Shown: piece by piece, positions 1 through 64,000 of the stretch
Numbering within the stretch: position 1 is the first letter of the stretch
Layout of the letters: each line of letters opens with the position of its first letter
DNA from: Halovenus aranensis
GTDB lineage: Archaea; Halobacteriota; Halobacteria; Halobacteriales; Haloarculaceae
Assembly (NCBI RefSeq): GCF_900100385.1
Contig: NZ_FNFC01000002.1
Coordinates: forward strand, 206,458 to 270,457
DNA length: 64,000 nt
Direction: 5' to 3'
The notes under the pieces: generated by a model
Database searches by the model: none
Told to the model about the DNA's origin: nothing
What the model saw: the letters and a program-made list of their open reading frames with translations, nothing else
Position numbers and translations under genes: made by a program

Positions 1-18
1 GCTACTCGAATTTACAGT

Positions 19-639
19 ATGTACGACCACATCCTCGTTCCGACCGACGGGAGTACAGGCACTGCCCACGTCGCGCTCCACGCCATCGAACTGGCGGAAA
101 TCCACGGAGCGACACTACATACGCTCCACGTCATCGACGCCGCGCTGACCGGCCATCTCACAGATGCCGGCATGTCGACGGATTCGCTGGACGACCGCGC
201 CCACCAGGCCGTCGAGACTATCGAGCGGATGGCCAACAGACACGATGTCGACTGTCACACCGCAGTCCGGAGGGGAAGTCCGGCCGAGACGATTCTCGAC
301 TACGCAAACGGCGAGGCAATCGACGTCATCGTCGCTGGGACCCACGGCCGCTCTGGCGTGAAACGTCACCTCGTCGGGAGCGTCACCGAGCGACTCGTCC
401 GTCACGCGAGTTGTCCCGTGCTCTCGGTCCGACTCCCCGACACCGACGTGACCGTCGAAGACGAAGGCCACGCGCGTCGTCTCGTCGAGGAAGCGCTAGA
501 CGACGAGGGGTACGACGCTGCCGACATCGACATCGAGCGGCAGTTGAGCGTCTGGGTCGCCCACGCCGACACCGATAGCGGGGAAGCTGTGGTCTACCTC
601 GACCCGACGACCCAGCGCACCAGCGTGTTGGGTCAGTGA
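19..639 (+). CDS. Universal stress protein (UspA family) with C-terminal extension
   Basis: The protein has 206 residues. Residues 1-139 form a USP fold: it starts MYDHILVPTDGS and has the ATP-binding pattern GTHGRSG followed by GSVTERL near residues 107-125. USP proteins of this class bind ATP and act in the cytoplasm during stress; the exact role is usually unknown. The last 65 residues (from about TVEDEGHARR) are acidic, contain no second USP repeat and look like a separate small alpha/beta module that I do not recognise. The start lies a few bases from the window edge, so the promoter is cut off. Family assignment is sure; the role of the tail is open. Confidence 0.93.
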   Translation: MYDHILVPTDGSTGTAHVALHAIELAEIHGATLHTLHVIDAALTGHLTDAGMSTDSLDDRAHQAVETIERMANRHDVDCHTAVRRGSPAETILDYANGEAIDVIVAGTHGRSGVKRHLVGSVTERLVRHASCPVLSVRLPDTDVTVEDEGHARRLVEEALDDEGYDAADIDIERQLSVWVAHADTDSGEAVVYLDPTTQRTSVLGQ

Positions 640-700
640 GAGACAGACGACGCCCTCGGCTCAGTGTGGCTGCATTCTCACGCCGTAGGACTGGACACGC

Positions 701-736
701 TATTTTATAATCCGAGCATATGAAGGGTAACATACG
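701..736 (+). promoter_or_regulatory. TATA promoter of the Bat-like regulator at 737
   Basis: The sequence ttttataat at about 703-710 sits 27-30 bases before the ATG at 737. This is archaeal TATA spacing for an almost leaderless transcript, and it supports the chosen start. Confidence 0.6.
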
Positions 737-1378
737 ATGGCACACTCAGGCTGTCAGAGTCACGGCCGGACCGGCACGAGCGGCGGGCCGGCGTTGCGCG
801 CTCAGTTAGCTATCGAGCCCCACTCCGAATCCAGCTGTGCCGTCGCCAGCGCGGGGGTCGACGCGACGGCAGTCACACAACAACTCAAATCGTGTGTCTC
901 TGAGGAGGACACGGCCGAGTGTCACGCGGAACTCTCGTTCGACGACGCCGAGACGGAACGACAGTACCTCTCTTCGTCTGTCTCCAGCCAGTGTATCTGC
1001 CCGGTGTTCAAAGAGCACGACTGCATCCCGTCGATACGCGGTGTCCGGTCGGGGTCGATAGTTGTCGTCCTCACAATTCCGGAACGGAGCGTCCTGCGCG
1101 AGGTCATCAGTGGACTGCGGGCGGTCGGTGCCACCGTAACGGTGGACTGGCTGGTCGACGGCACTGACTCCACGGCGACCACTGAAATCGACGTGACTGC
1201 TGTCACCGACAAACAGCGCGAGGCGATGGAGTGTGCCCGTGAGATGGGCTACTACGACACGCCCAGACGCGCCGACCTCGGCGACGTGGCCGAGGAACTC
1301 GGCATCTCTGAGTCTGCGACGTCACAGCGGCTCAACGGAGCGGAATCGAAACTCGTCGCGGCCTTTCTCGACGAGTAA
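737..1378 (+). CDS. Bacterio-opsin activator-type HTH regulator (cysteine-rich sensor domain)
   Basis: This 213-residue protein has a C-terminal HTH_10 domain (about residues 155-210), recognisable by the Q-x-EAM...GYYDTPR...VAEELGIS...RLNGAESKL pattern typical of Bat-like haloarchaeal regulators. The N-terminal half carries at least seven cysteines, including a C-I-C-P-V-F...H-D-C-I-P group near residues 86-95. That group could bind metal or sense redox, which is an inference from cysteine spacing. The gene follows the stress protein on the same strand and has its own TATA box, so it is probably a separate transcript. The target is unknown. Confidence 0.88.
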   Translation: MAHSGCQSHGRTGTSGGPALRAQLAIEPHSESSCAVASAGVDATAVTQQLKSCVSEEDTAECHAELSFDDAETERQYLSSSVSSQCICPVFKEHDCIPSIRGVRSGSIVVVLTIPERSVLREVISGLRAVGATVTVDWLVDGTDSTATTEIDVTAVTDKQREAMECAREMGYYDTPRRADLGDVAEELGISESATSQRLNGAESKLVAAFLDE

Positions 1379-1379
1379 C

Positions 1380-1715
1380 TCAGCTCTTTTCGACTTCGAT
1401 TACCTCGGTCGCAACGGCCTCGGGCTCGATGCCGAGCCGGGCGAACTGTGTTCGGACGTGCTCACGGGCCGCCTCCAGCGCTTGGTGTTTCGAGCTGAAG
1501 CCGCGTGGCATCGGTGACTCGAAGGCGACCTGTATCTCTTGACCGTCGATGACTTGGCTACTGCCGCCGCTGTCGACCTCGTAGAACTCGTCACAGACCC
1601 AGACGTAGGGAGCGTCGCCGTCGGGACTGCCGCTGAACTGTGGCGGCTCTTCGCCTTCCTCGTAGACGGTTCCCGTCAACGCCGTTCCGCCTGCGGCGCC
1701 GCGAACGAGCAACAT
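1380..1715 (-). CDS. Conserved haloarchaeal protein (DUF7113-like)
   Basis: The product has 111 residues. It opens with MLLVRGAAGGTALTGTVYE and contains the phrase YVWVCDEFYEV near residue 38, then a helix-rich acidic C-terminus. I recall this pattern from a small haloarchaea-only family (DUF7113) of unknown function; the family name is from memory and should be checked. There is no signal peptide or membrane segment. It is convergent with the regulator ending at 1378, with one base between the two stop codons. The high conservation implied by the N-terminus suggests a core haloarchaeal function. Confidence 0.7.
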   Translation of the reverse strand: MLLVRGAAGGTALTGTVYEEGEEPPQFSGSPDGDAPYVWVCDEFYEVDSGGSSQVIDGQEIQVAFESPMPRGFSSKHQALEAAREHVRTQFARLGIEPEAVATEVIEVEKS

Positions 1716-1855
1716 GGCCCCATATAAGACGCCAGCGGACTAAAGCTGCGCGCTCGCTGCAACAACCTCGCGCTCTCGCCGCGAACCCGCCGCCCCCTTG
1801 CGTCTGCCGGCTGTCCGACGCACACTTATTTGGCTCCTGTGCAAACGGTCTCGAC

Positions 1856-1999
1856 ATGGTTTCGGACGACGATGACGAACTCGTCGCGGTCGAGGTCGAG
1901 CTCCCCAGGGAGCTGTTGGCAGAGATAGACGAACTCGCCGTCTTGGAGGGATACGAGACTCCGAGCGCGGTTGTACAGGAAGCTCTCGACCGAGGGTAA
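1856..1999 (+). CDS. Small ribbon-helix-helix-like protein (47 aa)
   Basis: The product is MVSDDDDELVAVEVELP followed by RELLAEIDELAVLEGYETPSAV and VQEAL, a beta strand then two helices, as in short CopG/Arc-type ribbon-helix-helix DNA-binding proteins. Such proteins dimerise through the strand to bind DNA. The TATA-like acttattt at 1823-1830 lies about 26-33 bases before this ATG and favours this leaderless start over the longer open frame upstream, whose translation is arginine/proline-rich and unlike a protein. At 47 residues it lacks any sensor domain. Its target is unknown; autoregulation or control of aroB' next door is possible but unproven. Confidence 0.65.
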   Translation: MVSDDDDELVAVEVELPRELLAEIDELAVLEGYETPSAVVQEALDRG

Positions 2000-2067
2000 C
2001 TGCCCGCTAGCGCGGACTCATCTCCTCTTCCGCCACGTTCAAGCCCCCCGCCTGCAAGCCTACGGAC

Positions 2068-3234
2068 ATGACACGCTCTGTCTGGCTCAAAGCCGACGAT
2101 ACGGTCGGCGACTGGGAGCAGCGAAAGCGCCGCATCACCACCGGCCTCGAAGCCGGCGTCGACTGGGTGGTCGTCGACGAGGCCGACGTCGAACGCGTCC
2201 GGTCACTCGGCGCAGTCTCTGTCGCCGCCTTTGCTGGCGACGACGTTCACGTGATGGACGCAGAGGCCGACCAGGCCGACGCAGACGCCGTTCTCGTCGG
2301 CAAAGACACTGAGGGCGACGGCACTGTTGACCTCCCGCCTGACCTCTCGGGGTCGGCTGACCTCTCTGCGCTTCGCCGAGGCGATAACGCCGCCGACGGC
2401 GGGTTCGTCAGAATTCTCGACGAGGAGTACGAGTCCTTTGCCGAGGAGATTGCCGCCGAGGCCGAGTACACGCTCGTCGTCGGCGAGGACTGGCAGATAA
2501 TCCCGCTGGAAAACCTGATCGCCCGCATCGGCGAGGAGACGACGCTGGTCGCCGGCGCGACGACCGCCCAGGAAGCTCGGACGGCCTTCGAGACGCTAGA
2601 GCGGGGAGCCGACGGCGTCTTGCTCGACACCGACGACCCCGACGAGATTCGCCGGACAGTCGAAGTCGCCGCGGAGATGGACCGCGAACAACTCGACCTG
2701 GTGTGGGCCGAAGTAACCGCCATCGAACAGACCGGCTCGGCTGACCGCGTCTGTATCGACACGGGGTCACTCATGGACGACGACGAGGGGATGCTTGTCG
2801 GCTCTATGGCTCGTGGCCTCTTTTTCGTCCACGCCGAAACTGCGGATTCGCCGTATGTCGACTCCCGGCCGTTCCGGGTGAACGCGGGTGCCGTCCACGC
2901 GTATGCTCGTGTGCCGGGCGGCGAGACGAACTATCTCTCTGAGCTGTCGAGTGGCGATGTAGTTCAGATTACCGACACAGATGGCAGCACTCGGGACGCG
3001 CTCGTCGGTCGTGCAAAAATCGAGCGGCGACCGATGTTCCGCATCCAGGCCGAAACGACAAACGGCGACCGCGTCGAAACCCTGCTCCAGAACGCAGAGA
3101 CTATCAAAGTCAGCACGCCGGACGGTCGCATAGCTGTGACCGACCTCGATGTCGGTGACGAGGTCCGTATCTATTACGACGACACGGCCCGCCACTTCGG
3201 CGAGGCCGTCGAGGAGAGCATCATCGAAAAGTAG
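2068..3234 (+). CDS. aroB': 3-dehydroquinate synthase II
   Basis: At 388 residues this matches the archaeal type II dehydroquinate synthase, starting MTRSVWLKADD. In archaea that lack DAHP synthase it converts 2-amino-3,7-dideoxy-D-threo-hept-6-ulosonate to 3-dehydroquinate using NAD, which is step two of the alternative shikimate entry. The TGSLMDDDEGMLVGSMARGLFFVHAET region (about residues 231-258) and the C-terminal beta-rich part (AGAVHAYARVPGG onward) are characteristic. The next enzyme of the pathway, type I dehydroquinase, lies 470 bases downstream on the opposite strand, so the two are clustered but not co-transcribed. Length and motifs are normal. Confidence 0.95.
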   Translation: MTRSVWLKADDTVGDWEQRKRRITTGLEAGVDWVVVDEADVERVRSLGAVSVAAFAGDDVHVMDAEADQADADAVLVGKDTEGDGTVDLPPDLSGSADLSALRRGDNAADGGFVRILDEEYESFAEEIAAEAEYTLVVGEDWQIIPLENLIARIGEETTLVAGATTAQEARTAFETLERGADGVLLDTDDPDEIRRTVEVAAEMDREQLDLVWAEVTAIEQTGSADRVCIDTGSLMDDDEGMLVGSMARGLFFVHAETADSPYVDSRPFRVNAGAVHAYARVPGGETNYLSELSSGDVVQITDTDGSTRDALVGRAKIERRPMFRIQAETTNGDRVETLLQNAETIKVSTPDGRIAVTDLDVGDEVRIYYDDTARHFGEAVEESIIEK

Positions 3235-3235
3235 C

Positions 3236-3658
3236 TCACGCCTCCGACTCTTCGAGTTCTGTCGTACACCAGTGACAAAACGAGAGGTCCTCGTCTATCT
3301 CGTTGCCACAGTTCGGACAGACCGTTACCGCACCGCTCGCTCGCCGCAGACGGTTGTTGACGTGACTCGTCATCATGTAGACGTCGACCAGACAGACGAC
3401 TGAGACGCCCAACACGACGGCTGCTGCCTCCAGCGGGACCGCTTCGCTCGCCGCGACAAATGCGTCGACAGATAACTCTCCTGGCGTGGCGTCGTCTGGC
3501 AACACGAACGTCGAGGCCGTCACGTACAGCGCCAGCCACAGTATCGACCGCAGCCACAACCGCAGATACGCGTGGCCCAACCCTGGCACCAGAAGCGTCA
3601 GAGCCAACGCCAGCCACGGGCGTTTCCGGGACTGCGTCTCGGATGTCGAATCGCTCAC
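3236..3658 (-). CDS. Membrane protein with C-terminal zinc ribbon
   Basis: This 140-residue protein has about four hydrophobic segments: one starting LALALTLLVPGLGHAYL, one at SILWLALYVTAST, and one around AAAVVLGVSVVCLVDVYMM. They are followed by a C-terminal zinc ribbon with C-P-N-C near 113-116 and C-H-W-C near 128-131. The GLGHAYLRLWLRS stretch resembles short TM2-like or archaeal zinc-ribbon membrane families of unknown function. It sits between the two shikimate genes and shares the strand of aroD, 47 bases downstream of it, so co-transcription with aroD is likely. No catalytic motif is visible. Confidence 0.75.
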   Translation of the reverse strand: MSDSTSETQSRKRPWLALALTLLVPGLGHAYLRLWLRSILWLALYVTASTFVLPDDATPGELSVDAFVAASEAVPLEAAAVVLGVSVVCLVDVYMMTSHVNNRLRRASGAVTVCPNCGNEIDEDLSFCHWCTTELEESEA

Positions 3659-3705
3659 TGTTCGACGTTGCGAGTTCGAGGATAATGTACTCTTCCCTCC
3701 GTCTC

Positions 3706-4395
3706 TCAGCGACCTGGCCCGGCCCGGTTGTCATCGCGGATAAACTCATACAGCCGTCGGAACGTTTCGAGGTCGTACTGACCGGGTGCAGTCGCCCGGT
3801 CACTGTCGAGTGGCGCGTACCCGAGCCGTGAGCCATACAGCGGCGCAACGACGCGGGTGTGTCTGCCCGCTTCTCCCATTGCCATCGTCGCCACAGTCTG
3901 TCCCGCCCGGGTCGCCTCGTGTGTCGCCGCGAGCACATCGAGTGCGTCCCCGCGGTCGCTCGCGGTGACTGCGAGTTTGGCCACGTCTCCGATTTCGCTC
4001 GCCTGCTCAAGCACGTCCAGCAGATGCGCCGTTGCTGGTGTGCCCTCGAAATCGTGTGTCGACACGACGACAGCCACGCCGTGTGCACGAGCGTGTTCGA
4101 CGACCCGTTGTCCGTCTCCGTCGGTCACCGCCGCGAGTTCGATGTCGACGGCCTCGACCGCAGGCTGCTCGATAGCACGACACAGTGTCTCTATTCGTGT
4201 GTCACCGCGGGGAGCATTCCCTCCCTCGCTATCGAGGCGGTTGGTGACCAGTATCGGCAGGTCGGCGTCGAGTGTATCGACAGTCAGGTCCCCGAGGTCG
4301 AGCCGGAGTTCGAGCGCGTCCGCGTGCCGACTCGCAACCTCGCTATCGTCGAGACTCGCGGTACTCGCTGCGAGGACGAACTCCTCGAAGTTCAT
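3706..4395 (-). CDS. aroD: Type I 3-dehydroquinate dehydratase
   Basis: The product is 229 residues when started at MNFEEFVLAAS; a 14-residue longer reading is possible but its extra part is not family-like. It dehydrates 3-dehydroquinate to 3-dehydroshikimate through a Schiff base. Family residues are visible: the E-L-R-L-D strand near 29-33, His114 in STHDFEGTP and Lys140 in DVAKLAVTA. The C-terminus holds the MGEAG..TR motif and a G-x-x-L-G-Y-A-P segment of the class I barrel. Together with aroB' just upstream on the other strand it gives two consecutive shikimate steps. Confidence 0.94.
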   Translation of the reverse strand: MNFEEFVLAASTASLDDSEVASRHADALELRLDLGDLTVDTLDADLPILVTNRLDSEGGNAPRGDTRIETLCRAIEQPAVEAVDIELAAVTDGDGQRVVEHARAHGVAVVVSTHDFEGTPATAHLLDVLEQASEIGDVAKLAVTASDRGDALDVLAATHEATRAGQTVATMAMGEAGRHTRVVAPLYGSRLGYAPLDSDRATAPGQYDLETFRRLYEFIRDDNRAGPGR

Positions 4396-4433
4396 GGCTC
4401 TGCTACCGCGAGGAGAGTCAAAAGCGTTGCAGG

Positions 4434-4952
4434 TCACTCGTAGCGCACGTCCGGGCGGGCCACGTCGATACCAGCATCGCGGACGTGTTCGTGGACCCGC
4501 TCGACTGGCGCCGGTGACGCCCAGGCCAGTGGCTCTCCCTCGCGCTCGACTGCGCGTACCTCCCAGTCACTGTCGATGACGACTGCCGCCCGCTCGGGGA
4601 TATGGCTGTGGCCTTCCCAGTCGTCTGCAAGCAGGTCGTACTGCTCGGCGACACTGCTGTGAAAGTCTGACACGAGCGCAAGCGGGAGGTCGTACTCGGT
4701 CGTGTACGCAGCGTGGCTGAACAGACTATCGCCCGAGAGACCGATAACGGCGAGGGTGTCGTGTTCACACCAGCCTGCGTCCCGAACGGCACACAGTTCT
4801 GCTGTACACTCGGGAACGAAATTGGCTGGGTAGAAGTACAGAACTGTCGCCTCGTGTGACTGGACCTCCCGAAACAGTTCGAGTGTTACCCCTTCACCGT
4901 CGACGAGTGCTGTCGCGATGAAATCGGGGGCCGAATCGCCAACTGCGACCAT
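4434..4952 (-). CDS. Peroxiredoxin (Bcp/AhpC-TSA family)
   Basis: This 172-residue thioredoxin-fold protein has the segment YFYPANFVPECTAELC, placing the peroxidatic cysteine at 49 and a second cysteine at 54, the spacing of Bcp-type atypical 2-Cys peroxiredoxins. It should reduce hydrogen peroxide or organic peroxides in the cytoplasm with a thiol donor. The ATG at 4952 (MVAVGDSAPDF) is chosen because the family begins with G-D-x-A-P-D-F; the longer open frame upstream has an unlikely composition and overlaps the neighbour. The C-terminus (VERVHEHVRDAGI) is helical and normal. A CoA-binding protein gene lies upstream on the same strand. Confidence 0.9.
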   Translation of the reverse strand: MVAVGDSAPDFIATALVDGEGVTLELFREVQSHEATVLYFYPANFVPECTAELCAVRDAGWCEHDTLAVIGLSGDSLFSHAAYTTEYDLPLALVSDFHSSVAEQYDLLADDWEGHSHIPERAAVVIDSDWEVRAVEREGEPLAWASPAPVERVHEHVRDAGIDVARPDVRYE

Positions 4953-4995
4953 GGCGATACTACGACGGGCGACCGGAAAAGAAGTATCGCTGCTG

Positions 4996-5415
4996 TCACA
5001 CCAGCCGCTGGTGTTCGATTTTGAGACACCGGTCTTGCACGACGTCGATACCGGCCTCGACTGCCGCCGCTGTCGCCTCGTCGTCACTGATGCCGAGTTG
5101 CAGCCAGAGCGACTCGATATCGCCTCGGTCGGCGTGTCTCGCCAGTACCTCCTCGACGATACCCGGCACCTCCTCGCTCGGTCGGAACACGTCGACCATC
5201 TCGATGGTCTCCTCGACTGCTGCGAGGCTGTCGTATGCATCTCTCCCGAAGATACTGCCTGCGTAGGGGTTGACCGGAATCACCTCGTATCCCTGTTCGA
5301 GCATGTACTTCGGTATCTCGTGTGCCTCCTTGCCCGGGGTCGTCGAACAGCCAACAACGGCGATACGCTCGGCATCGAGCAGGTCACGGAGCTGTGTGTC
5401 TGTTTCTACGCGCAT
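4996..5415 (-). CDS. CoA-binding protein (YccU-type Rossmann fold)
   Basis: The 139-residue product is a single CoA_binding_2 Rossmann domain. The nucleotide-binding turn is near residues 18-27 (IAVVGCSTTPGK), followed by KYMLEQGYEVIPVNP, F-R-P-S-E-E-V-P and LWLQLGI, all hallmarks of the YccU group. Known members bind coenzyme A; their physiological role is unclear. The gene is 43 bases upstream of the peroxiredoxin on the same strand, so the two may be one transcript, consistent with a role in thiol or CoA redox state (inference). Confidence 0.92.
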   Translation of the reverse strand: MRVETDTQLRDLLDAERIAVVGCSTTPGKEAHEIPKYMLEQGYEVIPVNPYAGSIFGRDAYDSLAAVEETIEMVDVFRPSEEVPGIVEEVLARHADRGDIESLWLQLGISDDEATAAAVEAGIDVVQDRCLKIEHQRLV

Positions 5416-5479
5416 GTGTCTGGTACGGCCTCCGCTTCTAAAAGAACCCCCGGTCGCCGTGACTCGTCGATGCCGTACC

Positions 5480-6094
5480 TCAGGCTGTTTCCGGAAGCTG
5501 GAGAGTCGTTCCGTCTTTCTCGACCCTGACGATGCCGTCGAACAGCTGTTTCAGCGTGTTCATCGCCTCTGCGTCGTGGGCCGTCGACTCGATGACGAAC
5601 AGACCGATTGCGTCGGCGTCCTCGATGCGACTGGTCAACACGTGCATGAACCGGAACACGGTCTGGAGGTCGGCGTACATCAACAGCGTCGACAGCGAAT
5701 CCATCGCGATGCGGTTCTGTGTGGCTTCTCGCTCCCCGTAGAACTCCTCGACGAACTCCGAGAATTTGATACCGATACCGGTCATATCTGTCGGCGAAGA
5801 GGTATATTTCACCAGCTCGGTATCCGATGTCGACCGCCCCTGGTGTTGTGTTACACAGTCTACAATACCGAGCGGAGACTGCTCTTGCCCGCCGAGCAGC
5901 GACCGAAAGTCCCTGAGGACACGGTCAGCGCTGTCTCGCGTTGTGATGATGACTGACCCCTCTCCGCGCTCGGCTCCAGTTGCGAGTCCTTCGAACGCGA
6001 GGCGCCGCTTGCCACTCAGTGCGGGCCCTGAAACCAACAGATTGGTTCCAGGCTCAACTGACGCGTTCTCAAACTCCGGTCCAAGATCGTACAT
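5480..6094 (-). CDS. RecA/KaiC-like ATPase with altered Walker A (haloarchaeal HTR-like protein)
   Basis: This 204-residue protein resembles the haloarchaeal RecA-superfamily signalling proteins (HTR-like, DUF7504-type; name from memory). The P-loop reads GPALSGKR, so the usual Ser/Thr after the lysine is arginine, and ATP hydrolysis may be weak. A Walker B-like strand NRIAMDSLSTLLMYAD follows near residue 124, then the VFRFMHVLTSRI helix. It is a clear paralogue of the protein at 52835-53488. In this family such proteins are often linked to sensors or receivers. It stands alone here, about 155 bases from a tRNA gene. Confidence 0.78.
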   Translation of the reverse strand: MYDLGPEFENASVEPGTNLLVSGPALSGKRRLAFEGLATGAERGEGSVIITTRDSADRVLRDFRSLLGGQEQSPLGIVDCVTQHQGRSTSDTELVKYTSSPTDMTGIGIKFSEFVEEFYGEREATQNRIAMDSLSTLLMYADLQTVFRFMHVLTSRIEDADAIGLFVIESTAHDAEAMNTLKQLFDGIVRVEKDGTTLQLPETA

Positions 6095-6213
6095 TGGGAT
6101 AGGTCTACTCCTGGCTCGTCCACGCCTTCCCCCGTGACGTGTCCGACTGCCTTGTCATATCAGTATTTCGGCGGATATATATGATTTTTCGTCTCGCCTG
6201 TCCTGAATCGCGG

Positions 6214-6224
6214 GGTTTAATACG
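6214..6224 (+). promoter_or_regulatory. TATA box of tRNA-Arg
   Basis: The sequence tttaata at 6216-6222 lies 27-33 bases upstream of the tRNA 5' end, the expected archaeal spacing. Confidence 0.6.
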
Positions 6225-6248
6225 CTCACCCGGGGACTATATCGATGC

Positions 6249-6323
6249 GGGCGCTTAGCTCAGCTTGGACAGAGCACTTGGCTTCGGACCAAGATGCCGC
6301 GGGTTCAAATCCTGCAGCGCCCA
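6249..6323 (+). tRNA. tRNA-Arg (anticodon TCG)
   Basis: A full cloverleaf can be drawn. The acceptor stem gggcgct (6249-6255) pairs with agcgccc (6316-6322), with A as discriminator. The anticodon arm is cttgg-cttcgga-ccaag, which reads TCG and decodes CGA arginine. The T arm is gcggg-ttcaaat-cctgc with one G-U pair. The variable loop is five bases, no intron is present, and the CCA end is not encoded. Accessory-looking genes follow immediately, as is common beside tRNA genes. Confidence 0.96.
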
Positions 6324-6601
6324 TCGCGGGTTTCCCGGTCGTAATTCTTTGTCACAGTTGCCTAACCGCCGATTCATCTCGCTACTGGCGCAATGGTTGT
6401 GCTTTCGTCCGGGAAGCGAACGATTCCAGTGGCGGTTCGGTCCCACACTTCGTGACTCTCGACTCTGTCTGTCGATTCGTGTGTGGCAAGGATAATTTCA
6501 CCCTTGGCAAGACTGCCTTGCGGAACGCCCAATCGACAGCAGTTACGTCTAACTTTCTTGAAACAGCTCAGTATATATCGAAGGAACGTATTGAAGAAAA
6601 C

Positions 6602-7276
6602 ATGAAACACATTCGCATTACAGTCCGGCCAGAGTTAGAGCCCTCACCATCCTTCCTCGAATACTTGCTCACCTCCCCAGATGTGACTGAAGCCCATGCA
6701 ATCGACTGGAACCGTGGTGCGTCTGTCACGTCGACGCATCTCTACGGTATTGATGGCGACGCCGAGCGATTCGGTCACCTTGCACGGCAGACAACAGGCG
6801 TCGAATCAGTCACCCTGTCGGAAACTGACGAGCGGGTCTCATATGCACACCTCGAACTGCAAGACGAAGATGTCCCTGTCTTTGGTGGCGTTGCCGAAGC
6901 AGTCGACCGCTCGGGACTACTCGTCCGACGACCACTGGTCTATCGTGACGGAACGATTCAGGGCCACATCATCGGGAGCCCGGATGTTCTCCAGACAACA
7001 ATCGATACGACACCCGAAACGATAGACGTGCAAGTCGAAGAAATTCACCAATTTCCGAGCGCTACTGTAGATCCCACGACGAGACTAAGTGAGCGCCAAC
7101 AGGAAACCATCGAGACGGCACTGGCACTGGGTTACTACGACACGCCCAGAGCAGCCACACACGAGGACATCGCAGACGAACTCGGACTCGCACCCAACAC
7201 TGTGAGTGAACATCTCCAGAAAGGCGAAGCAGCGCTGGTCCGAGCCGGCATGGCAGGCCTCCAGTCCTCGCTGTGA
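6602..7276 (+). CDS. Bacterio-opsin activator-type HTH regulator
   Basis: When started at MKHIRITVRPE the product has 224 residues. The TATA-like tatatat at about 6571 sits roughly 30 bases before this ATG, which supports it over the longer frame that runs back into the tRNA. The C-terminal HTH_10 domain (about 165-215) shows LSERQQETI, LGYYDTPR, IADELGLAPNTVSEHL and KGEAALV. The N-terminal part is the predicted sensor domain common in Bat-like proteins, here without a cysteine cluster. It is a paralogue of the regulator at 737, with looser GC and codon use than the surrounding core genes. The target is unknown. Confidence 0.88.
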   Translation: MKHIRITVRPELEPSPSFLEYLLTSPDVTEAHAIDWNRGASVTSTHLYGIDGDAERFGHLARQTTGVESVTLSETDERVSYAHLELQDEDVPVFGGVAEAVDRSGLLVRRPLVYRDGTIQGHIIGSPDVLQTTIDTTPETIDVQVEEIHQFPSATVDPTTRLSERQQETIETALALGYYDTPRAATHEDIADELGLAPNTVSEHLQKGEAALVRAGMAGLQSSL

Positions 7277-7322
7277 TGGCTGAACGGAGCTACTACGTCC
7301 CGTCTCAGTATGGGAGTGACCG

Positions 7323-7790
7323 TCACACCTGTTTTTCGAGGATTATTTCGTCATAATCTCTGTATTCCAGAGGATATTCCCCCGTCTTTTCGTATCCACG
7401 GGACCGGTAAAATTCCGGGAGGTACGGATGCTCTTCGGGCGTTGTTAACCAGACCGTCGTCTCGTCTTCTGTGTGGGCTACTTGTTCTGCATGCTCAACT
7501 AATCGGCTCCCGATGCCGTTCCCTTTCCACTCTTCATCGACTGCGAGCCGGCTCAATTTGATACGCTCTGGATCCGTTTCGCTGAGGCGAACGACACCAA
7601 TGATCTTGCTGTCGTTCTCGGCGACATACACATGGTCTACCTCAATCCACGTTTCGACCGTATCTGGCGCTACTGATTCTGCTTTGGCAGGGAAGCCTAA
7701 CTCCCGGTTTTCCTGATAGGCACTGTGATATACTGCAGCGAGAGTTTCAGCATCTTTACCTTTCGCTTTCCGAATATTGATATCGACCAT
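7323..7790 (-). CDS. GNAT family N-acetyltransferase
   Basis: This 155-residue protein shows the GNAT fold. A beta strand DHVYVAENDSKIIGVVRL leads to LSRLAVDEEWKGNGIGSRLV, the acetyl-CoA pyrophosphate-binding motif A with the R/Q-x-x-G-x-G/A pattern (here K-G-N-G-I-G), then YRSRGYEKTGEYP near the C-terminus. The substrate is unknown and could be a small amine or a protein N-terminus. The ATG at 7790 is preferred over a TTG nine bases upstream. Base composition is clearly lower in GC than the neighbours, which suggests recent acquisition near the tRNA. Confidence 0.9.
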   Translation of the reverse strand: MVDINIRKAKGKDAETLAAVYHSAYQENRELGFPAKAESVAPDTVETWIEVDHVYVAENDSKIIGVVRLSETDPERIKLSRLAVDEEWKGNGIGSRLVEHAEQVAHTEDETTVWLTTPEEHPYLPEFYRSRGYEKTGEYPLEYRDYDEIILEKQV

Positions 7791-8093
7791 ATTCGGCAAT
7801 TTACACTCCGTCTTGACTAGTACTTGAGTCGGGTAGCACTTAACTTGAAGATGAGCCTGGCCAATACGCGGGAGTGGTGACCAGCGCGCTCACCTGATAC
7901 CGGTTGTCATATTCTTGCTATCCTGATGCTGGGGCCATATAAAGCTACAGAGTATCGTCCACAGAAGCGCTACCGAGTCTCCCTTGTATGAATCACATGT
8001 GATGTCGAAGAACTCAATCACGAACGGCATTCGAGGTCGCACCGCTCCGACCACAACCACCGCGGCACCTCCCTTCTCAGAGGTGAACGAGAG

Positions 8094-9053
8094 ATGAAAG
8101 CTGTTCGCTACCACGACTACGGCGGTGCGGACGAACTCCAGGTCGACGAGGTCGACCGTCCGACCCCTGACCGCGACGAAGTCCTCGTCGAGATGCAAGC
8201 TGCCAGCGTCAATCGCGTCGACGTGATGTTCCGGTCCGGTCAGTACGGCGACCCCCCACTGCCGACGATTCCCGGTGGCGACGGTGCGGGACTCGTTGTA
8301 GCGGTCGGCAAGGACGTTTCGTCATTCGAGGAGGGTGACCGCGTCTTCGCATCTGGGATGGACCGTGCTGAGGGAGGAACGTTCGCAGAGTACGCCGCAA
8401 TCCCGGCGGAGAAACTCGCGCACCTGCCAGAGAACGTGTCCTGGGCGACCGGCGGTGCTATCGGCAACGTCGGTGCGACCGCTTGGACAGCGATCGAAGA
8501 ACTCGCCGGTGTCCAGGCTGGTGACCGCGTCCTCATCCACGGCGGATCGGGCGGTGTCGGTCACGCTGCCGTCCAGATCGCCGCACACAGTGGGGCCGAA
8601 GTTATAACGACAGCCGGCACAGAGGCTGCTCGGGATCGCCTCACGGATCTGGGTGCTGCTGTGGCCCTCGACTACGAGAGCGACTCGCTCGCCGAAGACA
8701 TTCTCGCCGCGACCGGCGGCGCCGGGGTCGAAACGATTCTCGACCATCGACTCGAGGAGTATCTCGAACTCGACCTCTCGGTCGTCACCGAGGGCGGACA
8801 CATCATCAGTACGATGGGCCACATCCCCCAGACGAACGGGCGACCCTTCTATGGCAAAGAAGTAACCATTCAACCGCTTAGGATGGACAGCCATCCGACT
8901 CGACGGCCGGTGCTTCAACGACTTGCCCGCTTGATGAAGGGGGATGTACTGACACCCGTCGTCGCGGATGTCTACTCCATCGGTAATGCCGGTCAGGCAC
9001 ACCAAGAGATACTTGCTGGTGGCTACCTGGGGAAACTTGTCGTCACCCCGTAA
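8094..9053 (+). CDS. NADPH:quinone oxidoreductase / zinc-independent MDR alcohol dehydrogenase
   Basis: The 319-residue product belongs to the medium-chain dehydrogenase/reductase superfamily, quinone reductase branch. It starts MKAVRYHDYGG, has the GroES-like half with G-G-D-G-A-G-L-V near 60-66, and the nucleotide site GGSGGVGHAAVQIA near 150-163. The catalytic zinc cysteines of alcohol dehydrogenases are absent, so NADPH-dependent reduction of quinones or enones is expected. A gene for a BNR-repeat protein follows 51 bases downstream on the same strand, and the two may be co-transcribed. Soluble, normal length. Confidence 0.9.
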   Translation: MKAVRYHDYGGADELQVDEVDRPTPDRDEVLVEMQAASVNRVDVMFRSGQYGDPPLPTIPGGDGAGLVVAVGKDVSSFEEGDRVFASGMDRAEGGTFAEYAAIPAEKLAHLPENVSWATGGAIGNVGATAWTAIEELAGVQAGDRVLIHGGSGGVGHAAVQIAAHSGAEVITTAGTEAARDRLTDLGAAVALDYESDSLAEDILAATGGAGVETILDHRLEEYLELDLSVVTEGGHIISTMGHIPQTNGRPFYGKEVTIQPLRMDSHPTRRPVLQRLARLMKGDVLTPVVADVYSIGNAGQAHQEILAGGYLGKLVVTP

Positions 9054-9104
9054 CCAATCGACAGTTCGATTGATAACACAGACGAAATCGGCCCACTCGA
9101 AACC

Positions 9105-10157
9105 ATGTCGAAGATACCCAACCAATTGAATAGCGACGCACAAGATACTGCTGAAGGAGGCGGAAAACGACCTATGCTGTACGCTGGCGCTACGGATGGC
9201 ATCTACCGGGTAACAGGTGTCGAGGGAGGAAATGATTTCGAGACGACAAAAGTGCACGACGCCGGAGAAGTGTTCCGAATTACCCAGTCCGAGGGGATCG
9301 ATGGTCTGTTTGCCACCACAGACACTAAACTGCAGTATTCACCGGACGGCGAAGAGTGGATGACGCTCTCGCTTCCAGAGGAGGAAGTCTACGCTGTCAC
9401 TGCCAGCCCGTCTGGTGAGATGCTGTACGCGGGGACACGCCCGGCCAAAGTGTACGTTGCGGCGTGTAACTCGGGAGTGCCAAGCGATGCGGAGGCCTGG
9501 GAAGAGGTAGACGGCTTTCAGGAGTTGCGCGAACAGACTGACTGGGGGATTCCCCGCCACGACGGACTGGCCCAGGTCCGAAGCCTCCAGACCCATCCGG
9601 CCGCCCCCGACCGGATTGTCGTTGGAATCGAAGTCGGTGGCATCTACGTCAGCGACGACCGTGGACAGACCTGGACCGCCCGGGCGATCGACGGGTTCGA
9701 TGCGCCCCACACCGACGACATCCACCACATCGAACTGGTCGACGAGGAGACGATGGTCGCTTCGACGGGAAGCGGCCTGTATCGGTCCTCGGACACGGGC
9801 CGAACGTGGGAGCGACTGGATACGGATCACTACCAGCGGTACTTCCGGGAGGCACTCAGCCACGAGGGTCGCATCTACGCAGGTGGGGCACCTGGCTCGT
9901 CGTCGTCCTGGGAGGAAGACACCGACCACGCACTGTTCGAGTGTGAAAATGGGAAGCGACTCGAACAGGTCTCCTCACCAACACCTGAAGAAGTGGCTGT
10001 GGGATGGTGTGCCAGTGACGATGCGGTGATGACCGGGACTCACCACGGAACGCTCCTTCGACGTACCTCCAGCGGCTGGGAGTCAGTCGGACGGATCCTT
10101 CCATCCGAGAGTACTCCCGTCCGATACCTGCCATTATCCTGGGTCACAGCACAGTGA
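9105..10157 (+). CDS. BNR/sialidase-like beta-propeller protein
   Basis: This 350-residue protein has repeated BNR/Asp-box motifs: S-P-D-G-E-E-W near residue 87, S-D-D-R-G-Q-T-W near 184 and S-S-D-T-G-R-T-W near 228. Each is followed by beta strands such as LYAGTRP, TMVASTGSGLYRS and GRIYAGG, so a beta propeller is likely. Related haloarchaeal proteins are annotated as WD40/YVTN/BNR-like. No signal peptide is seen, so it is probably cytoplasmic and not a secreted glycosidase. A broken homologue lies just downstream on the other strand (10834-11050). The function is unknown. Confidence 0.82.
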   Translation: MSKIPNQLNSDAQDTAEGGGKRPMLYAGATDGIYRVTGVEGGNDFETTKVHDAGEVFRITQSEGIDGLFATTDTKLQYSPDGEEWMTLSLPEEEVYAVTASPSGEMLYAGTRPAKVYVAACNSGVPSDAEAWEEVDGFQELREQTDWGIPRHDGLAQVRSLQTHPAAPDRIVVGIEVGGIYVSDDRGQTWTARAIDGFDAPHTDDIHHIELVDEETMVASTGSGLYRSSDTGRTWERLDTDHYQRYFREALSHEGRIYAGGAPGSSSSWEEDTDHALFECENGKRLEQVSSPTPEEVAVGWCASDDAVMTGTHHGTLLRRTSSGWESVGRILPSESTPVRYLPLSWVTAQ

Positions 10158-10262
10158 GAGACCATGAGCGCACGAGCACAGCAGACATACCGAGTGTCGG
10201 CGGCGGGCTCGCGGGCCTGACGCCGGCGAACTACTTTGGGTGACAGAACCGAGAGCCGCTGA

Positions 10263-10560
10263 CCGTCGAGCAAACACCGGTCTAGCGAGCGAACCGACGA
10301 CGAGCGGTTCAGAATCCACTGCCAAGACTGCGGCCAGTCGGTGGTTGCCATCCGCGTTCCGCCAAGCTTGGCGTGGAAGCGCGACCCTACGGCCTTCGTC
10401 GATGCCGTTGAGCGGTGTCCCCGGTCCAAGGTCAATCAGGTCACCCGCGGCCTCTGCTCGGCGTGTGGCGCGGTCGTCGAACCGTCGGTAACCGACGATA
10501 TCCACGAGAGTATCTCGCTCCCAGTAGTCGCAGCTTTTGACCGTCCTGTCTGTGGGCTCG
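10263..10560 (+). pseudogene. Remnant of a zinc-motif ArsR-like regulator (C-terminal part)
   Basis: In this frame I read TDDERFRIHCQDCGQSV, then VAIRVPPSLAWKRDP, then GLCSACGAVVEP and LPVVAAFDRPVCGLDDPP. The order of C-x-x-C pairs and the I/V-P-P motif match the C-terminal halves of the regulators at 17726 and 30213. There is no HTH half: a stop codon (tga at 10260) closes the frame upstream, and after about 10560 the translation becomes proline/arginine-rich and unlike a protein. One expected cysteine in the last pair is arginine (FDRPVCG). I read it as a decayed fragment. Confidence 0.6.
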
Positions 10561-10834
10561 ATGACCCTCCACCTCGCGGGCGGGCTCGGAAACCTTATTC
10601 CAGGACGACTGGCCGCCGTCACCGGCCCGTTCGGATTTCTTCCGGTGGCAGGAGTTAGTATTTCGGCGCTGGCAGGTATTCTCTGGTCGAGTACTTCCCC
10701 GGTCAGAGAGCTGGCCGTGGCCAGCGGTCTCAACGGTAAGACGGCCAATCCGGGAGACTGAATTCGGTAACGGTTGTACGGTGTCGTAGAAGCCTGCCGT
10801 AGGCGGTCGAAAGACTGACTGCCGATTACGGACG
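10560..10834. other. Non-coding or decayed stretch between two gene remnants
   Basis: Several overlapping open frames exist, but none has a translation resembling a known protein. A hydrophobic reading on the plus strand at 10567-10761 (HLAGGLGNLIPGRL) could be chance. I see no RNA gene or repeat here. The stretch fits erosion of the two flanking remnants. Confidence 0.5.
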
Positions 10835-11050
10835 TCTCCGTAACCTGCAATGCTGAGGAGTGAGGTGACACCGTACGCTTGCTGATCATCCGGCGAAACC
10901 GGAACTGTCCCGAGCGAAACCCAATCCCTCCCCCGTCCTTGCAGGATTCGTCCATCATTTGTGCCCGCAAGGAGTTGGTCACCAGCCGTTGCCAAGGCAA
11001 CGATAAACGAGGTCGGGGCACCTGGGTACGAAAGCCAACGCGACGAGCGA
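10834..11050 (-). pseudogene. Remnant of a BNR-repeat protein (C-terminal end)
   Basis: On the minus strand I read YPGAPTSFIVALATAGDQ, LLAGTNDGRILQGRGRDW and VSLGTVPVSPDDQ, which lines up with the last 50 residues of the protein at 9105-10157 (MTGTHHGTLLRRTSSGWESVG...). The rest of the gene is missing and the downstream frame is not protein-like. It is probably a truncated paralogue, tail to tail with the intact gene. The start shown is not a true initiation site. Confidence 0.55.
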
Positions 11051-11105
11051 ATCAGGCACCGGCCACAATCGAGCCATTTTAATCCGTGAAAGACAAGCTC
11101 TCACC

Positions 11106-11276
11106 GTGAAAACAACGGCCATACTACACGCCACGGCAACCGCCTTCGTCGGTGTCGGCGTCTTCCTGTCTGCGGGACTTCTCAGCATTGGCCTCCTCGT
11201 GGTCGGGGCCGCACTGTTCGTTGCTGGCATCGTCGCCGCACGACGAGGTGACTCTGGACCGCCAGACCTGAGCTGA
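11106..11276 (+). CDS. Small two-helix membrane protein (56 aa, GTG start)
   Basis: A GTG codon begins MKTTAILHATATAFVGVG, followed by a second hydrophobic stretch (LLSIGLLVVGAALFVAG) and a short charged tail ARRGDSGPPDLS. The TATA-like attttaat at about 11075-11082 lies 25-30 bases upstream, fitting a leaderless start. The 56 residues hold two membrane helices and nothing else. Haloarchaea have many such unnamed small membrane proteins. No function can be assigned. Confidence 0.6.
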   Translation: MKTTAILHATATAFVGVGVFLSAGLLSIGLLVVGAALFVAGIVAARRGDSGPPDLS

Positions 11277-11339
11277 CCTCTGCTCGAATCTGTCAGAGTC
11301 GGTCACGACTCGACAGGCTCTGAGCTACTGTCTGTCTCG

Positions 11340-11678
11340 CTACTCGTCGCCTTCGTCGGCGTCTGTGTCGTCATCTTCGCTCGTGTCGGTCTCATCCGCG
11401 GCCCCGCTTTCGGAATCTGTGTCGTCATCTTCTTCGTCGGCGACCGTGACGCTGACCGGTTCGGTCTCGATGTCCGGTCCTGCTGTGGCCTCGTCGTTGA
11501 GCGATGCGCCGCTAACGTAGCCGACCGTCCCGCCGATGAGACCGCCGACGACCGCACCAGGAACACCGTTACGCTTGAGACCACTGACCGTGCCAACGAA
11601 TCCTCCGACGAGCGAGAGGGCTGCAGGACTTGGGTTCGATTCTGTCTCTGTCGTCGTCTCGTGTTGTTGTCCTCCCAT
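11340..11678 (-). CDS. Small protein with glycine-zipper segment and acidic tail
   Basis: Started at MGGQQHETTTE, the protein has 112 residues. Residues 20-60 contain glycine-zipper-like repeats (G-G-F-V-G-T-V-S-G, G-V-P-G-A-V-V-G-G-L-I-G-G-T-V-G), as in small membrane-associated proteins that form helical pairs. The last 45 residues are almost entirely Asp, Glu, Ser and Thr. There is no signal peptide. The longer open frame upstream is not protein-like. It could be a membrane-associated adaptor; no firm function. Confidence 0.65.
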   Translation of the reverse strand: MGGQQHETTTETESNPSPAALSLVGGFVGTVSGLKRNGVPGAVVGGLIGGTVGYVSGASLNDEATAGPDIETEPVSVTVADEEDDDTDSESGAADETDTSEDDDTDADEGDE

Positions 11679-11995
11679 ATGCCTGCTTAGGACTGTGGAT
11701 ACATATGTGTACCACCCTGATAATCTGCGCTTGCCAGCCAGCACGGAACCCGTATAGAGAGCCCGCCAGTCTCCGTCTGTCAATTTCCGGAATCGGCCCT
11801 GGTGATACTTCCTACACGCTGGATGACTCTCATCCGGACACGAGGGGCTAGACGATTCGACGGGCTGTGAAACGATGACGGCGAGTGTTACTGCACGGAC
11901 AGTTCGCCGAGGCGGACTACGTCTCTCGGGAAAGTGCTTACCGGCATACAAACCATTAGGTCCCTCGGCCCGACACCATACGAAAACCGCCACTC
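11679..11995. other. Intergenic region between divergent genes
   Basis: This 317 bp stretch holds the upstream regions of the glycine-zipper gene (minus) and the phosphate transporter (plus). An 8 bp palindrome acatatgt lies near 11699-11706, close to the minus-strand start. No convincing gene or RNA is visible. Confidence 0.4.
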
Positions 11996-13249
11996 ATGCT
12001 CACACCACTGGTCGCTGTCGGCTTGGTAGTCGCGGCGTTTGTCGGCTTCAACATCGGCGGCTCCTCGACAGGTGTCGCGTTCGGACCGGCAGTCGGAAGT
12101 CGTATCGTGCGGAAGGCAACCGCCGGAACGCTGTTCATGCTGTTTGCGTTTCTCGGGGCCTGGACGGTGGGCCGCAACGTCATCACGACGATGAGCGAGG
12201 GTATCGTCCCGGCCGCACAGTTCACCCCGGCGGCTGGCGTCGGGGTTCTCTTTTTCACCGGTCTATCGTTGCTGATTTCGAACATCTACGGTGTTCCCGC
12301 CTCGACGTCGATGACAGCCGTCGGTGCGATTGTCGGCCTCGGACTCGCGACAGGCACACTCAAGGAGGCGACGATGTTTACCATCGTCTCGGCGTGGATT
12401 GTCGCGCCGCTTATCGGGCTTGGCGTTGGTGCTGTTATCGGCCGGTACATTTATCCGCGACTCGAAGCACGTCTCTCCTTTACCCGGTTAGAAGACCAGT
12501 TACTCCAGATTGACCGGTCGGGACGGCTCCCGCGGTTCCGGGTGAACGAGGACGCACAGCCACGGGACATCCTCGGCTCGCTGCTGGTTCTGGTAATCGC
12601 CTGCTACATGGGATTCAGCGCGGGCGCGTCGAACGCCGCGAATGCGGTTGCGCCGCTGGTCGGCAACGGCGCGGTCAGCGTCGACCAGGGCGTGTTGCTT
12701 GCCGTCGCAGCTATCAGTCTCGGCGGGTTCACAATCGCCAGACGCACACTGGCGACAGTCGGGGACGGCATCACAGACCTCCCGATTCTGGCGGCGCTCA
12801 TCGTTTCGACGGTGGGCGCAAGCATAATCACTGTCCTCTCGTACTACGGTATTCCCGCGAGCCTCGCCGTGAGCACGACGTGTTGTATCATCGGTCTTGG
12901 CTGGGGGCGAGCGAGCCGTGTGGCGACTCTCGCAGAGCTTGCAACTCCGCCAGAGCGCGGCGACCCCGGTATGGTGCTCAATACAGGCGCACTTGCTGCG
13001 GCCTCGACCGAGGACGAAAAGCCCGCGGGACCGACTGTCGGCGAACTCGCGGGGGGGCCAGAACAGGCACCCGAACAGCCAGACGAGACGTCTCAGTCGG
13101 TCCCGGCAATCGGTGAGGAAGAGAGCGACGTCCTGAGCGCCGAGAGCCTGTTCGACCCAGCAGCCGTGAGCAGAATCGTCGTTCTCTGGATTCTCACGCC
13201 GTCGCTCTCTGTTGTCGGCTCGTACCTGCTTTTTACCCTCTTCGTATAA
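11996..13249 (+). CDS. Inorganic phosphate transporter, PiT family
   Basis: The 417-residue membrane protein has two homologous halves, each opening with the PiT signature: GFNIGGSSTGVAFGPAVG near residues 17-34 and GFSAGASNAANAVAPLVG near 205-222. About ten to twelve hydrophobic helices are visible. PiT carriers take up phosphate with a cation. A hydrophilic acidic loop of about 85 residues (roughly 310-395) precedes the last helix, longer than in bacterial PiT. No phoU gene is adjacent. A 111 bp inverted-repeat element lies just downstream. Confidence 0.92.
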   Translation: MLTPLVAVGLVVAAFVGFNIGGSSTGVAFGPAVGSRIVRKATAGTLFMLFAFLGAWTVGRNVITTMSEGIVPAAQFTPAAGVGVLFFTGLSLLISNIYGVPASTSMTAVGAIVGLGLATGTLKEATMFTIVSAWIVAPLIGLGVGAVIGRYIYPRLEARLSFTRLEDQLLQIDRSGRLPRFRVNEDAQPRDILGSLLVLVIACYMGFSAGASNAANAVAPLVGNGAVSVDQGVLLAVAAISLGGFTIARRTLATVGDGITDLPILAALIVSTVGASIITVLSYYGIPASLAVSTTCCIIGLGWGRASRVATLAELATPPERGDPGMVLNTGALAAASTEDEKPAGPTVGELAGGPEQAPEQPDETSQSVPAIGEEESDVLSAESLFDPAAVSRIVVLWILTPSLSVVGSYLLFTLFV

Positions 13250-13271
13250 CTAAGCTGGACAGTCACCGCTC

Positions 13272-13382
13272 ATAGTGATTATTGCGAGTCGTTACCGCCG
13301 TGGTAACAGCAGACGGAGTTCACAGGATGTGACACGACGATTCCTGTAACGTGGTCACAAAAATTACCGCAATAATCACTAT
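13272..13382. repeat. MITE-like element with 15 bp terminal inverted repeats
   Basis: The 15 bases atagtgattattgcg at 13272-13286 recur as an exact reverse complement at 13368-13382. They enclose 81 bp that contain a second hairpin (gttacc-gccgt-ggtaac, 13290-13306). The element lies between two convergent genes and contains no open frame. It could be a miniature inverted-repeat element or a bidirectional terminator. I could not find a clear target-site duplication in the flanks. Confidence 0.6.
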
Positions 13383-13464
13383 CAGTCGTTGTCTGAGATT
13401 ACCGGGCCCGTCAGCGCCGAGACGCCGTACCTTCGAGAACTGTAGCAAGGCGTCGGCGTGGTGG

Positions 13465-14085
13465 CTACTCGTCCAGATATCCAAGCTCTTCGAGTCGTTC
13501 GGTGACTTCTCTCTCTTCTTTGGAGGTGATTCCGAAACTGTACTCGGTGTCGATGTGTTCGTCCATTACGCCCTGTGCTTCGAGTTCGCGCAACACGTGT
13601 TCGACTCCGTCGTCGATGCTCTGGTCCTCGGTGTCGACGACGATATCCGGGTTCAACGGCTCCTGGAACGGATGGTTGATGCCAGTGAACTTCTCGATGT
13701 TGCCCTTCTTTGCCTCTTCGTAGAGTCCCTTCGGGTCACGCTCTTGGGCGGCTTCGACAGAACACTTGACGTGGACGAGCACGAACTCGCCTTCGTCCTC
13801 GATGATGTCCCGGGCTTGCTCTTGGGAGTCCCGGAACGGCGTAATCATCCCGACGATGACCGGGATGTCGTTTCTGTTGAGCAGCTTCGCGATGTAGGCT
13901 GTTCGACGGTTGTTTGTCCGACGGTCTTCCCGCGAGAAGCCAAGGTCCGGGTGGAGATGCTTCCGAATCTCGTCGCCGTCCAGGTTCTCTATGTCGAACC
14001 CGCGCTCGACGAGGTGGTCTTCGACGCGACTTGCAAGCGTTGACTTCCCGGCGGCCGGTCGGCCCATGAACCAGAGTGTGAACAT
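13465..14085 (-). CDS. cysC: Adenylylsulfate (APS) kinase
   Basis: This 206-residue P-loop kinase phosphorylates APS to the sulfuryl donor PAPS. The Walker A is GRPAAGKS at 8-15, followed by the APS-binding LDGDEIRKHLHPDLGFSRED segment and RRTNNRR. The sequence VHVKCSVEAAQERDPKGLY and the F-T-G-I-N-H-P-F-Q-E-P loop are CysC hallmarks. The last ~35 residues are a small acidic extension beyond the usual core. It is the last gene of a three-gene minus-strand set (sulfotransferase, sat, cysC), only 4 bp after sat. Since no PAPS reductase is present, PAPS is probably used for sulfation. Confidence 0.95.
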   Translation of the reverse strand: MFTLWFMGRPAAGKSTLASRVEDHLVERGFDIENLDGDEIRKHLHPDLGFSREDRRTNNRRTAYIAKLLNRNDIPVIVGMITPFRDSQEQARDIIEDEGEFVLVHVKCSVEAAQERDPKGLYEEAKKGNIEKFTGINHPFQEPLNPDIVVDTEDQSIDDGVEHVLRELEAQGVMDEHIDTEYSFGITSKEEREVTERLEELGYLDE

Positions 14086-14089
14086 TGTC

Positions 14090-15238
14090 TTATTTGGTGA
14101 AAACCTCGTCCGTACTCAGTACTGCGTCGGCAACCTCCGGACGCATCAGCTCGGGCGATGGTCGCTCTCCATCCGAGAGCAACTTCCGGAGCTCTGTGCC
14201 GCTTGGCTCTATGTGGCACTCACTGTCGTGAGGACATATCTTCTCCGAAACGATTCCATCACACTCCGTGCAGTAAAAGGCATAGTGGTAGTACAGCGGC
14301 TCGATGCCGACGTTGCCAATTCCGTCGAACAGCCGCTGTGCCTCGAAGTCGCCGTAGTAGTTGCCAACGCCGGCGTGGTCGCGGCCGATGATGAAGTGGG
14401 TACAGCCGTAGTTTTTCCGGACGATGGAGTCGAAAACGGCCTCACGGGGACCGGCATACATCATCCGTGATTTGAATATCGAGAGGGCGACCGAGTCCGT
14501 CGGATAGTAGCCCTCGATGAGGGCCTCGTAGCCGTTGAGAATGGCGTTGTTCGTGTAGTCCCCGGGCTTTTTCTCACCAATCTTCGGCTGGATGAGGAGC
14601 CCATCGACGTGTTCGAGCGCGGACTTCTGGAGGTACTCGTGTGCGCGGTGTGGGGCGTTCCGGGTCTGGAACCCGACGATGGTCTCCCAGCCCCGTTTCT
14701 TGAACAACACGCGTGTCTCCTTTGGCGTGAGGTCGTAGCCACCGTTCCGTGGCAACTCATCTGCAAAGGCCTTGATAGGCCCCCCGACAAAAAACGGGTT
14801 CTTGTCCTGAACCGTGCGCACGCCCGGATGGTCTTCCTCTGTCGTTCCAAACAGGTTGTGGCACGTCTCTGCTTCGTTGTACCGGTAGACACTGTCTGCG
14901 TCCATCACACCGACCGGCTGGCCGTCAGGACGACGAAGCCCAATCCGGTCGCCAGGCTGGATTTCGTTCGCTAACTCGGTCGTAATGTCGAGTACAATCG
15001 GGAGCGGCCACGGGACACCGCTTTCGAGGGTCACGTCGTTGACGACTTTCAGGAAGTCGTTACGCCCCATGAATCCCCTCAACGGGCTGTAGACGCCCTG
15101 TGCAAGGTTCTGGAAGTCGAACAGGAGATTCCGGTCGAGAGTGACCGTCACGAGGTCTTCGAAGCCATCGCGAAGCTGTTCACTCCGCTCGGCGTCGACC
15201 GTCCTGTCGACGAGTGCGTTGCCGTGTGGCTGAATCAT
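14090..15238 (-). CDS. sat: Sulfate adenylyltransferase (ATP sulfurylase)
   Basis: The 382-residue enzyme joins ATP and sulfate into APS. It shows the nucleotide motif QTRNAPHRAH at 191-200 (with H-x-x-H), GRDHAG at 285-290 and the archaeal-type zinc cluster C323-x2-C326...C335-P-H. This single-domain form is like the archaeal and dissimilatory-type Sat and not CysDN. It starts MIQPHGNALVDRTVD, is 60 bp downstream of the sulfotransferase and 4 bp upstream of cysC, so all three are almost certainly one transcript. No reductase genes (aprAB, cysH) are nearby, arguing against energy metabolism. Confidence 0.95.
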   Translation of the reverse strand: MIQPHGNALVDRTVDAERSEQLRDGFEDLVTVTLDRNLLFDFQNLAQGVYSPLRGFMGRNDFLKVVNDVTLESGVPWPLPIVLDITTELANEIQPGDRIGLRRPDGQPVGVMDADSVYRYNEAETCHNLFGTTEEDHPGVRTVQDKNPFFVGGPIKAFADELPRNGGYDLTPKETRVLFKKRGWETIVGFQTRNAPHRAHEYLQKSALEHVDGLLIQPKIGEKKPGDYTNNAILNGYEALIEGYYPTDSVALSIFKSRMMYAGPREAVFDSIVRKNYGCTHFIIGRDHAGVGNYYGDFEAQRLFDGIGNVGIEPLYYHYAFYCTECDGIVSEKICPHDSECHIEPSGTELRKLLSDGERPSPELMRPEVADAVLSTDEVFTK

Positions 15239-15298
15239 GTGCGCCCCCTCGATTGTGTCGGCTGTCCGTGCGGTTCATCGACCCTGAGGGTGGCTGTG

Positions 15299-16213
15299 TT
15301 ACTCATCGAACGTGTAATGTGAGAGCCAGTCGTACTGCTGACTCTTGGTGCTGATTCGCTCGATTTCCTCGTCAGTCCAGTCGATTTCTTCTCGGGTGTG
15401 TTTCGGCGAGTCGAAGACGAAGTCGTCACAGGCAGTGAGATAGTCCTCGTCGGCCTCGACGCCGACAAAATCACAGAGGTCAGACAGCACGCCAGCCGTG
15501 TCATCGATGAGGTCCTCGTGATGGAGGCGAAAGAGTTCGTCAGCATCCAGCATCTCAGAGATGAGTTCGACGTTGTCTGCGTTAGCGAAGTACTTCTCGA
15601 TGCCGTACTCCCGCCAGGTCTCTTTGAGCTTGCGTCGGGAGGCAATCGTGTCGAACGGGTTCCTGACCACGTGGACGGCCCGAATCGGGACAGAGACCGT
15701 CTCACGGAGGTCGCCGAGCAGTTCGGGGCTGGTGCCCAGTCGGCGCGTCGAGGCCGCGCCTTTCTTGTCGCCGATAATCCGCAGGCGGTCGAAATCCTCC
15801 TGTGTCGTTCCGGGGATGTCGTAGCTGTACTTCTCCCACTCTCGACCCAGACCAGTGAACTCGGCGTTGCGTTGCAGGATGGCAGAGAACAACTGGTCGC
15901 GGGTGACGGGGACTTTCGCCCGGTCGAGGAGGCGGAGGGCATCTAGTTCGTGTGAGACGACCATCTCGCGGTGGCCGTTCAGGAGACTACCGACGAGGCT
16001 GTGGCCCGTGCGCCCGTGGCCGATGAACATGCAGTACGCTTCGACCGATTCGAACTCGTCCCGATGCTCGATGAGGTGTGGCAGCGCCGCGAGCCGCCGG
16101 ACGGCAGTGAACCGGTCTCGGGTGAGCGCTGGTATCCGCTCTGGGTTCTCCATGAGCTCCTTGCCCGCTGGCGGTAACGGCAGGCGCTCTGTGACACGCG
16201 TAAGTCCGGACAT
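15299..16213 (-). CDS. PAPS-dependent sulfotransferase
   Basis: The 304-residue protein has the sulfotransferase signature: a 5'-phosphosulfate-binding loop FIGHGRTGHS at 63-72 (the usual G-x-x-R-S-G-T-T with Gly-Arg-Thr-Gly-His here), and the 3'-phosphate-binding VVRNPFDTIASRR near 182-194 with Arg184 and Ser192. No signal peptide or membrane helix is seen, so it likely acts on the cytoplasmic face. It is the first gene of the operon with sat and cysC, which would supply PAPS. The acceptor is unknown; candidates are archaeal glycolipid headgroups or surface glycans, both known to be sulfated in haloarchaea. Confidence 0.9.
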   Translation of the reverse strand: MSGLTRVTERLPLPPAGKELMENPERIPALTRDRFTAVRRLAALPHLIEHRDEFESVEAYCMFIGHGRTGHSLVGSLLNGHREMVVSHELDALRLLDRAKVPVTRDQLFSAILQRNAEFTGLGREWEKYSYDIPGTTQEDFDRLRIIGDKKGAASTRRLGTSPELLGDLRETVSVPIRAVHVVRNPFDTIASRRKLKETWREYGIEKYFANADNVELISEMLDADELFRLHHEDLIDDTAGVLSDLCDFVGVEADEDYLTACDDFVFDSPKHTREEIDWTDEEIERISTKSQQYDWLSHYTFDE

Positions 16214-16399
16214 ACTCTGATAGCGACAACCGTCGGTAATAAACGCGACGACTCTGGGTCAGCACCTCCCCGTGGCGGCTGTCTTCGCTGCACAGCACGG
16301 TCGATTCCTCCGCAGTCGCGCACGCTCTGTCCATGCAAGGCGTTCGGAGCGAATCGCGAGTCGGCCAATTTTAATAACAGCACATGCTACGCCCCCTAT
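16214..16399. promoter_or_regulatory. Divergent promoter region of the sulfation operon and flippase-like gene
   Basis: This region serves the minus-strand sulfotransferase and the plus-strand unit. On the plus strand, a clear TATA (ttttaata, about 16369-16376) lies 24-31 bases before an ATG at 16400, so transcription to the right probably begins close to 16400. Confidence 0.5.
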
Positions 16400-16636
16400 A
16401 TGGAGTACCCCGCGAATCTGTCGGCCAGACGTGTCTCGTCACGAGCGGGCAGTCTATTCGCTGGGGAGACGATTGCGGCATCCAAAGACCGTTTTGGTTG
16501 GGTGTCGACGCCGCTACGAGCAGTCGTCGCCGACTTCAGGCGGCGACCGACAGCCGTGGATAGATCGGGCCGCCACGACAGCACGCCAGAGGCCGGAAAC
16601 CGTCTCGGACAGCCGGGGGGTCGCCAGTGGAGATAA
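16400..16636 (+). CDS. Possible small leaderless ORF ahead of the flippase-like gene
   Basis: A 78-codon frame (MEYPANLSARRVSSRAGS...) begins 24-31 bases after a TATA-like ttttaata, which is leaderless spacing, and overlaps the next gene by 10 bases. The composition is arginine and serine rich, and it is less acidic than a typical haloarchaeal protein, so this may instead be a long 5' leader of the flippase-like gene. I keep it as a low-confidence call because the region is otherwise an unexplained 230 bp transcript leader. Confidence 0.25.
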   Translation: MEYPANLSARRVSSRAGSLFAGETIAASKDRFGWVSTPLRAVVADFRRRPTAVDRSGRHDSTPEAGNRLGQPGGRQWR

Positions 16637-17652
16637 GCAGGCGACACGTCGTCTTCGGCGTCGGCGCATGGGTCGTCATCTACGGGGCTTTCATCCTGCT
16701 GGCGGGACCGACGGAGTTCCTCAACGAGGCCTCCAAACTCTCACAGAACCGACTGGCGGCTATTTTGCTGGTGAACGCGCTCGGCACCGTCTGTATGGGT
16801 CTGGTTCTGTTTACCGTCTCGGTTGGCGCAGGACTGAACGTCTCGCCAATCGAGAGCATCTTTATGAATACGACGGTCAACCTCGCAAACAACTTCACGC
16901 CGCTTGGCCCGGCGAGTGGCGTCCCCGCCGGCGGTGTCGTCATGTCCCGGTGGACCGGTCAGTCCTTCGAGAAAAGCGTCGCTGCGCTCTCGACGAAGGA
17001 GGTCGTCGGGTTCACGCCAGGCATTCTGGTCATGCTGTTTGGCGGGAGCTACATCGCCCTCTACGACGCGACGATTCCCGACCAGATTCGGTCACTCGTC
17101 GCCGTCTTCACCGTCAGCATCGCGGCGTTCGTCGTCGTCGTGGCGCTCGTGTACCGCAACCCTGCCCCCGCAAAACGGGTCATCCACCGGGTCGTATCGA
17201 CGCTGAACCGGGGACTAACCTACATACCCGGTGTCTCCGGCGTCGACGAGGCCGAGATACGACAGCGAATCGATAGCTTCAGCGAGTCGGTCGAGGAGAT
17301 TTCGACGAACAAACCGGTTGTACTCGCTGCGTCGACGCTTACGACGGCAGCGACAGTGACCCAAGGAATCTTGCTCTGGCTCGCGCTGGGTGGCGTGGGA
17401 TTGAGCGTCTCGCTCGCGTTAGTCGTGTTTATCGTCCCCGTCTCGCTGCTTGCCTCTGCTGTCCCGACGCCGGGCGGGAGCGGGGGCATCGAAGGCGCAC
17501 AGATTCTCCTCCTTCTCGGAATAACAGGCGGGGAGCGGGCGGCAATTATCACTGCCGTTGTCTTGACCCGCGGTCTGGTGTACTGGACACCAATTATCGT
17601 CGGCTCGCTGACGCTGACCGGCATCCAGTTTAACAAGAGGTGGCGTTCCTGA
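16627..17652 (+). CDS. Lysylphosphatidylglycerol synthase TM-region / UPF0104 flippase-like membrane protein
   Basis: The 341-residue protein has about eight membrane helices. Features include NNFTPLGPASGVPAGGV near residues 90-106 and the conserved P-T-P-G-G-S-G-G-I-E-G segment near 280, both diagnostic for the UPF0104/LPG-synthase membrane domain. Proteins of this class move or modify lipids and polyprenyl-linked sugars; the fused form is seen in haloarchaeal glycosylation enzymes. The start is a GTG at 16627, giving MEISRRHVVFGVGAW as the first helix. It is divergent from the sulfation operon, so a role in presenting the sulfated lipid or glycan is an inference from context. Confidence 0.82.
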   Translation: MEISRRHVVFGVGAWVVIYGAFILLAGPTEFLNEASKLSQNRLAAILLVNALGTVCMGLVLFTVSVGAGLNVSPIESIFMNTTVNLANNFTPLGPASGVPAGGVVMSRWTGQSFEKSVAALSTKEVVGFTPGILVMLFGGSYIALYDATIPDQIRSLVAVFTVSIAAFVVVVALVYRNPAPAKRVIHRVVSTLNRGLTYIPGVSGVDEAEIRQRIDSFSESVEEISTNKPVVLAASTLTTAATVTQGILLWLALGGVGLSVSLALVVFIVPVSLLASAVPTPGGSGGIEGAQILLLLGITGGERAAIITAVVLTRGLVYWTPIIVGSLTLTGIQFNKRWRS

Positions 17653-17725
17653 CGCTCGTCGCGGTTCCAGACGTATCTGAAGTGACGCGAGTTACTTTAC
17701 CGCTGGAACCAGTATCGACAAGAGA

Positions 17726-18640
17726 ATGACCGGGAACAAATCCGAGGGGAACGACCCCGGCCCGTCCTACGTCGAGGACGAACTCTCGCCGGAGGCGGCC
17801 TTCGAGTTGGCCGCCCACGAGACCAGAATCGCCGTCTTGCAGACGCTTCAGGCGGCTAACGGCGGCCCGCTCTCGTTCGGTGAGATTCGCGAACGCGTTG
17901 GCGTCGACGACCCTGGACAGTGTCACTACCACGTCGACAAGCTCTGTGATCGCTTCGTCCGCAAGACTGACCGCGGATACACGCTGACGCCGGCAGGCTG
18001 GCAGCTCATGGGAGCACTCCTCTCGGGTAGTGTCACGTCCAGCATCCCCGAGGAGGCCGTCGACGCCGGCGGCGCTTGCTCGGAGTGCGGTGGTGGCCTG
18101 TCGGCGTATTTCAGGAAATCGGGCGTCACTATTGCATGCACCGCGTGCAAGTCCGTCCAGACGGACCCAGATATTCCGCCAGCGATGTTCGAAGACTGGC
18201 CCCTGGAAGACCTCCCGGAGGTCGTCGGCCGCCACACACGCCGCATGGAACTCGATGCGGCACACGGCTTCTGTCCGAACTGCCGAGGACGCGTCTCTCG
18301 CGGGGTTGTCACGCCCGCTGACGAGGCCGCTCCGGACTGGTTCGACGGGCAAGAAACCGACGCGATTGTGCTCACTGACTGCCAACGATGTGGGCGGTGG
18401 TGGCATGCTGTCCCATCGATTGCGGCGCTTGCCGAACCGGCCGTCATCGCGCTCCACCACGACCACGGAATCGACCTTCGCGAGCGACCCTGGTGGACAC
18501 TCGACCATCTAGCGGTTGGGGATGTGGCGCTAACGTCGAACCCGACACGCGTTCGAATACCTATCGCGCTCGGAGATGGGTGGACGGTTGTCTTCGACGA
18601 CGCGTTCGACTTCGTCGAAACGCGACAGACCGAACGTTGA
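17726..18640 (+). CDS. ArsR-like winged-helix regulator with C-terminal zinc motifs (DUF7351-type)
   Basis: The 304-residue protein has an N-terminal winged helix (about 20-90): F-E-L-A-A-H-E-T-R-I-A-V-L near 28, then HYHVDKLCDRFV and GYTLTPAGWQLMGA. The C-terminal half has three C-x-x-C pairs (C-S-E-C near 113, C-P-N-C near 190, C-Q-R-C near 223), which may bind zinc. I recall this architecture as the haloarchaeal DUF7351 family; the name should be checked. It is a paralogue of the regulator at 30213-31133 and of the remnant at 10263. The ligand and target are unknown; the nearest neighbours are the flippase-like gene upstream and a DUF5694-like gene downstream. Confidence 0.85.
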   Translation: MTGNKSEGNDPGPSYVEDELSPEAAFELAAHETRIAVLQTLQAANGGPLSFGEIRERVGVDDPGQCHYHVDKLCDRFVRKTDRGYTLTPAGWQLMGALLSGSVTSSIPEEAVDAGGACSECGGGLSAYFRKSGVTIACTACKSVQTDPDIPPAMFEDWPLEDLPEVVGRHTRRMELDAAHGFCPNCRGRVSRGVVTPADEAAPDWFDGQETDAIVLTDCQRCGRWWHAVPSIAALAEPAVIALHHDHGIDLRERPWWTLDHLAVGDVALTSNPTRVRIPIALGDGWTVVFDDAFDFVETRQTER

Positions 18641-18710
18641 AACAGAGTTCAATAATCATCTCGATAGAAATGTATTTCTACAAACAATTATCCTCCCAGC
18701 CCCCTAACGA

Positions 18711-19583
18711 ATGGTCACGATGCTACGACCGAAAGCAACCGCGAGAAAGACACCGACGTGGCCGACACCCACACCGGAACAGGTCGAGGTAGTCCTCCTC
18801 GGGACCTACCATATGGACGAACCGGGGCTGGATAACGTGAACGTCAGCGCCGACGACGTTCTAGACGAGCCACGCCAGCGCGAACTCGAATCGTTCGTAG
18901 GTCACCTAGAAGCCGCGGACCCGGATATTGTGGCCGTCGAGAGGCCTGCCAAGCACGCAGAAACGGTCAACCGTATTTATAAGCGGTACAGAGATGGGCA
19001 ATGCACCTACGACGAGAAATACGAACTTGAACCACCTCACCCAGAGCGTGAGGATGTCACAATGGAGTGTCGCAGCGAGGTTATTCAGGTCGGATTTCGG
19101 CTGGCCGACCGGCTCGGTCACGACCGGGTTGTCCCTGTCGATATGCCTGAAATGCTGGGCAGGAGTGCTGAATTCGAGGAACTCGAACAGGGAGATATCG
19201 ACACCAGTCCCAAAATAGACGTTCCGCGACTCGACGAAGAACAGCTCAAGACAACGATGGACGAGCAACTCACAGACTCGACGGTCACCGCCTATCACCG
19301 GTACCTGAACGAGGAGGCTGCCCTGCATCACAACGACGGGATGTTCGACGAGTTCCTCCGCTACGGCGACGGCGACAACTACGCTGGCCCCGACGCACTC
19401 GCCAAGTGGTACCGTCGGAATCTCCGGATGGTCCACAACATCTGGCGAGCAGTCGACGATTCCAGCGACCGCGTCCTCTTTCTGGTCGGGTCCGGCCACG
19501 TCCACGTGCTCCGCCACCTACTCACCGAGTTCCCGCAGCTGTGCCCAGTGAATCCGATTCAGTATCTCCCGCGTGAGGAGTGA
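18711..19583 (+). CDS. DUF5694-like protein (TraB/ChaN-type fold)
   Basis: The protein has 290 residues. It reads VVLLGTYHMDEPGLDNVN near residues 27-44, then DIVAVERPAKH, HDRVVPVDMPEML and VLFLVGSGHVHVLRHLL near the C-terminus. The G-T-x-H...VAVE...GSGHVH arrangement is that of DUF5694 and related TraB/ChaN metal-dependent hydrolase-like folds. The conserved histidine and glutamates may bind a metal. The function is unknown in the family. A methionine nine bases in could also be the start. No signal peptide is seen. Confidence 0.72.
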   Translation: MVTMLRPKATARKTPTWPTPTPEQVEVVLLGTYHMDEPGLDNVNVSADDVLDEPRQRELESFVGHLEAADPDIVAVERPAKHAETVNRIYKRYRDGQCTYDEKYELEPPHPEREDVTMECRSEVIQVGFRLADRLGHDRVVPVDMPEMLGRSAEFEELEQGDIDTSPKIDVPRLDEEQLKTTMDEQLTDSTVTAYHRYLNEEAALHHNDGMFDEFLRYGDGDNYAGPDALAKWYRRNLRMVHNIWRAVDDSSDRVLFLVGSGHVHVLRHLLTEFPQLCPVNPIQYLPREE

Positions 19584-19614
19584 CCACAGACGACGGGGCC
19601 GTACCCAGTTTTAC

Positions 19615-19782
19615 TCAGTCGCCGTCTCCCGTTGTGACTGTCTCGCTACACCGCGGGCAATAAAAGGAGCCATCGTCTTCCTGTGCAGCCGTCTGGTCTA
19701 TCGAATCGTCGTACTGGCCTGCCGGGCGGCCTCGCTCGTCGGTGCTTCCGTGGAAATAGCCACACTGCGGACACGTGAGCAT
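19615..19782 (-). CDS. Small zinc-ribbon protein (55 aa)
   Basis: The ATG at 19782 gives MLTCPQCGYFHGSTDERG...GSFYCPRCSETVT, with two C-P-x-C knuckles 35-40 residues apart, a complete zinc ribbon and little else. Such tiny zinc proteins are common in haloarchaea, and some affect gene regulation or biofilm formation. The frame extends upstream to 19959 but that part has an unlikely composition. It is convergent with the DUF5694-like gene. Confidence 0.65.
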   Translation of the reverse strand: MLTCPQCGYFHGSTDERGRPAGQYDDSIDQTAAQEDDGSFYCPRCSETVTTGDGD

Positions 19783-19947
19783 GGCTGTCTTTGGTGTGCC
19801 ATCGTCTTGATTTCGTCGCCAGCGAACTGACAGCGCGTGCGATTTGCTACGGCTGAGAAACCAGTCGTCTCCACCGATGTCTCCGAACCTGTCATGTGGA
19901 GAAGATACCGTGCAAAAGAATATGTAGCATAAGACAGTATATATGGT

Positions 19948-20172
19948 ATGGATGAACAAACCAACAAACCCAGCGAGATGGGAGTTACAGACAAAAGTGG
20001 GGTCGGGCCCGCAGTGATGGCGTCTATCGGCTCGGTCGCTCTGGCACTGTACTACTACTACGTCCGTGGCGAGAAACAGCGCGGACAGTTCATCGGGCTC
20101 TGGCCGGCGACGATTCTCGGACTCGCTATCTATCTGAAACTGGACGAGATACAGAAACTGCTCGGTGACTGA
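19948..20172 (+). CDS. Small membrane protein (74 aa)
   Basis: The protein starts MDEQTNKPSEMGVTDKSG. It has one hydrophobic helix around residues 21-38 (GPAVMASIGSVALALYYYY), a charged turn with VRGEKQRG, and a second helix GLWPATILGLAIYL. AT-rich sequence around 19910-19930 (caaaagaatatg) is about 25-35 bases upstream and fits a promoter for a leaderless transcript. No known family is recognised. Confidence 0.6.
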   Translation: MDEQTNKPSEMGVTDKSGVGPAVMASIGSVALALYYYYVRGEKQRGQFIGLWPATILGLAIYLKLDEIQKLLGD

Positions 20173-20301
20173 CGAGCGAACTCGCTCGTGGGCAGGACTG
20201 GTCTCTTCTCACCGCCCCCGTAGTGTCCGCCGAGACGCCAGTCCGTCGAGCCACAGTGGCTGTAGCCAATCATTATGTGGCTCCCTGCCAAGGCGAAAAC
20301 G

Positions 20302-21411
20302 ATGGTGACAATCGACGCAGACCGCCTCGAAACACACGCGGCGTCGCTGTTGCGGGCGCTGGGTGCGCCGGCAAAGACCACCGAAGATGTCGCCACCTCG
20401 TTGGTCGATGCTGACCGCAAGGGACACACGTCTCACGGCGTTCTCCGCATCCCGACCTACGGCCAGATGATAGCTGACGGTGTGCTCGTGCCCGACGCCG
20501 AACCCGAGGTGACGACGACCGACGGCCCGACAGCAGTGGTCGACGGCTGTGGTGCGTTCGGCCACGTGGTCGGTCGGACCGCGGTGGAGACACTGGCCGA
20601 ACGCAGCGCCCAGTACGGGCTTGCTACGGTCGGCATCAGGAACGCGACACACCTCGGCCGAATCGGCGAGTGGGCCGAGCGTCTCGCTGAACGAGAGCTG
20701 TGTTTTCTCTCCTTTGTCCACACGTCTGGCGGAGGACTCGTCGTCGCGCCTGCCGGGTCGACCACCCGGCGGTTCTCGACGAATCCTATCACGGCTGCAG
20801 TTCCGACGTTCGACAAACTCCCGTTCCCGCTCGTGTTAGATATGGCAACGTCACAGGTCGCCCACGGCAAACTCGACGCGGCCGAGGCCAACGGCAGACC
20901 GCTTCCACCCGAGTGGGCAGTCACAGCCGACGGCGAGCCGTTGACGGACCCGGAACAGATGGGCGAGTTCCGTGACGGAGACACGTGGGGAGCTATTCGA
21001 CCCCTCGGCGGAACCACGGCCGGGCACAAAGGAACCGGCTTAGCTGTGATGGCCGAGTTGTTTGCGGGACTGCTTGGGGGCGGGCCAGTCGCCGGCCAGC
21101 GCGACCCCGATGCGTGGTTCACGAACGGCGCCTTCTTCATGGCAATCGACCCGACACAGTTCAGTGACCGCGAGCAGATGGCCGCGCAAGTCGAGGCTTT
21201 CGTCGACCACTTCCGTGCCGCCGACCCCCATCCGGAGGTCGCCGTCGGTGACGCTGCATCGGGGTCAACACCACTGCTGCCCGGCGAGGCCGAACACCGA
21301 ACCGCGCAAAACCGGGCCGAAGAAGGCATCCCACTCCCCGACCGGGTCGTCGACCAGCTCGCGTCGCTGGCGGTCGAACACGACATCGAAGACCCCTTTG
21401 CGGGGCAGTAA
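20302..21411 (+). CDS. Ldh family oxidoreductase (malate/L-lactate/ureidoglycolate dehydrogenase type)
   Basis: The protein has 369 residues from MVTIDADRLETHAASLL. It shows the YlbC/Ldh_2 family features: DADRKGHTSHGVLRIPTY near 39-56, GLATVGIRNATHLGRIG near 114-130 (with the conserved N-x-x-H), VLDMATSQVAHGK near 184-196, and KGTGLAVMAELFAGLLGG near 238-255. Members oxidise 2-hydroxyacids with NAD(P) in the cytoplasm; malate, sulfolactate, ureidoglycolate and 2,3-diketogulonate are all known substrates. The convergent LIV-type transporter next door might bring in its substrate, but that link is an inference. Confidence 0.9.
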   Translation: MVTIDADRLETHAASLLRALGAPAKTTEDVATSLVDADRKGHTSHGVLRIPTYGQMIADGVLVPDAEPEVTTTDGPTAVVDGCGAFGHVVGRTAVETLAERSAQYGLATVGIRNATHLGRIGEWAERLAERELCFLSFVHTSGGGLVVAPAGSTTRRFSTNPITAAVPTFDKLPFPLVLDMATSQVAHGKLDAAEANGRPLPPEWAVTADGEPLTDPEQMGEFRDGDTWGAIRPLGGTTAGHKGTGLAVMAELFAGLLGGGPVAGQRDPDAWFTNGAFFMAIDPTQFSDREQMAAQVEAFVDHFRAADPHPEVAVGDAASGSTPLLPGEAEHRTAQNRAEEGIPLPDRVVDQLASLAVEHDIEDPFAGQ

Positions 21412-21414
21412 GCG

Positions 21415-22122
21415 TCAGACCCCGAGATACCGCTGTCTGACCTCCTCGTTTGCCCTGAGTTGGGCCGTCGATACCGACTCGACGATGCGCCCCTCGGCGA
21501 GGATGTAGTGGTAGTCGGCGACCGCGACCGCCGCAGCCACGTTTTGCTCGACCAGAAGCACAGCAATCTCTTGCTGGTCGTTGATTTCGGCGATGATGTC
21601 CTCGATGCGGCGCACAATATAGGGCGCGAGCCCTTCGAAGGGTTCATCGAGTAACATCAGCCGCGGGTTTGCAGCCAGAGCCCTGGCAATTGCGAGCATC
21701 TGCTGTTCGCCACCGCTCATGTTTTTCGCGTGTTTCTCGCGCATCTCCGAGAGCTCCGGGAAAAACTCCAGTACGGTTTCGATGTCTTTCGGATTCTCCG
21801 CGTGGTTGATTGCGAGCCGGATGTTCTCGACGACCGAGAGCCGCGGAAAACAGCGTCGCTCCTCGGGAACGAAGCTGATGCCTCGGCTTGCGATTTCGTA
21901 CGGTGCCGACCCCGAAAGCTCCTGCCCGTCGAAACCGATGGTCCCGCCGAGCACGGTCGGTTCCGTACCGCCCGCGATTGCCCGCAAGGTCGTCGTCTTC
22001 CCGGCGCCGTTACGGCCAAGCAGCGAGACGAGTTCGCCGTCCTCCACGTCGATGTCGACACCGAACAGCACCTGCCCGGTTTCGTACCCGGCCTCGAGCC
22101 CGGAGACGCTGAGCAACGTCAT
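21415..22122 (-). CDS. livF: LIV-type ABC transporter ATP-binding protein (LivF-like)
   Basis: The 235-residue protein carries a complete ABC ATPase: Walker A LLGRNGAGKTTT near 34-45, signature M-S-G-G-E-Q-Q near 137, and Walker B LMLLDEPFEGLAP. The 'FPRLSVVENIRLA' segment and E-G-L-A-P after Walker B are typical of LivF, as distinct from LivG. It is the last gene of a five-gene minus-strand operon and overlaps livG by four bases. Together with LivG it powers import of branched-chain amino acids or related amides or ureas. Confidence 0.93.
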   Translation of the reverse strand: MTLLSVSGLEAGYETGQVLFGVDIDVEDGELVSLLGRNGAGKTTTLRAIAGGTEPTVLGGTIGFDGQELSGSAPYEIASRGISFVPEERRCFPRLSVVENIRLAINHAENPKDIETVLEFFPELSEMREKHAKNMSGGEQQMLAIARALAANPRLMLLDEPFEGLAPYIVRRIEDIIAEINDQQEIAVLLVEQNVAAAVAVADYHYILAEGRIVESVSTAQLRANEEVRQRYLGV

Positions 22123-22982
22123 ATCTCCTCCCGCATACCGCCGAGGTATGCGTCCTGGACGACCTGATTGCCCTGCACGGCATCTGGCGGGCCGGTCGCG
22201 ATGATGCTCCCTCTGTCGAGGACGGTCAGCCGGTCCGAAATCGAGAGGACGACATCCATGTCGTGTTCGATGAGAATCACCGTCAGTCCACGCTCGTCAC
22301 GGATGTCTTCGATGAGCGACGCCGTCTCGGCCGTCGCGCCGGGGCTCATGCCACTCGTCGGCTCGTCTAGCAACAACACGTCGGGGTCTGTCGCGAGCGC
22401 CATCGCGATACCGAGCCGTCGTTGCTCGCCGTGTGGGAGGTTCGTCGCTTCGGTGCCGAGGTTGGCCTGAAGGCCAACGTCGTCGGCTATCTCGATTGCC
22501 CGCTCGCGGCCGACCGTGTGGTGACTGCGCAGCAGGTCCATCGAAAACGCGCCCTGCTCGGCTGTCTGTGCGACCAGGCGGATATTTTCGAGAACCGTCT
22601 GGTCGGCAAACAGCTGGTTCGACTGGAACGAGCGCGCCATCCCTAGGTGTGGCCGTCGTTCCTCGGCGTCGGCGGTAATGTCGTCGCCACTGAGATATAC
22701 TGTGCCAGCAGTCGGGTCGAGAGTGCCCATAATGCAGTTGAACAGCGTTGTTTTCCCGGCTCCGTTCGGGCCGATTATGGCGCGAAGCTCCCCCGTCTCG
22801 ACGCCGAGACTCAGGTCATCGACCGCAACGACTTCGCCGAACTGCTTTGTGAGCGTCTCGACGCCCAGTGCCGCCGTCGACGGCGACACAGTCGGCTCGA
22901 TGGTCGGCCGCTCGTCGTCGCTACTCGACAGACCGTCGCCGGTGTCACGCTGGCGCGTGCCTGTCTCGTCGGTGTGACTCAT
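22119..22982 (-). CDS. livG: LIV-type ABC transporter ATP-binding protein (LivG-like)
   Basis: Started at MSHTDETGTRQRDTG the protein has 287 residues. The first ~45 residues are an acidic low-complexity extension not seen in most LivG. The ATPase core has Walker A IIGPNGAGKTTLF near 77-89, the LivG-type 'MARSFQSNQLF' segment, and LLLDEPTSGMSP (Walker B). The ATG overlaps the livM stop by four bases (ATGA), as does its own stop with livF. It forms the second ATPase of the transporter. Confidence 0.93.
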   Translation of the reverse strand: MSHTDETGTRQRDTGDGLSSSDDERPTIEPTVSPSTAALGVETLTKQFGEVVAVDDLSLGVETGELRAIIGPNGAGKTTLFNCIMGTLDPTAGTVYLSGDDITADAEERRPHLGMARSFQSNQLFADQTVLENIRLVAQTAEQGAFSMDLLRSHHTVGRERAIEIADDVGLQANLGTEATNLPHGEQRRLGIAMALATDPDVLLLDEPTSGMSPGATAETASLIEDIRDERGLTVILIEHDMDVVLSISDRLTVLDRGSIIATGPPDAVQGNQVVQDAYLGGMREEI

Positions 22983-24103
22983 CCTATCACCTCCGTGAGC
23001 TTGGTCCGGAGCCACTCGGCAACCGAGCTGAGATAGCCCCAGATACCCTCCTCAGGCGCAGTCAACACCACGACGACAAACAGCGCGCCGAGGAGGAACT
23101 GCCAGTAGACGAGTATGTCGCTGAGGTCGACGGTGACGAGAGTCAGTTCCGAGAGGGGGAACTGCCAGAGTTCGAACCCCGTAAGGAAGTCCTCGACGAA
23201 CAGCCAGGAGAACGCACCGACGACCGGCCCGAAGAAGTAGTTGACACCCCCGAGGACGGCCATCAGTACGGTATCACCGCTGGTGAAGACACTGAGGTTT
23301 TCGATTGCGGCACCGGAGCTCTGAATCATCAACAGCACGCCCGCGAGCGCAGAGAAGATGCCACTGAACGTGACCGACCAGATTTTGTATCGCGTCGTGT
23401 TGACACCCATTGCCCGTGCGAGTTGCTCGTTTTCGCTGACTGCGACCAGTGACCGACCAAACGGCGACCGGACGATTTGCCAGAGGGCGAGCATCCCGAC
23501 CAGAAAGACGAGAGCCACTGCCCAGTACCAGTCGAGCGACTGGCCGAACGCTTCGATGGCGATTTCGCCGCGCGTCTGCTCGACGAACGCGGGGAGCGTC
23601 CCCTGCGTGAGACCGTTCGACCCGCCAGTTAGACCGGCTGGGTCACGAAGCACGATGAAATATATGGCCTGAGAGAACGCCAGGGTCAACAATGCAAAGT
23701 AGATTTCGCCCATTCCGACGATGAGTCGCCCCAGCAGGTAGCCGTAGGCCGCGACGCCGGCTACCGCCAGCGCGACACCGAACAAAAACGTGACGCCGCC
23801 GCCGGCCGGCAACAGTCCCGGCCCGTTCGACACGAAGATTGCCGGGATGTAGAGCCCGAATCCGAGAAACATCGCGTGCCCGAACGACAACAGGCCGGTG
23901 TATCCGAACAAGAGGTTGAACCCCGCGACAAACAGCATCATAATGAGCATCTTGCTGGCGATAGCGTTGTACCCGAGCAACAGGTCGCTCGAAACCACCG
24001 GCCGTAACGCGAGCACGAGGACGAGGAGTCCGAGCGGAATCCGATACCGCTCTAGCCTCGTCGGGAGTCTTGGGACGGACTCCTGTGTCGTCTCCTCTGT
24101 CAT
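22979..24103 (-). CDS. livM: LIV-type ABC transporter permease (LivM-like)
   Basis: The 374-residue permease has about ten hydrophobic helices. A characteristic LivM segment is near residues 68-80 (YTGLLSFGHAMFL), followed by a cytoplasmic loop VAVSENEQLARAMGVNTTRYKI that contacts the ATPases (E-x-x-x-A-x-x-x-G loop), and a conserved region AGVLLMIQSSG. The N-terminus is hydrophilic. It overlaps livH at 24100-24103 and livG at 22979-22982, so the genes are translationally coupled. Confidence 0.93.
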   Translation of the reverse strand: MTEETTQESVPRLPTRLERYRIPLGLLVLVLALRPVVSSDLLLGYNAIASKMLIMMLFVAGFNLLFGYTGLLSFGHAMFLGFGLYIPAIFVSNGPGLLPAGGGVTFLFGVALAVAGVAAYGYLLGRLIVGMGEIYFALLTLAFSQAIYFIVLRDPAGLTGGSNGLTQGTLPAFVEQTRGEIAIEAFGQSLDWYWAVALVFLVGMLALWQIVRSPFGRSLVAVSENEQLARAMGVNTTRYKIWSVTFSGIFSALAGVLLMIQSSGAAIENLSVFTSGDTVLMAVLGGVNYFFGPVVGAFSWLFVEDFLTGFELWQFPLSELTLVTVDLSDILVYWQFLLGALFVVVVLTAPEEGIWGYLSSVAEWLRTKLTEVIG

Positions 24104-25134
24104 TCCAGCAACCCCTCCTCACCGAACAGTCCCCGCGGCCGAATCAGGAGGACGGCAATCATCACCAGAAACGGAATGAGGTCGCTGATTCCCTGGACGT
24201 TGATCGCAGAGACGCCCGTGATGACAGCGAGAGCGCTCAATACGACGGGAATGAGAAACTGTGCCCAGCCGACCAGCAAGCCGGCGACCACGCTGCCGAA
24301 GATACTCCCGACTCCGCCGATGACGACGACGACGAACGCGAGCAACACGAACTCCTCGGCGGCCCCTGGGTCGATACCAAACTCGACGACACGGAGCGCA
24401 CCACCCAGGCCCGCGATGGCCGAGCCCAGAAAGAACATCGCAGTGAACCGAAGCGGCAGATTCACGCCGACGAACTCGGTCATCTCGCCGTCCTGAACGC
24501 CTGCCCGGACGCTTAGTCCGAAGTCGGTCCTCGTGATGAGGTAGTAGACGCCAGCCACCGAGACCGTTGCGACCGCGACAGTGAACAGGCGGTAGGTCCC
24601 TACCTGTGTCACGCCCAGGTCGGTCCCGCCGGTCAGAAACGCCGGCTTCGCCGGCTGAACTGCACTCGCGCCCCAGACGAACCGGGCGGCCTCCTCTATC
24701 ATCAGTGTCAGCCCGAACGTTGCCAGGAGACCGATAATCGGCTCCTTGCCGTACAGCCGTCGGAGAACGACGACCTCGATGACGATGCCGACGACACCGA
24801 CACCGACGGGTGCTATCAGGAGTGCCGCCCAGAACGGGATACCGTAACTCGCCATGGCGGCGTAGGTGAAGTACCCCCCCAGCATGAACAACGCTCCGTG
24901 AGCAAAGTTGACGACACCCATGAGTCCGAGGACAAGCGCCAGGCCGAGGGAAATCATCACCAGAATCATCCCGTAGACGAGCCCGCCAATCGCCTGGTCG
25001 ATAAACAGCCCCGGCTCCTGGACGGCCGCGTTGCCCAACAACAGGACGCCAGCGAGGCCACCGAGCTTGGCCGCCGGCGAACTTTCAGACAGCAGTCGTT
25101 GCGCTTGCGTGCGCGCGTCGAGTATCGCACTCAT
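24100..25134 (-). CDS. livH: LIV-type ABC transporter permease (LivH-like)
   Basis: This 344-residue permease has eight to nine helices. It shows the LivH pattern GLVYGMILVMISLGLALVLG and VVNFAHGALFMLGGYF near 85-100. The EAA-like loop is RTDFGLSVRAGVQDGEMTEFVGVN. The first 30 residues (MSAILDARTQAQRLLSESSP) are an extra amphipathic stretch. It lies 3 bases after the binding-protein gene's stop codon, within the operon. Confidence 0.93.
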   Translation of the reverse strand: MSAILDARTQAQRLLSESSPAAKLGGLAGVLLLGNAAVQEPGLFIDQAIGGLVYGMILVMISLGLALVLGLMGVVNFAHGALFMLGGYFTYAAMASYGIPFWAALLIAPVGVGVVGIVIEVVVLRRLYGKEPIIGLLATFGLTLMIEEAARFVWGASAVQPAKPAFLTGGTDLGVTQVGTYRLFTVAVATVSVAGVYYLITRTDFGLSVRAGVQDGEMTEFVGVNLPLRFTAMFFLGSAIAGLGGALRVVEFGIDPGAAEEFVLLAFVVVVIGGVGSIFGSVVAGLLVGWAQFLIPVVLSALAVITGVSAINVQGISDLIPFLVMIAVLLIRPRGLFGEEGLLE

Positions 25135-25137
25135 TGC

Positions 25138-26442
25138 CTACAGTGAACAGCCGGTGTCTTCGACCGGCCGTGCAACGTCGTCACCGGCAAACTCGTTTTC
25201 GACCGAGAACCAACTCTTGTATGGGTCGTCTCTCATCTCGTCTGTGGGCCGTGACGTGACGGTGTAGGTCGGCTGCACGAGCTGGTGGTCACCGGCTCGC
25301 CAGTACATCTCTCCGCCGCCTTTCATGTCGACGATTGGCGAGCTGACCTCGTGGCCTTCGAGTGCTTCTCGCATGTCCGGGGCCGCGGTCGATTCGGCTC
25401 TGAGTGCCGCGCGAACTCCCTGGTCGACCGAGATGTAGCCAAGCAGGTGTCGCACGTACGGGTCCATCTCGCCCTGCTCGGCGACGCGCTCTTTGAACTC
25501 CTCGCCGCCGTCGGTTGCGGGCCCCCAGACCTGCCCGGCAACGTCCAGAATCGAGGCGGCGTCTTTGTCCATCCCCCAGAAGACGAAGTCTTCGAGCTGG
25601 TGCATCGCCAGCGTTCGGTCTTCGAGACCGCTGGCGATAATCTGGTTACTGGCCTTCCGCAGGTCCAGTCCGGCGATCAAGACCCCTATCGCGGGCGCTC
25701 CCGATGCCTCGGCCCGGTTGACGTATTGTGCGTAGTCGTCACTCGGGAACGGGACCGCCTCGCGACCGACGACGGTCTTGCCGGCGTCTTCCAGCGCGTT
25801 CTTGACTGCTGTCGAGGCCGTCTGCCCCCACGTGTAATCCGAGTACATCAGGAACCACTCGTCGGCGGCCTCGACCATCCCGTCGCTGATGCTGTTTGCC
25901 AGCATCGAGTTCGAGGCGCTCGGCCGGAAGACGTACTTGCCACACTCTCCGCCGGTCAGTGCATCGGAGTGCGAGCCCGTCGGGAAGTACGTCACCTCGT
26001 TGTCGGTGGCCCAACCCGACAGGCGGAGCGCGACCGACGACGAGACAGCACCCGTCAGAAAGTCCACGTTGCCCTCGGTGACGAGTGCGCGTGCACGCTC
26101 GAGTGCCGTCCCCGGTTCGAGCTGTGAGTCGTCTGTCGACAGCTCGATATCGACGTCGAACTCGGATTCCAAGTCCTCTATTGCCAGCTCTGCCCCCGTT
26201 ATCGCCGCGTTGCCGAACACGGCGAACGGACCGGAGGTGGATGTGACCATACCGATGGACACGCTGTCGACTGCAGACCCGCCGCCTGTTGTCCCCCCAT
26301 CGTCGCCCCCTATACAGCCGGCCAACCCCGTGACCCCGGCCGCACCGACTCCCGAAAGGACGGCCCTCCGTGAGAGCCTGTCGGCGGCCAGTGTTGACGA
26401 CGTTTCACCATCGCATCGACCGATTCTATCACTGTCTCCCAT
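25138..26442 (-). CDS. ABC transporter substrate-binding lipoprotein (LIV/urea-amide type)
   Basis: The 434-residue protein has a Tat signal with twin arginines (S-R-R-A-V-L) and a lipobox L-A-G-C at about residue 42, so it should be a lipid-anchored binding protein outside the membrane. The mature part has the periplasmic-binding protein type I fold: VSIGMVTSTSGPFAVFG at the start, SSSVALRLSGWA, and WGQTASTAVKNALEDAG. Such proteins bind branched-chain amino acids, amides or urea; specificity cannot be read from sequence. It is the first gene of the operon that continues with livH, livM, livG and livF. Confidence 0.92.
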   Translation of the reverse strand: MGDSDRIGRCDGETSSTLAADRLSRRAVLSGVGAAGVTGLAGCIGGDDGGTTGGGSAVDSVSIGMVTSTSGPFAVFGNAAITGAELAIEDLESEFDVDIELSTDDSQLEPGTALERARALVTEGNVDFLTGAVSSSVALRLSGWATDNEVTYFPTGSHSDALTGGECGKYVFRPSASNSMLANSISDGMVEAADEWFLMYSDYTWGQTASTAVKNALEDAGKTVVGREAVPFPSDDYAQYVNRAEASGAPAIGVLIAGLDLRKASNQIIASGLEDRTLAMHQLEDFVFWGMDKDAASILDVAGQVWGPATDGGEEFKERVAEQGEMDPYVRHLLGYISVDQGVRAALRAESTAAPDMREALEGHEVSSPIVDMKGGGEMYWRAGDHQLVQPTYTVTSRPTDEMRDDPYKSWFSVENEFAGDDVARPVEDTGCSL

Positions 26443-26662
26443 AATATGGTATGGCGTGACGAGAGCCCGTGACTAAAACTTAACGTCATCGAAAAGACAA
26501 ATCCGCGCCAGAGTGCGGACTAACGGTTCGGCCTGCCTCTCACACATCTGTCTCTCGGTCCCTGTGGGTCGGCGAGTGTGTTATAAAAGGGCGTCTCAAC
26601 CGGTTAACGTACACGTCAGGGAGTCGGGTACAGTGACCCGGCCGACCGTTTCCAAATCCTTT

Positions 26663-26684
26663 TGACTGACCAGTCAGTAAGTCA
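26663..26684. promoter_or_regulatory. TetR-type operator-like palindrome
   Basis: The sequence tgactgaccagtcagtaagt contains tgac-tgac followed by cagtca-gt, an interleaved inverted repeat of the kind bound by TetR/AcrR repressors of exporters. It lies about 180 bp upstream of the MATE gene. No TetR gene is present in the flanks, although the 170 bp between is long enough to hold a remnant. Confidence 0.45.
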
Positions 26685-26866
26685 GATACGAAACGAATGG
26701 CACGCGACAAACTCGATACGATGTCTACGGCGACGGCTGTCGGCAACAGCTCCCGTCGTGGCGCGGGCGCGATTCAACTCTCATCGAGTCGGCCCCGCGG
26801 TAGGTCCGGCCGTCGCGCCTCGTCGAGAGAGCGCAACCGACGCAGAGATACACTGGGAGTGACAGG
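26685..26866. other. Leader or gene remnant before the MATE gene
   Basis: The 182 bp between the operator-like site and the MATE start include an open 57-codon frame (26697-26870) beginning MARDKLDTMSTATAV and ending by overlapping the MATE start codon. Its translation is arginine/serine-rich and not a recognisable repressor. It may be the eroded start of a lost TetR gene or simply a leader. Confidence 0.3.
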
Positions 26867-28306
26867 ATGAGCGGCCTCCGTAGCCGAATCCAGGCGTTGT
26901 TCAAAGGCCCCGAGGAGTTCGACCTGACTTCGGGGGATATCGGCAAGCCGCTGTTTTTTCTCTCGATGCCGATTGTCGTGACGAACCTCTTTCAGACTGC
27001 CTACAACCTCGCAGATACGTTCTGGCTCGGCCAGTACAACACCGACGCGCTGGCGGCTATCAGCTTCGCCTTCCCGATGGTGTTTCTGCTTATCTCGCTC
27101 GGGATGGGTGTCTCGGTCGCTGGGAGCGTCCTCGTTGCACAGTATACCGGTGCAAACGCGGAGCGCGAGGCAGAGTACGCCGCCTCACAGACGGTTACTT
27201 TTGCCGCCCTCATCTCGTTCGTCTTGGGCACGACCGGCTACTTCTTCGTCGAGACGTTCCTCGATGTGATGGGTGCCTCCGAAGACGTTCTCCCGCTCGC
27301 CTCGAGCTACATGGAGGTCATCTCGCTTGGCCTGGTCTTTATGTTCGGCTTTTTCGTGTTCGTTGCCTTGATGCGAGGGTACGGCGACACGGTGACGCCG
27401 ATGCTGGTAATGTTCGGCTCTGTGGTCCTGAACATCATCCTCGACCCGTTCGTCATCTTCGGCTGGGGACCGTTCCCGGAGCTCGGGATTCAGGGCGCTG
27501 CCGTCGCGACCGTGTTCTCGCGGGCACTCGCGCTCGTGGTCGGCCTCGGAATCATGTTCCGGGGGACTCGCGGCGTCCAGATTCACCTCCGCGATATGGT
27601 GCCCGACCTGGGGTATCTACGCCGTCTCGTCCGCATCGGTCTCCCCGCCTCTATCGAGGGGACGGGCCGGGCGCTGTCGATGAACCTCCTCCTGTTCATT
27701 GTCGCGCTGTTCGCAGACGAGGTCGTGGCCGCCTACGGTATCGGAACGCGTGTGTTCTCAGTTGTGTTCTTGCCTGCTATCGCCGTTGCCCGCGGGGTGG
27801 AGACGATGACCGGACAGAACATCGGCGCAGACAAACCAGACCGGGCAGCCGCCGCGGCGGGACTCGCGGCCAAAGTACTGTTTGGCGTCCTCACGGCCGC
27901 GGGAGTCGTCGTCTGGTTCGCTGCTGCACCGATTGCCGACGTGTTCACCACGGACCCGGAGGTCGTCGATATCACCACCGAATTCCTCCGGTACGTCGCG
28001 CTAACCTTCGGGTTTATCGGCATCATGCGGGCCTATACCGGGAGCTTCCGGGGCGCTGGCAAGACGCTCACCGCAGCGGCAATCTCTGTGCTGATGTTGG
28101 GTATCATCCGGTTCCCGATTGCGTGGGTCGGTGCCGACATGGTCGGCGAGTCTGGCATTTGGGTCTCGTTTGCGATTTCGAACGTCCTCGGAGCGGTCAT
28201 CGCCTACGGCTGGTACCGGCGTGGCACCTGGCGCGACGGCGACCTCACCGAAGCGAACGTCGATACCGACGACATCGGCACAGAGGGCGTCCCGACCGAC
28301 GACTGA
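26867..28306 (+). CDS. MATE family efflux transporter
   Basis: The protein has 479 residues and about twelve membrane helices in two halves. Family markers are DIGKPLFFLSMPIVVTNLFQ near 24-43, LADTFWLGQYNTDALAAIS, IILDPFVIFGWGPFPELGIQGAA near 188-210, and GTGRALSMNLLLF in the second half. MATE proteins export cationic drugs or metabolites by sodium or proton antiport; the substrate here is unknown. The C-terminal 30 residues are acidic. The upstream TetR-like operator suggests inducible expression. Confidence 0.94.
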   Translation: MSGLRSRIQALFKGPEEFDLTSGDIGKPLFFLSMPIVVTNLFQTAYNLADTFWLGQYNTDALAAISFAFPMVFLLISLGMGVSVAGSVLVAQYTGANAEREAEYAASQTVTFAALISFVLGTTGYFFVETFLDVMGASEDVLPLASSYMEVISLGLVFMFGFFVFVALMRGYGDTVTPMLVMFGSVVLNIILDPFVIFGWGPFPELGIQGAAVATVFSRALALVVGLGIMFRGTRGVQIHLRDMVPDLGYLRRLVRIGLPASIEGTGRALSMNLLLFIVALFADEVVAAYGIGTRVFSVVFLPAIAVARGVETMTGQNIGADKPDRAAAAAGLAAKVLFGVLTAAGVVVWFAAAPIADVFTTDPEVVDITTEFLRYVALTFGFIGIMRAYTGSFRGAGKTLTAAAISVLMLGIIRFPIAWVGADMVGESGIWVSFAISNVLGAVIAYGWYRRGTWRDGDLTEANVDTDDIGTEGVPTDD

Positions 28307-28334
28307 TATCGCCAGCCTCAGACCAAATCGACGA

Positions 28335-29030
28335 CTACAGCTTATCTGTCGAATCGATACTAACCTCGGCGAGTTCGACTCGTCGCGGGCGCGAGGCGGT
28401 GAAGGCAATCGTCTCAGCTACGTCTTCGGGGTCCATCGCACGGCCCTCCCAGTGTTCCCAGTCGTTTAGCTCGGTGACGACCGGTCCCGGCATCACGATG
28501 GTGACTCGGACCTCCTCGTCGGACATCTCTTTGCGCAGCGACCGCATGAAGCCGTTGACACCGAACTTCGAGGCGGTGTACGAACTGCCCCCTTCCTGTG
28601 GGTATCGGGCACTCAGCGAGGAGACGGTAATCACGTCGCCCAACTCGGCATCGAGAAGGCTCGGAAGCAGGGCGTGTGTCACGTTCATCACTCCTTCGAG
28701 GTTGACGCGGATACTCGGTCGCAGTTCGTCGAGCTCGGTCTCTGCGACTGGCCCCCCACGGGCGACACCGGCGTTGTTGACCAGCAGGTCGACGCCACCA
28801 AACGCCGACTCGACCTCCTCGGCCATCGCGGTCACTGCCTCCTCGTCTGTCACGTCTGTCGGCACGACCACAGTCTCGCCGTCTATCTCCTCGGCGAGTG
28901 CCTCCAGTCGGCTCTCGCGCCGTGCGACCAGCGCGACAGAACACCCCTCGTCTGCGAGCGCTCTGGCCGTCGCTTCTCCGATTCCCGACGACGCACCGGT
29001 CACGACCGCGTGTCGTCCAGCGATATTCAT
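28335..29030 (-). CDS. Short-chain dehydrogenase/reductase (classical SDR)
   Basis: This 231-residue protein has the classical SDR motifs: TGASSGIG near 12-19, N-N-A-G near 84, the catalytic S-S-L-S near 134 with Y-T-A-S-K (Tyr/Lys) near 148-152, and VVMPG-type P-G-P-V-V-T-E after it. It should be an NADP-dependent oxidoreductase; the substrate is unknown and members of this subgroup act on many alcohols and ketones. An arginine pair after the first strand (LVARRESRLEAL) suggests NADPH preference. It is convergent with the MATE gene. Confidence 0.94.
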   Translation of the reverse strand: MNIAGRHAVVTGASSGIGEATARALADEGCSVALVARRESRLEALAEEIDGETVVVPTDVTDEEAVTAMAEEVESAFGGVDLLVNNAGVARGGPVAETELDELRPSIRVNLEGVMNVTHALLPSLLDAELGDVITVSSLSARYPQEGGSSYTASKFGVNGFMRSLRKEMSDEEVRVTIVMPGPVVTELNDWEHWEGRAMDPEDVAETIAFTASRPRRVELAEVSIDSTDKL

Positions 29031-29111
29031 GTCGCCTCGTTGTCGACCGCTCCATTATGTCTTTGGAAACGAAAAAATAGTCTTTTGACCGACTGTCACC
29101 TCACCAACAAC

Positions 29112-30197
29112 ATGGACGACGTAGATATCGACGGCACGGCGCTCCGGTCGCAGTTGTCGGCGGCGCTCGGGGCGGATGTTGTCGACGTGGCAGTGCTTCA
29201 CGACGGGCTCAATCTCTCGCTCGCCCTCGGGACGGCGGCCGAAGACGACGCCTACGTCCTCCGGCGGCCCAACAAGTTCCGTGACTCGGACGGCTTTCTC
29301 GACGTTCGACGGGAGTACAGTGTCCTCGACCGCCTCCAGCACACGTCGGTACCTGCACCAGAGCCGGTGTTTCTCGGCGAGTCGGACACGATACTCGACG
29401 ACCCTTTCTTGGTGATGACATACGCAGACGGGACAGCGGTCCCGCTCGGTACGTCACTGCCCGAGCGGTTCCGAGCACCGGCGGCCCGCCAGCAGTTCGG
29501 AGAAACCGTCGTCGAGACGCTTGCAGACCTCCATACGGTCGATGTCGGGCCGTTCACCGACATCTGTGAGCCGCGGACTCCCGGAGACCAGGTCGAGGAA
29601 GTCATCGACCGGCTGGAGACTGCGACTGCCGCGACCGGTCACGAACCGCCGGGGTGTTGGGCGGTGGCTGACTGGCTCCGTGAGAACGTCCCGACCGAGT
29701 CACGGACCGCCGTCTGTCACGGCGATTTTCGGCCCGGCAATATCCTGTTCGTCGGCGACGACCGGCCGGCAGTCTCGGCTGTCGTCGACTGGGAGACGAC
29801 GTGGCTCGGCGACCCGCTCACCGAACTCGGCTATCTGTTGCTCCGGTGGCGCGACGACGGCGACCCCACGCCGCCCGTCGAGGAGATCGTCGCGCGACAC
29901 CCGGACACCGAACGCGACGACCTGACTGGCGACAGCGCACCCGCAGTCGCGCCGTATTCCACCAGCCCGGGGAGTCCGAGCCGTCGAGAACTGGTCGACC
30001 GCTACGAGAAACGGACTGGCACTGAGTTCGACCACGACCGATTCTACCGGGCGCTCGCGGCCTTTGACCTCGCAGCCATCTGGGCGGACATCTACCGGAC
30101 GCAACTCGATTCCAGGTCGGCCGAGGAGTGGGAGCCGAACATCGAATATCTGGTAGCGCTCGCCGAGAGCATCACGAGCGGTGAGTTCTCGCTGTAA
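29112..30197 (+). CDS. Phosphotransferase of the APH/choline kinase fold (ACAD10-like)
   Basis: Started at MDDVDIDGTALRSQL the protein has 361 residues. The kinase features are YVLRRPNKF (ATP-lysine region) near 53-61, VCHGDFRPGNILF with the catalytic H-G-D-x-x-x-x-N near 203-210, and VVDWETTWLGDPLTELGYLL (the D-W-E metal site) near 225-244. The closest known group is the ACAD10-like aminoglycoside-phosphotransferase family, thought to phosphorylate small hydroxy compounds, possibly hydroxyacyl-CoA related. It is divergent from the SDR gene with 81 bp between. Confidence 0.88.
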   Translation: MDDVDIDGTALRSQLSAALGADVVDVAVLHDGLNLSLALGTAAEDDAYVLRRPNKFRDSDGFLDVRREYSVLDRLQHTSVPAPEPVFLGESDTILDDPFLVMTYADGTAVPLGTSLPERFRAPAARQQFGETVVETLADLHTVDVGPFTDICEPRTPGDQVEEVIDRLETATAATGHEPPGCWAVADWLRENVPTESRTAVCHGDFRPGNILFVGDDRPAVSAVVDWETTWLGDPLTELGYLLLRWRDDGDPTPPVEEIVARHPDTERDDLTGDSAPAVAPYSTSPGSPSRRELVDRYEKRTGTEFDHDRFYRALAAFDLAAIWADIYRTQLDSRSAEEWEPNIEYLVALAESITSGEFSL

Positions 30198-30212
30198 GCG
30201 TGCCGACTCTCC

Positions 30213-31133
30213 TCACTTGCGCTCAACAGAGTCGACACTGCCGTCTTCGTCGAGGACGAACGTCACCTGCCCAGTGCCGCCGTCGTAGGTGAGCGATACT
30301 CTGAGTGGGTCTTGGCTTGTGACCGTGAGTGTTCGTTCTAACTCTACTTGGGGGCTGAGCTGTATCAGCGTTGTAGCGTCGATTCCCTCCTCGTACCGTG
30401 TCACAACGTTTGCCGGGTGTCTGGTCACGCAAATATCTGGTGCGAGCCAGGCGACCAGCTCGCATCGCGCACACCCCAGGACCGCAACCACCTCCTCGTC
30501 CAGCGACGCCGTCTCGATGTCGTAGGTCTCGCCTGTCATGGGGTGTTCAATCGGGGCTCCTCGCTGGAGACGGATGTCCATCTCCCCCCAGCAGTGGAAA
30601 CAGACGCCGTTTCTCGCTTGCTCCATATCGTGTTGCATATCACGGACAGCAATCTCTACGACCCTCTCCATCGAACGCCCGTCGACGGCTGCTGGCGGGA
30701 GAGTGGTGCCGATGATATGGTCGTGTTCGTCACAGAACAGGGCGAACCGACCGTGTCCGTAATACGCCCGTAGCTGGCTCGAACACTCTGGACAGACGTA
30801 ATCGACAGCCGCCGTCCGGTCGCCGTCTGTCGCGCCGTAGCGACCGGTCAGTATCGCGTCTGCAATCTCCAGGCCACTCGATTTTAGCACGTACTCCTCG
30901 CCGTGTTTTTCGATGAACTCGTCGCTCAGCGCATCGAGATGGTAGCTGAACGTCCCCGCGTCGCGCACGCCGACGGCCCTCCGAAGCTCTGCAAACCGCA
31001 TCCCCTCGAATTGCCAGTTGACGCGACGCTGCTGTGCCAACTCCCGCAGGATTGCAAGCCGGGTCTCGTTACCCAGCAAGCCGAAGGCCCCTGTCGGCGT
31101 GAGTCGTTCGCCCGACTCTGTTCCCTGCGCCAT
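30213..31133 (-). CDS. ArsR-like winged-helix regulator with zinc motifs (DUF7351-type)
   Basis: Started at MAQGTESGERLTPTGAF the protein has 306 residues; the longer frame runs into the promoter. The winged helix spans about 12-95 (GNETRLAILRELAQ, FSYHLDALSDEFI, YVLKSSGLEIADAI). Then come C-P-E-C near 115, C-F-H-C-W-G near 180 and C-A-R-C near 225. It is a close paralogue of the regulator at 17726. It is divergent from an ABC-2 exporter, with a perfect 5 bp inverted repeat between them, so it may control that exporter and itself. Confidence 0.86.
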   Translation of the reverse strand: MAQGTESGERLTPTGAFGLLGNETRLAILRELAQQRRVNWQFEGMRFAELRRAVGVRDAGTFSYHLDALSDEFIEKHGEEYVLKSSGLEIADAILTGRYGATDGDRTAAVDYVCPECSSQLRAYYGHGRFALFCDEHDHIIGTTLPPAAVDGRSMERVVEIAVRDMQHDMEQARNGVCFHCWGEMDIRLQRGAPIEHPMTGETYDIETASLDEEVVAVLGCARCELVAWLAPDICVTRHPANVVTRYEEGIDATTLIQLSPQVELERTLTVTSQDPLRVSLTYDGGTGQVTFVLDEDGSVDSVERK

Positions 31134-31203
31134 ACCCACGTTATGGGTGTCCGACAAGAATACCTTCTGACACCTATCTCGATATAAATATAAGATTTCG
31201 AAC

Positions 31204-31217
31204 TGGACTGCCGTCCA
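31204..31217. promoter_or_regulatory. Inverted repeat in the divergent regulator/ABC promoter
   Basis: The sequence tggac-tgcc-gtcca is a perfect 5 bp inverted repeat with a 4 bp spacer, located 39-52 bases before the ABC gene start and just upstream of its TATA-like ttattta (31222-31228). A second AT-rich box, tataaatat (31189-31197), fits a promoter region shared with the regulator on the minus strand. It is a good candidate operator for the adjacent winged-helix protein. Confidence 0.5.
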
Positions 31218-31255
31218 AGAATTATTTAACATCCTACAAGACAACTACGGAAGTA

Positions 31256-32293
31256 ATGGCACAGACAGAGCGAAAACAGGCAACTGGTACAGATGATTCG
31301 CTTTTGAGGGCAGCGCAGGTTCGGAAGGTGTACCGAGGGAGTGCTGGTGAAATCACCGCGGTCGACGGTATCTCTCTCGATGTCAGCAGTGGCGAAGTCG
31401 TCGGCCTGCTCGGCCCGAACGGCGCGGGGAAGACAACTCTCATCAAATGTTGTCTCGGCATCGTCTCGCCGACAGATGGCGAAATTATCGTTAACGGCGC
31501 CGACCCGTTTGATTCGCCGCGAGCGGCCTACCGGTCTGTCGCTGCGATGCTCGAAGGGGCACGAAACGTCTACTGGCGGCTGACCGTCCGCGAGAATCTC
31601 CGGTTTTTCGCGGGACTACAGGGGCGACGGCCGACAAAGGTCGACGGACAGTGCGACAGGGTTCTCCGGCGGGTCGGCCTGACTGAGAAAGCCGACGAAG
31701 TTGCACGGAACCTCTCGCGGGGGATGAAACAGAAGCTGAGTCTCGCCTGTGTACTGATACGTGACACACCGCTGTTGTTCTTAGATGAACCCACACTGGG
31801 ACTGGATGTCGAGGCGAAAGAAGACCTCAAAGACGAGATTACGCGCCTTGCAGACGAGGAACACCGTGGGCTCGTGGTCTGTAGCCACGACATGGATACC
31901 ATTCGAGACGTCTGTGACCGCGTCGTTATCGTCAACGACGGGCGGGTGGTTACGAGAAACAAAATGGATGCCCTTCTCGATGCGTTTCAGACAAGCGCCT
32001 ACCGTCTCGAATTTGCCGAGACCGGCGATGTGCGCTCCGGGCTCGACTCGTTTCGAACGGAGTGGCACGGTGAGAGACTCGACGTTACCGTCCCCGACAA
32101 CAAGGCACTGTACAATTTGATGGAGCAGCTTCGCGCGTGTGACGCAGTAGTCGACTCTATCGAGACAGTACAGCCAGACCTCGGAGAGATATTTCTCGAA
32201 ATCACGGACGAAACGGGACAGACGGCCGGAAGACAGTGCGAACGCGACATCTTTGACGGAGACGCCGACTACACAGCAGGGGTAAAATCATGA
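31256..32293 (+). CDS. ABC-2 type exporter ATP-binding protein
   Basis: The 345-residue protein contains a full ABC ATPase: Walker A GLLGPNGAGKTTLI near 49-62, signature L-S-R-G-M near 149, and LLFLDEPTLGLD (Walker B) near 170-181, followed by the H-loop VVCSHDMDT. The last ~110 residues are a separate alpha/beta domain seen in DrrA-type exporters. It pairs with the permease downstream through a four-base ATGA overlap. The cargo is unknown; drug, lipid or polysaccharide export are all possible. It is divergent from the zinc-motif regulator. Confidence 0.92.
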   Translation: MAQTERKQATGTDDSLLRAAQVRKVYRGSAGEITAVDGISLDVSSGEVVGLLGPNGAGKTTLIKCCLGIVSPTDGEIIVNGADPFDSPRAAYRSVAAMLEGARNVYWRLTVRENLRFFAGLQGRRPTKVDGQCDRVLRRVGLTEKADEVARNLSRGMKQKLSLACVLIRDTPLLFLDEPTLGLDVEAKEDLKDEITRLADEEHRGLVVCSHDMDTIRDVCDRVVIVNDGRVVTRNKMDALLDAFQTSAYRLEFAETGDVRSGLDSFRTEWHGERLDVTVPDNKALYNLMEQLRACDAVVDSIETVQPDLGEIFLEITDETGQTAGRQCERDIFDGDADYTAGVKS

Positions 32294-33066
32294 AAGCAAC
32301 AGCGACGTGGGCACTCACACGCGCGGTTCTCGGCAGAGAGATTGCACTGTTCAAGCGATACTGGATAAACTCACTCTCTGGTATCTTGACCACTTATATC
32401 ATGTTCTTGATGCTGTTTTTCGGCGGGCAGGCAGCCGTCGGCGACACTGCAATCGACGACTCTTTGGCGGGGATTATCGTCGGCTTCTTCCTCTGGTCGC
32501 TGTCGTTCAGTGCCTTCCAGACGCCCGCAACTGCCGTATCGGACGAGGCACAGTGGGGAACCCTCGAACAGTTGTACATGAGCCCGTTCGGTCTTAACCG
32601 TGTGATGGCACTGAAGGCGGTTGCCGACCTCGCTATCGGTGCCATCACGAGCATCCTGCTGCTCGTTTTGATGATGGTCACGTCAGGAACGTTCCTCGCG
32701 TTCAACGTCGGCACCGTCAGCGTCCTCGTCGTGTTGACGATGTGTTCTGCCCTCGGACTCGGACTCGCGTTTGGGGGGGTGGCCATCATTTATAAACGCA
32801 TCAGTAACGTCTTCCTGCTCGTCCAGTTTCTGTTTCTCGGCGCGCTCGCCGCGCCACCTGACCCGCAGTTTCACCTCCTCCCGCTTGCGTTTGGCAACGA
32901 CCTCCTCCGTGGCGCGATGGAGACGGGAACGCCGCTGTGGGAGATACCAGCCGCTGACCTCGTCTTTCTCGGCACAAAGGCTGCTGTTTACCTTCTGGTT
33001 GGCTTTGTCGTCTTCAGCGCCTGTGTCCGCAAGGCCAAGCGCGACGGTGTACTCGGTCACTACTGA
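32290..33066 (+). CDS. ABC-2 type exporter permease
   Basis: The 258-residue membrane protein has about six hydrophobic helices. The stretch FKRYWINSLSGILTTYIMFLMLFFGGQ at the N-terminus and the AQWGTLEQLYMSPFG segment near residues 88-102 are typical of ABC-2/DrrB-like permeases. It is coupled to the ATPase gene upstream by an ATGA overlap. The two form a complete two-gene exporter. The downstream gene, a flavoprotein, starts 67 bases later with its own upstream region and is probably unrelated. Confidence 0.9.
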   Translation: MKATATWALTRAVLGREIALFKRYWINSLSGILTTYIMFLMLFFGGQAAVGDTAIDDSLAGIIVGFFLWSLSFSAFQTPATAVSDEAQWGTLEQLYMSPFGLNRVMALKAVADLAIGAITSILLLVLMMVTSGTFLAFNVGTVSVLVVLTMCSALGLGLAFGGVAIIYKRISNVFLLVQFLFLGALAAPPDPQFHLLPLAFGNDLLRGAMETGTPLWEIPAADLVFLGTKAAVYLLVGFVVFSACVRKAKRDGVLGHY

Positions 33067-33132
33067 GCTTGCCAGCTCGCACGCGTGCATGCGCGCGCAA
33101 CCCCTTTACGTGCTGACTCCTAAGCCCCGAGT

Positions 33133-34929
33133 ATGCACAGCTCAGAGACGAGCGCGGCTGCAGAGAGAGACGTACCCGCCTACGACCGAGTCGACGTGTC
33201 GGTGTTGGTTGTCGGTGCCGGCGCGGCGGGTGCTCGCACAGCCATCGAACTCGCCGAACGCGGGGTCGACGACGTGCTCGTATTAGGGAAGCGGAGCCAC
33301 GGCGACGCCCACACGACGTGGGCCCGCGGTGGTATCAACGGCGCACTCGGGACCCACGACCCGGAGGACTCGTGGGCGATTCACGCTGCCGACACGCTCA
33401 ACGAGGGGCATTTCATCAACGACCCACAGAAAGTCGAGGCGGTCACCAAACAGATGCCCGCTCGTCTCCGTGAACTCGACGACTGGGGCATGGACTTCTC
33501 GCGCACCGACGACGGCGAGATCGACCAGCGTTTCTTCGGCGCACAGTCGTTCCGTCGGACCGCCTTTGCCGGTGACCACACCGGCGAGTCGATGCTGAAG
33601 ACGCTCGTCAGCCGGGCGCAGGAACTCGAAATCCCGTACCGGGAGAACGTGATGATTACGAAGTTGCTCTCGGATGAAGACCAGGCATACGGTGCTGTCG
33701 GCTTCGACATGGACAGCGGCGACCCTGTCTTATTCAATACAGAGACGGTCGTGCTCGCGGCGGGCGGATACGCGGCTATCTACAACCGTCACACCTCTCG
33801 CGACGACGAGAACAACGGCGACGGCGCGGCGCTTGCCTACGACGCGGGAGCCGAGCTGATGGACATGGAGTTCGTCCAGTTCCACCCGACCGGCATGGCC
33901 GTCGACGAGAGCGACCCCGAGTGGGAGCCCTGGAGTGGGCGCCTCGTCACGGAGGCCGTCCGTGGAGAGGGCGGGCGGCTCTACAACGCCGACGGCGAAC
34001 GGTTCATGAAGCGGTACTCGCCCGACCAGATGGAACTCGACGCCAGAGATGTCGTCGCCCGGGCGATTGCACAGGAGGTTGCCGAGGGCCGTGGCACCGA
34101 CAACGGTGGCGTCTATCTCGACCTCTCGCACAAGGACCGGTCGTTCATCCGCGAGCGTCTCCCACGGATGTACGAGCGGTTCGATGACCTCGGGGTCGAT
34201 ATGTCGACCGAACCGGTCGAAGTCGCTCCGACCTCGCACTACGGCATGGGTGGTGTCGTCGTCGACGAATACGGCGAAACGAGCGTCGACGGCCTGTTCG
34301 CCATCGGTGAGACGATGGCCGGCGTCCACGGCGCGAACCGCCTCGGGGGTAACTCGCTCGCCGAGACGGTCGCCTTCGGCGTCGTCGCTGGCGAGCGAAT
34401 CGCGCCTCGTGTCGACGGGCCCGGCACGGTCCCCGAGAGCGTCGTCGCCTCCGTCGCAGAGCCCCACTTCGCCGACCTCGCCGAGATGGCCGGCCGCGAC
34501 GGCGACTACGAGGTGATGGACGTGTTCACCGAGATACAGGACCTGATGTGGGAACACGCCGGTATCCTCCGGGACGAGGAGTCGCTGCAGGCCGGACTCG
34601 ACCGGCTGGACGAGGTGCGGGAACGCGCCGCGAACATGGCCGTTGGGCCGATGACGAGCGACTCTTTCGAGTTCGCAATCGATGTCGGCTTCATGCTCCC
34701 GGTGGCCGAATCAGTCCTGCGCGGGGCACTCCAGCGCACCGAGTCACGCGGCGCACACTACCGGCGCGATTACACCGAGAAAGACACCGACTGGCAGCGC
34801 AACATCTACGTCGAGCGAGCGGACGTCGGGGGCATGACCAGCCACACAGAGCAGGTCGGTAGCCCAAGCCCCGCGGTCCAGGACGCACTGGACGAGGGCC
34901 ACGAACTCGATTACCACCAGCTGGAGTGA
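33133..34929 (+). CDS. FAD flavoprotein of the succinate dehydrogenase / L-aspartate oxidase family
   Basis: This 598-residue protein has the FAD-binding G-x-G-x-x-G (VVGAGAAGARTAIEL) near 29-43, then TTWARGGINGALG, FAGDHTGESMLKTL near 149-162, the F-V-Q-F-H-P-T-G motif near 248-255, and TEAVRGEGGRLYNADGERFM near 274-293, all as in fumarate reductase, SdhA and L-aspartate oxidase. The C-terminus has the R-R-D-Y-T-x-x-D-x-x-W pattern. No iron-sulfur or membrane subunit is nearby, so it is not a respiratory complex. The following gene makes NAD, so an aspartate oxidase-like role in NAD synthesis is plausible. A dedicated fumarate or other dicarboxylate role is the alternative. Confidence 0.85.
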   Translation: MHSSETSAAAERDVPAYDRVDVSVLVVGAGAAGARTAIELAERGVDDVLVLGKRSHGDAHTTWARGGINGALGTHDPEDSWAIHAADTLNEGHFINDPQKVEAVTKQMPARLRELDDWGMDFSRTDDGEIDQRFFGAQSFRRTAFAGDHTGESMLKTLVSRAQELEIPYRENVMITKLLSDEDQAYGAVGFDMDSGDPVLFNTETVVLAAGGYAAIYNRHTSRDDENNGDGAALAYDAGAELMDMEFVQFHPTGMAVDESDPEWEPWSGRLVTEAVRGEGGRLYNADGERFMKRYSPDQMELDARDVVARAIAQEVAEGRGTDNGGVYLDLSHKDRSFIRERLPRMYERFDDLGVDMSTEPVEVAPTSHYGMGGVVVDEYGETSVDGLFAIGETMAGVHGANRLGGNSLAETVAFGVVAGERIAPRVDGPGTVPESVVASVAEPHFADLAEMAGRDGDYEVMDVFTEIQDLMWEHAGILRDEESLQAGLDRLDEVRERAANMAVGPMTSDSFEFAIDVGFMLPVAESVLRGALQRTESRGAHYRRDYTEKDTDWQRNIYVERADVGGMTSHTEQVGSPSPAVQDALDEGHELDYHQLE

Positions 34930-35058
34930 CCTGCTGGTTCTCCTGTACCGCCTGAAACGCCGGTTCGCTTGATTGGCAAACGACGTTCCTACGGGCGGTA
35001 GGGTCACGGGGGCCGGCCAGAGCTTATCATCGTTTGGCCACTATATGGCGTAACTGGA

Positions 35059-36747
35059 ATGGCCCGGAACGTCCGCGTTGCAATCGTACAGCACAATCCC
35101 GTCGTCGGCGACGTGGCTGGAAACGCCGAGCGTCTCGCCGACGAATACACCAGCGTGTGTGCTGGTGACCCGGATTTCGTCGTCACACCGGAACTCTCCT
35201 TGCTCGGCTATCCCCCCCGGGACCTACTCCACCGGCCGGGTATCATCGATGCACAGGCGGAGGCACTCGACGCCCTCGCTGCACGAACCACAGCGGGCCC
35301 GCCCCTCGTTGTCGGCACGACACTCCAGACCAGCAAACAGACTGGCCCCCCTCTGTACAACGCTGCCGTTGTTCTCCGTGACGGCAGTCGGGCAGGCACA
35401 TATCACAAGCGTCTGCTCCCGACCTACGACGTGTTCGACGAACACCGGTATTTCGAGGCGGGTGACCGGCCGACGACGCTGACCGTCGATGGTGTCGACG
35501 TGGGAATCACAATCTGTGAAGACGCATGGCACGACACCACAATCACAGGGCAACGCCGACACGAAGTCGACCCACTCGCAGAGACGGCACAGATGGGTGC
35601 CGACCTCATCGTGACGCCGTCGGCGAGTCCGTTCAGCATCGACAAGCCAACCGCCAGAGCAGAACGCTTTATCGAACACGCCGAGCGAACAGGGTGTCCG
35701 GTCGTCTTCGTGAATCAGGTCGGCGGCAACGACGAACTCATCTTCGACGGCAATTCGATTGTCGCGACAGCCGAGGGTATCGTCGAGCAACTGGAGCGTT
35801 TCGGAGCCGATACACGTCTCGTGGATGTCCCCCTCGACGGGTCCGGCAGGCCGACACACCGACCCGATACTCCGCCGGCATCGCAGGTACGGCAGGCGCT
35901 TCGTCTGGGGGTGTCCGACTACTTCGACAAGACGGGATTCGAGGAGGCAGTTATCGGACTCTCTGGTGGCATCGACTCTTCGGTCACTGCCGCGCTCACC
36001 GTTGATGCACTCGGGGCCGACGCTGTCTACGGCGTGTCACTGCCAAGTCACATCACGAGCCAGCAAAGCGTCACCGACGCGCGCGCAGTCGCCGAAAATC
36101 TCGGCATCGAGTTCGATGTCGTGCCCGTTGGACCGGCTGTCGATGCTGTTTCCCGGCAGCTAGACGAACACGCGGAACCCTTGAGTGGGATTGCGGCCGA
36201 GAATATTCAGGCACGCATCCGTGGTGACGTGTTGATGGGCCTCGCCAACGAGCGCAACGCGCTCGTGCTCACCCCCGACAACAAAAGCGAAGCCGCCGTC
36301 GGATACTGTACGCTGTACGGCGATGCTGTCGGCGCGCTCGCGCCGCTGGGTGACTGTTACAAGCGGGTGGTTTACGAGCTTGCGGCGGCGTTCAACGACC
36401 AGTCACCGTCGTCGGCGACGGCGTCACCGGTCATTCCCGAGACGGTTCTAGAAAAGGAGCCGACCGCCGAACTCCGAGAAGACCAGACCGACGCCGACGA
36501 ACTCCCATCCTACGAGCATCTCGACCCTGTCCTCGAAGCGTATATCGAAGGGACACCCGGAGCAGAAACACTTCGGGAAACGTACCCCGAAGAAGTCGTC
36601 GATGCCGGGGTCGGTCGCGTGACTCGCTCGGAGTTCAAACGGCGCCAGACGCCGCCGCCGTTACGAGTAACGACGAAGGCACTTGGTCGGGGGTGGAACT
36701 ACCCAATTGCCGCCGAATACGGACACGTCACCGACCGAGACGAGTAG
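35059..36747 (+). CDS. nadE: Glutamine-dependent NAD+ synthase
   Basis: The 562-residue two-domain enzyme amidates deamido-NAD, using glutamine as nitrogen source. The N-terminal nitrilase/amidase domain has the triad Glu45 (V-T-P-E-L), Lys117 (Y-H-K-R-L) and Cys153 (T-I-C-E-D). The C-terminal synthetase has the PP-loop S-G-G-I-D-S-S near 302-308, a Q-A-R-I-R-G-D motif and the T-P-D-N-K-S-E phosphate-binding segment. From general knowledge, many haloarchaea have a shorter ammonia-dependent NadE, so the fused form is notable. It is preceded by a flavoprotein gene that could be an aspartate oxidase. Confidence 0.94.
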   Translation: MARNVRVAIVQHNPVVGDVAGNAERLADEYTSVCAGDPDFVVTPELSLLGYPPRDLLHRPGIIDAQAEALDALAARTTAGPPLVVGTTLQTSKQTGPPLYNAAVVLRDGSRAGTYHKRLLPTYDVFDEHRYFEAGDRPTTLTVDGVDVGITICEDAWHDTTITGQRRHEVDPLAETAQMGADLIVTPSASPFSIDKPTARAERFIEHAERTGCPVVFVNQVGGNDELIFDGNSIVATAEGIVEQLERFGADTRLVDVPLDGSGRPTHRPDTPPASQVRQALRLGVSDYFDKTGFEEAVIGLSGGIDSSVTAALTVDALGADAVYGVSLPSHITSQQSVTDARAVAENLGIEFDVVPVGPAVDAVSRQLDEHAEPLSGIAAENIQARIRGDVLMGLANERNALVLTPDNKSEAAVGYCTLYGDAVGALAPLGDCYKRVVYELAAAFNDQSPSSATASPVIPETVLEKEPTAELREDQTDADELPSYEHLDPVLEAYIEGTPGAETLRETYPEEVVDAGVGRVTRSEFKRRQTPPPLRVTTKALGRGWNYPIAAEYGHVTDRDE

Positions 36748-36775
36748 ACAACACCGCAGTCTGCTGTCCGTGCGG

Positions 36776-38866
36776 TCAGTTTTCGCCGGACTCGTCGTCG
36801 ACACCGAGTGTCCGGTACAGGTACGTAGCGACCCCGCTCAGGCCGGCGATACCGGCGACCGGTCCGAATCCGGGTCCGTCGCCGTCTGCACTCTCGGTCT
36901 CGTCGGTCTCGTCCTCGTCGTCCATACCGCCGTCCATGTCGCCGTCCATGCCGTCGTCCATCTCACTCGTGACGGTCACGGTCGCGTCGTCAACGACGGC
37001 ACTACCCTCGCCATTGAGGTAGGGGCCGTCTGCGCCGCCCTCGCTCTCGACGAAGTCGTACTCTTCGTTGCCGTTGGTATCGCGGTGGGGCATCGCCACC
37101 AGCGTGTCGTCTTCGGTCATCTCTTCGTCAAGCACGATTTCGAGGTCCTCGTAGCTCCCCGGCTGGAGATACTCCGAGACACCGACGACACTACCGAGGG
37201 CGTCGCCGTCGAGGAGGGTGCTGTCGTGTATCGTGACGAACCCGCCGTCGTCTAGCTCTGCGGAGTCGACTAGTACTGCCATCCCGTCGGTCTCTTGGTC
37301 TGAGAACGAGACCGTTGCATCTCCAAGGACTGTTACCTCTGCTTGAGCGATGACCGCGCTCCCGTCTGCAACATAGGGGCCGTCTGTGCCGCCCTCGCTC
37401 TCGACGAAACTGTACGACTCGTCGCCGTCGGTGTCGCGGTGAGGCATCGCGACGAGGGTGTCGTCCTCGGTCAGTTCCTCGTTGAGCGTTATTTCGAGGT
37501 CCTCGTAGCTCCCCGGCTGGAGATACTCCGAGACACCGACGACACTACCGAGGGCGTCGCCATCGAGGAGGGTGCTGTCGTGTATCGTGACGAACCCGCC
37601 GTCGTCGAGCATCGCAGTATCGACGACGACAGTGGTACCGTCTGTCTCTTGGTCGGAAAACGAGACGGTCGCCGTTCCCTGTACTGTCACGTCGGCCGCG
37701 TCGGTGACTGCTCCGCCGTCGAACGTGTACGGCCCGTCGGCCCCGCCCTCGCTCTCGACGAAGCTGCACGACTCGTCGCCGTCGGTGTCGCGGTGGGGCA
37801 TCGCCACCAGCGTGTCGTTCTCCGCCAACTCCTCGTCCAGCGAGACGGTCACGTTCTCGTATGTCCCCGCGTCGAGGTACTCAGAGACGCCGATGACGCT
37901 GCCCAACGGCTCACCGTCGAGCAACGTACTGTCGTGAATCGTGACGAAGCCGCCGTCGTCGAGTCTGGCGAAGTCGACAGTGACCGACCCTCCCATCGTC
38001 GTCTGGTCGCGCATCTGGACCGCAGCCGCGCCGTCGACCTGCACGTCGGCGTCGTCGGTGACAGGGTCGCCCTCGACGACGTAAGGACCGTCGGTCCCGC
38101 CCTCGCTCTCGACGAAACTGTACGACTCGTCGCCGTCGGTGTCGCGGTGGGGCATCGCCACCAGCGTGTCGCCCTCGGTGAGTGGGTCGTCGAGTTCCAC
38201 CGTCAGGTTCTCGTAGCTCCCAGAATCGAGGTAGTCAGAGACACCGATGACACTGCCCAGTGCGTCGCCGTCGAGCAGATTACTGTCGTGAATGGTGACG
38301 AAGCCACCGTCGGTGAGCTCGGCCGAATCGACGACGACCGACGTGCCTGTTGTCGACTGGTCAGCAAACGTGACTGTCGCCGCCGGCCCCTCCTGTGTCG
38401 TCTCGATGGAGCCGGTCATCGCACTGTGGACCGTACAAGCGTAGCTCGCCATCTCGTCGGCGAGTTCGCTGGTCAGCGTAAACGAGACACTCCCGCCGTC
38501 GTCAACCCAGTCTGTCTCCGAATCGCCCTCGAACGAGCCGTCGTCGCTCTGGCTCAACAGCGTCTCGTTGTCGCCAGCATAGAACGCGAGGGGGTGGCTA
38601 CTTCCGCCGTTGTTGACGAACGTGTACCGAACGCCCTCACTGAGCGTCAGCTGTGGGTTGTCCTCACCCGTCGGCCCAACGTCGTCTGCCCCGTCGACGC
38701 TTGTTATCTGCCACGCGCTTATGCCAGCGTTGTCCAGTGTGACCTCTACGGTTGTGTCTTCTTGCCCGGCGACGGCGGTACTCGACAGCCCCGCCCCGAC
38801 CGTGGCGACACCGATTCCGGCCAGTACGCGCCGCCTACGACGGCTGTCAAGCTGTTGATTCGACAT
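36776..38866 (-). CDS. Secreted cupredoxin-plus-DUF7282 repeat protein with PGF-CTERM-like anchor
   Basis: The 696-residue protein has a Tat signal (S-R-R-R-R-R-V-L-A) at the start. A cupredoxin-like domain at about 37-158 has S-S-H-P-L and C-T-V-H-S-A-M, a plausible type 1 copper site. Four repeats of about 116-118 residues follow (roughly 160-630), each with VVDSAELDDGGFVTIHDS, VGVSEYL and LVAMPHRDT, which I recognise as DUF7282. The end has an acidic stretch, then P-G-F-G-P-V-A-G-I and a hydrophobic helix, a PGF-CTERM archaeosortase signal. It is thus a surface-anchored protein, perhaps electron- or copper-binding. Confidence 0.85.
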   Translation of the reverse strand: MSNQQLDSRRRRRVLAGIGVATVGAGLSSTAVAGQEDTTVEVTLDNAGISAWQITSVDGADDVGPTGEDNPQLTLSEGVRYTFVNNGGSSHPLAFYAGDNETLLSQSDDGSFEGDSETDWVDDGGSVSFTLTSELADEMASYACTVHSAMTGSIETTQEGPAATVTFADQSTTGTSVVVDSAELTDGGFVTIHDSNLLDGDALGSVIGVSDYLDSGSYENLTVELDDPLTEGDTLVAMPHRDTDGDESYSFVESEGGTDGPYVVEGDPVTDDADVQVDGAAAVQMRDQTTMGGSVTVDFARLDDGGFVTIHDSTLLDGEPLGSVIGVSEYLDAGTYENVTVSLDEELAENDTLVAMPHRDTDGDESCSFVESEGGADGPYTFDGGAVTDAADVTVQGTATVSFSDQETDGTTVVVDTAMLDDGGFVTIHDSTLLDGDALGSVVGVSEYLQPGSYEDLEITLNEELTEDDTLVAMPHRDTDGDESYSFVESEGGTDGPYVADGSAVIAQAEVTVLGDATVSFSDQETDGMAVLVDSAELDDGGFVTIHDSTLLDGDALGSVVGVSEYLQPGSYEDLEIVLDEEMTEDDTLVAMPHRDTNGNEEYDFVESEGGADGPYLNGEGSAVVDDATVTVTSEMDDGMDGDMDGGMDDEDETDETESADGDGPGFGPVAGIAGLSGVATYLYRTLGVDDESGEN
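36985..38386 (-). repeat. Four tandem DUF7282 units, units 3 and 4 nearly identical in DNA
   Basis: Four units of about 350 bp lie in tandem inside the surface protein. In the two units nearest the C-terminus, stretches of about 110 bp (around 37141-37250 and 37495-37605, period 354 bp) differ at only one or two positions, including synonymous sites. This indicates recent duplication or gene conversion. Confidence 0.75.
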
Positions 38867-39010
38867 AACAACATATTATCAGCGTAACCCAACTAACCAA
38901 TACCTTCCCTGTTAGGCTCCGCGTCGTCGCTATCCGTCTCGATACCGTCGCGTGGGGCTGTTTTTCGCTGTGTCGCCAACTCCTGCGGTGTCGAAAACAG
39001 AGCGGTGACC

Positions 39011-40117
39011 TCAGTCTGCCGCTATGGCTTGGTCTATGAGTTCGTCACCGAACAGCTCGGACCACTCCGTGTCTGCGTCCTCAGCCGCTTCGAGTGCGGT
39101 CACGAGGTTCTCCGGCCCGGCGCGGAATGCGAGCGTGACGCGGTCTTCTGAGGAATCGACCGTTGTGCTGTCGAGTAGCCACTCGATGGGCTGCTCTTCG
39201 GGGTCGGGGTCTTCGTCGAGCGACGACGGACTGAGGAACGGCTCTAGGAAGCCTGCGTACGTCTCTGCGCCGTCAGAGGAATTGAACACGACATCTGTCT
39301 CCGCGTTCAGCTGGTCGTCTTCTGTGTGATAGCTCATCGTCACTGCTTCGACCTCGGGGGCGAACAGCTCACCAAAGCCGCCACCCTCGGAGGTGATGCT
39401 GTTTGCCATCTCGGCCTGCTCGTCGGACAGCGTCGTCGCCGCGCGGACGTAGCCGTCGGTGGTCCCCTCGTAGAGGTCTTGGAGCTCGGCATCGATTCCG
39501 GGTGCATCACCCTCCCGGGTGTCGATTACGTCTTTGACGGCGGCATCCGTGCCAACCGCGAAGGTTCCGTCGCCGAAGTCCGCGACCCACGAGGAGTCGT
39601 CGAACATCTCTTCGTCGGTCTCGTAGACGGTGACGCCGTTGTAGCTCGTCTCTTCGAACTCGACATCCTCCTCGCCGGCGGCCTGCAGGGTCTCCCAGTC
39701 GAGGTCGGTCTTGAATATTGTACCCGTGTACAGTTCCTCACCGTCGACCGAACCGGTGAACGTCGTCATGCTGTGAACGTCGTCCAGCGCGATATCGGTC
39801 TCGTTTTCGAACTGGGTGAGCGTATCTTCCCACGTCCCCCAGTCGGCGTCACTCTCGCTCACAGCGTCGCTGTCGAGTGCCTCTTCGACGACAGACTCAG
39901 TGACCGAGTCCGTCAACACGGCGGGCTCGACGTGTGTAACGCCGTCTGCGTCGGCGGGCACGCTGCCAAGCGGTGCCGAATCGTCTGCACTGTCGTCGCT
40001 GACAAAGCCGGCACAGCCCGCAGAGAGTGCCAGCACCGCAACCGCGACGAGTGCGAGATGCTGGCGCGATAGTCGTCCGAACACCGTGGCGGGACCGGTG
40101 GGCAGCATTCTGTCCAT
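39011..40117 (-). CDS. Lipoprotein of unknown function
   Basis: This 368-residue protein has a signal sequence HLALVAVAVLALSAGC with a lipobox (L-S-A-G-C near residue 35), so it is predicted to be lipid-anchored outside the cell. Then comes an acidic linker and a domain with ETSYNGVTVYETDEEMF and FAVGTDAAVKDVIDTREG. The same two features appear in the lipoprotein at 55110 (GDDREAVERVVETRAGE), so the two are paralogues. No known domain is recognised. It lies downstream of the cupredoxin-repeat gene in order but with a promoter-sized gap of 144 bp in between. Confidence 0.75.
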   Translation of the reverse strand: MDRMLPTGPATVFGRLSRQHLALVAVAVLALSAGCAGFVSDDSADDSAPLGSVPADADGVTHVEPAVLTDSVTESVVEEALDSDAVSESDADWGTWEDTLTQFENETDIALDDVHSMTTFTGSVDGEELYTGTIFKTDLDWETLQAAGEEDVEFEETSYNGVTVYETDEEMFDDSSWVADFGDGTFAVGTDAAVKDVIDTREGDAPGIDAELQDLYEGTTDGYVRAATTLSDEQAEMANSITSEGGGFGELFAPEVEAVTMSYHTEDDQLNAETDVVFNSSDGAETYAGFLEPFLSPSSLDEDPDPEEQPIEWLLDSTTVDSSEDRVTLAFRAGPENLVTALEAAEDADTEWSELFGDELIDQAIAAD

Positions 40118-40221
40118 GTTGGCAACCTACGGTTTGCCAGAAAAATATCTTGTGTACAATCTCACCGTCAGATACGGCGGCGAGAGGAAATCCTTTTTGT
40201 CTGTTTCCACTAACGCCCGGT

Positions 40222-40524
40222 ATGGACTGGCCACACGACCCGGATGGTGACAAAGGTAGCGAGGGGCGACGCAAGTACGGACACGCCGTGCTCGCAAAGA
40301 AAGTCGACGAAGGCGAAGACTTCCCGTTTACTGTCGGCGAGTACGTCGAACAGTACGGTGACCACCCGGTTCGCATCGATTACGAGCGCGTCGTCAGCGT
40401 CGAGGACATCTTCGAGGACATCGACGACGATACCCAGTTCGAGGACTTCCCCGAGTTCCACAAGACTGCCGGGAAAGCACTTCGAGAGAAAGATTACTGG
40501 CCGTACCGACTCGAAAGCGCCTGA
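40222..40524 (+). CDS. Conserved haloarchaeal protein (DUF5785-like)
   Basis: The ATG at 40222 yields 100 residues, starting MDWPHDPDGDKGSEGRRKYGH and continuing to DHPVRIDYERVVSVEDIFEDI. I recall this as the DUF5785 family, a small haloarchaeal protein of unknown function; the name needs checking. It is highly charged and contains no signal or membrane segment. It is convergent with the DUF5798-like gene. Confidence 0.78.
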   Translation: MDWPHDPDGDKGSEGRRKYGHAVLAKKVDEGEDFPFTVGEYVEQYGDHPVRIDYERVVSVEDIFEDIDDDTQFEDFPEFHKTAGKALREKDYWPYRLESA

Positions 40525-40564
40525 GGGGCCTACCCCAGAGCGGCGCGTCTGGGTATCAAACGGA

Positions 40565-40885
40565 CTATGTATCGTCGTCTTCTCCCGACTCGCTCGACGG
40601 CTCTTCTGTCGATTCGTCGGCAGTCGCGTCGTCCTGTGGGGGTTCGGGGAGGTCGGCGGTGTCGAGGACATCCTCGACATCGAGCCCCTGTTCGTCCGCG
40701 ATAGCTTCGAGCAGTGCGCGCTGTTGTGCCATCTCGTATTCCATGTCGTCGACCTGCTGGCTCGTCGTCTCCATGTCGTTCTGGAGCTGCTGGAGCTGTT
40801 CCATCATCACCTGCATCTTCTTGTAGCTCTCCTCGGCAACTTTCGTCGCGCGCTGGACCTTCTTTGCGGTGCCGCTGATATCCAT
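40565..40885 (-). CDS. Conserved coiled-coil protein (DUF5798-like)
   Basis: The 106-residue protein begins MDISGTAKKVQRATKVAEE. Residues 10-75 have heptad-like spacing of hydrophobics and many Gln, Met and Glu (MQVMMEQLQQLQNDMETT), so a coiled coil is very likely. The C-terminal 30 residues are Asp/Glu/Ser-rich and disordered. I recall the haloarchaeal DUF5798 family with this pattern. It is probably a dimeric structural or adaptor protein. Its start is 90 bp from the SRP RNA 5' end, on the opposite strand. Confidence 0.78.
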   Translation of the reverse strand: MDISGTAKKVQRATKVAEESYKKMQVMMEQLQQLQNDMETTSQQVDDMEYEMAQQRALLEAIADEQGLDVEDVLDTADLPEPPQDDATADESTEEPSSESGEDDDT

Positions 40886-40944
40886 ACGCCACGGTAGCCG
40901 GGGAACCCTGTTGGGTGTTACGGAGTTCGACCCAGTCCGAAAGC

Positions 40945-40954
40945 CCCTTATGGG
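40945..40954 (+). promoter_or_regulatory. TATA box of the SRP RNA
   Basis: The sequence ccttatgg (40946-40953) lies 22-29 bases before the predicted SRP RNA 5' end at 40975, proper archaeal promoter spacing. Confidence 0.5.
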
Positions 40955-40974
40955 GAACGCGAACTATCCTTAGA

Positions 40975-41279
40975 TGGACTAGGTCGGGCGGTTAGGCCCC
41001 GCTCGTATACCACAAGTGGCCTTAAGTGGGACCAAATTCCGGGGGCGTGCGGTAGACGGTCGCGGGCCCCGCAAGCCAACGTCGAAGCCTCGTCCTTCGG
41101 GGATGGAGGTCCAGACGACTGTGCCTGCAGGGGCGCAGGCGTCTGGTTAACCGAGGGTAGTCCGCCAGGCGCGGAAGCGAGCAGCGGGCCCTCGGACATC
41201 TGTCGCTCGAAGGGCCGCGGGGTGGAGGAGGCACGCGGGCCTACCCGCGTCCGAACGCCGTGCAATCTCGGCAGTCCAC
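40975..41279 (+). ncRNA. ffs: Signal recognition particle RNA (7S RNA)
   Basis: The region is GC-rich, lacks a credible gene, and holds the universal SRP domain: the helix 8 segment gtccgccaggcgcggaagcg followed by agcagcggg at 41160-41188, which matches the asymmetric-loop and GNAR-tetraloop pattern of SRP RNA. The outer ends tggact (40975-40980) and agtcca (41273-41278) pair. The length, about 304 nt, equals the known haloarchaeal 7S RNA size. SRP19 and SRP54 would bind it to target membrane proteins. Exact ends are approximate. Confidence 0.88.
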
Positions 41280-41369
41280 ATTCATACGCTGTCCTATCAT
41301 TTCACCAGCGACGTCTGTGCCTGCGTGGAGCCCGAATATTGATACTTCTGTAACCTATACGATGGGCCA

Positions 41370-43166
41370 ATGAGTTCTGACCTCGACCGGGTCACGGAAG
41401 CCGCCGTCCTCGACAACCTCCGTGAGCCGGTCGTCGTCGTCAGAGCTGACGACGATATTATCTACGCGAACGAGCGGGTCTGCGAGGTCACAGCGCTACC
41501 AGCGGACGCGCTCGTCGGAGCTTCTGTCACGCGCCTGCGTGAGTTCATCGATGGAGATTTCGGCTCGTTTCAGCGCAGTATCGACCGCGTCCTACACGAC
41601 GGTGTGACGGAGTGCCGTGTCGAGTTGTCGGTGGTGTTGCCCGACGCTGCGCCGGTCGATAATGCGGTTCCGGCCGAAGCCCGTGTCACGCCGTTCACAG
41701 AGGGTGACCGCGTCGCCGGCGCGCTCGTCGTCTTCCGTGATATCGGTGACCGCAAACAGGCTGAGACAGAGCTTCGGGAGAGCGAACGCCGGTTTCGGAC
41801 GATGTTCGAGTCACACAGCGCCCCGATGCTGCTCATCGACCCGGAATCGGGCGAAATCATCGAGGCCAACGCCGCCGCTGCCGCGTTCTATGGCTACTCT
41901 GTCGGAACGCTGACCGAGATGACTATTCAGGAGATGAACCGCATGTCAGCGTCGGAGGTCGCCCGCGAGCGAGAACGCGCTAAGGCACAGGACCGCAACC
42001 ACTTCGAGTTCGAACACGAACTCGCCTCCGGCGAGGTGCGGACCGTCGAGGTACACTCGACTCCGCTGGATATCGACGGCAGGGAGCTTCTCTTCTCTAT
42101 TGTCCACGACATCACCGAGCGCAAGGAGTCACAGCACGAACTCGAACTGTTCAAGGAGGCCGCCCTACAGACCGGTCACTCGGTGCTCATCACCGACAGA
42201 CAGGGCGTCATCGAGTTCGTGAACCCTGCGTTCGAGGAAGATACTGGCTACAGCAGTGAGGAGGCGGTCGGGCGAACGCCGGCGATACTCAAATCGGACA
42301 AACAGGACGACTCCTTTTACTCGGAGCTGTGGGAGACGATTCTGGCCGGTGAGGTCTGGGAGGCCGAACTCGTCAACCGCCGCAAGTCCGGCGAACTGTA
42401 CTACGTCGAGCAGACCATTGCGCCGATAACTGACGAGGAGGGTGAGATAACCAACTTCGTCGGCGTCCAGTCAGACATTACCGAGCGAAAGCTCCGCGAG
42501 AAACGACTCGCCGACCTGAACCGGATACTCCGTCACAACCTCCGGAACAGTCTGACGGCCATCGAGGGATACGCGCGGTCGCTCATGGACGAGGTAGGCC
42601 CTGACCACCAGCACAAACTCTCCCGGATTCTCGCCCAGGCGGAGTCACTCGCGGACACGAGTGACAAGATAACGACTGTCCGCCAGTCCCTCGACAATCA
42701 GTACGATATCGATTCGACCTGTAACCTGGATACGGTGCTCTCAGACGTTGTGGCCGACCTCACCAGGAGCTATCCGGCGGCCTCGGTCACCGTCGACGCC
42801 GACCCGGTCGACCTCGATATCGACGCCGGGACCTGCTGGTCGCTGATGGCTGAACTCATCGACAACGCGATTACACACCACGACGGCGAGCGGCCACAGG
42901 TTACTGTTACCGTCGAGACCGTGGAGGACCCCTCTGCCCCCGTTCTGGTCCACGTCGCAGACGACGGGCCGGGCATTCCCGAGCAAGAGCGGACGGCCAT
43001 CGAGGTCGGCCCCGAAGACCCGCTGAGCCACAGCAGTGGCATCGGGCTTGCTCACGTCCACTGGCTGGTCATCAACTACGGCGGTGACGTGACCATCTCC
43101 GAAAACGAGCCACGTGGTACGGTAGTTACGCTGTCGCTACCCAAAGCCGGCGGTGGGTCCACGTAA
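41370..43166 (+). CDS. Multi-PAS sensor histidine kinase
   Basis: The 598-residue protein has three PAS domains (about 10-125, 130-255 and 260-380), each ending in a D-I-(G/T)-(D/E)-R-K type PAC boundary. Then comes the phosphoacceptor helix RILRHNLRNSL with His389, and a HATPase_c domain with N-box E-L-I-D-N-A near 496 and G-box D-D-G-P-G-I-P near 532 plus S-S-G-I-G-L-A. No membrane segment is present, so it senses an internal signal, possibly through haem or flavin in a PAS domain. No response regulator gene is adjacent, which is usual in haloarchaea. Confidence 0.92.
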   Translation: MSSDLDRVTEAAVLDNLREPVVVVRADDDIIYANERVCEVTALPADALVGASVTRLREFIDGDFGSFQRSIDRVLHDGVTECRVELSVVLPDAAPVDNAVPAEARVTPFTEGDRVAGALVVFRDIGDRKQAETELRESERRFRTMFESHSAPMLLIDPESGEIIEANAAAAAFYGYSVGTLTEMTIQEMNRMSASEVARERERAKAQDRNHFEFEHELASGEVRTVEVHSTPLDIDGRELLFSIVHDITERKESQHELELFKEAALQTGHSVLITDRQGVIEFVNPAFEEDTGYSSEEAVGRTPAILKSDKQDDSFYSELWETILAGEVWEAELVNRRKSGELYYVEQTIAPITDEEGEITNFVGVQSDITERKLREKRLADLNRILRHNLRNSLTAIEGYARSLMDEVGPDHQHKLSRILAQAESLADTSDKITTVRQSLDNQYDIDSTCNLDTVLSDVVADLTRSYPAASVTVDADPVDLDIDAGTCWSLMAELIDNAITHHDGERPQVTVTVETVEDPSAPVLVHVADDGPGIPEQERTAIEVGPEDPLSHSSGIGLAHVHWLVINYGGDVTISENEPRGTVVTLSLPKAGGGST

Positions 43167-43221
43167 CCACCCGTCGTGCCCTTTCGAAACGCTTACCGCT
43201 GGCACGGCACTCCACTCGGGC

Positions 43222-43500
43222 ATGAGCAACTCACCCGTCGATACTGACGAGGTCGAGCATATCGCCGAGCTGGCGCGAATCGACCTCGACGAGGACGAAC
43301 GCGACCTGTTCGCCGAGCAGTTCGCGGATATTCTTGCTTCGTTCGAGACGCTCGATGAGGTTCCCGAGGTCGACCGCGACCCTGACCTGACGAACGTGAT
43401 GCGTACCGACGATGTCGAGGAGAGTCTCGACCGCGAGGCGGCGCTTTCGAACGCTCCGGAGACCGAAGACGGGCAGTTCAAAGGCCCGAGGGTGTCATGA
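43222..43500 (+). CDS. gatC: Glu-tRNA(Gln)/Asp-tRNA(Asn) amidotransferase subunit C
   Basis: The ATG at 43222 gives 92 residues with the GatC pattern VEHIAELARIDLDEDERDLF near 12-31, F-A-D-I-L-A-S-F, and a C-terminal segment RTDDVEESLDREAALSNAP ending FKGPRV. GatC stabilises GatA in the tRNA-dependent transamidation that makes Gln-tRNA or Asn-tRNA. The stop overlaps the gatA start by four bases, so the two are translationally coupled. Confidence 0.93.
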   Translation: MSNSPVDTDEVEHIAELARIDLDEDERDLFAEQFADILASFETLDEVPEVDRDPDLTNVMRTDDVEESLDREAALSNAPETEDGQFKGPRVS

Positions 43501-44774
43501 GCTACAACGGTTACATCACCGAACAGCGAATCGACGGCGCCGACGACGGGCCGCTGGCCGGTCGAACCGTCGCGGTCAAGGACAACATCTCGACGGCGGG
43601 TGTTCCGACGACGTGTGGCTCGGCGATGCTCGACTCGTACGTGCCGCCGTTCGACGCGACGGTCGTCGAACGCCTCAAGGAGGCCGGCGCGACCATCCCC
43701 GGCAAGACCAACATGGACGAGTTCGGGATGGGGACGACGACCGAGACCTCGGCGTTCGGACCGACTGAGAACCCCGCCGCCGAGGGCCACGTTCCCGGCG
43801 GCTCCTCCGGTGGGTCTGCGGCCGTCGTCGCGGCCGGCGACGCCGACATGGCGCTTGGGACTGACACCGGCGGCTCTGTTCGGTGTCCCGCCGCGTTCTG
43901 TGGTGTCGTCGGCATCAAACCGACCTACGGCCTCGTCTCGCGGTACGGCCTCGTCGCGTACGCGAACAGCCTCGAACAGGTCGGGCCAATCGCACCGACC
44001 GTCGAGGAAGCTGCCCAACTGCTCGACGTTATCGCAGGGCCAGACGAACGCGACGCGACGACACGAGACCCGGACGGCGAGACCGATTACGCCGCCGCCG
44101 CCGACGGCGACGTGGCGGGCATGGACATCGGTGTGCCGACCGAACTGGTCGAGGGGGCAGACGACGCAGTCCGCGAGCGGTTCTGGGACGCTATCGACGC
44201 CCTCGAATCGGCGGGCGCGAGCTACCACGAGGTCAGCCTGCCCAGCGTCGAGCACGCTGTCGAGGCCTACTACGTGATTGCGATGAGCGAAGCCTCCTCG
44301 AACCTGGCGCGCTACGACGGCGTCCGGTACGGCCAGTCCGGCGGCTACGAGGGGAACTGGAACGAGACGTTTGCCGCCGCTCGCGAGGACGGGTTCGGTC
44401 CGGAGGTCAAACGCCGGATTCTCCTCGGGACGTACGCCCTTTCTGCGGGCTATCACGACAAGTACTACAAGAAGGCACAGGACGCTCGCGCCTGGGTCAA
44501 ACAGGACTTCGACGAGGCACTCGAGGAGGCGGACGTACTCGCCTCACCGACGATGCCGGTCCCGCCCTTCGAGCGCGGCGAGAGCCTCGACGACCCGCTC
44601 AAGATGTACCTTGCCGACGCGAATACGACGCCTGTCAACCTCGCAAACCTCCCCGCCATCTCGGTCCCGGCAGGCGAAACCGACGACGAACTTCCTGTCG
44701 GTGTTCAGTTCGTCGGCCCTGCATTCGGTGAGTCCGCCATCATCCGGGCCGGCAGCGCACTGGACACCCTGTAA
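43497..44774 (+). CDS. gatA: Glu-tRNA(Gln)/Asp-tRNA(Asn) amidotransferase subunit A
   Basis: The 425-residue amidase has the Ser-cisSer-Lys triad: Lys28 in RTVAVKDNIS, the cis-Ser in PGGSSGGSAAVVAAGDAD near 101-117, and the nucleophile Ser in G-T-D-T-G-G-S-V-R near 122-130. C-terminal features are SVPAG and F-V-G-P-A-F. It releases ammonia from glutamine for the GatB kinase-transferase subunit, which is not in this window. It is slightly shorter than bacterial GatA (about 480) but in line with archaeal ones. Confidence 0.95.
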   Translation: MSYNGYITEQRIDGADDGPLAGRTVAVKDNISTAGVPTTCGSAMLDSYVPPFDATVVERLKEAGATIPGKTNMDEFGMGTTTETSAFGPTENPAAEGHVPGGSSGGSAAVVAAGDADMALGTDTGGSVRCPAAFCGVVGIKPTYGLVSRYGLVAYANSLEQVGPIAPTVEEAAQLLDVIAGPDERDATTRDPDGETDYAAAADGDVAGMDIGVPTELVEGADDAVRERFWDAIDALESAGASYHEVSLPSVEHAVEAYYVIAMSEASSNLARYDGVRYGQSGGYEGNWNETFAAAREDGFGPEVKRRILLGTYALSAGYHDKYYKKAQDARAWVKQDFDEALEEADVLASPTMPVPPFERGESLDDPLKMYLADANTTPVNLANLPAISVPAGETDDELPVGVQFVGPAFGESAIIRAGSALDTL

Positions 44775-44815
44775 GCGAGCCGAACGGTTAGGTTTCTGTA
44801 GCCCCAAGGTCGCGT

Positions 44816-45235
44816 ATGCAGGTCACTGACATCATGTCGACGCCTCCAGTGACCGTCGAGGCCGAGGCTACGCTGTACGAGACGATCGCGGTGATGCTCG
44901 AACACAGCGTCGGGAGCGCCGTCGTCGTCGACGAGTGGATGGTCGGCGTCATCACGCGCTCGGATATTCTCAGAGCTGCCTACGCCGCCGGGGACGAACT
45001 CGACTCGATTCCGGTCACCCGAGGGATGAGCGACGATGTGGTGACCACGAAGCCGGAGACCTCTATCCGACACGCGCTGGAGCTGATGAGAGCACACGAC
45101 ATCAAAAAGCTCCCCGTCGTCGACGACCTCGACCTCGTCGGGGTCGTCACGGCGACAGATATCGCCCGCCACCAACCCGAGCGCGTTCGGGAGCTCCAGA
45201 GTGCGATAGAGCGCCGCGACGACTGGACGGACTAG
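44816..45235 (+). CDS. Two-CBS-domain protein
   Basis: This 139-residue protein is two CBS domains and nothing else: MQVTDIMSTPPVTVEAEATL with VVVDEWMVGVITRSDIL, and RGMSDDVVTTKPETSIRHAL with KLPVVDDLDLVGVVTATDIA. CBS pairs bind adenosine ligands (AMP, ATP, SAM) and regulate partner proteins. It follows gatA by 41 bp on the same strand and may be read through from it, but no functional link is known. Confidence 0.9.
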   Translation: MQVTDIMSTPPVTVEAEATLYETIAVMLEHSVGSAVVVDEWMVGVITRSDILRAAYAAGDELDSIPVTRGMSDDVVTTKPETSIRHALELMRAHDIKKLPVVDDLDLVGVVTATDIARHQPERVRELQSAIERRDDWTD

Positions 45236-45261
45236 CGCCTGCTCGGGAGCGTAAACGGTTG

Positions 45262-45543
45262 TCACTCCTCGGGCTGGTTCCGGAGGTCCTGCACGCGCAG
45301 TTCGCCGTCGGCGTCGGCTTCCCCGTCTGGCTCGCGGACCTCGATCCGGCCGTCGACAGCCTGGCTCAGCGTGTTGGCCGTTTTGGTGTCGTGAGTCGTC
45401 GGGTCGATAGCGACGACGCCGAGCCCGCCGGCACTACCGCCTCTGTGCGACTTGCTGTGGCCTCGATACTTTTTCTCGAGAGTTCTTCGTGGTGCCTACC
45501 GGTCTGCCTCGTCGGGGTCGACACAGAGAATCCTGCGTGTCAT
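45262..45543 (-). pseudogene. Small gene broken by an in-frame TAG stop
   Basis: From an ATG at 45543 the frame reads MTRRILCVDPDEADR, then a TAG, and then continues in the same frame with RTLEKKYRGHSKSHR, GLGVVAIDPTTHDTKTAN, and ends VQDLRNQPEE before TGA. The first 15 residues resemble the first strand of receiver-type proteins (compare MTRNVLCVDTAERV at 54372); the rest is a well-composed acidic haloarchaeal sequence, possibly the tail of a RecA-like protein. Total 94 codons. I read it as a decayed or internally deleted gene. Confidence 0.5.
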
Positions 45544-45689
45544 TTCACGCTCTACCTGAACGACCTGTCCGAAGATGTATCTACCGCCCAGATGGGCGGT
45601 CTCCGGTGTCTCTTTCACCAACCGACAGCGTATTTTGACTGGGTTCCTTAGCGGCAATACTGACTTGGGCACGGCTGCTCAGTGGGCCA

Positions 45690-48125
45690 ATGACAGACAA
45701 CAGCTGTACACTCTGTGACCTTCCGGTCGGGACCGCCCCTGTCGAGAGCGACGGCGGCGAGCAGTTTTGCTGTCGTGGCTGTCTCGGCGTCTATCAGACG
45801 CTCGAGGACAGAGACGACCTCTCTGCCGATGACGATGTCGAAGCGATTCAGGCGACGCTGGAGGCTGACGACGACGTTCCCGAGGCCTACGAGACGACAT
45901 TTCTCCGCATCGACGGGATGCACTGTACGACCTGTGAGACGTTCATCGAAGGCCGGGCGAGCCAGGACGACGGCGTTGCAAGTGTCGACGCCAGCTACAT
46001 CACCGATACCGTCCGCATCGCACACGACCCCGAGACCGTCGATGAACCGTCGCTACGCGACCAGCTTACCGGTCTCGGGTATCGGGCGTACGCGCGTGAC
46101 GACCCGATGGGAGAGCGACAGGCCAAGGACGATATTCTAATGCGGCTCATCGTCGGCGTCCTCTTCGGGATGGCCGTGATGATGATGTATCTCGCGGTCG
46201 TCTATCCGACCTACTTCGATGGCGGACTCTACTACCCGGCTGGACAGGCCGAGATGCTCGAAGAGATGATTGCGAGTACCTCTGCCTCGTATTTCTTCGT
46301 CGCGATGGGCGTGCTCACCAGTATCGTCCTCTTCTATACCGGGGGTCCGATTCTGAAAGGTGCCTACGTGAGTCTGGAGATGCGCCAGCCGAACATGGAC
46401 CTGCTGGTTGCCCTCGCCGCGGGCGCTGCCTGGGCGTACAGCACGTTTGCCATCTTCGTCGGCGAGTCACACATCTACTACGACGTTACGGTGGGTATCA
46501 TCGTTGTCGTCACCGCCGGCAGCTACTACGAGAACGACATCAAGGGACGAGCGACCGAGAAACTCGCCGACCTGACAGAGGCACAGGTCGAGAAAGCGCG
46601 CCGCTATGACGGTACCGGCGCGACCGACATGGTTTCAGTCGATGCGGTCGCCCCCGGCGACAGACTGCTCGTCAAAAACGGCGAGCGGATTCCCGTCGAC
46701 GGCACCGTCTCCGAAGGCGATGGAACCGTCGACGAGGCAGTTGTCACCGGCGAGTCTCGACCCGTCCCGAAGCGAGAAGGTGATACCGTCGTCGGCGGCT
46801 CACTGCTCGCCGAAGGCTCGCTCGTCGTCGAAGTCGGCGAGAGCGCAGACAGCAGTATCGGTCGCATCACGGATATGGTCTGGGACCTCCAGAGCGCCAA
46901 CCACGGCGTCCAGCAACTCGCCGACCGGCTGGCGACAGTGTTCGTCCCGGTGGTGCTTGTGTTTGCGGTCGTGGTGGCTGTCGTCCACGCTGGCCTCGGT
47001 GCAACCCCCTCGGAGACGCTGCTGGTCGCGCTGACCGTCCTCATCGTCTCCTGTCCCTGCGCGCTCGGACTGGCGACGCCGCTGGCTATCGCATCAAGCG
47101 TCAGAGAAGCGCTCGAACGCGGTATCGTCGTCTTCGACGAGACTATCTTCGAGCGTCTTCGGGACGTAGACACCGTCGTCTTCGACAAGACTGGGACCCT
47201 CACAACAGGCGAGATGCGAGTCGTCGACACGACCGGCGACGAGCACACGCTCGAACGCGCGGCGTTGCTCGAAACCCGCTCTTCGCATCCGATTGCCGAG
47301 GCGATTGCAGACGCTTACGGGACCGACGAGGTTGCACCGGACGGCGGTGTCGTCGAGTCGGCCGAGGCGGATGACTCCCGACAAGGCCGTGTCTCCGCGT
47401 TCGAGAGCTACCCGACCGGTGTCGGAGGAACGGTCGATGGAACCGACGTACTCGTCGGTCACCCGGACCTGTTCGCCGAGCGTGGCTGGACGGTCCCACA
47501 GCGGTTCACGGAGCCACTCGACGATGCGAGAGCGGACGGCCACGTTCCCGTGGTCGTCGGTGAGGACGGCACGGCAACGGGCGTTGTGGTCGTCGGCGAC
47601 AGCCCACGCGAGAACTGGAACACAACGGTCGAGCGTCTCGACGAGCGCGGGGTCGAAGTAGCCATCCTGACGGGCGACGACGAGCGTGCGACCACGCGAT
47701 TCAGCGACCATCCGGGCGTCGACCACGTGTTCGCCGGTGTGCCGCCCGAGGGCAAAGCCGAAACCGTCAGACAGCTCGGCGCCGGAAAACAGACCGTCAT
47801 GGTCGGCGACGGCACCAACGACGCGCCCGCACTCGCACAGGCCGACCTCGGCATCGCGCTCGGCAGCGGAACCGCACTGGCGGCCGACGCCGCCGACGTG
47901 GCTATCGTGACCGACGACCTGGACTCGCTGGAGACGGTGTTCGAACTCGCCCGGGGAGCCAACCGCCGGGTGAAACAGAACATCGGCTGGGCGTTGTGTT
48001 ACAACGCCGTCGCCATCCCGCTCGCAGTGACAGGTATCATCAACCCCCTGTTCGCCGCTGTGGCGATGGGCACCAGCAGTCTGCTGGTCGTCACGAACTC
48101 CTCGCGGGAACTGCTCTCCTCGTAA
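45690..48125 (+). CDS. Copper P1B-type ATPase of CcoI/FixI type
   Basis: The 811-residue ATPase begins with a cysteine cluster (C-T-L-C-D-L-P near 6-12, F-C-C-R-G-C near 26-31) exactly as in FixI/CcoI transporters, then an HMA domain with G-M-H-C-T-T-C near 76-82. The transport C-P-C is at 455-457, the phosphorylated Asp499 is in DKTGTLTTGE, and VMVGDGTNDAPAL follows. This group moves copper outward, in many bacteria for cytochrome oxidase assembly. A second, CopA-type pump lies 2 kb downstream. No oxidase assembly gene is nearby, so the role is inferred from motif alone. Confidence 0.92.
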   Translation: MTDNSCTLCDLPVGTAPVESDGGEQFCCRGCLGVYQTLEDRDDLSADDDVEAIQATLEADDDVPEAYETTFLRIDGMHCTTCETFIEGRASQDDGVASVDASYITDTVRIAHDPETVDEPSLRDQLTGLGYRAYARDDPMGERQAKDDILMRLIVGVLFGMAVMMMYLAVVYPTYFDGGLYYPAGQAEMLEEMIASTSASYFFVAMGVLTSIVLFYTGGPILKGAYVSLEMRQPNMDLLVALAAGAAWAYSTFAIFVGESHIYYDVTVGIIVVVTAGSYYENDIKGRATEKLADLTEAQVEKARRYDGTGATDMVSVDAVAPGDRLLVKNGERIPVDGTVSEGDGTVDEAVVTGESRPVPKREGDTVVGGSLLAEGSLVVEVGESADSSIGRITDMVWDLQSANHGVQQLADRLATVFVPVVLVFAVVVAVVHAGLGATPSETLLVALTVLIVSCPCALGLATPLAIASSVREALERGIVVFDETIFERLRDVDTVVFDKTGTLTTGEMRVVDTTGDEHTLERAALLETRSSHPIAEAIADAYGTDEVAPDGGVVESAEADDSRQGRVSAFESYPTGVGGTVDGTDVLVGHPDLFAERGWTVPQRFTEPLDDARADGHVPVVVGEDGTATGVVVVGDSPRENWNTTVERLDERGVEVAILTGDDERATTRFSDHPGVDHVFAGVPPEGKAETVRQLGAGKQTVMVGDGTNDAPALAQADLGIALGSGTALAADAADVAIVTDDLDSLETVFELARGANRRVKQNIGWALCYNAVAIPLAVTGIINPLFAAVAMGTSSLLVVTNSSRELLSS

Positions 48126-48173
48126 TGCGGTCGACCGACACGTATTTGCTGTCGAGTCTCGACGCTGTGAGTC

Positions 48174-48758
48174 ATGGCCGAACACGTCAACAAAACGGTG
48201 GTTCAGTCGCGTCTCGACCGCCTCAACGAAGACTACCGCATCGGCTATACGGAGTCCGAGACGGTCACGGTCGACCCGGATGGGTTTGAGGCCGAGATTC
48301 GGGCCGCCCGAGACGGCTACATCGGCAGCAGTTACGTCTGGATTGTCCGGCGGCCCGGACAGGCGAGTCCGCTGTCGGAGTCGATGCCCGACGACGCCCA
48401 TAGCGAGGAGGAGCGCGTCCTACTGATTCTGGGCCGCGGCGGCCACGCGTGGGGGATTCCGGGCGGCGGCCGCGAAGACGGGGAGACCTTCGAGGAGGGG
48501 GCTCTCCGGGAGGTGCGCGAGGAGACTGGCATCGAGTGTACCATCGAGAGCTGTTTTGGCACCAGATACGAACGCCGAACGAGCCCGGCCCACGAGGAGG
48601 TATTGCACACTCTCCGTGTCGTCTTCGAGGGGACGTACGCGGGCGGCACAATCACGATACAGCCGAGCGAACTCAACGGCGCGGCCTGGCGCGCCAGACG
48701 GCCATGCTGTCTCCATCCGCTCGCGAAGCCGGTCGCAGCGGAGTGGTTCGAGGAGTAA
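48174..48758 (+). CDS. Nudix hydrolase
   Basis: The 194-residue protein carries a Nudix box of the form G-G-G-R-E-D-G-E-T...ALREVREETGIE near residues 98-122. The strand ERVLLILGRGGHAWGIPGGG precedes it. The substrate may be an ADP-ribose, NADH or (d)NTP derivative; sequence does not decide. The N-terminal 60 residues are an acidic helical extension seen in several haloarchaeal Nudix proteins. It starts 48 bp after the CcoI-type ATPase. Confidence 0.9.
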   Translation: MAEHVNKTVVQSRLDRLNEDYRIGYTESETVTVDPDGFEAEIRAARDGYIGSSYVWIVRRPGQASPLSESMPDDAHSEEERVLLILGRGGHAWGIPGGGREDGETFEEGALREVREETGIECTIESCFGTRYERRTSPAHEEVLHTLRVVFEGTYAGGTITIQPSELNGAAWRARRPCCLHPLAKPVAAEWFEE

Positions 48759-48852
48759 TCGGCGGATTCTCCGCTCTCGTCGCCCGATTCCGTCAGACGG
48801 GCGTCTGCCAAACAGCCAAGGTTTATAATCGATTCAGGCCAGACACTGTGGT

Positions 48853-49488
48853 ATGTACGTCGGTGTCGACGAGGCCGGGAAAGGGCCGGTCCTCGGCTCG
48901 ATGTTCGTCGCGGCCGTGCGGGCGGAACCCGACGTGATACCGGCGGCTGTCGACGACTCGAAGCGCCTCGCCCCGGCTCGCCGCGAGGAGCTTGCCGACC
49001 AGCTCCGCGAGCAGGTCGACGCCGTCTCGGTCGTCGAGATACCGGTCGAGCGCATCGACGACCCCGAGACGGATATGAATCAGTTGACCGTCGACGGCCA
49101 CGCCAAGGCGCTCGACGAACTCGCCCAAGGCGGCGACCACTGCTATCTCGACGCCGGCGACACGAACGCCGTGCGGTTCGAACGCCGGGTGCAGACGAGT
49201 ATTGGTGCAGATGCCGACGTGCGCGCAGAGCACGGAGCAGACGAGACGTATCCGATTGTGGGCGCGGCGAGTATCATCGCGAAATCGGCCCGCGAAACCC
49301 ATGTCGACGGATTAGCGTCTGAGTACGGTGCTGTCGGAAGCGGCTACCCCGGTGACGAGACGACGCGGACGTTTCTCCGCGATTACGTCCACGAGCGCGG
49401 CTCACTCCCTGCCTGTGCGCGAGAGTCCTGGCAGACCAGTCGTGACATCATGTGCGAGCGCGACCAAGCTGCGCTGACTGACTTCTAG
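48853..49488 (+). CDS. rnhB: Ribonuclease HII
   Basis: This 211-residue protein starts MYVGVDEAGKGPVLGSM, with the catalytic Asp6-Glu7 and the G-x-G of archaeal RNase HII. Further motifs are VDDSKRLAPARRE near 36, HCYLDAGDTNA near 98-108 and VGAASIIAKSARETHVD with the conserved K-x-x-R. It removes RNA from RNA-DNA hybrids and single ribonucleotides. Its stop codon (tag 49486-49488) overlaps the stop of the convergent zinc-ribbon gene by sharing a palindromic ctag. Confidence 0.95.
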   Translation: MYVGVDEAGKGPVLGSMFVAAVRAEPDVIPAAVDDSKRLAPARREELADQLREQVDAVSVVEIPVERIDDPETDMNQLTVDGHAKALDELAQGGDHCYLDAGDTNAVRFERRVQTSIGADADVRAEHGADETYPIVGAASIIAKSARETHVDGLASEYGAVGSGYPGDETTRTFLRDYVHERGSLPACARESWQTSRDIMCERDQAALTDF

Positions 49489-50057
49489 TCGATGACGACG
49501 AGCCCGTAGATACCAAACGCCACCAGCGCGGCGAGAAAGAGACTGCTGGCGAACAGGAATCCGACCACGCTCGTGGCAATCAGCACCCAGAAATACCGGT
49601 TCGGAAGCTGTTCTTCGACGTAGTTTCGGACCGTCACCCCCAGCACCGCAAGCGCCATGACGACGCCGACGACTCCCGTTATCAGGACCACCTGTTCGGC
49701 GAACCCCGGTTCGATTTCCAGTCCGGCTTCGGCGGTCGTCTCGACCAACTCGTTCGCGACGCGGTCTGGCGAGAGGACCCGCAGCCCTCCTTCGAGCAGT
49801 GCGAACAGTGAAAATCCACCGACACCCCCCAACAGCAGTTTGTGGTCCGCTGGGTGGCGACCTGTCGACGACGATGACTGGTCGACCGGATACTTCCAGT
49901 CCTCGTCATCTGCATCCGACTGCCAGCCGTCTTCGCGACGGTCCGAGCGACGGGACTCAGCCTGTGTGCGCTCGCTGTCGCCGAACTGTCTTCCACACTC
50001 GGGACAGAAGTTCCCGTCTTCGGGCACACGGGTCCCGCATTCCGGACACTCGTTCAT
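49485..50057 (-). CDS. Zinc-ribbon membrane protein
   Basis: Started at MNECPECGTRVPEDGNFCPECG, the protein has 190 residues. The first 22 form a zinc ribbon with two C-P-E-C knuckles. A hydrophilic acidic linker (about 25-70) follows, then three or four membrane helices (VVLITGVVGVVMALAVLGV, then YFWVLIATSVVGFLFASSLFLAALVAF). Such a soluble zinc-ribbon plus membrane bundle is common in haloarchaea with unknown function. The longer frame upstream to 50084 adds nine unlikely residues. It is divergent from copA. Confidence 0.8.
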   Translation of the reverse strand: MNECPECGTRVPEDGNFCPECGRQFGDSERTQAESRRSDRREDGWQSDADDEDWKYPVDQSSSSTGRHPADHKLLLGGVGGFSLFALLEGGLRVLSPDRVANELVETTAEAGLEIEPGFAEQVVLITGVVGVVMALAVLGVTVRNYVEEQLPNRYFWVLIATSVVGFLFASSLFLAALVAFGIYGLVVID

Positions 50058-50168
50058 AGTCGATACTCCGGTTGACCAGCACAAAAACCCACTGGAGCAA
50101 TCTCTGATTTACTTTCCAAAATTCTGTCGCGATTTCACTTTCGATACAAAGGGAAAAGGGAGATAACT

Positions 50169-50192
50169 CTTACCCACGTATCCCTAGGTAAG
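50169..50192. promoter_or_regulatory. Inverted repeat at the copA start
   Basis: The hexamer cttacc at 50169-50174 is repeated inverted as ggtaag at 50187-50192, twelve bases apart, ending four bases before the copA start codon at 50196. A protein bound here would cover the promoter or transcription start. It is a candidate site for a copper-responsive regulator. Confidence 0.45.
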
Positions 50193-50195
50193 CCA

Positions 50196-52838
50196 ATGGA
50201 CTCACGAACAACCACAATCGAGATATCCGGGATGTCGTGTGCGACGTGTTCCGGCAACATCGAGGACGCGGTGGGTGACCTCGACGGCGTGACGGACGTG
50301 AGTGCAAACTTCGCGTCCGACGAGGGGCACGTCGAGTACGACCCCGACCGCGTCTCCCTGTCGGCTATCTACGCGGCCATCGAGGAGTCGGGGTACACGC
50401 CAGAGCGCAGCCAGCGAACAATTACCGTGCTCGGCATGTCCTGTGCGACGTGTTCGGGCACGGTCGAAGAGGCACTCGAATCGACCCCCGGCGTCCTCGA
50501 CGCCGACGCCAACTTCGCCAGCGACGAGGCACTCGTCGGCTACAATCCCGCCCAGACGGACCCGCGAGAGCTCTACGACGCAATCGAGTCCGCGGGCTAC
50601 GACCCGGTGGAGGAAGACGACGAGGACATGACCGACGAGCGCGAGCGCGCCATCGAGCGAGAACTCGGCAGACAGCGCCGACTCGTCGCTGGCGGCGCAG
50701 TTCTCACCGTTCCGTTCATCCTCCTGATGGTCGAGATGGCTCCGGGCGTGCCTACGCTCGTCCCCGAATCGATATTTGGCGTCTCTTTTCACTGGGTCGA
50801 GTTCGCCCTCGCGACGGTGCTGATGGCGACACTCGGCAGGGAGTTCTTCGAGGGAGCCGTCCGCGCGCTTGTCAACAACCGTCAGGCGAACATGGACACA
50901 CTGGTCGCTGTCGGAACCGCGACCGGGTTCGTCTACAGTACAGCGGTCCTGTTCGACGTTATCACCGGCGGTCTCTACTTCGAGGCTGTCGCCTTCATCC
51001 TCTGGTTCATCACGGTCGGGAACTGGCTCGAAGCGCGCTCGAAGGCACGCGCCGGTGACGCGCTTCGAGAGCTGCTAGAGATGGAAGCCGAGGAAGCCAC
51101 GATAGTTGTCGACGGCGAGGAGCAGACCGTTCGGCTAGCCGATGTCGAAGTCGGTGACCTAATGAAAGTCCGACCCGGCGAGAAGGTGCCGACCGACGGC
51201 GTCGTCGTCGACGGCCAGAGCGCAGTCGACGAGTCGATGGTGACCGGCGAATCCGTCCCCGTCGAGAAAAATAAAGGAGACGAGGTCATCGGCTCGACAA
51301 TCAACGAGAACGGCGTCTTGCACGTCGAAGCCACACAGGTCGGCTCGGACACCGCAATTCAGCAGATTGTCGAGCGCGTCAAGGAGGCCCAGGCCAGCCA
51401 GCCCGACATCCAGCGCCTCGCAGACAGGGTGTCGGCGTATTTCGTCCCGGCAGTCATCGTCAACGCAGTCGTCTGGGCGACGGTGTGGTTCCTGTTCCCC
51501 GAACTGATGTACGACATCTCGTCGACGGTCAGCTCCTGGATACCAGCCCTCGAGCCCGTTGGCGGCGGCCCCGAACTTGCCGTCCCCGGCACAGAGGCCA
51601 GCCTGCCGCTGACAGAGTTCTCGATGGTCGTCCTCGCGAGCGCGCTACTCGTGGCCTGCCCCTGTGCGCTCGGGTTAGCGACGCCCGCGGCGACCATGGT
51701 GGGGTCGACCATCAGCGCCCGGAACGGCGTCCTCTTCAAGGGGTCGGACGTGCTCGAACAGTCACGTGGCATCGACGCGGTCGTCTTCGACAAGACGGGC
51801 ACACTCACCCACGGCGAGATGGAACTCACTGACGTGGTCCCGGTCGCCGCGTTCGACGACCCCGCGACTGACGGCGGCGTCACGCCCGAGGAGTCAGACG
51901 CGACAGACCGCGGTCCGAGTATCGACCCGCCCGCCGACGAGGACGCGATACTCACCGCGGCCGCAAGCGCAGAGCGGGGGAGTGAACACCCAATCGCACA
52001 GGCAATTGTCGGGGGCGCACGCGACCGCGGCGTCGAGCTCTCCAGCCCGGATTCGTTCGAGAACGTCCCCGGCCACGGCATCCGCGCGAGTGCAACGGGC
52101 AGTGAGGTGCTGGTCGGGAACCGGAAGCTGTTGTCCGATGCCGGCATCGACCCGACGCCTGCGGCGACGACCATGGAACGACTCGAACGCGAGGGGAAGA
52201 CGGCGATGCTCGTTGCGATCGACGGCGAGCTTGCAGGTGTACTGGCGACCGCAGACCGCGTCCGCGAGAGCGCAAAGACCACCGTCGAGACGCTGACCGA
52301 CCGCGGTATCGACGTGATGATGCTCACCGGAGACAACGAGCGGACCGCCCGCGCGGTCGCCGCGGAACTCGGTATCGACCCCGACAACGTCCGGGCAGAG
52401 GTACTACCCGAGGACAAGGCAGACGCCATCGCGGAAATTCAGCGCGACGGCACCCGTGCGATGATGGTCGGCGACGGCGTCAACGACGCCCCTGCCCTGA
52501 CCGGGGCACACGTCGGTCTCGCCATCGGGAGCGGGACTGACGTGGCAATCGAGAGCGCCGACGTGACGCTGATGCGTGACGACCCGGCAGACGTGCTCAA
52601 AGTCCTCAACGTGGCCGATGCCACCATCGAGAAGGTATACCAGAACCTCTTTTGGGCCTTTGTCTACAACACGACGCTCGTGCCGATTGCCTCCCTTGGC
52701 CTGCTGAATCCGGCACTCGCTGGCCTCGCGATGGCCGCCTCCAGCGTGTCGGTTATGTCGAACAGCCTCGCGTTCATCAACTACGACCCACACGAGCGGT
52801 ATGTCTTCTTTCCGTTCCGGCCGTTCGCTCGCCGCTAG
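50196..52838 (+). CDS. copA: Copper-translocating P1B-type ATPase
   Basis: The 880-residue pump has two N-terminal heavy-metal domains with G-M-S-C-A-T-C (Cys15/Cys18 and Cys83/Cys86), then about eight membrane helices. The C-P-C is at 488-490 and the phosphorylated Asp532 is in [10 protein letters not shown]. The hinge [19 protein letters not shown] and the copper-site helices with Y-N/M-S-S residues near the end ([11 protein letters not shown]) are typical CopA. It exports Cu+ from the cytoplasm. It is regulated probably through the inverted repeat at its start, and overlaps the following convergent gene by four bases. Confidence 0.95.
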
Positions 52839-53488
52839 AGGCGTGCCGTAACCGTCTCCTCTGTCGGCCCGAACCCAGTCAGTGTCAGCTCTATCTTGTC
52901 GCCGTCGCTCTCGACATCGATACGTGCGGTCATCGACGTCTCCAGCCCAGTGAGCATGCTGTCGATATCCGTCTCCAGCGACGCGCTCGTATCGACCGCA
53001 CAGACGCCCAGCCCCTCGTTGCGCCGGAGGTCTGTCAGAAACGTGGTGTTGAGGAACCGGTAGACAGACCGGGTGTCTTCGACCTCGTCGATAAGCGTCG
53101 AACACAGGAAGATGCCCGACCGGAAGCGGTCGTTTGTCTGGTTCACCTGCGAGACGAGATTCGAGAACTCCATACCGAGCGTCGTCAGGTCGCTCAGGTC
53201 GTCGATAACGGTGACATCGTCGCCCCGTGCCGGTCCCTCACAGGTCAAGATAGCAGCGTCTTGGCCGGCTCCGGCCCGTACGTCGTCGAGAATCCGCCTG
53301 ACCGCTCGGCCGCCACTGTTTGTCGCCAGGACGACCGAGTACTCGCTTTCTTTTGCGGCAACGAGGGAGGCGAACACCCGCTTGAGTGCCTCGGTATCGT
53401 CGCCGGCTAGCAGGATTGAGGTGCCGCTCTCGACGTGTTCGTCCGGGAGCAGGTCGACGGTGAACCCACCTGCGTCAGAGAGGCTCAT
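52835..53488 (-). CDS. RecA/KaiC-like protein lacking Walker A (paralogue of 5480 protein)
   Basis: The 217-residue protein aligns with the one at 5480-6094 over most of its length (for example [17 protein letters not shown] versus GIKFSEFVEEFYGEREA, and [14 protein letters not shown]). The P-loop region reads [14 protein letters not shown], so the lysine-Ser/Thr of Walker A is gone and ATP binding is doubtful. It is translationally coupled (ATGA) to the upstream receiver-like/GAF protein. That suggests a signalling partner role, and not catalysis. Confidence 0.75.
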
Positions 53489-54372
53489 TGTGCCACCTCG
53501 CCGCCGCTATCGACAGCCTGACGCAACTCTAGAATCTCCATCGCGGTCTCGGCGTACTGCTGGAGCGTATCGCGCTCGTGGGCAGAGAACTCTCGTGGCT
53601 CGTGGTCGAGGGCACAGACCTGGCCGATGACCTGCCCGTTGGGCGCGGTCATGTTCGCGCCGGCATAGGAGACGATACCCAGATTCTTGAGCTGTTGGTT
53701 CTCGCTGAACCGGCTGTCGGCGTCGATGTCCTCGACCACCATCACGTCTTCCTGGAGCATGCTGTGGGTACAGATAGTGTCCTCCCGGGTCAGCGAGTCC
53801 CAGTCTGCGCCGGTACACGCCAGGAAGTTCTCCTCGTCTTTCTCGATGAGACCGATAAACGAGACAGCTACGTCGAGGTGGTCCGCAATGAGGTCAGTCA
53901 GCCGGTCGAAACTCTCCTCGACTGGAAGCTCCTCGACGTCGTACTCGGCGAGTGTTTCGAGGCGGTCGTCTTCATCCTCCGGCGCGAGAAAGCCCACCTG
54001 TGCGCTGTGCTCGATGACGTCGTTGACGACGAAACCGAGCCTGTCGTCCGCATCTGGCAGGTCGCGGTTCAGGTACTCCACGATGACCTCGTCGAAGCCC
54101 GTGGTGTCGATCTCGCCCGGCGAAACGTCGGTAAAGAGGATACTGGGTGTCTGCGGGGACTCCGATTTGAGCGCGTCGATGATATCCAGCCCCGTCCCGT
54201 CCGAGAGGTCGTAGGCCGTGACGACACAGACAATCGGTTCCTGGACGATTGTTTCGATAGCCGACTCGACCGAGGTAACTGAAATCGGCGCGAGCTGGTC
54301 GTCGTCTTCGAGCGTCGAAACGACGTCTGTCACACGCTCAGCAGTGTCGACACAGAGAACATTTCTCGTCAT
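53485..54372 (-). CDS. Receiver-like plus GAF domain signalling protein
   Basis: The 295-residue protein starts MTRNVLCVDTAERVTDVV, a receiver-type fold (about 1-115) in which the strand VCVVTAYDLSDGTGLDII carries the D-L-x-D-G-x-G-L-D-I segment. The acidic pocket is partly altered (Cys-Val-Asp-Thr in place of V-D-D). The C-terminal GAF domain (about 150-290) contains VSFIGLIEKDEENFLA, CTHSMLQEDVMVVED and VCALDHEPREFSA. It may sense a small molecule and signal to the RecA-like protein, with which it is coupled by a four-base overlap. Confidence 0.82.
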   Translation of the reverse strand: MTRNVLCVDTAERVTDVVSTLEDDDQLAPISVTSVESAIETIVQEPIVCVVTAYDLSDGTGLDIIDALKSESPQTPSILFTDVSPGEIDTTGFDEVIVEYLNRDLPDADDRLGFVVNDVIEHSAQVGFLAPEDEDDRLETLAEYDVEELPVEESFDRLTDLIADHLDVAVSFIGLIEKDEENFLACTGADWDSLTREDTICTHSMLQEDVMVVEDIDADSRFSENQQLKNLGIVSYAGANMTAPNGQVIGQVCALDHEPREFSAHERDTLQQYAETAMEILELRQAVDSGGEVAQ

Positions 54373-54555
54373 TGTAGAGTCTTGGCAAGTGCAGACATAA
54401 GCTCTTGTGTGTGAGTATCACAACTGATTCTGCCAGCCCCGAAACGTAGGTCGAATGCTTATTGGTTGCGCAGACGAAAGTCGGGGTATGATACTGCGAC
54501 ACGTGATTTGGCGGGTATCGGTCTGGGAACGTGGATTGCGGATTTTCGCGAGGCG

Positions 54556-55113
54556 ATGACGAGCGTCGACGACCTCTGGTATCTGGCCGACGAGGCGAGC
54601 CAGCAGGCCGAACAGACCTACCACAGGCTCGCCGAGCAACACGAGGAGTTCCTGGAGTTCGAGACGACCAAACACGTCACCCGGCGTCGGTTTCGGACCG
54701 TCGCCGCACGCATCGAAGCCAACGGTGCGCCCTACGGCGCACACACGCTGGTACAGCGGCCCGACGGTGCGTTGTTGCTGGTACGCCACGAGGCACTGGG
54801 TCTTTGGGTCCTTCCCGGCGGTGAGACCGACGGCGACGAGACGTTCCGCGAGGCCGCCGTGCGCGAACTGGCCGAGGAGGCCGGTATCGAGGCAGCCTAC
54901 GACGGACTCGGCATGCTCGGGCGCGTCCACTTCCGTGCTGGCGGCCACGACACCTGGGGAGTTCTCCCGCTGTTTGGGGCACGTGCCACCGATACCGAGC
55001 CAGTAGTCAACGACCCCGACGGCGAGATAACGGCGGCGCGCTGGTTCGAGGACCTGCCCGAGGACACGCGCGACCGCGAGCATCTCGAAACCTGGCGCGA
55101 GTACAACCGATGA
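54556..55113 (+). CDS. Nudix hydrolase (haloarchaeal ADP-ribose/NAD-type)
   Basis: The ATG at 54556 gives 185 residues starting MTSVDDLWYLADEASQQAEQ, the usual beginning of this haloarchaeal Nudix group. The Nudix box is G-G-E-T-D-G-D-E-T...VRELAEEAGIE near 101-122. The N-terminal 60 residues form helices that may close the active site. Upstream, a TATA-like gcttattgg near 54455 precedes a leader of about 70 nt. It overlaps the next gene by four bases (ATGA), coupling it to a lipoprotein gene, an unexpected pairing. Confidence 0.88.
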   Translation: MTSVDDLWYLADEASQQAEQTYHRLAEQHEEFLEFETTKHVTRRRFRTVAARIEANGAPYGAHTLVQRPDGALLLVRHEALGLWVLPGGETDGDETFREAAVRELAEEAGIEAAYDGLGMLGRVHFRAGGHDTWGVLPLFGARATDTEPVVNDPDGEITAARWFEDLPEDTRDREHLETWREYNR

Positions 55114-56462
55114 CTGACAGACCGACATTCGACCGACGGCGCGTCCTTCAGGGCATAGCAGGGACGCTACCGGCCGCCCTCGCAGGGTGTCTCGGCAGCG
55201 AGACGAGCAAAACGTACACAGACTGGATTCCGGCCAGTGAGGGGTTCACAGTTGCGTATCTCGATTTACAGGAGGCTGACAGCGATGACAACGCCGGGGC
55301 GCTGGTCCCGACGCTTTTGCCCTCACAGGACGCGATACTCGACGGCGGAGAGAGTGGCCCCGGTGCAGGCAGATTCGCCGTCGACGTCGACACAGAAGAC
55401 CCACTGCTCGGGTTCCCGGTTCGAGCGAGCAGCAGCGTCCTCGCGTTTGCTTCGCTCGGGGTCGGCATCTCGGGACTGTACGAACTCGTTGACGGCACGG
55501 CCGACCAACCGGCACACGAACTGCTCTTTCTCGACGGCGTTATCGTGTTGACCGGAGGGTTCGACACCGACTACGTCGACGAGCGATTGCGTAGCGAGGG
55601 ACCACTCCCACAGTTCAAGGTTCAACATCAGGTGCTTGGAGACCTGGGTGAGTACACCCTCTACGGTCCGGCCGACGCCGAGCGTGACACGGGCGGCGGT
55701 GCCACTGTTGCAGTCAACGAAGCGGCAATCGTACTCGGGGATGACCGCGAGGCCGTCGAGCGTGTCGTCGAGACCCGCGCCGGCGAGCGAGAAACTGCAC
55801 CAGACCGATTCGACACCGTCGAGTGGCTCGCTGAGAGTGTCGAGGCTGGCAACGTCGTCGTTGGCCAGTACGGCGAGGAAAGTCTCGATAGCTACGGCGG
55901 TGGCGACAGTTCAGTCCTCGGGACGTTCGACCCGTCTGATGACGTTCTCGCCTCCCTGTCGCTCGATGACACAGATGGAACGGCAACGGCAACGCTCGCG
56001 GTCGCGGCCGAGGGTGAGCGAGAACGGCAACTCGAGACAATACTCGGCCAGGATGGAACAGACCGCTCGATGACAACAGAGGACGGCCGACTCACAGTCT
56101 CTGCGACCTACAGCGACGATATGCTAAAGACAATGCAGGTCGTCGAGGAGGACCCTCCCGACGACTCCGATTTCAAGCCGGAGCGCATCGACGAGGAGAA
56201 TCGACTCGTCACCGACGTGAGCTTCAACGACCCCGAAGAAGGACTCGCAAAGGTGACCTTCACCGACGACCCTGCGGTCGAGTTCGACACCATCAGAGTC
56301 GAGTCGGTCGTTGGTGGCGGTGAGACAGAGCTCTCGGGTAACTTTTCTCCGGACTTCCTCCGGGTGTTCTTCGACCCAGCAGGTGACCAGGTGGTCGTCA
56401 CGATTATCCATGGCGATACCACGGAGGTCGTCCATCGCGAGACCTACGAACCGTCCGAGTGA
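55110..56462 (+). CDS. Tat-exported lipoprotein of unknown function
   Basis: This 450-residue protein has a Tat signal with R-R-R-V-L-Q-G-I near 9-16 and a lipobox L-A-G-C near 26-29, so it is lipid-anchored outside the membrane. The mature part is acidic and rich in beta strands. It contains AAIVLGDDREAVERVVETRAGE, which relates it to the lipoprotein at 39011. No enzyme motif is seen. It overlaps the Nudix gene upstream by four bases and is followed by the TFB gene with its own promoter. Confidence 0.78.
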   Translation: MTDRPTFDRRRVLQGIAGTLPAALAGCLGSETSKTYTDWIPASEGFTVAYLDLQEADSDDNAGALVPTLLPSQDAILDGGESGPGAGRFAVDVDTEDPLLGFPVRASSSVLAFASLGVGISGLYELVDGTADQPAHELLFLDGVIVLTGGFDTDYVDERLRSEGPLPQFKVQHQVLGDLGEYTLYGPADAERDTGGGATVAVNEAAIVLGDDREAVERVVETRAGERETAPDRFDTVEWLAESVEAGNVVVGQYGEESLDSYGGGDSSVLGTFDPSDDVLASLSLDDTDGTATATLAVAAEGERERQLETILGQDGTDRSMTTEDGRLTVSATYSDDMLKTMQVVEEDPPDDSDFKPERIDEENRLVTDVSFNDPEEGLAKVTFTDDPAVEFDTIRVESVVGGGETELSGNFSPDFLRVFFDPAGDQVVVTIIHGDTTEVVHRETYEPSE

Positions 56463-56583
56463 CACGTTCTATCGCCACGACTCGCCAGTCATGGCAGGCT
56501 GTCTCACACTTAAGACTATGAATGACTCTGGGGAATATCGAGGTTTCGGCACGTCAGACAGCCGTTCGGGTTTGGATTGCGCA

Positions 56584-56615
56584 AGGTTTAAGTAATTTTC
56601 AGAGCAATTTAAACT
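56584..56615 (+). promoter_or_regulatory. Promoter region of the TFB gene
   Basis: AT-rich boxes tttaagta (56587-56594) and aatttaaac (56606-56614) lie 64-91 bases before the ATG at 56678. Either could be the TATA element, giving a leader of roughly 40-60 nt. Confidence 0.5.
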
Positions 56616-56677
56616 CAGCGAAATTCACGGGGTATTTTCAGGAGACATCCTGCCCGAATTTCCACCCCCTACTACCC

Positions 56678-57643
56678 ATGAGCAACTCGAATACACGGAC
56701 ACGGCAACAGCAGACGGAATCGACTGAGGAACGAGCAGACAGTAGCGTATCCTGCCCAGAGTGTAGCGGCAAGCTCGTTCAGGACGACGAGCACGGCGAG
56801 ACAGTCTGTACAGACTGTGGGCTCGTCGTCGAGGAAGGGTCAGTCGACCGCGGCCCGGAGTGGCGTGCGTTCGATTCTCAAGAGAAAGACCAAAAGTCCC
56901 GCGTCGGTGCGCCGACGACGAACATGATGCACGACAAGGGGCTGTCGACGAACATCGACTGGCGGGACAAAGACGCCTACGGCAACGCGCTCGGCGCAAA
57001 ACAGCGAAAGAAGATGCAGCGCCTGCGCAAGTGGAACGAGCGGTTCCGCACCCGTGACTCCAAGGAGCGCAACCTCAAGCAGGCGCTTGGCGAAATCGAC
57101 CGGATGGCCTCTGCGCTTGGCCTCCCCGAGAACGTCCGCGAGACTGCGAGTGTCATCTATCGCCGCGCGCTCGACGAGAACCTCCTCCCGGGTCGCTCCA
57201 TCGAGGGTGTCTCGACGGCCTCGGTATACGCCGCCGCGCGGCAGGCTGGTGTCCCGCGGTCGCTCGACGAAATCACCGACGTATCCCGCGTCGAGAAAAG
57301 CGAAATCGCCCGCACCTACCGCTACGTGGTCCGCGAACTCGGGCTCGAAGTCCAGCCCGCAGACCCCGAGAGCTACGTGCCCCGGTTCGTCTCCTCGCTT
57401 GGCCTCTCCGAAGAAGCCGAGCGCCGCGCCCGCGAACTCCTCCAGAACGCCAAAGAGCAGGGCGTCCATTCGGGCAAGTCGCCGGTTGGCCTCGCCGCCG
57501 CTGCTGTCTACGCCGCCGCACTGCTGACAAACGAAAAGACGACACAGGCCGCCGTCAGCGAGGTCGCGGACATCTCCGAGGTCACGATTCGGAACCGCTA
57601 CCACGAACTGCTCGAAGCCGAGCAGGGCATCGCGCTCGCATAA
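56678..57643 (+). CDS. tfb: Transcription initiation factor IIB (TFB)
   Basis: The start MSNSNTRTRQQQTEST yields 321 residues. Residues 25-60 form the N-terminal zinc ribbon (C-P-E-C...C-T-D-C) with the B-reader stretch GPEWRAFDSQEKDQKSRVG. Two cyclin repeats follow: LGLPENVRETASVIYRRAL and VSTASVYAAARQAGV, then a second one with LGLSEEAERRARELL and SPVGLAAAAVYAAALL. TFB recruits RNA polymerase to TBP-bound TATA boxes. Haloarchaea carry several TFB copies with different promoter preferences; which paralogue this is cannot be told here. All domains appear intact. Confidence 0.96.
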   Translation: MSNSNTRTRQQQTESTEERADSSVSCPECSGKLVQDDEHGETVCTDCGLVVEEGSVDRGPEWRAFDSQEKDQKSRVGAPTTNMMHDKGLSTNIDWRDKDAYGNALGAKQRKKMQRLRKWNERFRTRDSKERNLKQALGEIDRMASALGLPENVRETASVIYRRALDENLLPGRSIEGVSTASVYAAARQAGVPRSLDEITDVSRVEKSEIARTYRYVVRELGLEVQPADPESYVPRFVSSLGLSEEAERRARELLQNAKEQGVHSGKSPVGLAAAAVYAAALLTNEKTTQAAVSEVADISEVTIRNRYHELLEAEQGIALA

Positions 57644-57671
57644 CGCCGTTCTCTCCCGTTTTCGACGGCTG

Positions 57672-59732
57672 CTACGCCGCGCTCTCGGACGAACGGGGAA
57701 GCCAGATTGTCACCGTCGAGCCCTCTTCGACGGTCGCTTCGAGTTCTCCGTCGAGACTCGTCACAATCCAGAACACGAGCCACAGGCCGAGTCCATCGCC
57801 GTGGACTAGCTGTGTCTCGGTGTTCGACTGCAGCACCTCTCGTTCCATCTCCGGAATCCCCGACCCGTTGTCGCTGACTGCAATCTCGACCTGGCTCTCG
57901 GTGAGACTGACCTCGATGTCGATGGCAGGGGGGTCGCCCCCGTGTTTTGCGGCGTTGTCGACGACCTCTGAAAGCGCCGTTTCGAACCGCTCGTGGGTGT
58001 CGGCCTCGGCACTCTCAGGCGCGTTCACCGACACCGAGGCCTCGGGATAACGCACCTCCAACTCGGAGACGGTCCGCTCGACCATCGGAACGATATCCAT
58101 CGGTTCGAGGTCTGGAGACAGCTCCCGGTTCTCTTCGATTTTCTGGGCCGACTCGGTCAGGTCGAGCACCCGGTCTGCGGTGTCTCGGATGTGTGCTGCC
58201 TTGTCGGCGTCGTCGTCGTCGAGTGTGGATTCGAGTAGCCCCGCGTAGCTCGCGATGACACTCATTCTGTTGCGCAGGTTGTGGCGCAGGACGCGGTTGA
58301 TGACGCTGATGAGTCCTTCGCGCTGGCGGCGCTCGGTCGCGTCACGGACCATCAGCTGGATGCCGACGACATCCTCGGGGCCGCGTTCGTCCTCGGCGAC
58401 ACTCCCGTCGTAGATTGGGACGCCACGGATGTCGCTGTAGACAGTCCGCCCCGCCTTGGTTTCGAGCGGAAAGTCCCGAACTCTGTTGGTCCGTCCGCTC
58501 AACACCGGCTCAATCTGGTTCCAGGCTCGTTCGGTTGTCGACTCGTCTGGGAGAGTAACAGCAATCTGCTGGCCTTCGAGTTCTGTGGCGGAGTAGCCGA
58601 GAAACTCTTCGACAGACGGCGAGACGAACGTGTAGTTCCCCTCCTGGTCGACCCGAAATACGAACGCGAAGCTCGCGTCGATGACTGCCCGGTAGAGCTC
58701 GTTTTGCTCGTCGAGTTCCCGCTCACGGTCGGCGAGCTGTCGCCGCTGGCGCTCGGTTTTGGTGACATCGGAGAGCTGCACGACCTCTGTACTCGATTGG
58801 CCCAGGGAAACCGTACTCGCCGAGACGAAGTAGAACCGCTGGTCGCCCTCATACTCGCGTTCGAGGATGTGGTCGTCGCTGCCGATTGCCTCGACGACGG
58901 CCGGAGCGGCTGCCGAGAGCCGACTCCCGGTTGCACCATTGAGTTCTGGCAACACGTCGCCAGCATTGCTCGAATAGTCCTTGATACGACCGTTCTCGTC
59001 GAGATAAATGGACAGGTCGTTCCCCCGGGCAGTCCGCTGTACGGCCAGAAACCGCCGCTCTGAGATGAACAGCACACCGACTGCAAACGCCGCGACACCA
59101 ATCGGTGCGTAGATAACGTCAATCAGCCACGGCGTGAACAGCGCGGCGACATCGAACACGACTGGGACGCCAATTAATCCCGTCAGGATTGTCAGCGAGC
59201 GGGTCTCGTACCCTGACTCGAAGTATAGCTGGAAGAGCATAAACATGCCAAGTGCCGCGAGCACGTACGAGAGCCCGGTCGCAGTCCAGTGGAGGATGTT
59301 GTGCTCGATTGCCAGATAGGCAAACGGCGTCTCTACCTCGGTAGTCGTGAAGTACAGCCCGTGGAGTGGGTTGGTGACCTTGACCGAGACGACGGCCAGA
59401 AACACGCCCACACTGAGTCGCCGGAGCGATTTGTTCCGATGATAGCGCCGTCCGGTGTAGGCCGAACAGAAGTACAGCCACGCCCAGACGGTCCCGAACC
59501 CGAGTGCCAGCCCGACGATGTACGCCGGTTCTCGGAACGGGTCGGGAAAGATGAAAAAGACGGTCTTGAGCAGCGCCCAGCCCCCTGCCGTCGCGAGCAG
59601 CCAGACCAGTCCGCGACGGACGTCCGGGTCGTCGAACTTCCGCGCCCGTGCGATTGCGGCAATCGAGACGATGCCACTCACCGCAAACAGGGCTGTGTAT
59701 AACTGCTCGACTGTTCCGACGCTCCCAATCAT
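57672..59732 (-). CDS. 7TM-N-terminal PAS sensor histidine kinase
   Basis: The 686-residue protein starts with seven or eight hydrophobic helices (about 8-230, a histidine kinase N-terminal 7TM region). Next is a degenerate PAS-like segment, followed by a full PAS (about 345-460) with VVGIQLMVRDATER at its end. The phosphoacceptor His484 is in RVLRHNLRNRM. The HATPase domain has VVDNAAKHGG and DNGSGIP, ending DGLGLWLVFWI. It is a membrane sensor with an unknown stimulus. No regulator is adjacent. It is convergent with the TFB gene. Confidence 0.9.
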   Translation of the reverse strand: MIGSVGTVEQLYTALFAVSGIVSIAAIARARKFDDPDVRRGLVWLLATAGGWALLKTVFFIFPDPFREPAYIVGLALGFGTVWAWLYFCSAYTGRRYHRNKSLRRLSVGVFLAVVSVKVTNPLHGLYFTTTEVETPFAYLAIEHNILHWTATGLSYVLAALGMFMLFQLYFESGYETRSLTILTGLIGVPVVFDVAALFTPWLIDVIYAPIGVAAFAVGVLFISERRFLAVQRTARGNDLSIYLDENGRIKDYSSNAGDVLPELNGATGSRLSAAAPAVVEAIGSDDHILEREYEGDQRFYFVSASTVSLGQSSTEVVQLSDVTKTERQRRQLADRERELDEQNELYRAVIDASFAFVFRVDQEGNYTFVSPSVEEFLGYSATELEGQQIAVTLPDESTTERAWNQIEPVLSGRTNRVRDFPLETKAGRTVYSDIRGVPIYDGSVAEDERGPEDVVGIQLMVRDATERRQREGLISVINRVLRHNLRNRMSVIASYAGLLESTLDDDDADKAAHIRDTADRVLDLTESAQKIEENRELSPDLEPMDIVPMVERTVSELEVRYPEASVSVNAPESAEADTHERFETALSEVVDNAAKHGGDPPAIDIEVSLTESQVEIAVSDNGSGIPEMEREVLQSNTETQLVHGDGLGLWLVFWIVTSLDGELEATVEEGSTVTIWLPRSSESAA

Positions 59733-60172
59733 CTGACGTACGTTTATGCTCAGGGGGGTAAACGTTTCCGGCTACCCGGTTCCGTCAGTCTGTTAGTTCT
59801 GTCTTGGCCCGAACACCGCCTATATCGGGGTTCCCCAGACCAATTCGACGCCGTGGACCGATATCGCCCCGTCAGTGACCTGATTGTGTGGTTGCCGGTC
59901 GCCGAATTGTCTGGCTGGAACGCTACCTGAATCTGTACCTGTGTTATTTATTGATTTGTCTGTAACAACGAAAGTACGTTACCTAACCCTGTTGGGGTGT
60001 GGTAAGGCCGCGTCCATTCCGACGAAGTACCCGCGGTCCGACCGGTGGTAGACGACCGCAGTGCCGACGACGCCGGTCGTCGCTCAGTTGGCTGGTGTGT
60101 GATGGTCGAACACAGTCCGCTCAGAGAGGGTCAAAAGACCTTTATTCGTACTGCGTGCATCTCACGATAGCT
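59733..60172. other. 440 bp intergenic region before the aldolase gene
   Basis: It contains the aldolase TATA-like ctttatt (60140-60146; ATG at 60173). An AT-rich block ttatttattgatttgtctgt at 59943-59962 could be another promoter. The stretch 60000-60130 is GC-rich with short inverted repeats and might hold a small RNA or a long regulatory leader. I see no credible protein-coding frame; the open frame running from 59999 is arginine-rich before the true start. Confidence 0.4.
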
Positions 60173-60970
60173 ATGCGACCCATCGACGACTCACCCCTCT
60201 CGCGGGACGGCAAGGTACTCATCCTCGCGTACGACCACGGACTCGAACACGGCCCCGTCGACTTCGAGGACGTGCCGGAAAGTGCGGACCCGGAGCGCGT
60301 TTTCGACGTGGCGACCCACCCGGCGGTGACGAGCCTCGCGGTCCAGAAAGGCGTCGCCGAGGCGTACTACCCCGCCTACGAGGAGGACGTGAACCTACTG
60401 GCGAAAGTCAACGGCACGTCGAACCTCTGGATGGGCGAGTACGACTCCGCGGTGAACTGGTCGGTCGAGTACGCTGACGAAGTCGGCGCCGACTCGGTCG
60501 GATTCACCCTCTATGGCGGTTCGAACCACGAGGTCGAGATGGCCGAGGAGTTCCGCGACGTACAGGAGGCCGCCCGCGACCACGACATGCCGGTCGTAAT
60601 GTGGGCGTACCCGCGCGGTCAAGGCGTCAAAAACGACACCAAATCCGACGTTATCGCCTACGCCGCCCGTCAGGCGATGGAACTCGGAGCCGACATTGCG
60701 AAGGTCAAATACCCCGGCAGCAAGGCGGCCATGGAGCACGTCGTCGAGATGGCCGGGCCGACCAAAGTCATCATGTCCGGCGGTTCCAAGCGCAGCGACC
60801 GCGAGTTCCTCGAAAGCGTCGAGGCCGTCATCGACGCCGGCGGTGCGGGGCTGGCTGTCGGCCGGAACATCTTTCAGCGCGAGAATCCCGAGTACATTCT
60901 CGACGCACTGGAGGAGGTCATCTTCGAGGAGTCGTCCGTCGACACGGCACTCGCCGCCGCCGAGGAGTAA
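60173..60970 (+). CDS. Class I fructose-bisphosphate aldolase (DhnA/archaeal type)
   Basis: The ATG at 60173 yields 265 residues starting MRPIDDSPLSRDGKVLIL, with the DhnA-type AYDHGLEHGPVDFED near 20-34. The segment GADIAKVKYPGSKAAM near 172-187 holds the expected Schiff-base lysine, and VIMSGGSKRSD near 200-210 binds phosphate. It interconverts fructose 1,6-bisphosphate with triose phosphates. A fructose bisphosphatase gene follows 12 bases on, so this is a gluconeogenic operon. The ATG is supported by the TATA box 27-33 bases upstream. Confidence 0.93.
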   Translation: MRPIDDSPLSRDGKVLILAYDHGLEHGPVDFEDVPESADPERVFDVATHPAVTSLAVQKGVAEAYYPAYEEDVNLLAKVNGTSNLWMGEYDSAVNWSVEYADEVGADSVGFTLYGGSNHEVEMAEEFRDVQEAARDHDMPVVMWAYPRGQGVKNDTKSDVIAYAARQAMELGADIAKVKYPGSKAAMEHVVEMAGPTKVIMSGGSKRSDREFLESVEAVIDAGGAGLAVGRNIFQRENPEYILDALEEVIFEESSVDTALAAAEE

Positions 60971-60982
60971 CCACACACGAGC

Positions 60983-61837
60983 ATGAGTGATACAATCGAG
61001 GCAGTCTTCGACACGGTCGCGGCCGTCGCCGGTGACGTGCGGTCGGTGTTGCGCTCTCGTCGCTCCTACGAGGCCGCAGAGAACCCGAGCGGCGAACAAC
61101 AGCTCGCTGCCGACGTGTACGCCGACGAGCGACTCGAAGAGGAGTTACTCGACCTGCCGGCTGTCGGCTCGTACGCCAGCGAGGAACGGGACGGTCTCTG
61201 TGAGGACAGCGGCGCGTATCACGTCGCCTGTGACCCGCTCGACGGCTCCTCGAATCTTCAATCGAACAACGGAATGGGGACTATCGTCGGCATCTACGAC
61301 GAACAGCCGCCGGCTCCTGGCGACGCACTCGTTGCCGCTGGCTACGTCCTCTACGGACCGATTACGACGATGGTGACTGCTGTCGGCGAGACGGTGACAG
61401 AGTTCCTCGTCGAAGATGGCACGCGAGAGGTGCTCAACGAGAGTGTCACCCTGCCAGCGGAGCCAGTGACCTACGGCTTCGGGGGTCGCGCTCCCGACTG
61501 GCCCGAGGCGTTCGCCACGTTCGTCGACGCCGTCGAGGCCGACCGCCTGAAGCTCCGGTACGGTGGGGCGATGGTTGCCGACGTGAACCAGGTGATGACC
61601 TACGGTGGTATCTTTGGCTACCCGATGCTCGCGGACAGGCCTGAAGGAAAGCTACGCCTCCAGTTCGAGGGACACCCGATGGCCTACATCGTCGAAGCGG
61701 CTGGCGGTGCCTCGTCCGATGGTGTCCAGTCACTTCTTGGGAAGACACCCACGGACATCCACGAGCGCTCGCCCGTCTTCGTCGGCAACGATGCGCTCAT
61801 CGACGACCTCGAATCGACGCTGGCAGACGCTCAGTAG
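60983..61837 (+). CDS. fbp: Fructose-1,6-bisphosphatase, class 1
   Basis: The 284-residue enzyme removes the 1-phosphate of fructose 1,6-bisphosphate, completing gluconeogenesis. It has DPLDGSSNL at 84-92 with the metal-binding acidic residues, E-E-R-D-G-L upstream, a glycine-rich V-T-Y-G-F-G-G-R and a C-terminal M-A-Y-I-V-E-A-A-G-G-A-S-S-D-G-V-Q, all class I marks. It is 12 bp downstream of the aldolase gene and almost surely co-transcribed. Its stop overlaps the end of the convergent surface-protein gene by seven bases. Confidence 0.94.
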   Translation: MSDTIEAVFDTVAAVAGDVRSVLRSRRSYEAAENPSGEQQLAADVYADERLEEELLDLPAVGSYASEERDGLCEDSGAYHVACDPLDGSSNLQSNNGMGTIVGIYDEQPPAPGDALVAAGYVLYGPITTMVTAVGETVTEFLVEDGTREVLNESVTLPAEPVTYGFGGRAPDWPEAFATFVDAVEADRLKLRYGGAMVADVNQVMTYGGIFGYPMLADRPEGKLRLQFEGHPMAYIVEAAGGASSDGVQSLLGKTPTDIHERSPVFVGNDALIDDLESTLADAQ

Positions 61838-64000
61838 CCGAGATAGAACGCGACCGCTTTCAAGACGAGATAGAAGAATACCATTGGGATACCGATATAC
61901 CCCAGTGCCGTCCACACTAACCCAAGCGGCAGAAAGCCGAGAAAGCTAAAGAGGCCGCCGCCGCTCCCGACATCCAGTTGCTCCTCGCTCGCTGTACCGC
62001 TGATGCTGATGTTGTAGGTCCCTGACTCGTTGAACGTCCGGGTGAACGTCACCGGGACGCTTGCGCCGCCGGGAACGGCCGGCACTTCGAAGGTGTCGAC
62101 GACCTCGCCGTCGACTTCGAGCTCCGCGATATAGTCGGCCTCGTCGTCTTCTTCGTTCATCACTTCGCCGTCGACGCGGACGGCATCGCCGGTACCGATG
62201 CTCGACTGATTGAGCGTCACGTTAGCGACGGTGAACGCCCCCTCAGTGACGTTCAGTTCGTCATCCGGGGTGGTCCCGTTGGTGTCGCCGTCGCCGGCTG
62301 GCGCGACTGTCACCGTGCCTGCGTCTGTGCCGTTGACTCCGAACGAGACGGTACCGTTTTCGGTAATTGTCTGGCTGAATCGAACCGTCGCTGACTCGCC
62401 TGGGCCGACCTCGGCCTCGCGCGTGTCGACGACAGCGCCGTCGCGTTCGAGTCCCGCACGGAACGTGCCGGCACCATCGCCCGTGTTCTCCAGTCGGGCA
62501 GTAATCTCGACGCTGTCGCCGGGCGCTATTTCGGTTCGGTCGAGCGCCGCGTCAGTCACCTCGATAGCGGGGGTCTTTGTGTCGTCTCCGCCGTCGCTGG
62601 TGTCGTTCGAGTTGTCCGTGCCGCCCGAGCCGTCGGTCGGTGCTGTCCCGTTGGTTCCGATGACCGCAAACCGAGAGAAGCCCGGCGTCTCCGCGGCGAA
62701 CTGATACCGCTCGCCGTCCTCGACCAGCACTGTCGTCTTGTGCGTCGTCCACGCGCCGTCAGACTCTCGCCGCAAGGCGACGTCGCTCGGTGAGATATCC
62801 AGCACGTCGAGTCGACGGGCATCGATACTGAAGATGAACTCCGCAGTCGAGACTTCGTTTTCCTCGAGGTCAGTGAGTACAGTGAACCCGCCGACTTCGA
62901 CGTTGTCATCTGTAGCGGCGTCTGAAATATCTCCGGCCCCGAGACCGGAGAGTGCGAGCGAGAAACTCGTATCGACTGTCGGTGTGACCGAGAGCCTATC
63001 GAGCGAGATTGCGTTCCGGCTGACGAGCGACGCTTCGCTGTCGCTAATTGTGCCGATTTTGAGCTTCTCGCTCGCGAGCGCGCCCGTCACGCTGACGAGG
63101 CTGCTCCGGGCTTCTCCTGACGTGTCTCGGTTGACGATGACGACGGGGTCTGCTGTTCCGTTGTCTCTGTCAACGTCCTCACTGGAGTCGAGCCCGCCGG
63201 TGAGGTTCAGGTCTACTGTGTCTTGGTCCGTGTTCCCGAACCCGTCTCTGACGGTCAACGAGATTGTGTGTTCCTCGGGCGTGAACTCGTGAGAGACCTG
63301 CTCGCCGGTCGTCGTCGTGCCGTCGCCGAAGTCCCACAGATACGTGAGTTCACTCCCTGCCGACTGGCTCGCGTCGAAGGTGACGTTGAGGCCCCGCGAG
63401 GCGCCGAAGTCGATGCCGATGACCGCCTCTGGGTCAGTCCTGTCGGCCTGGATTTGCCGGCTCAGCGAGACGTTGCCGGTGTTTCCCGCTCTGTCTGTGA
63501 CGCTGGTCAGCGAGACGGTGTACTCACCAGACTCCGGCGGCGTGTATCTCGCCACGTACCGGTTCGAAACCGGGTTGTCGAAGTCGTCGATTCCGAGTGT
63601 CGTGTTTTCGGGGCCGCTAATCGTGACGGCGATATCAGACAGACGCTCGTCGAATCTGAATTCGAGCTCCGCTGGACTCCCGATTGCGTCACTCACGTCT
63701 GTCCCGAGCACGCGCGGGGGAACGCCGTCCATCTCTGCTACCGTGACCGTCTGAGCGTCCCCGCCCGTTCGAATCTGTGTCCCGTTTAGGTTGCTGATGT
63801 CGCTGTCGCTCGCGATGCCGATTGTCAGCTCCGAGGCAGATATTGGCGCTGCCAACACGAGCGTGACCGATGCGTTCGTTCCATCTGGTCGACGCACGAT
63901 GTGCGAGAGCTCGCCGTCGCTGAGGAGGAAGTCGTCGGTCTCTATCGTACTCATCAACAGCCCGGTGTCGTCGACGAGTGACACCTCGACTGCAGTCGTG
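61831..64000 (-). CDS. Surface protein with PKD, PGF-pre-PGF and CARDB domains (partial, N-terminus beyond window)
   Basis: At least 720 residues are present and the frame is open to the right edge, so the N-terminus is missing. Visible parts in order are beta-rich modules, a PKD domain (Y-L-W-D-F-G-D-G-T-T-T then H-E-F-T-P), a PGF-pre-PGF domain (D-I-S-P-S-D-V-A-L-R-R and F-A-A-E-T-P-G-F-S-R-F-A-V), two CARDB-like domains, and a C-terminal hydrophobic region (FLGFLPLGLVWTALGYIG, then VFFYLVLKAVAFYLG). It is expected to be secreted and membrane-anchored, for adhesion or cell envelope. It is convergent with fbp. Confidence 0.85.
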   Translation of the reverse strand, partial: TTAVEVSLVDDTGLLMSTIETDDFLLSDGELSHIVRRPDGTNASVTLVLAAPISASELTIGIASDSDISNLNGTQIRTGGDAQTVTVAEMDGVPPRVLGTDVSDAIGSPAELEFRFDERLSDIAVTISGPENTTLGIDDFDNPVSNRYVARYTPPESGEYTVSLTSVTDRAGNTGNVSLSRQIQADRTDPEAVIGIDFGASRGLNVTFDASQSAGSELTYLWDFGDGTTTTGEQVSHEFTPEEHTISLTVRDGFGNTDQDTVDLNLTGGLDSSEDVDRDNGTADPVVIVNRDTSGEARSSLVSVTGALASEKLKIGTISDSEASLVSRNAISLDRLSVTPTVDTSFSLALSGLGAGDISDAATDDNVEVGGFTVLTDLEENEVSTAEFIFSIDARRLDVLDISPSDVALRRESDGAWTTHKTTVLVEDGERYQFAAETPGFSRFAVIGTNGTAPTDGSGGTDNSNDTSDGGDDTKTPAIEVTDAALDRTEIAPGDSVEITARLENTGDGAGTFRAGLERDGAVVDTREAEVGPGESATVRFSQTITENGTVSFGVNGTDAGTVTVAPAGDGDTNGTTPDDELNVTEGAFTVANVTLNQSSIGTGDAVRVDGEVMNEEDDEADYIAELEVDGEVVDTFEVPAVPGGASVPVTFTRTFNESGTYNISISGTASEEQLDVGSGGGLFSFLGFLPLGLVWTALGYIGIPMVFFYLVLKAVAFYLGY

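Follow-up and report, generated by a model that had tools for sequence, protein, structure and literature searches.

In a 64,000-nucleotide stretch of the genome of Halovenus aranensis (the window), we analysed the following genes and promoter elements:

11996-13249, plus strand: PiT-family permease (PF01384)
13465-14085, minus strand: cysC, APS kinase with the P-loop GRPAAGKST (PF01583 and TIGR00455)
14090-15238, minus strand: sat, ATP sulfurylase of the homomeric type (PF01747, PF14306, TIGR00339, PRK04149)
15299-16213, minus strand: PAPS-dependent sulfotransferase, ST (PF13469 and PF00685)
16237-16243, minus strand: TATA-like element of the ST-sat-cysC operon, with a conserved match in six genomes
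16367-16378, plus strand: TATA-like element AATTTTAATAAC on the membrane-gene side, from genome comparison
16627-17652, plus strand: LPG_synthase_TM / UPF0104 flippase-like multi-pass membrane protein (PF03706 and TIGR00374)

The original prediction named four of these genes, and all four were confirmed by family profiles above cut-off, with the membrane gene divergent from an operon in which, as claimed, 60 bp separate the ST from sat and 4 bp separate sat from cysC. The interval that it assigned to the system, 14085-17652, covers the other three but omits the body of cysC, down to 13465.

The ST and the membrane gene are separated by a divergent region of 413 bp that had been proposed as a shared promoter. 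It does not look like one, and instead holds two separate TATA-like elements. The operon element lies 24-30 nt upstream of the ATG of the ST, a leaderless spacing, and six genomes share a T/A-rich match of the TTTATT/TTTAA type in this position. The element AATTTTAATAAC, about 250 nt upstream of the start of the membrane gene, is conserved in three of four genomes: H. salina has the identical sequence, H. rubra a similar one and LUM.21 none. A scan for bacterial-type promoters returned nothing above chance. We also considered a small upstream ORF (16400-16636), which in four genomes has an open frame beginning at an aligned ATG, and rejected it as coding because mismatches between the window and H. 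salina are even over its codon positions (28/30/30, compared with 28/8/129 for the membrane gene).

A predicted route to PAPS

The CysC product matched PF01583 at 178 bits (E 1e-52) and, at 179 bits, exceeded the TIGR00455 cut-off for APS kinases (138.7); it is 82% identical to the H. rubra protein and 89% identical to that of H. salina. Because the cut-off of PF01583 is lax (two weak extra matches also pass in the Halovenus genome), a PF01583 match in the control Haloferax volcanii is uninformative and was left out of the argument. The Sat product matched PF01747 (284 bits) and PF14306, scored 360 bits against a cut-off of 323 for homomeric ATP sulfurylases (TIGR00339), was also above the cut-off of PRK04149 and carries the motifs QTRNAPHRAHE and GRDHAG. 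Judged by these families, Sat would form APS from sulfate and ATP, and CysC would phosphorylate APS to PAPS.

The PiT permease is convergent with cysC and matched PF01384 at 144 bits; its sole NCBIfam match, the CysP sulfate permease NF053884, reached 177.8 bits and fell below the cut-off of 400. A PiT permease is also present near the H. salina locus, behind an acyl-CoA synthetase, and was not found near the H. rubra locus. A role in sulfate uptake is possible, and membership of the system is uncertain.

Sat and cysC serve sulfate assimilation in many bacteria and PF01507 proteins are present in the genome, both of which would fit an operon whose PAPS is reduced to sulfite and sulfide. We nevertheless consider this very improbable. 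The 99.7%-complete genome contains no NIR_SIR domain and hence no recognisable sulfite reductase. Two PF01507 proteins lack any cysteine and have CysD as their best match, and a third was judged to be NcsA/TtcA-like by its sequence; neither a sulfite reductase nor a PAPS/APS reductase carrying a catalytic cysteine was found. The claim that no reductases lie nearby therefore holds in the neighbourhood and genome-wide. Assimilatory operons of haloarchaea are built differently: the two genomes with sat and without cysC (G025 and G037) carry it in clusters of the NIR_SIR-sat-cysH type, in which Sat is homologous to that of Halovenus (46-47%), cysH and NIR_SIR are present, and cysC and an ST are absent.

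The sulfotransferase and its distribution

The ST scored 39.9 bits for PF13469, against a cut-off of 27, and 27.9 bits for PF00685, against one of 22, and is the single Sulfotransfer_3 / Sulfotransfer_1 protein in the genome. Genome comparison placed substitutions in its gene mostly at third codon positions. A candidate 5'-PSB loop, GHGRTGHSL, is invariant across five Halovenus-type orthologues; when 15 haloarchaeal STs were aligned, G70 was nearly invariant, and R184 and S192 of a candidate 3'-phosphate-binding motif (R184NPFDTIAS192) were invariant. We built an AlphaFold2 model (pLDDT 66) from an alignment that included distant haloarchaeal STs; its best PDB matches were PAPS sulfotransferases (TM about 0.4-0.5), and all 21 matches at E <= 0.001 were sulfotransferases. 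An enzyme of this PF13469 type, predicted to be cytosolic, would transfer the sulfuryl group from PAPS to an acceptor. The sulfotransferase domains of CurM and olefin synthase resemble the ST in Pfam family (PF13469, over cut-off), 3'-phosphate-binding motif and fold, with weak sequence matches to 4gox and 4gbm (<20% identity); unlike those domains, the Halovenus enzyme is stand-alone and archaeal, and its operon also encodes the predicted PAPS supply. No relatives of the ST were found on plasmids, and a pattern-based scan of GTDB genomes, which mostly detects close relatives, found none outside Halovenus-type genomes.

APS kinase is rare in the order, with matches in 20 of 245 genomes; dropping two weak kinases left 18 genomes and 19 loci. 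An ST lies close to the kinase at all 19, and the ST types are unrelated (19-25% identity to the Halovenus ST). Eleven of the 12 genomes with PF13469 are among the 18 (Fisher p 1e-13, with no phylogeny correction). The machinery is recognisable in fewer than 10% of the 245 genomes, and most haloarchaea searched are without it. With APS kinase always near an ST in the order and a Halovenus genome that lacks sulfite reductase, the predicted pairing of a dedicated PAPS supply with a sulfotransferase is supported, and we conclude that the locus is probably a dedicated PAPS-dependent sulfation module with a membrane partner. A minority of haloarchaea would thus keep the classical PAPS system, with sulfation as its only visible use.

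The module differs from others that join PAPS synthesis to sulfotransferases. In a class B haloarchaeal module (13 loci), CysC carries a fused CTP_transf-like domain and the accompanying ST is 407 aa long. The APS kinase adjoins a sulfotransferase, as in Halovenus, and a PHP gene is often present as well; unlike in Halovenus, the ST is a different one, the loci are often on plasmids, class B genomes gave no Sat match, and the stretches examined gave no LPG_synthase_TM match. In MGIIb euryarchaea, a PAPS route from CysDN and CysC was proposed to feed sulfotransferases; it differs in its CysDN-type ATP sulfurylase, and the portions of that source considered here describe no ST operon or flippase-like partner (PMC6864105).

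The membrane protein and the acceptor

The membrane protein scored 93.1 bits for PF03706 (cut-off 33.4) and 60.5 bits for TIGR00374 (cut-off 43.2), which places it among LPG_synthase_TM / flippase-like proteins; a PDB search with it gave no meaningful match. The PF03706 family is broad, and further members are encoded elsewhere in the genome. In a Halovenus set of 18 genomes, 13 of which are less than 90% complete, those with an orthologue (at least 57% identity) are precisely the six that carry the ST: the two proteins are found together in 6/6 and otherwise in 0/12 (p 5e-5, with no phylogeny correction). The genes are linked in four genomes and on separate contigs in G258 and G259. This agrees with the association that had been predicted, and the co-occurrence and linkage suggest a functional connection between this divergently encoded protein and the ST. 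Within one genus, shared descent can also give such a pattern. Separate pairings of ST and membrane gene occur in LUM.21 and LUM.45; in LUM.21, where the contig is short, sat-cysC is not adjacent to the ST.

The flippase-like protein would most likely move or present a sulfated product with a lipid anchor across the membrane. Our best guess for the acceptor is a lipid-linked or membrane molecule that this protein moves, and we hold it to be close to an even call.

The main rival is a soluble sulfated small molecule, with the membrane protein as an exporter, an envelope-stress regulator or a loosely related neighbour. One such product could be an osmolyte of the 2-sulfotrehalose type, as in Natrialba magadii (PMC3403918). 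Consistent with this, plasmids of Natronococcus, Haladaptatus and Natrinema carry another ST next to a CysC fusion, hydropathy predicts no membrane segment in the Halovenus ST, and the surroundings of the locus in the window, in H. salina and in H. rubra showed neither a glycosyltransferase nor a glycan cluster, a point that also counts against our preferred reading. Work by Youssef from 2014 reportedly makes sulfotrehalose plausible for these three groups. However, the Halovenus ST shares only 20-23% identity with the plasmid ST linked to the CysC fusion, it has been kept together with a multi-pass membrane protein, and it did not match the Stf0-type Pfam family (PF09037), having only PF13469 and PF00685 as matches at E 1e-3. 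We regard a soluble product as unlikely.

Less likely still is an ordinary haloarchaeal sulfolipid, either phosphatidylglycerol sulfate or a glycolipid of the S-DGD type. Lipids of this kind are widespread across the class (PMC10999741) and located in the membrane, but the rarity of the machinery among the 245 genomes argues against them, as does Haloferax volcanii, in which S-DGD is the dominant glycolipid (PMC10704169) and a profile search found no PF13469 or PF00685 match. Sulfation of N-glycans in Halobacterium salinarum uses Agl30 and Agl31 (PMC11980604), which share with our system the trait of haloarchaeal sulfation and resemble alkaline phosphatases/sulfatases, not PAPS sulfotransferases; PAPS is not mentioned in that paper, and the Halovenus ST has no alkaline phosphatase/sulfatase Pfam match. 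Because of S-DGD in Haloferax volcanii and the sulfatase-superfamily Agl30/Agl31, we find no support, as a general rule, for the proposed link to standard sulfated glycolipids. Sulfated species without the machinery, which the original prediction had itself named as counter-evidence, thus weigh in part on that link, and the dedicated-sulfation part stands. Our literature search found no biochemical or lipid data on Halovenus and no identified enzyme that sulfates haloarchaeal lipids.

The two characterised Halobacterium glycan sulfotransferases are therefore unlike the Halovenus PAPS system. It is conceivable, at somewhat less than an even chance, that Halovenus has a route apart from the sulfatase-like one of Halobacterium, in which the cytosolic PAPS-dependent ST modifies a lipid-anchored acceptor and a dedicated LPG_synthase_TM protein carries the sulfated product across the membrane. 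If so, the outcome would be a sulfolipid or a sulfated lipid-linked glycan of a new kind, and the orphan flippase-like family would gain a substrate. The locus names a candidate membrane partner, so that the acceptor and the function of the orphan family are testable with four genes.

A 3',5'-bisphosphate phosphatase of the PHP family would probably cleave the PAP left over from sulfation. PHP genes resembling 3',5'-nucleoside-bisphosphate phosphatase are recurrent neighbours of APS kinase modules in other haloarchaea, with NF041577 as their best match at 78-140 bits, below the equivalog cut-off of 400. Such a gene is also encoded in the Halovenus aranensis genome, away from the module.

The operon and its genome

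On sequence evidence, the sulfotransferase, Sat (ATP sulfurylase) and CysC (APS kinase) genes form a dedicated operon for PAPS-dependent sulfation, with the divergent LPG_synthase_TM protein as its co-inherited membrane partner. All four genes of the original prediction were confirmed; its interval left most of cysC outside.

Genes of the locus (window coordinates)
13465-14085, minus strand, cysC, confirmed
14090-15238, minus strand, sat, confirmed
15299-16213, minus strand, sulfotransferase, confirmed
16627-17652, plus strand, LPG_synthase_TM membrane protein, confirmed

Gaps of 60 and 4 bp separate the operon genes, and the divergent region spans 413 bp. The nearest named relatives that we found were, by sulfotransferase identity, Halovenus salina (90%) and H. 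rubra (79%); Halovenus belongs to the family Haloarculaceae. A PiT-family permease gene (11996-13249) is convergent with cysC; its sole NCBIfam match, the sulfate permease CysP, falls under cut-off.

Pfam profile searches placed the sulfotransferase above the curated cut-off for both PF13469 and PF00685. Its motif R184NPFDTIAS192 is consistent with a 3'-phosphate-binding site, and R184 and S192 are invariant in 15 haloarchaeal sulfotransferases of several types. The nearest solved sequences are olefin-synthase and CurM sulfotransferase domains, and an AlphaFold2 model built from a diverse alignment (pLDDT 66) gave PDB matches to PAPS sulfotransferases, though at low TM-scores. The protein is probably cytosolic, since it has no hydrophobic segment. 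Differences from H. salina fall mostly at third codon positions (20/9/99 by codon position for the sulfotransferase and 28/8/129 for the membrane gene), which argues that both genes are under purifying selection.

The absence of reductase genes, originally noted for the neighbourhood, extended to the whole genome (3.29 Mb, 56 contigs, 99.68% complete), in which no NIR_SIR domain was found. Two PF01507 proteins contain zero cysteines, and one matches CysD best while the other is its close paralogue, which argues that they cannot be PAPS reductases; going by its sequence, we read the remaining PF01507 match as an NcsA/TtcA-like tRNA-thiolation protein. Only one Sulfotransfer_3/Sulfotransfer_1 protein is encoded. 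The operon thus appears not to serve assimilation. The cysteine-free CysD-like proteins (L001 1303-2331 and L044 6904-7875, in stretches from the same genome) are possibly part of another sulfation route; the L044 gene adjoins one of the type I phosphodiesterase family, whose superfamily neighbours include the Halobacterium Agl30/31 sulfotransferases.

APS kinase loci across the order

Among 245 genomes of the order, 20 had an APS kinase and two, both from Halovenus, an orthologue of the sulfotransferase. We dropped G235 and G094, with weak APS kinase matches (28-31% identity), after seeing that both stood alone. In the remaining 18 genomes a sulfotransferase lay near cysC at 19/19 loci (about 8 kb away in G217). 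This linkage, for which a haloarchaeal search had been proposed, together with the missing NIR_SIR, upholds the claim of dedicated sulfation. Of the 12 genomes with PF13469, 11 belong to these 18 (Fisher p 1e-13, ignoring kinship).

The loci were of two kinds. In class A (6 genomes), sat and cysC are separate genes and the sulfotransferases differ in type. In class B (12 genomes, 13 loci), a CysC of about 286 aa is fused to a CTP_transf/NMNAT-like domain and adjoins a 407-aa sulfotransferase; the fusion was domain-scanned in one locus and inferred for the rest from 75-92% identity. Sat had no match in class B genomes, and the fusion might act as a compact PAPS synthetase, provided that its second domain activates sulfate. 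Sat without cysC was found in two genomes, behind a NIR_SIR gene and ahead of CysH in G025, and behind a gene of NIR_SIR kind, by sequence inspection, in G037. These loci form an assimilatory contrast to the window operon, and gene context therefore separates two uses of Sat.

Class B fusions (examples) and sat genes without cysC
L012 5893-6753, class B fusion
L016 6190-7092, class B fusion
L024 6604-7464, class B fusion
L034 3878-7454, NIR_SIR-type gene and sat, then cysH
L035 3844-6665, NIR_SIR-type gene and sat

One genome without cysC, G228, carries a 1494-aa ORF (L033 2722-7203) that joins Sulfotransfer_3, GT28-type glycosyltransferase, CrtC lipocalin and polyprenyl synthetase domains, a combination that suggests a sulfated, glycosylated terpenoid.

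The membrane partner and probable promoters

The predicted pairing of sulfotransferase and membrane protein was borne out within Halovenus. Membrane-protein orthologues (at least 57% identity) were present in exactly the six sulfotransferase-bearing genomes of 18, and the other 12 had paralogues of at most 44% over most of their length, or none (p 5e-5, ignoring kinship; 13 of the 18 genomes are 52-88% complete). The threshold was set after the gap between 57% and 44% became visible; a short piece in G251 (59% over 100 residues) was grouped with the paralogues, the other piece of the same frame being at 44%. The two genes are adjacent in four genomes and on separate contigs in G258 and G259. 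In the Halovenus-type genome LUM.21 they adjoin on a 6.8-kb contig from which sat-cysC is absent; LUM.45 has sulfotransferase-sat-cysC without an adjacent membrane gene, its neighbour being a Polysacc_synt_3 flippase. Related flippase genes are convergent with cysC in G258 and G259, where the LPG_synthase_TM gene is on another contig. The membrane protein is a candidate translocator of the sulfated product.

Polysacc_synt_3-type flippase genes of G258/G259
L021 8030-9484
L047 1558-3123

In six genomes the sulfotransferase start is preceded at 24-30 nt by a TATA-like element, the spacing typical of leaderless haloarchaeal transcripts; in three of four, a second such element precedes the membrane gene by about 250 nt. 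Each side thus seems to have its own promoter, in place of the shared promoter region first proposed. An ORF at 16400-16636, open from an ATG aligned in four genomes to the membrane gene start, was non-coding by substitution pattern; the membrane gene might therefore be transcribed with a long 5' leader.

Acceptor and PAP removal

The acceptor was originally proposed to be a membrane glycolipid or lipid-linked glycan. The ordinary glycolipid S-DGD is an unlikely product: it is the dominant glycolipid of Haloferax volcanii (PMC10704169), and because this species, among the named control genomes, matched neither PF13469 nor PF00685, its S-DGD synthesis does not need a sulfotransferase of this type. 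The N-glycan sulfotransferases of Halobacterium belong to a different superfamily from the Halovenus enzyme (PMC11980604). A literature search found no Halovenus lipid data. We see even chances that the acceptor is lipid-anchored and that the membrane protein moves it. Sulfation of a small molecule is a real rival, given that 2-sulfotrehalose is already known as a haloarchaeal osmolyte (PMC3403918) and that Natronococcus, Haladaptatus and Natrinema have plasmids carrying class B sulfotransferases, but the Halovenus enzyme is only 20-23% identical to the class B enzymes.

A PHP-domain gene lies near 4/4 class A loci outside Halovenus and adjoins several class B loci. Among NCBIfam families it matches 3',5'-nucleoside bisphosphate phosphatase best, at 140 bits well under the equivalog cut-off of 400, and PDB relatives of its product include 2yb1, the Chromobacterium enzyme with that activity. 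We infer that the PHP protein may recycle PAP. Outside the locus, the window's genome also has a PHP gene that matches this phosphatase family best.
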